Of a stretch of DNA of 37,370 bases, positions 1 to 37,370 are shown one piece after another. The notes below the pieces were generated by a model. It saw only the letters and a program-made list of their open reading frames with translations. It ran no database searches and had not been told where the DNA came from. Position numbers and translations under genes: made by a program. The stretch is from Peptococcaceae bacterium. GTDB lineage: Bacteria; Bacillota; Desulfitobacteriia; Desulfitobacteriales; Syntrophobotulaceae. Position 1 is the stretch's first letter, and every line of letters starts with the position of its first letter. The stretch covers positions 1 to 37,370 of the forward strand of contig JAAYUV010000087.1 in assembly GCA_012517475.1 (NCBI GenBank), in the 5' to 3' direction.

Positions 1-162
1 TATGGCAGCATAAGGAGCAAAGATTCCGAGCTCTTTGTGACCATCTTTGGTCTTATGCGGATGGAGAGCCAAGAGGTAAAGCAGAACAATAATCGGCAGG
101 GCTGCCATTAAAGTGGAAAGAAACACATTACCGAGGGGATCATAGTTTTGATAGTACTTCAA
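1..162 (-). CDS. lctP: Lactate/glycolate permease family protein, N-terminal part (runs off the window)
   Basis: Reading the minus strand from a TTG at 162 gives 54 residues beginning MKYYQNYDPLGNVFLS, followed by a hydrophobic stretch (LMAALPIIVLLYLLAL). The N-terminal motif QNYDPLGN followed directly by a first membrane helix is typical of the LctP/LldP/GlcA proton symporter family, which imports L-lactate, D-lactate or glycolate across the cytoplasmic membrane. The start is supported by AAGGAGG on the minus strand at 176-170, seven bases upstream. The gene is divergent from a CitA/DcuS-type two-component system, which suggests that system controls the permease. Which 2-hydroxy acid is carried cannot be told from this fragment. 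Confidence 0.85.
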   Translation of the reverse strand, partial: MKYYQNYDPLGNVFLSTLMAALPIIVLLYLLALHPHKTKDGHKELGIFAPYAAI

Positions 163-786
163 AATTTCTCCTCCTTACTTTTAAACGAAATATAAAATAA
201 GTTCGCAAAAAACGATGCTCCTATTCACCTCCTTTTTTGAACTAACTTGCTGATCTCAGAGAACAAAAATATAAATTGATTTCCCGAAGAATCAGCTTTT
301 ATCTTTAACCACCGAAATAAATGAAAAAAATGATGGTTAAAAATCCATACGACAGGCAAAAGGAAAATAGAACTATCAGTATATTTAAAAAAATAAGAAA
401 ATAATGAGTTTTCAAATAATTAAGCCCTATTGGTATTTTCTCTGATATATTAAATTAAATCAATTGAAATAAATGAAAAATAATTTTGTAGAATTAAAAG
501 TAATTTAACGTATGAATTAACAGAATTTATCAGGATAACCAATTTAAAATATCATTCAATTGATTTATATATTCACAAGATAGACGTTGAAAAAAATGAA
601 ATAAATAGAATATTGAAGAATAAATAGGGATAAAATCGGCCTAATTAATTTAGAAAAGGTTTGAGAAAATTTTAAGCATGTAATTAATGCAGTAGCTCAT
701 TAATAAAAATATAGAAATAAACGAAATATTTTGTTAGAATAATAGGGAAAAGTCTTGATTCCTCTGGCTAACCGGGGAGGGAACGG
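163..786. promoter_or_regulatory. AT-rich divergent control region between permease and two-component system
   Basis: This 624-bp stretch has no credible gene. It is much richer in A+T than its flanks and must hold the promoters for both divergent units; I could not pick a convincing -35/-10 pair for either. It carries four copies of a GAAATAAAYGAAA-like 13-mer in one orientation (separate entry). AAATCAATTGAA at 457-468 recurs inverted at 555-566. On the minus strand at 235-225 there is an 11-base perfect anti-Shine-Dalgarno complement, AAAGGAGGTGA, in the presumed permease leader, with no ATG, GTG or TTG at normal spacing after it. Confidence 0.6.
314..726 (+). repeat. Four dispersed same-orientation 13-mers (possible response-regulator operators)
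   Basis: GAAATAAATGAAA occurs at 314-326 and 466-478, GAAATAAATAGAA at 598-610 and GAAATAAACGAAA at 714-726. All lie on the plus strand with start-to-start spacings of 152, 132 and 116 bp. Regulators of the CitB/DcuR family are known to bind AT-rich sites, so these could be operators for the adjacent regulator. In such AT-rich DNA some recurrence is expected by chance. Confidence 0.4.
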
Positions 787-2403
787 ATGAAAACGAAAAA
801 CCGATTTTCGCTGCGTTTTCAGGTAATATGTTTTACCGTTTTTTGCGGGTTTGTTCCGTTACTTCTTACTGTTTCGGTTCTTCAGTATACGTTCATGCAC
901 TTCTTTGAGACCAGGATGGAGCAGCATGCTTTGGAAATAGCCATGTGGGCTGCGAACGATATCGATGTAAAAAAAGCCTATTCGATGATACCTGTTGATA
1001 AGGATCGTCTTCAAAAAACGGCTAATGATTTGAAAAACAGGACCGGCGCCTATATCATATTCACAGATATGAGGGGGATTTCCTTTGTAGAGCCATACTC
1101 CTCAAGAGTCTGGACGACAGTGGTCGGTGGCGGTGAAGAACGCGTACTTCAGGGGGAGACCTATACTTCGAGGGCAATAGGGGTATCAGGTCCGGCCATA
1201 AGATGTTTTGTGCCTATTACGGTTGATGATGTACAAGTTGGGGCGGTTGTTGCCGCATTTTTAGAACCCGACATCCAGCATATACTTTCACAACTGTACA
1301 ACTCTGTTTATACGGTTATACCCTTGGCTCTTTTGATTCTTATTATTCTTTCCATGCTTCTGGCCAACAACATTAAAAAGCGCTTATTCGGAATGGAACC
1401 GCAGGAAATTGGCACCCGTCTTATCGAAAGAGAGGGTATTCTTCACTCCGTAAAAGAAGGAATTATTGCTACCGATGAGGATTTAAATATTACCGTGGTA
1501 AATCATTCCGCAGAAGAGCTTTTTCCCAAAGATACAAAACTAATTGGAGAAAATATCACAAAGGTAATTGCTGATTCTCCGCTGCCGGATGTAATAGTAA
1601 CTAAAAAGCCGCAATATAATAAGCAGCTTTCCATAAATAAAAAAATAGTCTTATCAAATAGTTTTCCCCTGTTTATTAAGGACAAAGTGGTAGGAACTGT
1701 TATTACATTTAGCAACCTCAATGAAGTCCATCACCTGGCGGAAGAGCTCACCGGTGTAAATAAGATCGTAGAGGCGCTCAGGGCTAGGACTCATGAGTTT
1801 TCAAATAAACTTCATGCTATTTCCGGTCTCTTGCAGCTCGGTTCTTATGAAGAAGCCAGCAAATATGCGGCCAGTGTTTCCCGCTACGAGGAAACGCTGC
1901 TGAGCTGTTTGTTAGGTCATTTTAGAATCAATGCGGTAACCGGTCTTTTGATGGGAAAAGCGAGTCAAGCGGAAGAGAAAAGGATTAAATTTAATTTAGA
2001 TACTCAAAGTTTCCTTTATTCTCTCCCGGATTATTTTGATGAGCATGCGATTGTTATCGTTTTGGGGAATTTGATCGAGAATGCCTTCGATGCAGCCATG
2101 GAAGATTCAGAGTACCCAGAGGTGTATGTGTCTGTCAAGCAAACAGATACCTTATTAAAAATTGAGGTAAAGGATAATGGTTCCGGAATTCCGGAAGATA
2201 TTCGGGAGAGTATTTATGAACCGGGATTTACCACTAAATCCCATGGAACCGGATATGGTCTTGCCAATGTCGCCAGCAGGGTAAAAGCGGCAAACGGTGC
2301 CATTGAATTTACTACAAGCGATCAGGGCACAACTTTTTATGTGACGATTCCTTTTGAAGCCCCTATCGGTGATGAACAAGGAGGAAAAGAAGAATGGAGT
2401 TAA
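787..2403 (+). CDS. Sensor histidine kinase, CitA/DcuS family
   Basis: This is a membrane sensor kinase (538 residues) for small carboxylates. Order of parts: transmembrane helix about 12-34; an extracytoplasmic PDC/Cache-like sensor about 40-170 (motifs VLQGETYTS and GPAIRCFVPI); a second helix 173-194; a PAS domain about 218-320 starting REGILHSVKEGIIATDED; a SpoB-type phosphoacceptor helix with HEFSNKLHAISGLLQLG (His336); and an HATPase with N box LGNLIENAFDAA (Asn428, Asn432), G1 DNGSGIP and G2 GTGYGLANV. This order is characteristic of CitA/DcuS/DctS kinases, which sense citrate, C4-dicarboxylates or related acids. GGGGAGGG sits five bases before the ATG. It overlaps the response regulator by ten bases. 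The divergent permease suggests lactate or glycolate as the cue, which is inference. Confidence 0.93.
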   Translation: MKTKNRFSLRFQVICFTVFCGFVPLLLTVSVLQYTFMHFFETRMEQHALEIAMWAANDIDVKKAYSMIPVDKDRLQKTANDLKNRTGAYIIFTDMRGISFVEPYSSRVWTTVVGGGEERVLQGETYTSRAIGVSGPAIRCFVPITVDDVQVGAVVAAFLEPDIQHILSQLYNSVYTVIPLALLILIILSMLLANNIKKRLFGMEPQEIGTRLIEREGILHSVKEGIIATDEDLNITVVNHSAEELFPKDTKLIGENITKVIADSPLPDVIVTKKPQYNKQLSINKKIVLSNSFPLFIKDKVVGTVITFSNLNEVHHLAEELTGVNKIVEALRARTHEFSNKLHAISGLLQLGSYEEASKYAASVSRYEETLLSCLLGHFRINAVTGLLMGKASQAEEKRIKFNLDTQSFLYSLPDYFDEHAIVIVLGNLIENAFDAAMEDSEYPEVYVSVKQTDTLLKIEVKDNGSGIPEDIRESIYEPGFTTKSHGTGYGLANVASRVKAANGAIEFTTSDQGTTFYVTIPFEAPIGDEQGGKEEWS

Positions 2404-3080
2404 TACGTGTTTTTATAGTGGAAGATGATCCAATGGTATCCAGCATCAATAAACAGTTTACGGAAAAGGTTACGCCGTTTAAAGTGGTCGGCACAAGCGC
2501 TTCGGAGAATGATGCCTTGGAAAAAATAAAGGAACTGAAACCCGATTTGATTCTTCTTGATATCTTCCTTCCCAATGGGAATGGCCTTAATCTTCTCAAA
2601 AAAATTCGTCAGGAAAGTATTCCGACGGATATCATCCTGGTGACTGCAGCGAAAGATACAGCAACGATTCAAGAAACCCTGCGTTATGGTGCGGTTGACT
2701 ATTTAATTAAACCTTTTGATTTTGAACGTTTACAGCAAGCCTTATTGAACTATTTGAATCTTCGAGAGCTGATCTCGGAGCATGCTGATGTGAGTCAGGA
2801 AGAATTGGACCATTACAACTATTCGGTAGAAGTTGGGGGATTAAATACATTATCATCCTTGCCTAAAGGGGTGCATTTTCTCACACTAAAACAACTGTTA
2901 AATTATTTAGATAGTCAGAAAAATTCATTGTCCTGTCAACAGATTGCCGATGCTTTAACGTTATCCAAAATAACCGCCTGGCGCTATCTTGAATATCTTG
3001 TAGAAAAAGGGAAAGTGGAAGTGGCTCTTGAATATGGTGCTATCGGTCGTCCAACCAAACATTACAGAATTGTGCGATAA
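2394..3080 (+). CDS. Response regulator, CitB/DcuR family
   Basis: This 228-residue protein is the partner of the upstream kinase. The receiver domain has the acidic pair Asp11-Asp12, phosphoacceptor Asp56 in LILLDIFLPNGNG, Thr84 and Lys106 in DYLIKPFDF. The C-terminal part (about 170-228) is a winged helix-turn-helix (CQQIADALTLSKITAWRYLEYL, ending GRPTKHYRI), as in CitB/DcuR/DctR regulators. It should bind DNA when phosphorylated by the kinase. The start lies inside the 3' end of the kinase gene, and the stop overlaps the next start as TAATG, so kinase, regulator and NUDIX gene are probably one transcript. Likely targets are the divergent permease and its own promoter (inference). Confidence 0.92.
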   Translation: MELIRVFIVEDDPMVSSINKQFTEKVTPFKVVGTSASENDALEKIKELKPDLILLDIFLPNGNGLNLLKKIRQESIPTDIILVTAAKDTATIQETLRYGAVDYLIKPFDFERLQQALLNYLNLRELISEHADVSQEELDHYNYSVEVGGLNTLSSLPKGVHFLTLKQLLNYLDSQKNSLSCQQIADALTLSKITAWRYLEYLVEKGKVEVALEYGAIGRPTKHYRIVR

Positions 3081-3469
3081 TGATGAAACAAGTTGCTGCT
3101 GCGATTTTTCTGGAAGGAAATAAAGTATTTATTGCCAAGCGGAGTATTTATGATTCTTTACCTGGAAAATGGGAATTTCCAGGGGGGAAGCTGGAACAGG
3201 ATGAAACCCCGGAACAGTGCCTGCACAGGGAAATGATCGAGGAATTTGGGGTCCCCATCAGGATAGAACGCTATTATGCAAAGAGTATATTTGAACACAA
3301 AGGACAAACGATGGAACTTTTAGGGTATTTAGCGAGCATGCTCCAGGATGATATTTGTTTGAATGTCCATGATGAGGGGAAATGGGTTGAGATCAAGGAT
3401 TTACCTTTTTATGATTTTGCCTCTGCAGATATTCCGTTTGTTCAAAAACTCTTAACAGAAGGTATTTAG
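3080..3469 (+). CDS. NUDIX hydrolase, MutT-like 8-oxo-dGTP diphosphatase
   Basis: This 129-residue protein starts KQVAAAIFLEGNKVFIAKR and carries a full Nudix box, G-x5-E-x7-REMIEEFGV, around residues 37-59. The motif LPGKWEFPGGK before the box is typical of MutT-type enzymes that hydrolyse 8-oxo-dGTP to the monophosphate and so clean the nucleotide pool of oxidised G. Length fits the MutT group (about 130 residues). Translation is probably coupled to the regulator, whose stop overlaps this ATG. A function linked to the two-component system is not evident. The exact substrate is inferred from family resemblance. Confidence 0.88.
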   Translation: MMKQVAAAIFLEGNKVFIAKRSIYDSLPGKWEFPGGKLEQDETPEQCLHREMIEEFGVPIRIERYYAKSIFEHKGQTMELLGYLASMLQDDICLNVHDEGKWVEIKDLPFYDFASADIPFVQKLLTEGI

Positions 3470-3496
3470 GAAATCACCATCATGCTAACCAAAAAG

Positions 3497-3547
3497 AAGA
3501 GCTGCTGTACACGAATGACTTAATTCGTGGTCAGCAGCTCTTTCTGT
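3497..3547. terminator. Bidirectional intrinsic terminator
   Basis: AAGAGCTGCTG (3497-3507) pairs with CAGCAGCTCTT (3532-3542), and an inner ACGAAT/ATTCGT stem extends the hairpin. A T-rich tract follows on the plus strand, and on the minus strand the hairpin is followed by TTTTT. It lies between the NUDIX gene and the convergent HD-GYP remnant, so it can serve both. Confidence 0.85.
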
Positions 3548-3571
3548 CTATTTTACATCAAAGGCGTATTG

Positions 3572-4051
3572 CTAAATACAAAAAAGATCTGTGTATGTAT
3601 CTTTTATTATGAGCATCTCATCAAGGCACTCAAGGAAAACATCAATTAAATGAGGATCAAATTGTTTGCCTCGTTCTTCTTTGAAAAGGTTAATGATCCG
3701 GTCTAGTTCCCACGCTTTTTTATAACAGCGGTCACTGGCAAGAGCATCAAAAACATCCGTAACGGCGGTGATTCTTCCGAAAATATGAATTTCCTCCTCT
3801 TTAAGTCCTAGTGGATAACCTTTACCGTTCCATTTTTCATGATGCTGGTGAGAGATAATGGAAGCGGCCCGGATGATTTTTCTCTGTGAACTTTTTAATA
3901 GATTAAATCCTATTTCTGTATGGGTTTTCATAAGGGTAAATTCTTCTTCGGTAAGCTTCCCGGGTTTCGTGAGAATGGAATCAGGGATACCAACCTTGCC
4001 AATATCATGCATGGGTGAGGCCATTTTAAGCAGCTCGGCATCAGCCGGACC
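3572..4051 (-). pseudogene. HD-GYP domain protein, 5'-truncated remnant
   Basis: Reading the minus strand from about 4051 to the TAG at 3572-3574 gives the C-terminal part of an HD-GYP domain: GPADAELLKMASPMHDIGKV, DSILTKPGKLTEEEF, and the GYP motif HHEKWNGKGYPLGL, then VTDVFDALASDR. HD-GYP proteins are c-di-GMP phosphodiesterases. The HD and GYP motifs are intact, but the first helix of the domain and any sensory N-terminus are missing. The open frame continues upstream to 4168, but that part reads through the opposite-strand cyclase gene and does not resemble HD-GYP. Homology stops at the same point where the cyclase homology starts. No start codon or ribosome site is seen at the break, so I call it a pseudogene. 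Confidence 0.85.
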
Positions 4052-5627
4052 TAAAATTGATAAAATTTCTAAAAGCGGGGCAACAGCGGTTTGGGCAGAT
4101 ATTTTGTTTTCAGAAAAAACAAACCCTGAAGATGACCAGGCTCTGGCACAAGCCGTAGTCGGCCGCAATAATGTATATTTACCTGTGTATTTTCAGGTTA
4201 AGGCATTACAAAAATCTGAGAACGAGCTTGAAGTTGAATACTTAAATCTGCCGGTAATGAATATACCCCAGGAAAGATTGGGGCATATTAATGTTTTGAC
4301 GGACAAGGACAATGTCGTCCGTAAGGCCCTGTTAGGTATCCCTGCTTCAGACGGGAAGATAATCCCTTTGATCGATGTCCGTTTGGCAAATCTTCTCCTT
4401 CCGGAGGACAGCAAGATTACCTGGAACCAAAATTCTATCTGGAAAAGGGGAAAAGAAATCATTCCAGTCAATGAGCGGATGCAAATCGGGTTTTCCTATG
4501 CTTCTTCCCCGCTAAATACCCAATTTGATGTTATTCCCGCCTGGAAAGTAATAAAGGGTGAGATTGATCCGGCCTATTTCGAAAACAGCATTGTTTGATC
4601 GGCCCCTACGCGACAGGATTGCTTGACCAATACACCACAACCATGGCCAAAAGTCAAATGTTTGGAGTGGAAATTCATGCCAATATCATCCAGGCATTTC
4701 TGGATAATGAGCTTTATAGTCATGCATCTGGAAATACTGCCATGCTCGTCGTGGCTTTCATTGCCATGCTGGGATACCTGTTATTTGATTGGCTTAGGGC
4801 AAGACTGGGGGCAGTCATTTTAGTCCTGCTGATCATCGGTTATTCAGGTTTTGTCTATTGCATTTATCAAGCTTATGGCCTGCTGCTGCCCTATTTCTAT
4901 ACTTTGCTGGGGTTAATCATAGCCTATGTTACATCCGTTATTGCCCAGTATCTGAAAGAAAGAAAGAAAGGAAAGGAACAGAATAACCGGTATTTTCGGC
5001 AGGTATGTTTCTAAAGCGGTTGTGGCAGAAATCCTTTCAACCGGTGAAGATATTAAGGTGGGAGGAGTACGGAAAGATGTCTCGTTAATGTTTGTCGATA
5101 TCCGCGGGTTTACTCCGCTGTCAGAGAAAATGCAACCGGAAGAGGTCATTAATATTTTGAATGAATACTTGGATCTATGTACGAAAGCCGTCTTTCAATT
5201 CGAAGGAACTCTGGATAAGTTTATCGGAGATGGAGTTATGAGCATTTTTGGCGTACCCATAGCACAAGAGGATCATGCTGAACGGGCTGTCAGAGCTGCC
5301 TTGGTAATGAAAGCGAATTCCGGAAAACTTGCTGAAGATTTAGAAAAACGCTATGGCAAGAGCGTCTTCTTTGGTATTGGAATTAACTCAGGACCGGCGG
5401 TTATCGGGAATATTGGTTCTCATGATCGTCTTGATTATACTGCAATTGGGGATACGGTAAATCTCGCGGCCAGATTGGAATCCAATGCGAAACCCGGTCA
5501 AATCCTAATTAGCAGTGAAACCTATGATCGGGTTAAACATATGGTACAATGTACAAAGCTCGAACCGATAAAAGTAAAAGGAAAGGAAAAACCTGTAGAG
5601 ATATATCAGGTGGATGGAATTTTATAA
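4052..5627 (+). pseudogene. CHASE2-type adenylate cyclase, 5'-truncated and twice frameshifted
   Basis: The remnant begins in the middle of a CHASE2 sensor (KIDKISKSGATAVWADILF at about 4053), continues past LPVYFQVKALQ, then shifts frame near 4594-4596, where one T seems missing (expected ENSIVLIGPYATG). Next come the end of CHASE2 (GVEIHANIIQAFLD) and two to three membrane helices (about 4738-4960). A second shift near 4993-4996, where one T is extra, is followed by a class III nucleotide cyclase domain (5022-5627). That domain keeps its metal and substrate motifs: LMFVDIRGFTPLSEK, DKFIGDGVMSIFG, AIGDTVNLAARLES. A full-length member would make cAMP in response to an outside signal. Missing N-terminus plus two shifts argue for decay, though homopolymer sequencing errors could explain the shifts alone. 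Confidence 0.88.
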
Positions 5628-5644
5628 GTAAAACAAAAATAAAT

Positions 5645-5968
5645 TTATACCAGCAATGCCAAGGCGAGGACAATGATGTGAAATGTTTGATCGGCTATTG
5701 TATGTAGCCAGGAAGGTTCGCCATTCTTCAAACCCATTACGTGTTTTGACCAGAAAAATACAAAATTTCTGCGGTCAAGAAAGATATGACAAATAAAAAT
5801 TAATATGCATGCCCGCCAAGGCAATCCATGAAATCCGAGAAAAGATATTACCCAAACGGTCAGCGTATAAACCATAGAATGAGTGATAAGGGGCAGCCAT
5901 TGACGCACCTTATTGACAGCCATCCAGTTTGTCTGAAACAGATAATCTCCTACCAGATGAGCCAGCAA
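5645..5968 (-). CDS. DUF3307 family membrane protein, start uncertain
   Basis: This is a hydrophobic protein of about 107 residues with the DUF3307 opening (LLLAHLVGDYLFQTNWMAVNK), helices around LITHSMVYTLTVWVISFLG and ACILIFICHIFLD, and a C-terminal helix. The family is of unknown function. The longest frame with a usual start codon begins at a TTG (5968) without a ribosome site. Upstream codons still read like the family (SNFDIL), up to an in-frame TGA. A well-placed AAGGAAA and ATG (5996-5994) sit just upstream but one base out of frame. The gene may therefore be frameshifted at its start, start at ATT, or start at the TTG. It is convergent with the cyclase pseudogene. Confidence 0.7.
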   Translation of the reverse strand: MLAHLVGDYLFQTNWMAVNKVRQWLPLITHSMVYTLTVWVISFLGFHGLPWRACILIFICHIFLDRRNFVFFWSKHVMGLKNGEPSWLHTIADQTFHIIVLALALLV

Positions 5969-5996
5969 GAGGATATCAAAATTGCTAATAATTCAT

Positions 5997-6265
5997 TTTC
6001 CTTAATCTGTTTATAAAAAGAGAAGTTATTAAAAGATGTGCATAAATCATTATAAAAAAGAATCAAAATATTTTCCAGTATTATCTATCAATTTCTTATG
6101 ACTAAGACATGGAAAAAGCTTGTTTTCACCAAAAAAGGGTTCTGTTAATAGAATATATCAGACGAAATCTGGAAGACTCTAACAACAAAGCATAATCCCC
6201 GCTTGTAAAGCATAAAAAAATAATGGATTGTCTTTGGATGAGTTCTGGAAAGGAGTTATTGAATA
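5997..6265. other. AT-rich intergenic region before the NlpC/P60 gene
   Basis: No gene is seen here. It separates the minus-strand DUF3307 gene from the plus-strand NlpC/P60 gene and should contain the latter's promoter, but no clear -35/-10 pair stands out. AAAGCATAA occurs twice, around 6187 and 6208. I see no riboswitch consensus such as the c-di-AMP (ydaO) element that often precedes cell-wall hydrolase genes. Confidence 0.5.
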
Positions 6266-6895
6266 ATGCAGGTTGCCCTTACATTTGAAGAGTCAAAACC
6301 GAGAACGTCGGTTCCAAAACAAGTTGTAGGATTAGCTGCGGCCTTGTTAGCCGGAGCTACGATTACCCCAATGAATGTGCAAGCGATTGAAGGAATAAAC
6401 AGGTTTGACGCAAAAGTAACGGTTCAGACTGCAAACCAAAAAGTGAATGAGGGGAAAACCAGGGTAGAGAATAATTCTAATTTTAGTATAAGCAGTATGA
6501 AGGTAATAGAAGCAGAAAAAGAAATGCAGTTATTAAGAGACAAAATTGTCTCCACAGTTTTATCCTGGGAAGGAATTCAATACAAATGGGGAGGACGAAC
6601 AAAGGGAGGGGTAGATTGTTCAGGACTTGTACAGCGTGTTTTCAGAGAACAGGGGATAATGCTCCCAAGAACGTCATATGAGCAGTTCAGAGAAGGAGTG
6701 GGTGTTCCCAAAATAAAACTGGAACCGGGGGACCTGGTATTTTTTAATACCAATGGAGCCGGTGCAAGTCATGTAGGAGTTTACCTTGGGAACGGTGAAT
6801 TTATTTCGGCCACAAGAAATTGCGTTCAAAAACAATCCCTGGACAATCCATACTGGGTCGCTGCCTACCGCGGAAGCAGGAGAGTTATTTTGTAA
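6266..6895 (+). CDS. NlpC/P60 cell-wall endopeptidase
   Basis: This is a 209-residue probable secreted peptidoglycan hydrolase. The N-terminal ~40 residues contain a basic then hydrophobic segment (VVGLAAALLAGATITP) ending MNVQA, which looks like a signal sequence with a long front. A linker follows, and the C-terminal NlpC/P60 domain covers about 92-209: GIQYKWGGRTKGGVDCSGLV with catalytic Cys118, then SHVGVYLGNGEF with catalytic His169, and NPYWVAAYRG. The family cuts D-gamma-glutamyl-meso-DAP type bonds in stem peptides. The usual third polar residue position reads ISAT rather than IHA or INA. AAAGGAG lies 11 bases before the ATG. It stands alone, upstream of the serA T-box. Confidence 0.88.
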   Translation: MQVALTFEESKPRTSVPKQVVGLAAALLAGATITPMNVQAIEGINRFDAKVTVQTANQKVNEGKTRVENNSNFSISSMKVIEAEKEMQLLRDKIVSTVLSWEGIQYKWGGRTKGGVDCSGLVQRVFREQGIMLPRTSYEQFREGVGVPKIKLEPGDLVFFNTNGAGASHVGVYLGNGEFISATRNCVQKQSLDNPYWVAAYRGSRRVIL

Positions 6896-6908
6896 AATCT
6901 TCAGATTC

Positions 6909-6938
6909 TTGACAGAAGCCCAAAAAATCATATATAAT
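6909..6938 (+). promoter_or_regulatory. Promoter of the serA T-box leader
   Basis: TTGACA (6909-6914) and TATAAT (6933-6938) are both perfect consensus hexamers, with an 18-bp spacer. Transcription should start near 6945, just ahead of the T-box leader. Confidence 0.85.
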
Positions 6939-6944
6939 CAAAAA

Positions 6945-7166
6945 AATTAATCAAAAACTTTGATGGGGAAGTAGTTTCTGCACGGATGAAGAGAGCCGGT
7001 GGTTGGTGTAAGCCGGTCCGTGATGAAATTATTCCGCCCCGGAGTTCCGGATGATGAATCATGGCGGGTCTGCCCGTTATAGCAGATGAAAGCGGGCCTG
7101 TTTTCTCAGGCAATAAGGGTGGCAACGCGGGAGAACCTCTCGTCCCTAACAGGGATGAGGGGTTTA
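6945..7166 (+). promoter_or_regulatory. T-box leader, serine-specific, upstream of serA-like gene
   Basis: The leader has the stem I elements GGGGAAGTAG and AGAGAGCC-GGTTGGTGTAAGCCGG, the 3' side of the specifier loop (CCCCGGAGTT), the T-box sequence AAGGGTGGCAACGCGG (7115-7130) and a terminator. By comparison with the usual position just before the CCC..GGAGTT segment, the specifier triplet is TCC at 7033-7035, a serine codon. The TGGN of the T-box reads TGGC, whose C would pair with discriminator base G73, as expected for tRNA-Ser. Uncharged tRNA-Ser should stabilise the antiterminator and switch on the downstream gene. Confidence 0.92.
7134..7166 (+). terminator. T-box terminator hairpin
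   Basis: ACCTCTCGTCCCT (from 7135) pairs with AGGGATGAGGGGT (7151-7163) around a short loop, followed by a T-rich stretch. The 5' arm overlaps the sequence the T-box would use for its antiterminator, so the two folds compete. Confidence 0.8.
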
Positions 7167-7192
7167 TGTATATTTTGACGGGGGAAAAAGAA

Positions 7193-8779
7193 ATGAAAAT
7201 TCTGGTAAGCGAAAAAATAGCAGAAGCAGGGATAAAACTGCTGCGCCAAGAACATGAAGTTGATACTTTTTGTTCCTTGACTATGGAAGAATTGGTTAAA
7301 ATGATCCCTGAATACGATGCATTGATTGTTCGGGGAGATACTCCGGTAAGCAGTGAAGTCATTGAAGCGGGTAATAATTTGAAAGTGATAGGGAGAGCGG
7401 GCTTGGAAGTTGAACATATTGACATTCAAGCGGCTACCAAAAAAGGGATAATTGTATTAAACGCCCCTCAGGGAAACAGTGCTTCCACGATCGAGTATGC
7501 GATGGGGATGATTTTAGCTCTCAGTCGTAAAATTCCTCAGGCTTATTCTTCCGTTAAAAATGGGAAATGGGAAAGACAAAAATTTATCGGAATGGAGATT
7601 CGGGAAAAGGTCCTGGGTGTGATTGGTTTGGGACGCGTCGGAACGGGTGTAGCCCGGAGAGCCCGGGCTTTCGATATGCGGGTTATTGCTTACGATCCGT
7701 TTATCAGTGAAGAAAAGGCAAAAGAAATAGGAATAGAGTTATTGGATTTTGAGGAAGTTTTACATAAGGCTGACTATATTACTTTACATCTTCCAACCAC
7801 GGTCGATACCAGAAACCTCTTTAATCAAGAAGCGTTCTCCAAGATGAAAAAAGGTGTAAGAATAATCAATTGCGCCAGGGGGGGAATCATAGATGAAGCG
7901 GCCCTGATCTGGGCGCTTCAGGAGGGAATTGTGGCGGAAGCTGCTCTGGATGGCTTTGGAGAAGACCCGGTTGACTTGTCTAATCCGTTATTAACCATGG
8001 AGAATGTGATTTGTACCCCGCGTATTGCTTCCAGAACCAAAGAAGCAGAAAATGAAGTCGCCATCGGAGTAGCTAAAGGAGTGCTTTCCGCCTTACGGTC
8101 GGAACCGGTGGCTACCTCATTAAATATCCCGCCTGTATCCAAAGATGTCATGGATACAATCAAACCATATCTAAATCTTATGGAAAAAATGGGGGTATTG
8201 GCTGTTCACCTTACTGAAGGCAGAATTAAACATGTTGAGGTAAAATATAACGGCGAGATCAGTCTGGTAGATACCAAGATGCTGACTCTGGCAGTGATCA
8301 AGGGAGTATTAAATCCCATTCTGCAGGAAGCCGTTAATTTTGTAAATGCGCCTGAAGTTGCTAAAGCCAGAGGGATTATTGTCAACGAAGTAAAAAGTAA
8401 AGAAGCCAAGAACTTTCTGGATTTAATTACGGTTACCGTAAGAACGGACAAAAGTGAGCACCGTGTTGCCGGGACACTGTTTGGTAAAATAGAGGGACGG
8501 ATTGTCGAGATTGACAATTTCAGAGTGGATGTTGATCCGGTAGGCTGGCTTTTACTAATCCCGCATGAAGACTATCCCGGGATGGTTGGTAAAGTTGGAA
8601 CGATTCTAGGCGAAAACCAAATTAACATTACCGGTATGCAAGTTGGCAAAACGGAAGCGATTGGTACAAATATCATGATTGTTGGGGTACAAACCGATAT
8701 TAATTTTCCCGTTATGAATAAACTCAAAGAACAGATCGGAATCCAGAGCGTAAAAAAAGTGAATTTTGATATTGAATAG
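7193..8779 (+). CDS. serA: D-3-phosphoglycerate dehydrogenase homologue with altered active site
   Basis: This 528-residue protein has the long SerA layout: substrate and NAD domains (about 1-310), an intervening allosteric domain (about 320-445) and a C-terminal ACT domain (about 455-528, HEDYPGMVGKVGTILGENQ). The NAD motif GLGRVGTGVARRA and catalytic Arg229 (NCARGGIID) are present. The Glu expected before Pro in the FExEP segment is Asp258 (GFGEDP), and the catalytic His of the TPH motif is Arg277 (CTPRIASRT). The substrate loop reads GRAGLEVEHID instead of the usual GRAGVGVDNID. The serine T-box and ACT domain argue for a role in serine synthesis, but normal dehydrogenase activity is doubtful. 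The ATG at 7193, eight bases after GGGGG, is preferred; the frame stays open upstream to 7061 but that lies in the T-box. Confidence 0.88.
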   Translation: MKILVSEKIAEAGIKLLRQEHEVDTFCSLTMEELVKMIPEYDALIVRGDTPVSSEVIEAGNNLKVIGRAGLEVEHIDIQAATKKGIIVLNAPQGNSASTIEYAMGMILALSRKIPQAYSSVKNGKWERQKFIGMEIREKVLGVIGLGRVGTGVARRARAFDMRVIAYDPFISEEKAKEIGIELLDFEEVLHKADYITLHLPTTVDTRNLFNQEAFSKMKKGVRIINCARGGIIDEAALIWALQEGIVAEAALDGFGEDPVDLSNPLLTMENVICTPRIASRTKEAENEVAIGVAKGVLSALRSEPVATSLNIPPVSKDVMDTIKPYLNLMEKMGVLAVHLTEGRIKHVEVKYNGEISLVDTKMLTLAVIKGVLNPILQEAVNFVNAPEVAKARGIIVNEVKSKEAKNFLDLITVTVRTDKSEHRVAGTLFGKIEGRIVEIDNFRVDVDPVGWLLLIPHEDYPGMVGKVGTILGENQINITGMQVGKTEAIGTNIMIVGVQTDINFPVMNKLKEQIGIQSVKKVNFDIE

Positions 8780-8790
8780 GAGAGATTTGG

Positions 8791-9624
8791 GTGTCACTAA
8801 AATTCGGAACAGCAGGAGTGCCATTATCTGCAAAAGAAGGTTCAACTGAGGCCGGCGTCCGGAGAGTTAGGGAATTGGGACTTGATGCGATGGAAGTTGA
8901 ATTTGTCCATGGAGTCAGGATGAGAGAAGAAAAGGCTTTTCTTGTACGAAAAGTTGCTGAAGAAACACAGGTATCGCTATCCTGTCATGCCCCCTATTAT
9001 ATTAATCTCAATTCCAACGAAGAAGAAAAAGTAATCGCCAGTAAAACCCGCATTGTTCAAACCGCACAAATAGCAGAATGTCTGGGAGCAGGAAGTATTG
9101 TTTTCCATCCCGCATTTTATTCCGAAAATTCTTCCGATGCCGTTTTAAAGAAAGTAGTAAAGGAACTTTCCGATGTTAGAGAAGAACTCGACCAAAAAGG
9201 AAATAAGGTGATTTTAAGGCCTGAAACCACGGGCAAACCAACACAATTCGGAGATTTAGAGGAGACAATCCAAATTTCAAAAGAAATTCTCGGGGTCTTA
9301 CCATGTATTGATTTCAGTCATCTTCATGCCAGATCAAACGGATTATATAATTCCTATGATGAATTTTGTTCAATCTTGGACAAAGCAGCTGAAGGACTTG
9401 GCCAGGTTTGGGTAGAAAATGCCCATTTTCATATTTCCGGTATCGAATATGGACCAAAAGGGGAAAAGAAACATCTTATTCTCCAGGAGGCGGATTTCAA
9501 GGCAGAGCAATTAATCAAAGCGATAATCAGTTTTGGAATATCAGGGACAGTCATTTGTGAGAGCCCCAATCTTGAAGGAGATACCTTGACCCTGCAAAAA
9601 ATCTATCAAGGATTAATAGTTTAA
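8791..9624 (+). CDS. Endonuclease IV-like TIM-barrel protein
   Basis: This 277-residue protein resembles the AP-endonuclease 2/Nfo family. Expected metal-ligand positions can be seen in order: SCHAPYYINL, FHPAFY, LRPETTG, CIDFSHLHAR, ENAHFHISG and ICESPNLEGD. Enzymes of this family cut DNA at abasic sites using three zinc ions; some relatives are sugar isomerases, but the HAPYYINLN and PETTGK segments favour an Nfo-like role. It starts at GTG 8791, after AGGAGAG, 11 bases behind serA, so it should share the serine-responsive transcript. No reason for that link is evident. A hairpin terminator follows at 9673. Confidence 0.85.
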   Translation: MSLKFGTAGVPLSAKEGSTEAGVRRVRELGLDAMEVEFVHGVRMREEKAFLVRKVAEETQVSLSCHAPYYINLNSNEEEKVIASKTRIVQTAQIAECLGAGSIVFHPAFYSENSSDAVLKKVVKELSDVREELDQKGNKVILRPETTGKPTQFGDLEETIQISKEILGVLPCIDFSHLHARSNGLYNSYDEFCSILDKAAEGLGQVWVENAHFHISGIEYGPKGEKKHLILQEADFKAEQLIKAIISFGISGTVICESPNLEGDTLTLQKIYQGLIV

Positions 9625-9672
9625 CAACCAATCAATAAGAAGACAAAAATAAATAAAAACAAATCAGCAAGG

Positions 9673-9695
9673 AGTTCTCTGTCTGAGAACTTTTT
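9673..9695 (+). terminator. Intrinsic terminator after the serA operon
   Basis: AGTTCTC (9673-9679) pairs with GAGAACT (9685-9691) around a five-base loop and runs into a T tract. It ends the serA and TIM-barrel transcript before dprA. Confidence 0.85.
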
Positions 9696-9766
9696 GTTAA
9701 AATTTTACATATTCCGAGAAGGATTAATCCCTTTCTATACAGAAAGTAAAGGAAAGGGGTGAAAGA

Positions 9767-10879
9767 ATGGGTTTAGAAAAAGAAAGAGTCTACCGTGCGG
9801 CCATTTTATCTATTACGGGGATCGGAAGTCAAAGATTGCGGCAGCTTATTGCTTCTTTTGGAAGCGCCGAACATGCCTGGGAAGCGGAAACAGATTTATT
9901 TGCCGGATTTGAAAATACCCCTTGGATCAAAGAGTTTTTTCAGCACAGAAAACGGATTGATCCCATCACGATCGAATTGAGTCTTCGAAAGAATGGGATT
10001 TCTCTTGTCATGTTAGGTGAAGAAAATTACCCGTTTCTATTAGCTGAATGTCCCGATGCACCGCCATTATTATATTATAAAGGAAACCTTGAGCCAAAAA
10101 AGGAAGGGTTAGCAATCGTGGGATCCCGTCACGCCACTCCTTATGGAAAAGCCGCGGCCTCCTATCTTGCTCGTTCTATTGCAGAAACGGATTACGTGGT
10201 AATAAGCGGGTTGGCCCGGGGAATCGATTCCGCAGCTCATAAAGGTGCGCTCGAAGCAGACGGGATTACCTGGGCGTTTTTAGCGGGCGGTTTAGATGTG
10301 ATTTACCCCCCGGAAAATGTGGGTCTTGCCCAAACAATCATGCAAAAAGGAGCACTGATCAGTGAATATCCTCCCGGAGTACCTCCGGAGGCCGGTTTAT
10401 TTCCGGCACGCAATAGACTCATCAGTGGTTCTTCCAGAGGGGTTATTGTTGTAGAAGCTGCTGAACGGAGCGGCTCCATGATCACCGTTGATTTTGCCTT
10501 GGAACAGGGCAGAGAGGTGTTTGCCGTACCTGGCCCGATATTCAGCAAGCAGAGTAGGGGTACGCATCAGTTATTAAAAATGGGTGCAAAACTGGTAAGT
10601 GATAAGGAAGATGTTTTTTCGGAATTGTTATTTGCCCCACAATGGAATAAAACCGGGGAATTTGCCGGAGAAATTTCCAACGATAAAAGGGAAACAAAGC
10701 AACCTGGTAAAAAAAATGAGATTCTGGAAATATTAACGGATGTTCCCCTTCATATAGACAGACTAACTGCTCAATGTTCTCTTTCTCCTCAGGAAATAGC
10801 TTTAAGTTTGCTGGAATTACAGCTATCGGGGGAAATTGTTCAACTTCCCGGGCAAAACTATGTGTTACAGCGTAAATGA
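9767..10879 (+). CDS. dprA: DNA processing protein DprA (Smf)
   Basis: This 370-residue protein has the normal DprA layout: an N-terminal SAM-like helical region (SITGIGSQRLRQLIASFG), the Rossmann-fold core with GSRHATPYGK (Gly119-Ser120-Arg121) and SGLARGIDSAAHKGAL, the FPARNRLISG segment, then a C-terminal winged helix. DprA binds single-stranded DNA and loads RecA during natural transformation, and is kept in many bacteria not known to be competent. AAAGGGGTGA precedes the ATG by a normal distance. It lies ahead of topA, as in Bacillus (dprA-topA-trmFO), but here a 283-bp gap with its own promoter separates them. Confidence 0.95.
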   Translation: MGLEKERVYRAAILSITGIGSQRLRQLIASFGSAEHAWEAETDLFAGFENTPWIKEFFQHRKRIDPITIELSLRKNGISLVMLGEENYPFLLAECPDAPPLLYYKGNLEPKKEGLAIVGSRHATPYGKAAASYLARSIAETDYVVISGLARGIDSAAHKGALEADGITWAFLAGGLDVIYPPENVGLAQTIMQKGALISEYPPGVPPEAGLFPARNRLISGSSRGVIVVEAAERSGSMITVDFALEQGREVFAVPGPIFSKQSRGTHQLLKMGAKLVSDKEDVFSELLFAPQWNKTGEFAGEISNDKRETKQPGKKNEILEILTDVPLHIDRLTAQCSLSPQEIALSLLELQLSGEIVQLPGQNYVLQRK

Positions 10880-11017
10880 TAGGGTAAGGTTTAAGAAGGG
10901 GAAAATGTATTTATAATAGAAGGTAAAATCAATCAAACTATATAATAGTAAATATAATAGTGAATATAAAAGAAATCATTAATCCTGAAATTCTGAGGGT
11001 AAATCATCAGGAACCAA

Positions 11018-11046
11018 TTGTAGTTTTCACGCAAAATTGATATAGT
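11018..11046 (+). promoter_or_regulatory. Candidate promoter for topA-trmFO-xerC
   Basis: TTGTAG (11018-11023), a 17-bp spacer and TATAGT (11041-11046) make a good sigma-A-type promoter in the otherwise empty, AT-rich 10880-11162 gap. No terminator hairpin is visible after dprA. Confidence 0.55.
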
Positions 11047-11162
11047 TGTTGTAATATTTTTCTGGAAGACTATCCATTATGGTGACTTTGGCCTATATAT
11101 TATTTAAATTTACGAGTCTACTTACTAGTTTTTATGTAGGAAAATTTTTTTTGAGGTGAATT

Positions 11163-13268
11163 ATGGCTAAAACCCTGGTAATTGTAGAATCGCCGGCAAA
11201 AGCGAAATCCATCAGTAAATTTCTGTCCAAGAATTACTTGGTGAAAGCATCGATGGGGCATTTGCGCGATCTTCCCAAAAGTCAGATCGGAGTAGATATT
11301 GAAAACGATTTTGAACCTAAATATATTGCCATTAGGGGACGGGGCGATCTTGTAAAAGAACTGAAGAATGCCGCAAAAGCTGCTGACAAAGTACTTCTGG
11401 CTTCTGACCCTGACCGGGAAGGAGAAGCAATTGCCTGGCATTTGAGCCATCTTCTTGGATTAGATCCCGAGGAAAACAGCAGAATCGAATTTCATGAGAT
11501 TACAAAACCCACTATCCAAAATGCAGTAAAACATCCCAGAAAAATTGATATGCATCGGGTTGATGCCCAGCAAGCCCGCAGAGTATTGGATCGATTAGTT
11601 GGCTATAAACTAAGTCCTCTCCTCTGGCGAAAAATTAAAAAGGGATTAAGTGCCGGGCGTGTTCAATCTGTTGCTGTTCGCTTAATTTGTGACAGGGAAG
11701 AAGAAATTCGTTTCTTTCAGCCGGAAGAGTATTGGACATTAGATGCGGAGTTTCTTTGCGAAGGAGGAAGCTTTACTGCCAAACTGCTTCACCATAAAGG
11801 GAAGAAGATAACGATTTCTTCCCGCGATCACATGGATGCTGTACTTCAAGAACTGAAACCGGCGGCTTATCGGATCAGTGACATTAAAAATAAAGAAAAG
11901 AAAAAACAGCCGGCACCTCCGTTTACGACAAGCAGCCTTCAGCAAGAGGCCTACCGCAAGTTGAACTTTACTCCCAAAAGAACGATGATGCTGGCCCAGC
12001 AGCTATATGAAGGACTTGACCTGGGCAATGCCGGGACAATTGGTTTAATTACTTATATGCGTACGGATTCGGTTCGAATCGCAGATACTGCGCAGGCAGA
12101 AGCCAGGGAATATATTTTGAGCCAGTATGGGCACCATTTTTATCCTGAGGAGCCAAGAAAATTCTCAAGTAAAGGAAGAACCCAGGAGGCACATGAGGCA
12201 GTAAGACCCACCTCTGTCTTAAGAACTCCCGATTCTATTAAAGAATATCTAGGGAGAGACCAGTTCCGGCTTTACCGTTTAATCTGGGAAAGATTTATTG
12301 CCAGCCAAATGAGCGCAGCTGTCTTTGATACCATTACGGTTGATGTGGAAGCAAATGACTATTTGTTTAGGGCAAACGCTTCAACTATCAAGTTTCCCGG
12401 TTATCTCACCGTGTATGAGGAAAGTTACGATGATCCCGAAAAGCAGGAGAATGAAGAAGGCTGCCTAAAAGGGAATCTTCAACCGGAACAAAAGCTTACA
12501 CTGAAAGACCTGCGTGAAAAGCAGCACTTTACTGAACCTCCCCCGCGTTATACAGAGGCTTCTTTAGTCAAGAAGATGGAAGAAGAAGGGATAGGAAGAC
12601 CGAGCACTTATGCCCCGACGATTGATACGATCCAAACCCGGGGCTATGTAGTGAAAGAAGAGAAAAAACTCGTTCCTACAGAACTCGGGGAAATCGTAAT
12701 CGCCCTGTTAAAAGAGCATTTTCCCGATATTGTTAACCTTGAGTTTACAGCGAATATGGAAGAAAAACTTGACGATGTGGAGGAAGGCCAGGCTTCCTGG
12801 AGGACGATTATTCGAAACTTTTACGAACCTTTTGCTCAAACCTTAAATACGGCTGAACAAAAGATCGGGAAGATTAAGGTGGAAGATGAAGTTTCCGACG
12901 AAGTATGTGAGCTTTGCGGAAAAAATATGGTTATCAAGATGGGCCGATTCGGTAAGTTTTTGGCCTGTCCCGGTTTTCCTGATTGCAGAAATGCGCGGCC
13001 TTTATTGGAGGAGGTTGGTGTCAATTGCCCTAAATGCGGGGATAAGCTGGTGGTTCGAAGATCCAAAAAGGGGCGTAAGTTTTACGGTTGCAGCAAATAC
13101 CCGGATTGTGATTTCATAGCCTGGGATAAGCCGGCTCCAAATCCTTGTCCGAAGTGCGGCGGGCTCATGACGGAGAAAAACTATAAGGGACAGAAGAAAA
13201 ATGTCTGTACCAATAAGAGTTGTCATTTTACAGAAGAAATGAAAGAAGAGGCCGGTCAAAAAGGCTAA
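11163..13268 (+). CDS. topA: DNA topoisomerase I
   Basis: This 701-residue type IA topoisomerase relaxes negative supercoils. The TOPRIM domain opens LVIVESPAKAKSISKFL and has the acidic motif ASDPDREGEAIAWH. The catalytic tyrosine is Tyr298 in GLITYMRTDSVRI. The C-terminal part has three zinc-ribbon modules starting at Cys582 (CELCGK..CPGFPDC, CPKCGDK..CSKYPDC, CPKCGG..CTNKSC). Length matches Firmicute TopA (about 690). GAGGTGA lies just before the ATG. It is followed 15 bases later by trmFO. Confidence 0.97.
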   Translation: MAKTLVIVESPAKAKSISKFLSKNYLVKASMGHLRDLPKSQIGVDIENDFEPKYIAIRGRGDLVKELKNAAKAADKVLLASDPDREGEAIAWHLSHLLGLDPEENSRIEFHEITKPTIQNAVKHPRKIDMHRVDAQQARRVLDRLVGYKLSPLLWRKIKKGLSAGRVQSVAVRLICDREEEIRFFQPEEYWTLDAEFLCEGGSFTAKLLHHKGKKITISSRDHMDAVLQELKPAAYRISDIKNKEKKKQPAPPFTTSSLQQEAYRKLNFTPKRTMMLAQQLYEGLDLGNAGTIGLITYMRTDSVRIADTAQAEAREYILSQYGHHFYPEEPRKFSSKGRTQEAHEAVRPTSVLRTPDSIKEYLGRDQFRLYRLIWERFIASQMSAAVFDTITVDVEANDYLFRANASTIKFPGYLTVYEESYDDPEKQENEEGCLKGNLQPEQKLTLKDLREKQHFTEPPPRYTEASLVKKMEEEGIGRPSTYAPTIDTIQTRGYVVKEEKKLVPTELGEIVIALLKEHFPDIVNLEFTANMEEKLDDVEEGQASWRTIIRNFYEPFAQTLNTAEQKIGKIKVEDEVSDEVCELCGKNMVIKMGRFGKFLACPGFPDCRNARPLLEEVGVNCPKCGDKLVVRRSKKGRKFYGCSKYPDCDFIAWDKPAPNPCPKCGGLMTEKNYKGQKKNVCTNKSCHFTEEMKEEAGQKG

Positions 13269-13283
13269 TTTTAGGTGATATTA

Positions 13284-14609
13284 ATGGATAAAGTAATCAT
13301 TATCGGGGCTGGCTTGGCAGGCTGTGAAGCTGCCTGGCAGCTGGCTGAGCGCGGGATCCCTGTTGATCTCTACGAGATGAGGCCGGAAAAATCAACTCCA
13401 GCCCATCATACCGGGCAATTTGCAGAATTGGTCTGCAGTAATTCACTTCGAGCAGCAGGGCTGGAAAATGCCGTTGGGCTGTTGAAGGAAGAAATGCGCC
13501 GGTTAAATTCACTTATTATGGAAGCGGCAGATAGGACAGCTGTTCCCGCAGGTGGCGCTTTGGCTGTTGACAGGGATCTGTTCTCCAAATTCATAACCGA
13601 CACCATATCTGCTCATCCCATGGTAAAAGTTATCCGGAAAGAAGTTGCGTCTATACCCCGGGATAAACTGGTTATTATTGCTTCAGGGCCCCTTACTTCG
13701 GATTTGCTCGCAGAGGAAATACTTGAATTAACCGGAGAGGAAGCCCTTTCTTTTTTTGATGCAGCGGCCCCCATCGTCGAATTGGATTCGGTGGACCTCT
13801 CAAAAGCATTTTGGGCTTCGCGCTATGGCAAAGGAGAAGCGGATTATCTTAATTGCCCGATGACCAAGGAAGAATATGAAATTTTCTATCAAGCGCTCAT
13901 TGAAGCTGAGACAGCTGAAGTCAAGGGTTTCGAAAGAAATCTGGTTTTTGAGGGCTGCATGCCTATTGAAGTGATGGCATCCAGGGGATTCATGACCATG
14001 GCTTTCGGACCTTTGAAACCTGTTGGCATTACCGACCCTGGAACAGGAAGGACCCCCTATGCTGTAGTACAATTGCGTAAGGAGAATATACAGGGGACAC
14101 TTCTTAATCTGGTTGGTTTTCAAACGCATCTGAAGTGGGCTGAACAAAAAAGGGTATTCAGACTCATCCCGGGATTGGAACGCGCTGAGTTTGTGCGGTA
14201 CGGTGTTATGCACAGGAATTCTTTTTTGAATGCTCCTAACGTTCTGAAGGCCGATTTCAGCCTGCGTAAAATGCCCGATATTTTTTTTGCAGGCCAGATC
14301 ACCGGAGTTGAGGGTTATCTGGAGTCCGCTGCGAGCGGTCTTCTGGCAGGAATCAATGTCTTTCGCCGCATAGAAGGTCAGGAAACTCTCGTTTTCCCGT
14401 CTGAAACGGCATTAGGAGGACTCGCTTTGCATCTGGAAGGTTCGCCTAGTACTGATTTTCAGCCCATGAATATTAATTTTGGCTTACTAGCCCCCCTTGG
14501 ATGCAGGATTAGAAACAAAAAAGAAAAGAATCTGAAAATATCTGAGCGGGCTTTAAAAGTATTGCATGATTTTATAGAAGAAAAATCTTTAAATACAAGG
14601 AAGAATTGA
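13284..14609 (+). CDS. trmFO: tRNA (uracil-54-C5)-methyltransferase, folate/FAD-dependent
   Basis: TrmFO makes 5-methyluridine 54 in the T loop of tRNA using methylene-tetrahydrofolate and FAD. The 441-residue protein has the N-terminal FAD motif [15 protein letters not shown], the family motifs [15 protein letters not shown] and LVCSNSLRA (with the conserved Cys), [11 protein letters not shown] and the C-terminal [19 protein letters not shown] at 13275 is also in frame, but the ATG at 13284 with AGGTGA five bases upstream is better. Position between topA and xerC is the same as in Bacillus (there called gid). Confidence 0.96.
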
Positions 14610-14639
14610 ATAGGTATTTGTAAAATGGGGGTGGGACTC

Positions 14640-15545
14640 GTGCTGGTGGATAAAGCGCTGGACGCTTTTGGGATTTATTTAAGGACGAAGAATTCATCCG
14701 AATTAACAATCGCTGCCTATCAAACAGACCTTATTCAGTTCCTGGAATTTTCGGCTTATGAATTGGGAGTAGAAAGCCAGGACTTAGAGGTCGAAAAAGT
14801 AGACAAGTATATTATCCGCAGTTACATCGGAATCATGTCGGAGAGAAAACTTAGCAGAAAAAGCATAGCCCGTAAAGTTGCAGCAATTCGTTCTTTTTTT
14901 AAATTCCTTTGCAGGGAAGGTGTAATTACCCAAAGTCCTGTACAAAAAATATCTGCCCCGAAAATTTCCAAGAGTCTTCCCCGGTTTCTTTTTCACGAAC
15001 ATATCAGTAAACTTTTGGAAGCTTCTAATTTAATTTCGAAAAACGGGTTACGAGACCAAGTGATTATAGAACTTCTATATGGTTCAGGTTTAAGGGTGAG
15101 TGAGCTTGTCGGATTAAATATTTCAGATGTGGATTTGGCAAGCAGTCTTATCCGTGTAAGCGGAAAAGGCAGGAAGGAAAGAATTGTTCCTCTTACTGAT
15201 CCAGCCAGAGAAGTTATTTCCGAATACCTGGAAAAAAGAAAAGATAAAGATGAAGCACTTTTGTTGAATTATAAGGAAACACGTCTTACCGCTCGTTCCG
15301 TCAGAAGAATTCTGGATAAACTGGAGAAAAAAGCCAACCTGAACCAGCATATCCATCCTCATATGTTAAGGCATACCTTCGCGACCCATTTGCTTGATGG
15401 CGGTGCTGACTTAAGAATTGTTCAGGAACTCCTGGGACATAAGAAGTTATCATCTACGCAAATCTATACGCATCTGACCAGGGAAAAATTGAGGGATGTC
15501 TATATGGCTTCTCATCCAAGGGCCAAATCAGAAGGGAATCTTTAA
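14640..15545 (+). CDS. xerC: Tyrosine recombinase XerC
   Basis: This protein of about 301 residues (CodV in Bacillus) acts with a partner recombinase at dif to resolve chromosome dimers. The N-terminal SAM-like DNA-binding domain contains SELTIAAYQTDLIQFLEF. The catalytic domain has GSGLRVSELVGLNISDVD (Arg), GKGRKERIVPL (Lys), HPHMLRHTFATHLL (His-x-x-Arg), LGHKKLSSTQIYTHL (His and the nucleophile Tyr). An ATG at 14625 and a GTG at 14646 are in the same frame. I favour GTG 14640, because GGGGGTGGG lies about five bases upstream, while the ATG has no clear ribosome site. Its stop codon touches the inverted repeat upstream of hslV. Confidence 0.93.
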   Translation: MLVDKALDAFGIYLRTKNSSELTIAAYQTDLIQFLEFSAYELGVESQDLEVEKVDKYIIRSYIGIMSERKLSRKSIARKVAAIRSFFKFLCREGVITQSPVQKISAPKISKSLPRFLFHEHISKLLEASNLISKNGLRDQVIIELLYGSGLRVSELVGLNISDVDLASSLIRVSGKGRKERIVPLTDPAREVISEYLEKRKDKDEALLLNYKETRLTARSVRRILDKLEKKANLNQHIHPHMLRHTFATHLLDGGADLRIVQELLGHKKLSSTQIYTHLTREKLRDVYMASHPRAKSEGNL

Positions 15546-15579
15546 ATTTTCATAAAAAACAATGCAATTATGAAAATTT
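15544..15579. repeat. 12-bp perfect inverted repeat upstream of the hslV promoter (CodY-like arms)
   Basis: AAATTTTCATAA (15544-15555) and TTATGAAAATTT (15568-15579) are exact inverses separated by 12 bp. Each arm contains AATTTTCA, matching the left part of the CodY consensus AATTTTCWGAAAATT. The element starts in the xerC stop codon and ends three bases before the -35 box of hslV. No T run follows, so it is more likely an operator than a terminator. Confidence 0.6.
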
Positions 15580-15581
15580 GC

Positions 15582-15610
15582 TTGACTGGGGTAACAATAC
15601 TTAGTAAACT
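15582..15610 (+). promoter_or_regulatory. Promoter of hslV-hslU(-codY)
   Basis: TTGACT (15582-15587), a 17-bp spacer and TAAACT (15605-15610) lie 22 bases before the hslV start. It gives the protease genes a promoter separate from topA-trmFO-xerC. Confidence 0.7.
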
Positions 15611-15631
15611 GCCAATAAGGGGGAAGCGTTT

Positions 15632-16174
15632 ATGTTTCACGCCACAACGATCATCGCTATCAAGCGGGGAAAACAAGTAGCCATTGCGGGTGACGGACAA
15701 GTAACTTTCGGTCAGTCAACAGTAATGAAACATGGAGCAAGAAAAATACGCCGTTTGTTCCAGGGGAAAGTTCTGGCAGGGTTCGCGGGATCAGTTGCAG
15801 ATGCTTTCACACTTTTTGAAAAATTCGAAGGAAAATTGGAAGAATATCATGGAAATCTCCAAAGAGCAGCAGTAGAGTTGGCTAAAATCTGGAGAACAGA
15901 TAGAATGCTGAGAAATCTTGAAGCGTTACTCATTGTTGCTGACAAAGAGAAGATTCTTCTCATATCGGGTTCCGGTGAGGTAATTGAGCCGGACGATGGG
16001 ATTGCTGCGATAGGCTCAGGCGGGAATTATGCTTTGGCAGCCGCCAGGGCTTTGGCTGCACACACCGACTTAAGTGCAGGGGCACTTGTTAAAGAAGCTA
16101 TGAAAATTGCAGCTTCTATATGTGTCTATACCAATGACAACATTGCTGTGGAAGAGCTGGAGGAGGTTGACTAA
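15632..16174 (+). CDS. hslV: ATP-dependent protease proteolytic subunit HslV (ClpQ)
   Basis: This 180-residue protein is the peptidase ring of the HslVU proteasome-like protease. It begins [20 protein letters not shown], with [32 protein letters not shown] and [14 protein letters not shown] following. The active-site nucleophile should be Thr5 after removal of a four-residue MFHA propeptide, as in many clostridial HslV, rather than the Ser used by Bacillus CodW; this is inferred from alignment by eye. A GGGGGAAG precedes the ATG. HslU follows after a one-base gap, so the subunits are translationally coupled. Confidence 0.95.
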
Positions 16175-16175
16175 A

Positions 16176-17558
16176 ATGGAACAGTTGACACCCAAAGAAA
16201 TTGTTGCAGAACTTGATAAGTACATTGTAGGTCAAAAAGAAGCAAAAAGGGCTGTTGCAATTGCTCTGCGTAATCGTTACCGCCGGTCCCTTCTGCCATT
16301 ATCTCTTCAGGAAGATGTCCTACCCAAAAACATCTTAATGATAGGCCCTACCGGGGTTGGTAAAACTGAAATTGCGCGCCGGCTGGCAAAATTGGTTAAA
16401 GCCCCTTTTACCAAGGTTGAAGCCACAAAATTTACTGAAGTCGGATACGTTGGCAGGGATGTTGAATCCATCATCAGGGATTTAACAGAAGTAGCTATTC
16501 GGATGGTCAAGGCGGAAAAAATGAAAGAAGTAGAAAGTCAGGCTGAAGTGAATGCGGAAAAAAGACTTTTGACCATCCTTGTTCCCGGAAAAAAGAAAGA
16601 ATCGAATAATCTGAACCCTTTTCAATATCTTTTCGGACAAGAGGGAGAACAGGAAAAAGAGAGCCAGGTAACTCCGGAAGTGGAAAAAGACCGGGAGTTT
16701 TTACTTGAAAAACTTCGCAAGGGTGAACTTGAGGAGCATATCGTCGAGATTGAGGTTGAGGAAAACCCACCCTATTCCGATATGCTTGGGGCTTCCGGGA
16801 TTGAATTAGGGGTCAATTTACAGGATATGATGGCTGGAATGTTTCCCAAAAAGCGCAAAAAACGTAAAGCATTGGTAAAAGAAGCACGAAGGATCCTCAT
16901 TCAGGAAGAAGCACAAAACTTAATCGATCACGATGAAGCAGTACAAGAGGCAATCCGCAGGACAGAACAGGAAGGAATTGTGTTTATCGATGAGATCGAT
17001 AAGATCGCCGGGAAAGAATCAACTGGCGGACCCGATGTATCCCGGGGAGGAGTTCAACGCGACATTTTACCCCTTGTTGAAGGATCGACTGTGATGACGA
17101 AGTATGGGCCGGTCCGGACTGACCATATTCTTTTCATTGCTGCAGGCGCTTTTCATGTCGCTAAACCTTCAGACTTAATTCCGGAACTTCAGGGAAGATT
17201 TCCAATTCGGGTAGAACTGGAATCTTTAAGTGTGGCTGATTTTAAAAGGATTCTCACAGAACCCCAGTCTTCACTGATCACACAATATAGTGCTTTATTG
17301 TCTACGGAAGGGATAATTGTAACCTTTTCCGAAAATGCTATAGAAGAAATTGCGCAGATCGCCTATAACGTCAATTCGTTTACAGAAAACATCGGGGCGC
17401 GAAGACTTCATACCATTGTGGAAAAAGTATTGGAAGAACTGTCATTTGAAGCTTCTGAACTGCCTGAAGATTATTCCATTACAATAAATAGAGAGTATAT
17501 TCAGAAAAGAGTAGGGGATGTCGCAAAAAATCAAGATCTGTCAAAGTATATACTTTAA
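16176..17558 (+). CDS. hslU: ATP-dependent protease ATPase subunit HslU (ClpY)
   Basis: HslU is the AAA+ unfoldase that feeds proteins to HslV. The 460-residue protein has the HslU start ([21 protein letters not shown]), Walker [10 protein letters not shown] (Gly57-Thr64), the intermediate I domain (about 105-245, Glu/Lys-rich), Walker [10 protein letters not shown] (269-277), and the sensor 2 motif IGARRLHT near the C-terminus. It ends DLSKYIL, the kind of hydrophobic tail that docks into HslV. The frame is open upstream to 16107 inside hslV, but the ATG at 16176 with GGAGGAGG ten bases upstream is the clear start. Confidence 0.97.
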
Positions 17559-17582
17559 ATTTTCAAAAAATTCATATATAAT
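17554..17582 (+). promoter_or_regulatory. codY promoter with an internal CodY box
   Basis: TTTAAA (17554-17559), a 17-bp spacer and TATAAT (17577-17582) form a promoter between hslU and codY. AATTTTCAAAAAATT at 17558-17572 matches the CodY consensus AATTTTCWGAAAATT at 14 of 15 positions and sits across the spacer, where binding would block RNA polymerase. This suggests that CodY represses its own gene. Confidence 0.7.
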
Positions 17583-17657
17583 GAAAATAATAAACAATTT
17601 AAACAAGTAGATGGCAAATGAAGAATTTTTATATTGATGTACAAAGGAGGTTAATTT

Positions 17658-18449
17658 GTGGAAAATTTACTGGATAAAACCCGGGCAATCAGCAAATTGA
17701 TTCAACGAGCCGCAGGGAAACCTGTGGATTTCGAAGAAATGGCCAAAGTATTAAGTGAGAAAATAGAATGCAACTGTTATATCGTAGGCCGTAGGGGAAA
17801 AATTCTGGGATACAGCTTTATAACTGATTTTCATTGCGGAGAAATGGAGGAAATTGTCCTCCATACCGAACGTTTCCCTGAGAGCTATAATGAAGGGTTG
17901 CTTAAGATTACTGAAACCAAAGCCAACTCAACCCAAGTCGAAAATGCTTGTGTTTTCAATAAATATGAGAAGTGTGTTTTTAATAATAAAATTACTACCA
18001 TAGTCCCCATTCTCGGCGGCGGAGAAAGAGTCGGCACCTTGGTTCTGGCGAAATTTGACAAGCAGTTTACAGCTTCCGATTTGATTTTAGGCGAATATGG
18101 CGCGACTGTTGTAGGTATGGAAATTTTAAGAGGAAAAGCTGAACAAGCCGAGGAAGAAGCGCGCAAAAAAGCCGCGGTACAGATCGCAGTGGGTACCCTG
18201 TCTTACTCCGAACTGGAGGCAGTTGAACACATCTTTGCGGAGCTGGGCGGCGGGGAAGGCCTGCTGGTAGCCAGTAAAATAGCTGACCGTGTGGGAATAA
18301 CCCGTTCTGTTATTGTCAATGCTCTCCGTAAATTCGAATCTGCCGGTGTAATCGAATCAAAATCACTCGGTATGAAAGGGACCTATATTCGGGTATTAAA
18401 CGATTATCTTTTGGAAGAACTGGATAAGTACGTTAAACATCATCACTAA
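17658..18449 (+). CDS. codY: GTP- and branched-chain amino acid-sensing global regulator CodY
   Basis: This 263-residue protein has the normal CodY build: N-terminal GAF domain ([17 protein letters not shown] to about 155, with [20 protein letters not shown]), a linker helix, and a C-terminal winged helix-turn-helix ([19 protein letters not shown], then [19 protein letters not shown]). CodY in Firmicutes represses biosynthetic and transport genes when isoleucine/valine and, in some species, GTP are high. It starts at GTG 17658, eight bases after AAAGGAGG. Gene order after hslVU is conserved with Bacillus, but a separate promoter with a CodY box precedes it here. Confidence 0.97.
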
Positions 18450-18464
18450 AGGTCGGTTAAGAAG

Positions 18465-18923
18465 ATGGAAGGACACGAATACGTATACCGCATGAAACCT
18501 TTGGTTATTCCGGGACTGGGGTATCTTATACTATACCCTGTTCTCTTAGGAACAATCAGTTATGTTTTTTTATTCCCGCAAATCTATATCAAAATCTTCT
18601 CCGGCATTTATATCGTTTCGGCTTTAATTATCCTTCTTATTTGGCTGACAGCAAAAAGTAAAAGGATCATTGTGGACGATCATATCATTATATTTCGATC
18701 TTTGGCCGGCAAGGAGATTATTGAGCCGCACGATATCCGAAAAGCATCTTTCTTCTGGACCAAACGGAATGAAGAGATTGTGCAAATTAAAGCGGGGAAG
18801 AAGGTTTTCTATCTTTCCAATCTCTATTTTCCTTTTAATGAATTGATGACTGATATTGAAGACTTTATTCTCAACAATAATATTCGCTCCAACCTTTCCA
18901 GCCATTACGGCATGAACGAATAA
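18465..18923 (+). CDS. Small two-helix membrane protein with a PH-like C-terminal part
   Basis: The product is 152 residues long. I do not recognise a named family. Two membrane helices are clear (about 13-36 and 41-62), followed by a soluble beta-rich segment (KRIIVDDHIIIFRSLAGKEIIEPHDIR, split here only by description, about 67-92) that resembles bacterial PH-like domains, then a short polar tail. It starts 15 bases after codY and may be co-transcribed with it. Function is unknown. Confidence 0.75.
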   Translation: MEGHEYVYRMKPLVIPGLGYLILYPVLLGTISYVFLFPQIYIKIFSGIYIVSALIILLIWLTAKSKRIIVDDHIIIFRSLAGKEIIEPHDIRKASFFWTKRNEEIVQIKAGKKVFYLSNLYFPFNELMTDIEDFILNNNIRSNLSSHYGMNE

Positions 18924-18943
18924 AGTAATCCTGCAATAATTAG

Positions 18944-18972
18944 TTGCATTCGATTCATCGGTGTGATATCCT
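18944..18972 (+). promoter_or_regulatory. rpsB-tsf promoter
   Basis: TTGCAT (18944-18949), a 17-bp spacer and TATCCT (18967-18972) predict a start near 18979, giving a 5' leader of about 120 bases before rpsB. Confidence 0.65.
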
Positions 18973-18978
18973 ATTCGC

Positions 18979-19099
18979 AGTGTGGTTTTAACAGTACACA
19001 CGCAGAGGGACCTGACGTATATTGTTCCCTGCCAAGGCAAGGGGTACGGGGGATGAACCTGCGGAGGAAAAAACAAGCAAAGAGAGGAGGTGTAACACA
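18979..19099 (+). promoter_or_regulatory. Structured 5' leader of rpsB (possible autoregulatory RNA)
   Basis: The leader can form GTGTG/CACAC (about 18980-19000) and a nine-pair hairpin with one bulged A, GCAG-A-GGGAC (19002-19011) with GTTCCCTGC (19024-19032). G-rich sequence containing ACGGGGGATGAACCTGCGG follows. Ribosomal protein leaders often bind their own product, and S2 autoregulates in proteobacteria. No U-rich terminator is present, so any control here would act on translation or RNA stability. AGGAGG at 19085-19090 is the rpsB ribosome site. Confidence 0.4.
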
Positions 19100-19828
19100 A
19101 TGGCTGTAATATCCATGAAACAACTTTTAGAAGCCGGTGTACACTTCGGGCACCAGACTCGTCGCTGGAACCCAAAAATGGCGCGTTATATTTTTACTGA
19201 AAGAAATGGCATTTACATCATTGACTTGCAAAAAACCGTCAAAAAAGTTGATGAAGCTTACTATTTCGTAAGAGATATCGCTGCCAACGGCGGCACCATG
19301 CTTTTCGTCGGTACTAAGAAGCAAGCACAGGAATCTGTTAAAGAAGAAGCTGAACGCTGCGGAATGTATTTTGTCAACGAACGTTGGCTCGGAGGTATGC
19401 TCACGAACTTCCAGACGATTCAAAAGAGAGTGCAGAGATTGCACGAACTTGAAAGAATGGAAGCAGAAGGGGTATTTGAACTTCTTCCCAAGAAGGAAGT
19501 TGCCGCCCTTCGCCATGAAATGGGAAAATTAGAAAGATTCCTGGGCGGAATCAAGAATATGAAGAAATTACCTGATGCCTTATTTGTAGTAGATCCACGC
19601 AAAGAACGAATCGCAGTTGCCGAGGCCAGAAGGCTGAATATTCCGATCGTTGGTATTGTTGATACGAACTGCGATCCTGATGAGATCGATGTGGTTATCC
19701 CGGCTAATGATGATGCAATCCGTGCGGTTAAACTGCTTACAGCAAAAATGGCCGATGCAATCATCGAAGGACAACAAGGAAGTATCGATAATGTGGAAGA
19801 AGAAACAGAAGAGGCAGTTGAAGAATAG
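19100..19828 (+). CDS. rpsB: 30S ribosomal protein S2
   Basis: This 242-residue protein begins [20 protein letters not shown], the standard S2 opening, and carries [45 protein letters not shown] and [14 protein letters not shown]2 is a late-assembling protein between the head and body of the small subunit. The frame is open upstream to 19022, but the ATG at 19100, nine bases after AGGAGG, matches the family N-terminus. The C-terminus is a short acidic tail (EETEEAVEE). It is followed by tsf, as in most bacteria. Confidence 0.98.
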
Positions 19829-19834
19829 GTTCTA

Positions 19835-19890
19835 AACAGGGTGAGATTAGGGTATGTTCATATTTCTTGACTTACCCTGTTCTTTTGTTT
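19835..19890 (+). terminator. Hairpin between rpsB and tsf (partial terminator or attenuator)
   Basis: AACAGGGT (19835-19842) pairs with ACCCTGTT (19874-19881), followed by CTTTTGTTT. The loop is 31 bases, so the stem is weaker than a standard terminator. It could lower tsf expression relative to rpsB. Confidence 0.5.
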
Positions 19891-19924
19891 CATTAGGTCT
19901 TTGAAGCAAGGAGGTTTTTCGTTT

Positions 19925-20581
19925 ATGGCAGATATCTCTGCTGCTCTGGTTAAGGAACTGAGAGAAAGAACCGGAGCGGGAATGATGGATTGCAAAAAAG
20001 CCTTGACTGAATGCAATGGGGATATGGATAAGGCTATTGATTATTTGAGAGAAAAAGGTTTGGCTGCTGCAGCTAAAAAAGAAGGGCGTATTGCTGCAGA
20101 AGGTTTGGTAGAATCCTATATTCACGGCGGCGGTCGTATAGGGGTACTGGTTGAAGTTAACTGTGAAACCGACTTTGTTGCTCGTGGAGATGAATTTAAA
20201 CAGTTTACCAGGGATATAGCCATGCAGATAGCTGCCGCTAAGCCACTTTATGTTACAAAGGAAGATGTTCCTGCGGATGTTCTGGAACATGAAAAACAAA
20301 TTTTAAGAGCACAGGCGCTTAACGAGGGAAAACCGGAAAAAATCGTTGATAAAATGGTGGAAGGCCGGGTAGAGAAATTTTATAAGGAAGTTTGTCTATT
20401 AGAGCAGCCTTTTATTAAAGATCCGGATATCGTAATTAAGGACCTTGTCATGCAAAAAATTGCTAAAATCGGGGAAAAGATAGCTATTCGCAGATTTGCC
20501 CGTTATGAACTGGGTGAAGGAATTGAAAAGCGTCAAGATAATTTTGCCGATGAAGTAATGAAAGAAATGAATCGTTGTTAA
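19925..20581 (+). CDS. tsf: Elongation factor Ts
   Basis: EF-Ts recycles EF-Tu from its GDP form. The 218-residue protein starts [26 protein letters not shown] and has [31 protein letters not shown] and the C-terminal helical region. Its length is of the short type, about 200-220 residues with a single core repeat, instead of the ~280 residues of E. coli and Bacillus. The ATG at 19925 follows AAGGAGG by ten bases; the open frame begins a little earlier at 19901 but has no ribosome site. It closes the rpsB-tsf unit, with a terminator three bases downstream. Confidence 0.97.
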
Positions 20582-20583
20582 AC

Positions 20584-20608
20584 GGGAACACCTCGGTGTT
20601 CTCTTTTA
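20584..20608 (+). terminator. Intrinsic terminator after tsf
   Basis: GGGAACACC (20584-20592) pairs with GGTGTTCTC (20595-20603) and is followed by TTTT. The tight loop means the innermost pair probably opens. Confidence 0.85.
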
Positions 20609-20670
20609 TTGAAAAGAAACATCTTTTAACCCAATGGACATCATTTATTTCAAAAAGTTTCAAGAGGTTC

Positions 20671-20699
20671 TTGATTTTTTGGAAAAGGATTTTTATCTT
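20671..20699 (+). promoter_or_regulatory. pyrH-frr promoter
   Basis: TTGATT (20671-20676), a 17-bp spacer and TATCTT (20694-20699) lie between the tsf terminator and pyrH, 35 bases before the start codon. Confidence 0.6.
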
Positions 20700-20734
20700 C
20701 AGTGAAGAAATAAAGATAATACGGAGGTTCTTCC

Positions 20735-21454
20735 ATGACAACTTCACGCTACCGCCGCGTTGTTCTAAAACTTAGTGGAGAAGCTCTTGCCGGTGAGCAG
20801 GGCTTTGGGATCGCACATAGCATGCTAACATCTGTTGCTAAGCAAGTCAGTGAAGTTCAAGAACTTGGAGTGGAAATGGCTCTCGTAGTTGGAGGAGGAA
20901 ACATCTGGCGGGGGATCGCAGGAAGCTCACAGGGAATGGATCGCGCCACTGCCGATTATATGGGAATGCTGGCAACGGTGATGAATGCTTTGGCTTTACA
21001 GGATGCACTGGAACAATATAATATTAGTACGAGAGTTTTATCTGCAATTGAGATGAGACAGGTAGCGGAACCCTACATACGAAGAAGAGCTATCCGCCAT
21101 ATGGAAAAAGGACGAATTGTCATCTTTGCTGCCGGCACCGGAAATCCTTATTTCTCTACTGATACTACCGCCGCGCTCAGGGCTGCGGAAATTGAGGCGG
21201 AGGTAATACTTATGGCGAAGCGGGTTGATGGAGTCTATGATTCCGATCCTCTGAAAAATCCCAATGCCAAAAAATTTGACCGGCTGACATACCTGGATGT
21301 ACTTAGTAAGGGATTAGGGGTAATGGATTCAACTGCCACTTCCCTGTGCATGGATAATGATATTCCGCTAATTGTTTTTAATCTGAATCAAAATGGCAAT
21401 ATTATAAAAGCACTTAAGGGCGAGACTATTGGAACCTATGTAGGGAGGGACTAA
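20735..21454 (+). CDS. pyrH: UMP kinase
   Basis: This 239-residue bacterial UMP kinase (amino acid kinase fold) converts UMP to UDP for RNA, DNA and cell-wall precursors. Motifs in order: [64 protein letters not shown] and [13 protein letters not shown]. It starts after CGGAGG with normal spacing. frr begins one base after its stop, so the two are translationally coupled, as in most bacteria. Confidence 0.97.
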
Positions 21455-21455
21455 A

Positions 21456-22013
21456 GTGATTAATGATGTGTTGAACGAATCAGAAGAAAAGATGAAAAAG
21501 ACGGTAGAGGTACTGCGTAAAGATTTAGCTTCAGTGAGGGCAGGAAGAGCTAATCCGGCTATGTTGGAGAAAATCTCCGTTGATTATTACGGAACTCCCA
21601 CTCCGGTAAATCAATTAGCGAATGTTTCCGTTCCGGAACCGCGGATCCTTATTATTCAACCCTGGGATAAATCATCAATTAAGGACATTGAAAAAGCCAT
21701 TTTGAAATCCGATCTTGGTCTGACTCCATCGAATGACGGCGTAGTGATAAGGCTTAACATTCCCCAGCTAACGGCAGAACGCCGGACGGAAATTGTCAAA
21801 ACAGTAAAAAAGAAGGCGGAAGAGGCCAGGGTAGCAGTTCGGAATATCCGCCGCGAGCTAATTGATGATATTAAAAAATTAGAAAAAGAAAAGGCTGCTT
21901 CTGAAGACGATTCTAAAAAAAGTCAGGAAAAAGCTCAGAAGCTTACAGATAAATACATTAAGGACATCGACGATGTGTTAGAGAAAAAAGAAAAAGAAAT
22001 AATGGAAGTGTAA
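21456..22013 (+). CDS. frr: Ribosome recycling factor
   Basis: RRF, with EF-G, splits the post-termination ribosome. The 185-residue protein has the signature [20 protein letters not shown] (here VRAGRANP), [35 protein letters not shown] and [11 protein letters not shown], and ends in the long helix of the coiled-coil domain. The GTG start at 21456 lies seven bases after GGGAGGG, which sits in the 3' end of pyrH. Confidence 0.97.
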
Positions 22014-22017
22014 ATCT

Positions 22018-22209
22018 TTGATTTGGCTTGGTAGAAGATGGGATGTAGTTTTAAAAGAATTAACGGAAGATAAGATTGACTTTGAATGTGAAACAACATA
22101 CCCATACGGCAAAGTGACCCCCTGCGGCGATTTACGCGTAGCCAGGGTTAACCAGGTTAAAGGCAAATTGAAATTTATTCTATTACATGATAGATTTAAT
22201 AGGAAATAA
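22018..22209 (+). CDS. Small conserved-looking protein between frr and uppS
   Basis: This is a 63-residue open frame from a TTG at 22018, reading MIWLGRRWDVVLKELTED, then DLRVARVNQVKGKLKFILLHD. It starts four bases after frr, ends just before a strong terminator, and has a normal residue mix. I recall short proteins of similar pattern (an aromatic start, a central Thr/Arg-Pro segment and a VVR core) next to frr in related clostridia, but cannot confirm this. There is no strong ribosome site, so it may depend on coupling to frr. Function is unknown. Confidence 0.5.
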   Translation: MIWLGRRWDVVLKELTEDKIDFECETTYPYGKVTPCGDLRVARVNQVKGKLKFILLHDRFNRK

Positions 22210-22217
22210 GTATATCG

Positions 22218-22242
22218 ACCCCCTTCAGCCAGGGGGTTTTTC
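22218..22242 (+). terminator. Intrinsic terminator before uppS
   Basis: ACCCCCT (22218-22224) pairs with AGGGGGT (22231-22237) around TCAGCC, followed by TTTT. No promoter is evident between it and uppS, so some read-through is likely needed for uppS expression. Confidence 0.88.
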
Positions 22243-22280
22243 CGCAGTGAGGGGAAAAGGGGTTTTAAGGTGGGTTTACT

Positions 22281-23048
22281 GTGAGAATATGGAAAAACAA
22301 TAAGAAAAAGGAACTATCTGCAGACATTGATATGAACCGAATACCTACCCATATTGCAATTATTATGGATGGAAACGGGAGATGGGCAGCGCTTCGAGGG
22401 ATGCCCAGGGCTGTGGGGCATAGGGCCGGAGTAGAGGCTTTGCGGGAAATTGTCAGGACATGTGATGCTTTAGGCGTTAAATATTTGACAGTCTACGCTT
22501 TTTCTACTGAAAATTGGAAGAGACCCCAGTCTGAGATCGGGATACTGATGTCTTTATTGAAGGAATATGTTCGCAAAGAACTAGGAGATTTACACGCCAA
22601 TCATGTTCAGATCAGGGTTCTTGGCAACATTGAACAGTTACCGCCGGATGTAAGGGAAGCTATACTTCTGGCTTGTGAAAAAACCAAGGACAATACCGGC
22701 CTTATTTTTAATTTGGCTGTGAATTACGGCGGACGGGCCGAGTTACTTCACGCAGTAAAATCTATCGTGAAAGATGTTCAGGCCGGTAAACTGGACGAGG
22801 AAAAAATTAACGAAGAATCCTTTGAAAACTATCTGTATACCGGTGGCTGTCCTGAACCGGACCTCCTGATCAGAACCTCGGGTGAAATGAGAATAAGCAA
22901 TTTCCTATTATGGCAGGTTGCATATTCCGAATTTGTCGTTGTCAATGAGTGTTGGCCCGATTTTAACGAAAAATCCCTGATCGAAGCTGTCCGGATATTC
23001 CAGAATCGGGACCGAAGATTTGGCGGAATTAAGAAGGTTGAGGAATAA
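22281..23048 (+). CDS. uppS: Undecaprenyl diphosphate synthase
   Basis: This cis-prenyltransferase builds the C55 lipid carrier for peptidoglycan from farnesyl diphosphate and IPP. The 255-residue protein has HIAIIMDGNGRWA with catalytic Asp30, GHRAGVEALREIVR, TVYAFSTENWKRP, FNLAVNYGGRAELL and the C-terminal PEPDLLIRTSGEMRISNFL and YSEFVV motifs. It starts at GTG 22281 after AAGGTGG. It overlaps no neighbour but is two bases from cdsA, so both are made from one transcript. IPP is supplied by the pathway to which dxr and ispG, further downstream, belong. Confidence 0.97.
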   Translation: MRIWKNNKKKELSADIDMNRIPTHIAIIMDGNGRWAALRGMPRAVGHRAGVEALREIVRTCDALGVKYLTVYAFSTENWKRPQSEIGILMSLLKEYVRKELGDLHANHVQIRVLGNIEQLPPDVREAILLACEKTKDNTGLIFNLAVNYGGRAELLHAVKSIVKDVQAGKLDEEKINEESFENYLYTGGCPEPDLLIRTSGEMRISNFLLWQVAYSEFVVVNECWPDFNEKSLIEAVRIFQNRDRRFGGIKKVEE

Positions 23049-23050
23049 AT

Positions 23051-23842
23051 ATGACAAAAAGAATCCTCAGTGCCTTAATAGGAGCTCCCCTTTTGCTGTA
23101 CATGACATGGCTTGGAGGGTTATATCTTGCCTTACTGGTGACGGTGCTTGCCCTGTTGGGTCTCAGAGAATTTTTAGACATAGGACGTAAAGCAGATTTC
23201 GTCTCTCAGTCAAGGCTTATCGTTATATTTTGTGCCTTGTGGTTGGGAATATTTCTATTTGGGTATTACACATGGCTTTTGCCTTTAGGCCTTATTTGGT
23301 TTGTTCTTATTTTTGGACGTTATGCCCTCAATTACCCGGATATATCTTATACGCAAGCTTCTTATGGTTTTCTTGCCTTTGTTTATCCGGTTGCTCTTTT
23401 TACCTATCTGTATTTTCTGAGGGAATTACCCCACGGGCTGGTCTGGTGCTTTTTTGTGTTTACTGTGGTTTGGGCAACAGATACCGGAGCTTTTTTTGTT
23501 GGAACTGCTTTCGGAAGAAGAAAACTTGCGCCCAGAGTCAGTCCTAAAAAGTCTGTCGAAGGTGCTGTCGGCGGATTATTATCTGCAATGCTTCTTGGTC
23601 TTGTTTTTTGGTTAATTACGAAAGAGGGGAATCTGCCGGCCGTTTTGATTTTATCTATGGTCACAAGCATGGTTTCTCAGATTGGGGATCTTTTTGAATC
23701 TGCATTAAAAAGATCTGCAGGGGTCAAAGACTCCGGCACCATCATACCGGGTCATGGGGGGATCCTGGACCGGTTTGACAGCTTTTTGTTTGCACTTCCC
23801 ATGGTTTATTTTGCTTTAATCCTTGGATTGGTGGGATTTTAA
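23051..23842 (+). CDS. cdsA: Phosphatidate cytidylyltransferase
   Basis: CdsA makes CDP-diacylglycerol from phosphatidic acid and CTP, the common precursor of phospholipids. The 263-residue protein is mostly membrane helices and has the family motifs DTGAFFVGTAFGRRKLAP, SPKKSVEGAVGG, and the C-terminal signature LKRSAGVKDSGTIIPGHGG followed by DRFDS. Position after uppS is standard. The next gene starts two bases after its stop. Confidence 0.96.
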   Translation: MTKRILSALIGAPLLLYMTWLGGLYLALLVTVLALLGLREFLDIGRKADFVSQSRLIVIFCALWLGIFLFGYYTWLLPLGLIWFVLIFGRYALNYPDISYTQASYGFLAFVYPVALFTYLYFLRELPHGLVWCFFVFTVVWATDTGAFFVGTAFGRRKLAPRVSPKKSVEGAVGGLLSAMLLGLVFWLITKEGNLPAVLILSMVTSMVSQIGDLFESALKRSAGVKDSGTIIPGHGGILDRFDSFLFALPMVYFALILGLVGF

Positions 23843-23843
23843 A

Positions 23844-24944
23844 ATGAGCGTTCAGCCTCGCTCTTCTCTTAAGGAAAATATTAATCGATTAGTTATCATT
23901 GCCGGAATCTTGTTGATACTGAAACTATTTACATATACGGTCCAAGATTTTCTGCCCGTTTTTAGTACAGTTTTAGGAAAATTGCTTTCCTCACTCTTGC
24001 CTTTTATACTTGCCTTTATCTTTGCATTTTTAATAGAACCCCTTGTGCAAAAGCTGATAAAATCGTTCAAAATGAAAAGAACGTATTCTTCCTTTCTAGT
24101 CATCACTGCTGTTGCTATTTTTCTGATCCTTCTTCTTGTATTACTTGGAAGCAGGTTATATAAGGAATTGGCGGAGTTAACCACGGTATTCCCTGAAATG
24201 TACAACAGAAGCGTATCATTGATCACTGAACAGGCAGGCATTGTGCAAAAATATCTCGAATTAAACCCGGAGATTCAAAATACAATCCGTTCTTCTTCTC
24301 AGGATATTATCGCTTCATTGCAGGTTATATTAAAAAATGGGAGCATCAGCCTCTTAGCGTTTTTAGGAGCTTTACCGAACTTTTTAATCATCATTATTAT
24401 TACAATTGTAGCGACATTACTCACCAGTATCAGTTATCCTTCGGTTAGGGATTGGTTTTATCAAAGAGTAAAAGGAAAATATCATTCCATGACACGATTG
24501 GTTGTGGCTGATCTCGGGTCTGCTCTGGTAGGCTTTCTAAGAGCGGAGTTGATTTTAGTTTCCGTGACATCCATCGTGATTACGATTGGTCTGCTGATCC
24601 TTGGTAATAAATATGCTTTTACTATTGGAATTTTGTCGGGACTGCTGGATTTGATTCCTATCATTGGCCCCTCCCTTATTTTCATTCCATGGATTATTTT
24701 CTTGTTTTTTACCGGTGCGTTATCGTCGGCTTTAAAAATACTCTTTGTATATCTTGCCGCAACCGTAATCCGTCAGATTCTTGAACCAAAGATTTTAGCA
24801 CAGGGGATAGGAATTCACCCGTTACCCACACTGATCTCGATTTATGTGGGGCTAAACCTTTTTGGGGTTAGCGGGCTGATTATCGGGCCGGCAATAATTG
24901 TTATCTATGAGGCTCTCAGGAAAGCGGGATTTTTCCCTAAGTGA
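23844..24944 (+). CDS. AI-2E family (PerM/YtvI-like) membrane transporter
   Basis: This membrane protein of about 366 residues has a helix pair near the N-terminus, a soluble/coil segment (ELAELTTVFPEMYNRSVSLI) and a cluster of helices in the C-terminal half (FLGALPNFLIIIIITIVATL; ILSGLLDLIPIIGPSLIFIP; LFGVSGLIIGPAIIVI). The GxxDLIPIIGP and GVSGLIIGP motifs are the mark of the AI-2E/UPF0118 family, some of which export autoinducer 2 or act as Na+(Li+)/H+ antiporters. The substrate is not predictable here. The frame opens at 23823 inside cdsA, but ATG 23844 is the better start. It sits between cdsA and dxr, where Bacillus has no such gene. Confidence 0.88.
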   Translation: MSVQPRSSLKENINRLVIIAGILLILKLFTYTVQDFLPVFSTVLGKLLSSLLPFILAFIFAFLIEPLVQKLIKSFKMKRTYSSFLVITAVAIFLILLLVLLGSRLYKELAELTTVFPEMYNRSVSLITEQAGIVQKYLELNPEIQNTIRSSSQDIIASLQVILKNGSISLLAFLGALPNFLIIIIITIVATLLTSISYPSVRDWFYQRVKGKYHSMTRLVVADLGSALVGFLRAELILVSVTSIVITIGLLILGNKYAFTIGILSGLLDLIPIIGPSLIFIPWIIFLFFTGALSSALKILFVYLAATVIRQILEPKILAQGIGIHPLPTLISIYVGLNLFGVSGLIIGPAIIVIYEALRKAGFFPK

Positions 24945-25027
24945 TATAAGTGGTATCTGTGAAAAACTCAGAATTTTTTAAGTTTGGGGAGTTATAATCC
25001 GATTTAACCACAATAAGGAGATATTGC

Positions 25028-26179
25028 GTGAAAACGATTTCTGTTTTGGGCTCAACCGGCTCCATCGGCAAGCAAACATTGGAAGTTGTCAATGCCTCTG
25101 AGGGAAAACTAAAAATTCATGCTTTAACGGCCTGCTCCAATACAGATCTGATAGAACAACAAATCCGCCAGTTCAGGCCGGAGATTGCTGTATTGGCAGA
25201 AGAAAAAGCGGCATATGAATTAAAAAACAGGGTCGGCGATTTGCCGGTTAAAGTTTTTTGCGGACTTGAAGGTATGGTGGAAGCGTCCATAGGGGAAGAA
25301 GTCGATATGGTGGTTACCGCTGTCAGCGGAAGCATCGGCCTCCTGCCTACCCTGTCGGCACTCCAGGCGGGAAAGGATATTGCCTTGGCCAATAAGGAAA
25401 CGCTTGTTGCTGCCGGAGAGCTTGTAATGAAAACGGCGGGAGAGAAAGGTTGTTCCATTATCCCGGTGGACAGTGAACACTCTGCTGTGTTTCAGTGTAT
25501 TAATAACAATAGGAATAAGGTCAAAAAGATTATTTTGACAGCTTCAGGGGGGCCGTTCTTTGGGTGGACACTGGATAAACTTACGGGTGTAACCCCTGGT
25601 ATGGCTCTTAAACATCCCAATTGGAATATGGGCGCCAAAATCAGTATCGACTCTGCAACCATGATGAATAAAGCTTTGGAAGTGATCGAAGCGAAGTTTC
25701 TTTTTCATGCTGATTACAATGAAATTGAAGTGCTTGTTCACCCTCAGAGTATTATTCATTCTATGGTAGAATTTATTGACGGTTCGGTGATCGCGCAATT
25801 GGGGATGCCGGATATGCGGCTTCCTATTCAATATGCATTAAGTTATCCTGACCGATGGGACTCCTGTTTCGAAAAATTATCCCTTGCAGGAAAGACTCTT
25901 ACTTTCCAGGAACCGGATGATCAAGTATTTCCATCCATCCGATTAGCTTATCGGTGTGGAGAAAGAGGGGGAACCCTTCCGGCTGTCATGAATGCTGCAA
26001 ATGAAATTTGCGTACATGCTTTTTTAGCAGGACGCATAAAATACCTTGAGATGTTTGAATTGGTTGAACGAGCATGCCAGGACCATAAGGTTCAGGATTC
26101 AGGGAGTATAGACAGGATATTGGCAGCAGATCGTTGGGCGAGAGAATATACGGAAGAACTCATTTGCAAAAAAAGCTGA
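25028..26179 (+). CDS. dxr: 1-deoxy-D-xylulose 5-phosphate reductoisomerase
   Basis: Dxr makes 2-C-methyl-D-erythritol 4-phosphate, the first committed step of the MEP isoprenoid pathway, using NADPH and a divalent metal. The 383-residue protein has the NADPH motif VLGSTGSIGKQTLEV, ANKETLVAAGELV, the metal and substrate motif PVDSEHSAVFQ (Asp148, Glu150), TASGGPF and NWNMGAKISIDSATMMNKAL followed by EVIEA. It starts at GTG 25028 after AAGGAG. It is the target of fosmidomycin in other bacteria. rseP and ispG follow closely. Confidence 0.97.
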   Translation: MKTISVLGSTGSIGKQTLEVVNASEGKLKIHALTACSNTDLIEQQIRQFRPEIAVLAEEKAAYELKNRVGDLPVKVFCGLEGMVEASIGEEVDMVVTAVSGSIGLLPTLSALQAGKDIALANKETLVAAGELVMKTAGEKGCSIIPVDSEHSAVFQCINNNRNKVKKIILTASGGPFFGWTLDKLTGVTPGMALKHPNWNMGAKISIDSATMMNKALEVIEAKFLFHADYNEIEVLVHPQSIIHSMVEFIDGSVIAQLGMPDMRLPIQYALSYPDRWDSCFEKLSLAGKTLTFQEPDDQVFPSIRLAYRCGERGGTLPAVMNAANEICVHAFLAGRIKYLEMFELVERACQDHKVQDSGSIDRILAADRWAREYTEELICKKS

Positions 26180-26211
26180 AGTAAAGCTGAAAGTTGTGTG
26201 AGGTGACTGAA

Positions 26212-27270
26212 TTGTTAACTACCCTATCCATTATCCTCGTTTTTGGTTTGATGGTCATGGTTCATGAACTCGGACATTTTCTGGTTGCGAAAAAGGCTGG
26301 GATTAAAATACTGGAGTTTGCCTTTGGGATTGGCCCGAAGGTCTTTGGCATCAGAGGGAAGGAAACGGTATATTCAGTTCGGATTTTTCCGCTGGGAGGG
26401 TTTGTTCGCTTTCTTAGTGCAGAGGAAATTGAAGAAGATGATACAGTCAGCAGACAAGAATTAATCAACCGAAGCTTTGAAAGTAAGTCGATCTGGCAGA
26501 AGATGTCGGTCATTGTGGCAGGGCCGGTCATGAACTTTGTTCTTGGAGCAGTTCTTTTTATTATAGTTTTTGCCTGGTTTGGAGTTCCGGTGGCCAGCAA
26601 CGATAATATCATAGGCAGTACCGTTGAAAATAAACCGGCAGCTGCAGCAGGACTTGCACCTGGGGACAGGATTTTGGCTATTAATGGTGTTGACACCCCT
26701 GATTGGAACGCGGTAACTCAACAAATTCACTCCAGGCCGGGGGAAAAAGTATCATTTAAAATTGAAAAGGCCCAAACCAAGCAAATTGTAATGGTGCAGA
26801 TCACACCTGAGTATGACCAGCAGTCAGGAAGAGGATTGATTGGAATTACCCCTAATGTGGTAAATCAAAAGGTATCCGTCATAAAGTCTACTCAATATGG
26901 TCTGCAGCAAACGGCACAGTTTACAAAGTTGATCGTAACCTACCTTGTGCAGATGATTACCGGCAAAATGCCTGTGGAATTATCAGGCCCTGTTGCGGTG
27001 GCTCAAGTCATCGGGGAGGGCGCGAGACAAGGTTTGTCCAATCTTTTAAGCTTAACGGGGATACTCAGCATTCAGTTTGGGGTATTGAATCTGCTCCCTA
27101 TTCCGGCCTTAGACGGTGGCCAACTTGTTGTGCTTGCCTATGAGGGCATTCGGAGAAAACCTCTGAATCCGGAGAAAAAAGGTTGGATTCAGCTAACTGG
27201 TTTCGTTTTGCTTATGGCATTAATGATTGCGGTAACCTATCAGGATATTGTCAGGATACTGGTTAAATAA
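26212..27270 (+). CDS. rseP: RIP site-2 metalloprotease RseP (RasP)
   Basis: This is an intramembrane zinc protease that cuts membrane-bound anti-sigma factors and signal-peptide remnants. The 352-residue protein has HELGH (18-22) in the first helix, FAFGIGPKVFG, a periplasmic-facing PDZ domain (about 125-200, AAAAGLAPGDRILAINGVD), and the third zinc-ligand motif LLPIPALDGGQL, then two C-terminal helices. TTG 26212 is preferred, since AGGTGA lies five bases upstream; an in-frame TTG at 26194 is less well placed. Order dxr-rseP is conserved in Firmicutes. Confidence 0.95.
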   Translation: MLTTLSIILVFGLMVMVHELGHFLVAKKAGIKILEFAFGIGPKVFGIRGKETVYSVRIFPLGGFVRFLSAEEIEEDDTVSRQELINRSFESKSIWQKMSVIVAGPVMNFVLGAVLFIIVFAWFGVPVASNDNIIGSTVENKPAAAAGLAPGDRILAINGVDTPDWNAVTQQIHSRPGEKVSFKIEKAQTKQIVMVQITPEYDQQSGRGLIGITPNVVNQKVSVIKSTQYGLQQTAQFTKLIVTYLVQMITGKMPVELSGPVAVAQVIGEGARQGLSNLLSLTGILSIQFGVLNLLPIPALDGGQLVVLAYEGIRRKPLNPEKKGWIQLTGFVLLMALMIAVTYQDIVRILVK

Positions 27271-27282
27271 GGGGGAAACTCT

Positions 27283-28359
27283 TTGCAGCGCAGGATTAGC
27301 AGAGAAGTCCATATTGGTCCGGTCATTGTTGGAGGATCTAATCCTGTGGTGATCCAGTCTATGACCAATACAGATACAAGGGATGTTGAGGCCACCCTTG
27401 AGCAAATAAACCGATTGGCCAAAGCGGGCTGTGAAATTGTCCGGGTGGCTGTATTAAATGATCAAGCCGCTCAGGTATTAAAAAATTTGTGCACCCGCAG
27501 CCCTTTACCTGTTGTAGCGGATATCCATTTTGACTATAAGCTCGCTTTGAAAGCAGTGGAAAGCGGTGTCCAGGGTTTAAGGATCAATCCCGGAAATATC
27601 GGGGAAAGGTGGAAGGTGCAAGAGGTTGTTAAAGCTGTAAAGGAGAGGGAGATCCCTATCCGGATCGGAGTAAACGCCGGTTCGTTGGAAAAAGACCTCT
27701 TGGAAAAATACCAGGGGCCGTCCGCGGACGGGATGGTAGAAAGCGCTTTGCGTCATGTCCGGATCCTGGAGGAGGAAGGATATGAAAATATTAAGATTTC
27801 CCTGAAAGCTTCGAGGGTTCCTCTCATGATAGAAGCCTACCGGAAAATCGCTGATCAGGTGAATTACCCGCTTCATCTCGGGGTAACAGAAGCCGGTACA
27901 ATAAGATCCGGGGTTGTAAAATCAGCAATTGGCATTGGCACCCTTCTGGCTGAGGGGATAGGAGATACCATTCGGGTTTCCCTGACCGGTGATCCCGTAG
28001 CGGAGATTCCGGTGGCTCTTCATATCTTGCGTGTTCTGGGATTACGGAAAGGCGGCTTTGAACTGATCAGCTGTCCCACATGCGGCCGCACTCAGGTGGA
28101 TCTGGTGCGAATGGCGGAAGAAGTTGAAAAAAGACTGGAAACATTACCATGTCCCGAAGAAGGACTTTCTATTGCCGTCATGGGTTGTGTCGTGAACGGT
28201 CCCGGAGAAGCAAAGGAAGCCGATTTCGGGATTGCAGGCGGGAAGGGCAGCGGGTTGCTTTTTCAAAAGGGAGAAGTGATAGCAAGGTTGCCCGAAAAAG
28301 AATTATTGCCTGCTTTAATGGAGAAGATTGAAAGGTATATAGACCAAAACAAAAAATAG
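27283..28359 (+). CDS. ispG: 4-hydroxy-3-methylbut-2-en-1-yl diphosphate synthase (flavodoxin)
   Basis: IspG (GcpE) converts MEcPP to HMBPP in the penultimate step of the MEP pathway and needs a 4Fe-4S cluster. The 358-residue protein starts with a TIM-barrel half (VIVGGSNPVVIQSMTNTDT) and has the cluster ligands Cys264 and Cys267 (SCPTCGRTQVDL) and Cys302 (MGCVVNGPGEA), with Glu309 nearby as the likely fourth ligand. The TTG start at 27283 follows GGGGGAAA. Together with dxr it points to isoprenoid synthesis by the MEP route. The gene end is followed by a perfect hairpin. Confidence 0.96.
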   Translation: MQRRISREVHIGPVIVGGSNPVVIQSMTNTDTRDVEATLEQINRLAKAGCEIVRVAVLNDQAAQVLKNLCTRSPLPVVADIHFDYKLALKAVESGVQGLRINPGNIGERWKVQEVVKAVKEREIPIRIGVNAGSLEKDLLEKYQGPSADGMVESALRHVRILEEEGYENIKISLKASRVPLMIEAYRKIADQVNYPLHLGVTEAGTIRSGVVKSAIGIGTLLAEGIGDTIRVSLTGDPVAEIPVALHILRVLGLRKGGFELISCPTCGRTQVDLVRMAEEVEKRLETLPCPEEGLSIAVMGCVVNGPGEAKEADFGIAGGKGSGLLFQKGEVIARLPEKELLPALMEKIERYIDQNKK

Positions 28360-28378
28360 AAAATGTAAGAAGTATATT

Positions 28379-28405
28379 GTTTACCACCCTTATAGGGTGG
28401 TAAAC
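28379..28405. repeat. Perfect 11-bp inverted repeat between ispG and proS
   Basis: GTTTACCACCC (28379-28389) and GGGTGGTAAAC (28395-28405) are exact inverses around TTATA. It could act as an RNA hairpin ending the ispG transcript, but no T run follows on either strand. TTGACA begins at the very next base (28406), so it could also be an operator against a promoter, although no matching -10 is clear. TTGCAG (28429-28434) with TATATG (28451-28456) is a weak alternative promoter for proS. Confidence 0.55.
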
Positions 28406-28509
28406 TTGACATGTGGTTTATTACCTAGTTGCAGAAATGCATCTTGCTATTATATGATATTTTTATATTAATAAAAAATAGGACATGCACTAAGAAAGGA
28501 TGAAAATAA

Positions 28510-30249
28510 TTGAGAGTAAGCCAGCTTCTTAATCCGACGTTGCGAGAAGTGCCTGCGGAGGCTGAAGTAATCAGCCACCAGCTCATGTTAAGGGCAGGAT
28601 ATATCCGTAAAGCAGCGGCAGGAATATATACATATCTCCCACTGGGCTGGAGGGTCATACGTAAAATTGAGCAAATTGTCCGCGAAGAGATGGATGCCAA
28701 AGGCGGCCAGGAAGTCATGCTTCCTATCGTACAGCCTGCGGAATTATGGAGAGAAACAGGGCGCTGGGATGTTTATGGACCTGAAATGTTCAGGCTGAGA
28801 GACCGGCATGACCGGGAATTCTGTTTGGGGCCAACCCATGAAGAGATTATCACTGATCTGGTAAGAGGAGAACTGCGTTCTTACAAACAACTGCCTCTAT
28901 TATTGTACCAGATCCAAAATAAATACCGGGATGAAAGACGACCGCGTTTCGGTCTGATGCGGGGCAGAGAGTTTATTATGAAAGACCTCTATTCCTTTGA
29001 CCGCGATCCGGAAAGTTCCAAAGAAAGTTACCGGAAAATGTATGATGCCTATGAACGAATTTATTCCCGCTGCGGGCTTACTTACCGGGCGGTTGAAGCA
29101 GATGCCGGGGCCATCGGAGGAACCGGAGGTTCTCATGAATTTATGGTTCTGGCTGAATCGGGTGAGGCAGCGGTTGTGTTCTGTTCGGATTGCAGTTATG
29201 CGGCTAATGTGGAAAAGGCAGAATGCTTGCCCCGTTATGCTCCAGAGGATCAGTCCTTAAAAGAAAAAACCGGCGAAGTTCATACTCCCGGCACAAAAAC
29301 AATCGAACAGGTTGCGTCATTTCTTGGTATTTCAAAGACATCCCTGATCAAAACCCTGGCCTATAAGGGGGACGAAAAATTCTTCCTCGTTTTGGTCAGA
29401 GGAGACCGGGAAATCAATGAGATTAAAGTGAATAATGCTTTAGGGCCTTTTGTGAACTTAAGAATGGCGGAACCGGAAGAGGTTAATTCGGTCTTGAACT
29501 GTGAACCGGGGTTCGTCGGGCCGGTAGGCCTTCCGAAAGAGATCTTTATCGCGGCGGACCTGGAAGTTGCAGAAATGAAAAGTGCTGTTTGCGGTGCCAA
29601 TAAAAAGGATTATCATTTGCTGAATGTTGTATGCGGCAAGGATTTTGTACCGGCAAAAATCGCCGACCTGAGAACGGTTACACCCGGGGAGCCCTGCCCT
29701 AAATGCGGGGGGAGCTTGAAGGAGGCCAGAGGGATTGAAGTCGGACAGGTCTTTAACCTGGGAACGAAATACAGCGAAAAACTCCATGCTACCTATTTGG
29801 ATGACAAAGGCAAGGAACAAGTATGTTATATGGGTTGTTACGGCGTGGGTGTCAGCAGGACAATGGCTGCGGCCATCGAACAAAATAACGATGAGAATGG
29901 AATTATTTGGCCGATGCCAATTGCTCCGTATCATTGCATTGTAGTTCCTGTCACGCTGAAAGATTCGGAAGTTGTATCTGTTGCAGAAAATATCTATAAG
30001 AAACTAAACAGTCTCGGTGTGGAGACCGTTTTGGACGATAGAGATGAACGCCCGGGTGTTAAATTTAAAGATGCCGACCTTGTTGGATATCCTTTGAGGG
30101 TTACGATCGGTCAAAAAGCCATGGCTGAAGGAAAGGTGGAACTTGTATACAGGGCAACAAAGCAAACGGAGCTTATTCCGGTGGAACAAGTATGCGACAC
30201 CATTGAAAGAATCGTAAAAGAAGCATTGTCTATTGTCACCTGTGACTGA
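28510..30249 (+). CDS. proS: Prolyl-tRNA synthetase
   Basis: This is a class II synthetase of the bacterial type, 579 residues. The N-terminal catalytic core has [49 protein letters not shown] and [20 protein letters not shown]. The middle (about 235-385) is the INS editing domain that clears Ala-tRNA-Pro ([19 protein letters not shown]). The C-terminal part has [21 protein letters not shown] and the anticodon-binding domain. TTG 28510 follows AAAGGA at normal spacing; the nearby ATG at 28500 is out of frame. polC follows after 23 bases, as in Bacillus. Confidence 0.97.
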
Positions 30250-30272
30250 TCTTATTTCCTGGGGGGAAAAGT

Positions 30273-33200
30273 GTGTCCAATCCTGCATTAAAATTAGAAG
30301 AAGCCCCATTTTTCGGACTGCTTCCCAAAGACTTATGTACGAAAGTAGAACCATATTTGCCTAATATATTTTTAAACAAGGTGGAGGTTCTCCCTGAAGC
30401 AAGGAGATGGATACTCCACCTTACCTTGTTGTGCGCCATCGAAGAAGAAATTCTCCTAAACCTTGCTTTGGCTTTAGAAAACAAATTAAATAATGGCATA
30501 AAAATTGAAATGAAAACCAATTATGAAAGCCCAATTTCTTTGGAACAGCTTTGTCTTGAGCATTGGACTGAGATTCTGCAGGATATTCTGGAAAGGGTTC
30601 CGTCACTTAAGGGATGGCTGAACTCTCCCGGGAAATATGAAGCTGAAGAGGACAGGCTGACCATATTTGTTCCTCATATCACAGCCTTGGAATACTGTAA
30701 ACTAAAGCAAAATAGTGTGGAGAATTATTTTCAGGAAAAATACGGAATGCGGATAAAAACCGTTTGGGAAGTAGATGGCTCCCTTGAAGAGGAGTCTTGT
30801 TTTGATTCCGAGAAAGAAGAGCAGAAATATATCGAAGAGATTTTATCCTCTAACCCTGCAGAAAAGAAGGAATCCAAGACCCAACCCGCAGTTCTCCTCG
30901 GCAGAGAATTTAAAGGTTCAACTTGTGCCTTAAAGGATATTACCGATGAAGAAAAGCAAGTGATTGTGGAAGGGGAAGTATGCCAAACTGAAATTAGACA
31001 ATTAAAAAGCGGGCGGCAGCTCCTTTCCTTTGGGCTTACCGATAGAACCAATTCCATCAGCTGCAAAATCTTCTTTGATGAAGGACAAACACCGCTGCAG
31101 ATCAACAAAGGGGATTGGCTAAGAATACGGGGGGCGGTGCAATTTGACCGCTTTACCACCGAACTAACCCTTATGCCGAAAGATATCATGCCCATTAAGC
31201 CTGTTCACCGGATGGATCAAGCTGAAGAAAAAAGGATTGAGCTCCATCTCCATACCAAGATGTCGGAAATGGACGGGGTATCCTCGGTTCAAAGTCTGGT
31301 CAAGAGAGCGGGCGAATGGGGACATCAGGCAATAGCAATTACCGATCACGGTGTTGTTCAGGCTTTTCCCGATGCGGCAGATGCCGGTAAGAAATATGGC
31401 ATTAAAGTGATCTTTGGAATGGAAGGCTATTTGGTTGACGATAGGAAAGAAGGGAAAATAGAAGCTTCTAAATCCCCTTATTATCACATTATAATCCTGG
31501 CTAAAAATCAGACGGGTTTAAAGAATCTTTATAAACTTGTGACCTGTTCCCATTTGGAAAACTTTCACCGCCGGCCAAGAATCTGCCGCTCCTTGCTGAA
31601 TACGCACAGGGAAGGCCTGATTCTCGGTTCGGCCTGTGAGGCGGGCGAGCTGGTACGGGCTATTCTCAAAGGGGCGAGCGGGGAAGATATTAGAAGAATA
31701 GCTTCATACTACGATTATTTGGAAATTCAACCTACGGCCAATAACATGTTTTTAGTTCATCGCGGTGAAGTTGCCAATGAAGAGAAATTAAAGGATATTA
31801 ACCGACAGATTGTAAGCCTCGGCGTGGAACTGAATATTCCGGTAGTGGCTACTTGTGATGTTCACTTTCTTGATCAGGAAGATGAAGTTTACAGAAGGAT
31901 TCTCATGGCAGGAAAAGGCTACACCGATGCAGACCAGCAAGCCCCGCTGTATTTTAGAACTACGGAAGAAATGTTGGCGGAGTTCTCTTATTTAGGGGAA
32001 GAAAAATGTTTCGAGGTTGTTGTCACCAATCCGAAGGGGATTGCGGAGCAAATCCAAGAATTAAAGCCATTTCCGGATGACTTTTTTGAACCAAAGATTG
32101 AAGGTGCACCGGAAAAAATAATGAACATGACATGGAACCGTGCCCACGAGCTTTACGGTGATCCTCTTCCGGAAGAAGTTCAGAAGACGCTCGACAAGGA
32201 ATTGAATTCCATCATCGGCAACGGTTTTTCCGTACTCTATTTGATTTCTCATCTTTTAGTCAAGAAATCCAATGAAGACGGGTATCTTGTCGGTTCCAGG
32301 GGATCGGTCGGATCTTCTTTAGTTGCGACCTTTACCGGAATAACGGAGGTCAACCCTCTTCCCCCGCATTACCGCTGTGAAAACCAAGACTGTCTGTATT
32401 CCGAGTTTATCAAAGACGGGAGTGTCGGCTCAGGAGTCGATCTCCCTGATAAGAATTGCCCCCGCTGCGGCAGGGAACTGCATAAAGACGGTCATGACAT
32501 TCCTTTTGAAACCTTTCTGGGTTTTAAGGGAGATAAAGTTCCTGATATTGATCTGAATTTCTCAGGAGAATATCAACCAAGGGCGCATAAATATACGGAA
32601 GAAATATTTGGTAAAGAAAATGTTTTCCGGGCCGGAACCATTTCTACGGTTGCAGAGAAGACAGCTTATGGTTTCGTCAAAAATTATTTGGAAGAAAGAA
32701 AAATTAAGTATAACCAAACAGAATTAAACAGACTGGTTCAAGGCTGCGCGGGTGTAAAAAGAACCACCGGCCAGCACCCGGGGGGTCTTATGGTAATACC
32801 AAAAGAATGTGATGTTTTTGATTTCACCCCGCTGCAAAGACCGGCGAACGATACGGATTCCGATATAACAACAACACACTTTGACTATCACTCTATTTCC
32901 GGTCGGTTGGTTAAACTGGATATTCTCGGCCATGACGATCCGACCTCCATCAAAATGCTGGAGGATCTGACTGGGGTAGATGCTAAAAAAATCCGCTTGG
33001 ATGACCGGAAAACACTCTCTCTTTTCTCAGGCCCCGAAGCGCTGGGTGTAACTCCGGAAGAGATAGGCGTCAATACAGGAACGCTGGGTATTCCTGAGTT
33101 TGGAACCAAGTTTGTGCGGCAAATGCTTGAAGACACCAAACCTTCAACGTTCTCCCATCTTGTCAGGATTTCCGGGCTTTCTCACGGAACCAATGTGTGG

Positions 33201-33962
33201 GTAGGAAATGCCCAGGATCTGGTCTTAAACGGAACAGCCGATATTTCCGGAATTATCGCCTGCCGTGATGATATCATGATCTACCTTATTCAGAAAGGTT
33301 TGGATTCCAGCCACGCTTTTAATATTATGGAACAGGTCCGTAAGGGTAAAGGTTTAAAACCCCAGGATATTACCGCTATGCAGGAACATGATGTCCCGGA
33401 CTGGTATATTGAATCCTGTCAAAAAATCAGTTACATGTTTCCTAAGGCCCACGCAGTGGCTTATGTAACCATGTCTTTCCGAGTTGCCTGGTTTAAGATT
33501 TATTATCCCGAAGCTTTTTATGCTACCTTTTTTACCGTAAGGGCTGACGAATTTGATGCAGAACTGATTACAGGGGGTTTAGAAAAATGCCGCCAGGCGA
33601 TCAAAGAAATTAATGATAAAGGGAATGCTGCAACGCCGAAGGATAAAAACCTCCAGACAATTTTGGAACTGGCAGTGGAGATGTATTGCAGAAAGATTAA
33701 GCTGCGCAAGGTTAACTTATGGGAATCTGATGCAACCCGTTTCTTGCTTACCCCGGAAGGATTATTGCCTCCATTTTCTTCCCTGCAGGGTTTGGGGAAG
33801 TCAGCAGCTGCATCTCTGGCAAAATTAAGAGACAGTGATCAAATTAAATGCATTGAGGATCTTCAATCCCGGGGCAAGCTCAGTAAAACCGTAATAGAAG
33901 TCTTAGAGCGGCATGGCTGCCTGGAGGGGTTGCCGGATAAAAATCAATTGAGCTTGTTTTAA
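30273..33962 (+). CDS. polC: DNA polymerase III alpha subunit PolC lacking the exonuclease domain
   Basis: PolC is the replicative polymerase of Firmicutes. This one has 1229 residues, against about 1437 in Bacillus subtilis. Parts seen: N-terminal domain (1-210), OB fold (about 228-300), PHP domain starting ELHLHTKMSEMDG (His325, His327), polymerase core with Zn-type cysteines (YRCENQDC, CPRCGREL), catalytic DIDLNFSG and KLDILGHDD, and the C-terminal clamp motif QLSLF at the very end. In other PolC the PHP domain is split by a DEDDh 3'-5' exonuclease with a FDVETTG motif. Here the first PHP part (FGMEGYLVDD, Glu384) is joined to the second (YYHIIILAKN, His405) by about 15 residues, so that exonuclease is absent. 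The frame is intact. It starts at GTG 30273 after GGGGGGA. Confidence 0.95.
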   Translation: MSNPALKLEEAPFFGLLPKDLCTKVEPYLPNIFLNKVEVLPEARRWILHLTLLCAIEEEILLNLALALENKLNNGIKIEMKTNYESPISLEQLCLEHWTEILQDILERVPSLKGWLNSPGKYEAEEDRLTIFVPHITALEYCKLKQNSVENYFQEKYGMRIKTVWEVDGSLEEESCFDSEKEEQKYIEEILSSNPAEKKESKTQPAVLLGREFKGSTCALKDITDEEKQVIVEGEVCQTEIRQLKSGRQLLSFGLTDRTNSISCKIFFDEGQTPLQINKGDWLRIRGAVQFDRFTTELTLMPKDIMPIKPVHRMDQAEEKRIELHLHTKMSEMDGVSSVQSLVKRAGEWGHQAIAITDHGVVQAFPDAADAGKKYGIKVIFGMEGYLVDDRKEGKIEASKSPYYHIIILAKNQTGLKNLYKLVTCSHLENFHRRPRICRSLLNTHREGLILGSACEAGELVRAILKGASGEDIRRIASYYDYLEIQPTANNMFLVHRGEVANEEKLKDINRQIVSLGVELNIPVVATCDVHFLDQEDEVYRRILMAGKGYTDADQQAPLYFRTTEEMLAEFSYLGEEKCFEVVVTNPKGIAEQIQELKPFPDDFFEPKIEGAPEKIMNMTWNRAHELYGDPLPEEVQKTLDKELNSIIGNGFSVLYLISHLLVKKSNEDGYLVGSRGSVGSSLVATFTGITEVNPLPPHYRCENQDCLYSEFIKDGSVGSGVDLPDKNCPRCGRELHKDGHDIPFETFLGFKGDKVPDIDLNFSGEYQPRAHKYTEEIFGKENVFRAGTISTVAEKTAYGFVKNYLEERKIKYNQTELNRLVQGCAGVKRTTGQHPGGLMVIPKECDVFDFTPLQRPANDTDSDITTTHFDYHSISGRLVKLDILGHDDPTSIKMLEDLTGVDAKKIRLDDRKTLSLFSGPEALGVTPEEIGVNTGTLGIPEFGTKFVRQMLEDTKPSTFSHLVRISGLSHGTNVWVGNAQDLVLNGTADISGIIACRDDIMIYLIQKGLDSSHAFNIMEQVRKGKGLKPQDITAMQEHDVPDWYIESCQKISYMFPKAHAVAYVTMSFRVAWFKIYYPEAFYATFFTVRADEFDAELITGGLEKCRQAIKEINDKGNAATPKDKNLQTILELAVEMYCRKIKLRKVNLWESDATRFLLTPEGLLPPFSSLQGLGKSAAASLAKLRDSDQIKCIEDLQSRGKLSKTVIEVLERHGCLEGLPDKNQLSLF

Positions 33963-33975
33963 ATTAATGCGAATA

Positions 33976-34004
33976 TTGCAGACTATAAAAGTATATGATA
34001 TATT
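33976..34004 (+). promoter_or_regulatory. Promoter of the rimP-nusA-infB operon
   Basis: TTGCAG (33976-33981), a 17-bp spacer and TATATT (33999-34004) predict a start near 34011, giving a leader of about 140 bases before rimP. Confidence 0.72.
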
Positions 34005-34010
34005 AAAGAA

Positions 34011-34150
34011 GGAATTTATTTGAAGCACGATTTTTGGTTGGGAGTGGGGATTACCCACTCTTTCATTTGGTCTATCAGAAAGTATGCCTTTCCGATAGAA
34101 TCTTGGCTAAAGCCAAGATTTCTTTTAGGAAAAGCAAAAGGGGTAAGAAT
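34011..34150 (+). promoter_or_regulatory. rimP leader with three tandem hairpins
   Basis: Hairpin 1: GAGTGGG (34042-34048) with CCCACTC (34054-34060), followed by TTTCATTT. Hairpin 2: CTATC-A-GAAAG (34072-34082) with CTTTC-C-GATAG (34088-34098). Hairpin 3: AATCTTGGCT (34099-34108) with AGCCAAGATT (34111-34120), followed by TCTTTT. The first and third look like intrinsic terminators, placed in front of the operon for NusA itself. A rimP leader RNA is known from enterobacteria; whether this one is related cannot be judged. The rimP ribosome site, AAAAGGGG, follows at 34137. Confidence 0.6.
34099..34126 (+). terminator. Intrinsic terminator in the rimP leader
   Basis: A ten-pair perfect stem (34099-34108 with 34111-34120) followed by TCTTTT lies 25 bases before the rimP start. 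With no promoter visible after it, it probably acts as an attenuator and not as a full stop. Confidence 0.65.
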
Positions 34151-34609
34151 ATGAGTGAATCTGTTCTTAATAAGGTCAGGCAATTGGCTGAGCCACAGGT
34201 AAATGAGCTCGGTCTTGAACTGGTGGATGTAGAATATGTCAAAGAAGGCGCCCACTGGTATTTGAGGATTTATATAGATAAGGAAGGCGGGGTGGATATT
34301 GACGACTGCGCCGCTGTCAGCCACAGGATGAGTGATATTCTTGATAAAGAGAATCCCATCCCTCAGGCCTATATGTTGGAAGTGTCCTCTCCGGGGATCG
34401 AGAGACCGCTCCGGAAAAGAGAGGATTATGAAAAATATAAGGGAGAGCTTGTAAGTATATATTCCATTGAGCCCTATCAGGGATTTTCCTGTTTTACCGG
34501 AAATTTGATCGGACTGATCGATGAAAGTGTAGTCCTGGAATATGAAGGACAAGAAATTGCGATTCCTTTTGACCTGATAGAAAGAGCACATTTGGCCTTT
34601 GAGTTTTAA
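34151..34609 (+). CDS. rimP: Ribosome maturation factor RimP
   Basis: RimP helps assemble the 30S subunit. The 152-residue protein has the N-terminal ferredoxin-like domain (LELVDVEYVKEGAHWYLRIY, DKEGGVDIDDCAAVSH), the family motif MLEVSSPGIERPLRK and a C-terminal SH3-like barrel (LIGLIDESVVLEYEGQEIAIPF). The frame is open upstream to 34034 through the leader hairpins, but ATG 34151, seven bases after AAAAGGGG, fits the family. It is the first gene of the rimP-nusA-ylxR-ylxQ-infB operon. Confidence 0.95.
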   Translation: MSESVLNKVRQLAEPQVNELGLELVDVEYVKEGAHWYLRIYIDKEGGVDIDDCAAVSHRMSDILDKENPIPQAYMLEVSSPGIERPLRKREDYEKYKGELVSIYSIEPYQGFSCFTGNLIGLIDESVVLEYEGQEIAIPFDLIERAHLAFEF

Positions 34610-34636
34610 TATGTTGTTAAGGAGGAATTCAGACAG

Positions 34637-36109
34637 ATGAACATGGAGTTCATTGAAGCAATTCACGAATTAGAAAAAGAAAAAGGTATTTCTGCGGAGA
34701 TACTATTTGAAGCGATAGAAGCCGCTCTTATTTCGGCCTATAAAAAGAATTTTTCTTCTTTACAGAATGTAAGAATTCACATAGACCGCCTTACCGGTGA
34801 AATAAAAGTTTACGCCCGGAAGAATGTTGCTGAGACCGTGGAGGATTCGCGCGTTCAAATTTCTCTGGAAGAAGCAAAAAAAATCAATCCAAATTATACG
34901 TTGGACGATGTAGTTGAATTTGAAGTCACACCAAGGGAATTTGGACGAATTGCAGCACAAACAGCCAAACAGGTGGTTGTGCAGCGAATCCGTGAAGCGG
35001 AACGCGGTTTAATTTACGATGAGTATATCAACCGTGAAGGGGATATTGTCACCGGTATCGTTCAACGATATGAACAAAGAAACGTCATTGTCGATTTGGG
35101 AAAAGTGGAAGCGGTGCTTCCGGCTACTGAACAAATTCCCGGCGAAAGCTATCAGCCTTTTGAAAGAATTAAAACCTATGTTGTGGAAGTAAAAAAGACA
35201 ACAAAAGGACCGCAGATTCTTCTTTCCCGGACTCATCCCGGACTTATTAAAAGACTATTTGAACTGGAAGTACCCGAAATCCACGATGGGATTGTCGAGA
35301 TAAAGGCCGTGGCCAGAGAAGCCGGTGCCAGATCCAAAATTGCAGTGTATTCGAGGGATCATAATGTCGATCCTGTTGGCGCTTGTGTAGGCCCGAAGGG
35401 GAGCAGGGTTCAAACCATTGTCAATGAGCTCAAAGGGGAAAAAATGGATATTATCAACTGGTCTTCTGATCCCGTTGAGTTTGTTTCCAATGCATTATCC
35501 CCTGCTAAAGTATTAGGTGTTTACCCACGGTATGACGAAAAAGTAACATTGGTTGTTGTGCCTGACTATCAGTTGTCCCTGGCAATCGGGAAAGAAGGGC
35601 AGAATGCCAGACTCGCGGCAAAACTAACCGGGTGGAAGATAGATATTAAAAATGAAACCCAAGCGATTGCCAATAACCTCATACCGCCTGAACCGGTTCA
35701 TCAGGACGAGGAGTATGATGAGTATTACGACTCGGAATATAATGAGTACGAAGATGGCGAGTACACGGACTATGAGGACGAAACATACGAAGAATATGAT
35801 GAAGGTGAATATGAAGACTATGAAGAAGGGTATGACGAATATTCGGAAGACGATTATGACGAATACCAGGAATACGATGAATATAATGAAGACGAGTATG
35901 ACGAATATGATGGCGAATATGAAGACTATTCTGATGATGATGAAAACGCTGACTTCACATCCTCCGAAGGCAATGAATATATAGATTACGACGAATCTGA
36001 TTCTTCTTCACAAGGAGGAGATTATGCTCCCCATGCCGAAGAGGTATATGAAGAGCTGGTAGAGGATGAAAAACCGTCTAAAAAAAGGTCTTCCAGAAAA
36101 AGCAAATAA
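34637..36109 (+). CDS. nusA: Transcription factor NusA with a Tyr/Asp/Glu-rich C-terminal tail
   Basis: NusA binds RNA polymerase and affects pausing, termination and antitermination. Residues 1-130 form the polymerase-binding domain (EALEKEKGISAEIL-like start, ALISAYKKNF), then S1 (about 133-200, REGDIVTGIVQRYEQRNVIV), KH1 (VGACVGPKGSRVQTIVNEL) and KH2 (SLAIGKEGQNARLAAKLTG). This core of about 350 residues equals a whole Bacillus-type NusA. From about residue 357 a tail of ~130 residues follows: first ~85 residues almost entirely of Asp, Glu and Tyr with about 21 tyrosines, then a mixed stretch, and a basic end (KPSKKRSSRKSK). The tail is in frame with no stop. AAGGAGG lies 11 bases before the ATG. 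Confidence 0.96.
   Translation: MNMEFIEAIHELEKEKGISAEILFEAIEAALISAYKKNFSSLQNVRIHIDRLTGEIKVYARKNVAETVEDSRVQISLEEAKKINPNYTLDDVVEFEVTPREFGRIAAQTAKQVVVQRIREAERGLIYDEYINREGDIVTGIVQRYEQRNVIVDLGKVEAVLPATEQIPGESYQPFERIKTYVVEVKKTTKGPQILLSRTHPGLIKRLFELEVPEIHDGIVEIKAVAREAGARSKIAVYSRDHNVDPVGACVGPKGSRVQTIVNELKGEKMDIINWSSDPVEFVSNALSPAKVLGVYPRYDEKVTLVVVPDYQLSLAIGKEGQNARLAAKLTGWKIDIKNETQAIANNLIPPEPVHQDEEYDEYYDSEYNEYEDGEYTDYEDETYEEYDEGEYEDYEEGYDEYSEDDYDEYQEYDEYNEDEYDEYDGEYEDYSDDDENADFTSSEGNEYIDYDESDSSSQGGDYAPHAEEVYEELVEDEKPSKKRSSRKSK
35705..35945 (+). repeat. Low-complexity coding repeat in the nusA tail (D/E-Y rich)
   Basis: GAN and TAY codons alternate through most of this stretch, giving irregular EYDEY, EDY and DEGEY units. 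It is degenerate at DNA level (GAT/GAC/GAA/GAG and TAT/TAC mixed), which suggests selection on the amino acid pattern and not just recent slippage. Confidence 0.75.
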
Positions 36110-36140
36110 TTGAAAGTCTTGAAAAGTAAAAGGTGAGAAA

Positions 36141-36407
36141 ATGAAGAACCGTAAGATCCCGCTTCGAATGTGTCTGGGGTGCCAGGAAATGAAACCCAAA
36201 AAAGAATTACTTAGAATTGTCAAAACACCTGAGGGAGTTTTGGAATATGATCCGACTTCCAAAAAAAACGGGCGGGGTGCTTATTTGTGTTCCAATTTGG
36301 AATGTTTTTCAAAAGCTTTAAAATACCATAAGTTCGAGAAAACATTTGGAATAAAGCCATCTCCTGAGATGGTGAGTGAACTGGAAAGGCAGCTGAATTC
36401 TTCTTGA
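36141..36407 (+). CDS. ylxR: YlxR family RNA-binding protein (RNase P modulator RnpM)
   Basis: This 88-residue protein has the YlxR signature: RMCLGCQEMKPKKELLRIV near the N-terminus, then GRGAYLCSNLECFSKA with further cysteines and basic residues. YlxR (renamed RnpM in Bacillus) binds the RNA of RNase P and modulates its activity. AAAGGTGAG lies just before the ATG. Its stop overlaps the start of the next gene by four bases (TTGA). Confidence 0.95.
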   Translation: MKNRKIPLRMCLGCQEMKPKKELLRIVKTPEGVLEYDPTSKKNGRGAYLCSNLECFSKALKYHKFEKTFGIKPSPEMVSELERQLNSS

Positions 36408-36700
36408 CTCCAAGAGTAAAATCATTATTAGGTATTGCCAGACGGGCAGGCAAAATATGCTCTGGTGAATCGCAGGTTGAAGCTTTTCTAAAGAAGGAAA
36501 AGGGCTATTTATTACTAATCGCTGAAGATTCGCCCGGGGCAGTCTCAAAATATAAACAATGGGCAAGTGATGTCAATATCCCTGTGTTAGTGGAAGGAAC
36601 CAAAGAAGAATTAGGTTTGGCAATTGGATTATCACCAAGGGCAATAGTACTTGTCATGGACAGGGGTTTTGCAGATGCGATGATAAAGGAAAGTAATTAA
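36404..36700 (+). CDS. ylxQ: L7Ae-family ribosomal-like protein YlxQ
   Basis: This 98-residue K-turn-binding protein belongs to the L7Ae/L30e fold, as shown by VKSLLGIARRAGKICSGESQV, LLLIAEDSPGAVSK and the C-terminal half (LSPRAIVLVMDRGFAD). Its role is not well defined; the Bacillus homologue (rplGA/YlxQ) binds K-turn RNA. It starts at TTG 36404 in a TTGA overlap with ylxR, so translation is coupled. No ribosome site of its own is evident. Confidence 0.92.
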   Translation: MTPRVKSLLGIARRAGKICSGESQVEAFLKKEKGYLLLIAEDSPGAVSKYKQWASDVNIPVLVEGTKEELGLAIGLSPRAIVLVMDRGFADAMIKESN

Positions 36701-36748
36701 AGGAGTTGAATGGTTATATTTTTATTCTCGTTGTTTGGGGGTGACACT

Positions 36749-37370
36749 GTGACCACGATTCGGGTTCATGAACTGGCTAAGGAGTTAAACGTATCCAGTA
36801 AGGATCTCATTGAACAGTTGAATAAAATGGGTGTGGGTGTAAAAAATCACCTAAGCGCAGTTGCAGTTGAAGATGCCAGGAAAGTAAAACAGACACTGGT
36901 CAAAACCGGTGTCCCACAAAATAAAGCACAAGATGAAGAAAGAACTACAGGAATTGAAAGCATGCCGGCCGAACAAAGATCTTCTAAGATGACGGAAGCA
37001 GAAACCGAGGGAGGAACCCGGAGAAGGTCATCAGAGGAAAATCGGAGACCCCCAGAAAACCGGAGAACCCCGGAGGAAGGGCGGAGACCTTCTCCGGAAG
37101 CCGGGAAATCGCCTGAGGGGAAACCCCATCCGCAAAGGCCGCCCGGTGAAGCAAGGGGCCCGCAGGGGCAAAGACCTTCCGGAGAGATGAGGGGTCCGCA
37201 GGGGCAAAGACCTTCCGGAGAGATGAGAGGTCCGCAGGGGCAAAGACCTTCCGGAGAGATGAGAGGTCCGCAGGGGCAAAGACCTTCCGGAGAGATGAGG
37301 GGTCCGCAGGGGCAAAGACCTTCCGGAGAGATGAGGGGTCCGCAGGGGCAAAGACCTTCCGGAGAGATGA
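36749..37370 (+). CDS. infB: Translation initiation factor IF-2, N-terminal part (runs off the window)
   Basis: The frame from GTG 36749 is open to the window end (207 codons). It starts TTIRVHELAKELNVSSKDLI followed by EQLNKMGVGVKNHLSAV, the IF-2 N-terminal domain. From about residue 65 it becomes a disordered linker rich in Arg, Pro, Glu and Gly, and from about residue 137 a perfect 12-residue tandem repeat, GPQGQRPSGEMR. The GTP-binding and tRNA-binding domains lie beyond the window. GGGGGTG about five bases upstream supports the start. It is the last visible gene of the rimP operon. Confidence 0.94.
   Translation, partial: MTTIRVHELAKELNVSSKDLIEQLNKMGVGVKNHLSAVAVEDARKVKQTLVKTGVPQNKAQDEERTTGIESMPAEQRSSKMTEAETEGGTRRRSSEENRRPPENRRTPEEGRRPSPEAGKSPEGKPHPQRPPGEARGPQGQRPSGEMRGPQGQRPSGEMRGPQGQRPSGEMRGPQGQRPSGEMRGPQGQRPSGEMRGPQGQRPSGEM
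37157..37370 (+). repeat. 36-bp coding tandem repeat in infB (six units visible)
   Basis: Units start at 37157, 37193, 37229, 37265, 37301 and 37337; the last is cut two bases short by the window end. They are nearly identical: unit 1 differs by one base (GGC for GGT), and units 2 and 3 end AGA instead of AGG. Each encodes GPQGQRPSGEMR. Near identity at silent positions points to recent expansion or homogenisation. Confidence 0.97.

Follow-up and report, generated by a model that had tools for sequence, protein, structure and literature searches.

The gene at the centre of this analysis, which we call serA*, lies in a 37,370-nucleotide stretch of DNA from a Peptococcaceae bacterium (the window), and we tentatively read its product as a remodelled, non-standard descendant of SerA, most likely a pseudo-dehydrogenase whose cleft is closed by two residues, Glu72 and Arg277. 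Across most of the window's family, Arg277 has taken the place of the proton-donor histidine and Glu72 that of the substrate-cradling glycine, with the catalytic Arg229 and Glu258 left to drift; the NAD motif and the ACT serine residues have been retained, as have Arg47 and Arg128, which grip phosphate and carboxylate. To judge from these residues, such a protein probably does not have normal 3-phosphoglycerate dehydrogenase activity. The features of the locus are collected in Table 1.

Table 1. Features of the serA* locus, in window coordinates.
Feature	Positions	Strand	Basis
Sigma-70-type promoter, TTGACA-18-TATAAT	6909..6938	+	Sequence; recurs in relatives
T-box leader, tRNA-Ser riboswitch	6951..7150	+	RF00230, 101.1 bits, E 2.4e-21
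Specifier codon UCC (Ser)	7033..7035	+	Rfam alignment
T-box sequence AGGGTGGCAACGCGGGA, with UGGC at 7120-7123	7116..7132	+	Rfam alignment, sequence
Intrinsic terminator hairpin CCTCTCGTCCC...GGGATGAGGGG and short T run	7134..7168	+	Fold; relatives
Ribosome-binding site GGGGGA, 7 nt 5' of ATG	7180..7185	+	Sequence
serA*, 528-aa type-1 PGDH-fold protein with Glu72/Arg229/Asp258/Arg277	7193..8779	+	ORF, profile scores, domains, alignments, fold model
Xylose-isomerase-like TIM barrel (AP_endonuc_2), 11 bases 3' of serA*	8791..9624	+	PF01261, 103.2 bits

By its overall make-up serA* is a type-1 SerA: its match to the TIGR01327 profile reaches 618.7 bits, well over the cut-off of 454, and spans residues 2-524, and it carries the four expected domains, namely substrate (PF00389), NAD (PF02826), intervening (PF19304, PGDH_inter, ASB) and ACT (PF01842). 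A longer version of the reading frame would start at 7061, within the T-box; it is the start at 7193 that has a ribosome-binding site. Alignment with M. tuberculosis PGDH places the catalytic Arg/Glu/His positions where the preliminary description had put them, at Arg229 (kept), Asp258 (a conservative replacement) and Arg277 (in place of His), and the loop GRAGLEVEHID and the motif IEYA also read as it gave them. A conserved histidine elsewhere in the site was looked for and none was seen, His75 being Gln in genus g4 and His199 the ordinary histidine of the TLHLP motif. The substrate-carboxylate glycine of the beta4-alpha4 loop is replaced by Glu72, and the ACT residues that match the serine-binding set of the E. 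coli type (His, Asn/Asp, Asn) are in place. The solved structures that best match a fold model of residues 1-312 (pLDDT 81.5) are those of human, maize and M. tuberculosis PGDH, at TM-scores of only ~0.55 and with large rmsd, perhaps because the angle between the two domains differs. The full-length model is poor (pLDDT 66.8), residues 276-282 falling below pLDDT 50. Two of the four viral-contig scans for serA* relatives yielded none, and the other two supplied extra rows for the model.

We collected homologues from 82 genomes and aligned 23 sequences from the window's family, whose genera are labelled g1-g11 (g2 is presumably Dehalobacter and g7 Syntrophobotulus), with 9 outgroup sequences. 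The same-genus relative of the window's genome is 'Ca. Dichloromethanomonas elyunquensis', which GTDB places in the class Desulfitobacteriia (PMC10327494). Arg277 is present in 20 of the 23 family sequences and in none of the outgroup, all nine of which are canonical at the active site. This rules out a sequencing error, as had already been argued. Arg277 is always found together with Glu72 (20/20; genera g1, g2, g4, g5, g6, g8, g9 and g10), and about seven additional sites, of which several lie close to the active site, are fixed in the Arg277 set and differ in all outgroups (S48G, V71L, T96S, A98S, G279A, Q286E, N410D). Residues 72, 229, 258 and 277 of serA* correspond to Gly73, Arg230, Glu259 and His277 of the 2-hydroxyacid dehydrogenases (2HADHs), which are more than 90% conserved across all of these enzymes and hold the substrate from two facing domains (PMC6303947). 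The earlier proposal of linked active-site changes thus holds across the lineage for Arg277, and the loop that it listed merely as different turns out to contain the lineage-wide change of Gly72 to Glu. It does not hold for the catalytic glutamate: Asp258 is private to the window's genome, 15 of the 20 Arg277 sequences (that of the same-genus relative included) having Glu, and the replacement is therefore not part of the lineage-wide change. On the best tree Arg277 arose by two changes, and the AU test does not reject a tree with one Arg277 clade (p 0.076). As for the remaining family sequences, the single one from g7 retains Gly72 and His277. The two from g11 have Asp72, a T[SA]HQ motif (His at 277, followed by Gln) and a deletion of approximately residues 125-131, and represent an independent decay of the same SerA in genomes that have a second one.

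Among the 20 Arg277 sequences, residue 229 is Arg in 15, Lys in 2 and His in 3, and residue 258 is Glu in 15, Asp in 1, Gly in 1 and lost in 3; Gly231 has changed to Glu in 3 of them, and the ACT residue Asp460 is Asp in 15 and Asn in the rest. Invariant throughout are Arg47, Arg128, Glu72, Arg277, the GxGxxG motif with Asp168, His458 and Asn478. The gene is under purifying selection, with dN/dS values of 0.05-0.11 where pairs are unsaturated (canonical pairs from the sister family give 0.05), and its identity within the window's genus is 87.5%, compared with 74% and 78% for the two flanking genes. In g6, Arg229, Gly231 and Glu258 are all gone, yet dN/dS is 0.09. Thus, a single function common to the whole Arg277 clade would need neither Arg229 nor Glu258, and it does seem, from the pattern of conservation, to need Glu72, Arg277, NAD and probably serine. 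A frozen Arg277/Glu72 pair beside a drifting Arg/Glu pair favours a non-standard or non-catalytic role for the protein, and would be compatible with catalysis. The gene is full-length in 23 genomes, two of them with one internal stop-like extension at the end; G003 has only a broken copy and G011 none, and both of these genomes possess a second SerA. The broken copy lies in three pieces in different frames, with a worn terminator relic upstream, in a genome that has a serC-serA387 pair.

Another way to view these changes is in terms of the geometry of the active site. The two newly invariant residues occupy positions that contact the substrate from either side of the cleft, and we therefore infer that Glu72, in the substrate domain, and Arg277, in the NAD domain, face one another across it and could form a salt bridge. 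Such a bridge would fill the place of the substrate's carboxylate, with the predicted result that 3-phosphoglycerate would no longer be oxidised via the His-Glu route. The protein might then be a pseudo-dehydrogenase that binds NAD and serine and helps to sense or regulate the supply of serine; in the window's genus it would be made when tRNA-Ser is uncharged. The invariance of Arg47 and Arg128, which hold the substrate, argues against this reading.

The leader of serA* is a T-box, as the preliminary description had proposed. The RF00230 match covers the full model (1-219) and lies above the gathering score of 93, and the leader has Stem I with its specifier, the pairing with the tRNA NCCA end and the terminator/antiterminator. 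The discriminator base of tRNA-Ser is G, and the UGGC of the T-box sequence would pair with the discriminator G-CCA of the tRNA. The UCC motif stands at the same T-box place in five relatives, namely the same-genus genome, which carries the same leader (RF00230, 85.9 bits), and four sister-family serA genes; together with the specifier in the window, this supports the suggested link between expression and serine tRNA charging. The leaders of the two same-genus genomes share ~80% identity while the synonymous sites of the gene are near saturation (pS 0.73), and the leader therefore appears to be under selection; alifold on these two sequences gave no compensatory base changes in the T-box. An intact T-box is confined to the window's genus. 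Where a leader is still recognisable in other genera, the T-box is largely gone and Rfam no longer detects it; the terminator relic alone persists, g7 and g10 also keeping a stump of the T-box sequence. A promoter of the form TTGACA-(17-18)-TATAAT stands 5' of serA* in most other family genera examined. Since the T-box is worn elsewhere, tRNA-Ser control is a feature of the window's genus and not of the whole protein family, and within that genus the intact T-box suggests a need for the product under serine shortage. At one canonical sister-family serA (L032:1072-1450), two T-box sequences, GGGTGGCAACGCGG (~1234) and GGGTGGCACCGCGG (~1323), stand in tandem 5' of the gene.

The neighbourhood shows serA* to be descended from the SerA of a serine operon; in the sister family this SerA is canonical, and the same UCC T-box precedes it. 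The sister-family loci have all or part of the order class-V aminotransferase, serA, PspA-like histidine phosphatase, TIM barrel. The first and third of these genes no longer adjoin serA in the window's family, where serA* stays, in most genera together with the TIM barrel. The TIM barrel gene, whose product in the window has no NCBIfam match at E 1e-20, is the next gene 3' of serA* in most of the family; in the sister family it remains close to the canonical serA even with a phosphatase gene between. Further upstream in the window, a CHASE2-adenylate/guanylate cyclase gene (3858-5627, plus strand) is split into three ORFs in two frames (3858-4598, 4595-5014 and 5022-5627), by either a frameshift or an assembly error; in a relative (L056:8387-10177, minus strand) a single 596-aa ORF matches the cyclase part.

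The genomic setting is an apparently incomplete serine pathway. A search for a second serA, as suggested in the preliminary description, found none in the window's genome (98% complete), and no SerC or 387-aa SerA either; serA* is the only SerA of the TIGR01327 type there. Also missing from this genome are a PspA-type phosphatase over the cut-off and glycine decarboxylase. Present are serine hydroxymethyltransferase, the class-V aminotransferase common to all SerC-less members, a serine-dehydratase-like sequence (C113) and a trio of short 2-hydroxyacid dehydrogenases whose triads are intact, any of which might help serine supply. Dehalobacter genomes are without phosphoserine phosphatase, though D. 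restrictus grows without serine (PMC4751268). In some other family genera an operon of its own (serC-serA) encodes SerC and a 387-aa SerA: SerC and the 387-aa SerA co-occur in g2, g3, g5, g6, g8 and g11, and neither is found in g1, g4, g7, g9 and g10. We considered whether serA* could simply regulate the 387-aa SerA, but so simple a model fails because eleven family genomes carry the gene without having this enzyme (the gene has Arg277 in ten of them, including the window's, and His in one). In those eleven, residue 258 is always acidic and residue 229 is Arg in 10, whereas the acid at 258 has been lost in 6 of the 12 genomes with a 387-aa SerA (Fisher 0.014, from few independent events). Only two independent pairs bear on triad decay against possession of a second SerA, which is not significant, and the association is suggestive; retention of the acid where no other SerA exists may be a sign that serA* still works as an enzyme in such genomes. 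Two side observations concern further loci. In G000, contig C12:35153-35639 holds the remnant of another 2-hydroxyacid dehydrogenase gene in two short frames. In the sister-family genome G062, contig C3:90062-91138 encodes a SerC that shares 86% identity with its Dehalobacter-like counterpart, in addition to the genome's own SerC, and is likely a contaminating contig (the genome has 8% contamination).

The preliminary description had left a choice between a regulatory protein, another substrate and a changed mechanism; ordinary SerA catalysis is now unlikely, and the sequence separates none of the three from the others. A changed mechanism is possible, if less probable than the pseudo-dehydrogenase: serA* would still be an NAD-dependent dehydrogenase of 3-phosphoglycerate or a related 2-hydroxyacid, feeding serine where there is no other SerA, with Arg277, probably together with Glu72, transferring the proton. 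Arginine seldom releases a proton, although the type IIIK SerA, with Lys for His and no Glu, offers a precedent (PMC6303947, PMC6300728). The invariant Arg47, Arg128 and NAD motif would be explained, but the change of Gly72 to Glu abolishes a near-universal substrate contact, and g6 keeps its gene without Arg229 and Glu258. Likewise, being the sole SerA of a genome that also lacks glycine decarboxylase, behind an intact serine T-box, fits an enzyme in use, yet the rest of the 3-phosphoglycerate pathway, SerC and a PspA-type phosphatase, was not found in the same genome; and against the acidic residue 258 of all genomes without another SerA stands G009, such a genome, where Arg229 is Lys. The fuller proposal, that in a type-1 lineage arginine and a new cradle glutamate replaced the proton-transfer histidine and that the enzyme still feeds serine synthesis under tRNA-Ser control, as part of the serine route in Dehalobacter-like bacteria, we rate slightly lower still.

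It is unlikely that the pocket has instead been retuned for another acid (one held by Arg277, for example, or by way of formate or phosphite oxidation without proton transfer) and serine control simply inherited. Formate oxidation is indeed the one 2HADH reaction that needs no proton transfer (PMC6303947), and the block S48G, V71L, G72E, T96S, A98S, H277R and G279A looks like a pocket switched and then frozen. However, the neighbouring genes give no sign of a pathway of this kind, an enzyme of unrelated chemistry would hardly be expected under tight serine T-box control, and Arg229, which orients substrate across the superfamily, is lost in 5 of 20 sequences. Very improbable, finally, is a serine-operon relic on its way out without important function, for while the lost operon partners, the T-box worn to a terminator in most genera and the losses in G003 and G011 would suit it, the near-canonical dN/dS, the 23 full-length copies, the frozen clade-specific residues and a leader far more conserved than synonymous sites would not.

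The significance of these changes lies in serine synthesis, which in the window's family has a gap at the phosphoserine phosphatase that Dehalobacter genomes are without; here the SerA of the family as a whole has lost its proton-donor histidine and cradle glycine, and several genera, the window's included, are without SerC and a second SerA. If serA* is a pseudoenzyme, it is a serine-responsive one annotated as a working dehydrogenase (TIGR01327 is an equivalog), and would mislead metabolic models of dechlorinating bacteria; if it is catalytic, it represents a new catalytic solution within a textbook enzyme family.

Compared with known systems, serA* agrees with type-1 SerA (M. tuberculosis 1ygy, human PHGDH, TIGR01327) in its four domains, full-length alignment, NAD motif, Arg47, Arg128, Arg229 and the ACT serine-binding His/Asp/Asn, and departs from it in Arg277 for His, Glu72 for the cradle Gly, Gly for Ser48 and Asp for Glu258. 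A SerA with Lys for His is known and active (PMC6303947, PMC6300728), and all other PGDH types use histidine according to a review (PMC6300728); we found no description of an arginine-for-histidine SerA in the open-access literature. That type, IIIK (Entamoeba and Bacteroidetes; PDB 4njo), shares with serA* the replacement of the catalytic histidine by a basic residue, but it is a two-domain enzyme with Lys at this position, without ASB/ACT, with no reported change of the cradle Gly and with proven activity, and serA*, with Arg and four domains, falls outside it. The 2HADH subfamilies X4 (His to Trp, Glu lost) and X13 (Gly73 lost) are natural losses in conserved subfamilies of unknown function (PMC6303947), for which ASB/ACT domains are not described; serA* combines both kinds of change in a type-1 SerA. 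In its control serA* resembles the serA of Paenibacillus polymyxa (PMC8002221), in which a serine T-box sets transcription via antitermination, except that the specifier there is AGC, here UCC, and that the P. polymyxa SerA is required for growth without serine (PMC8002221).
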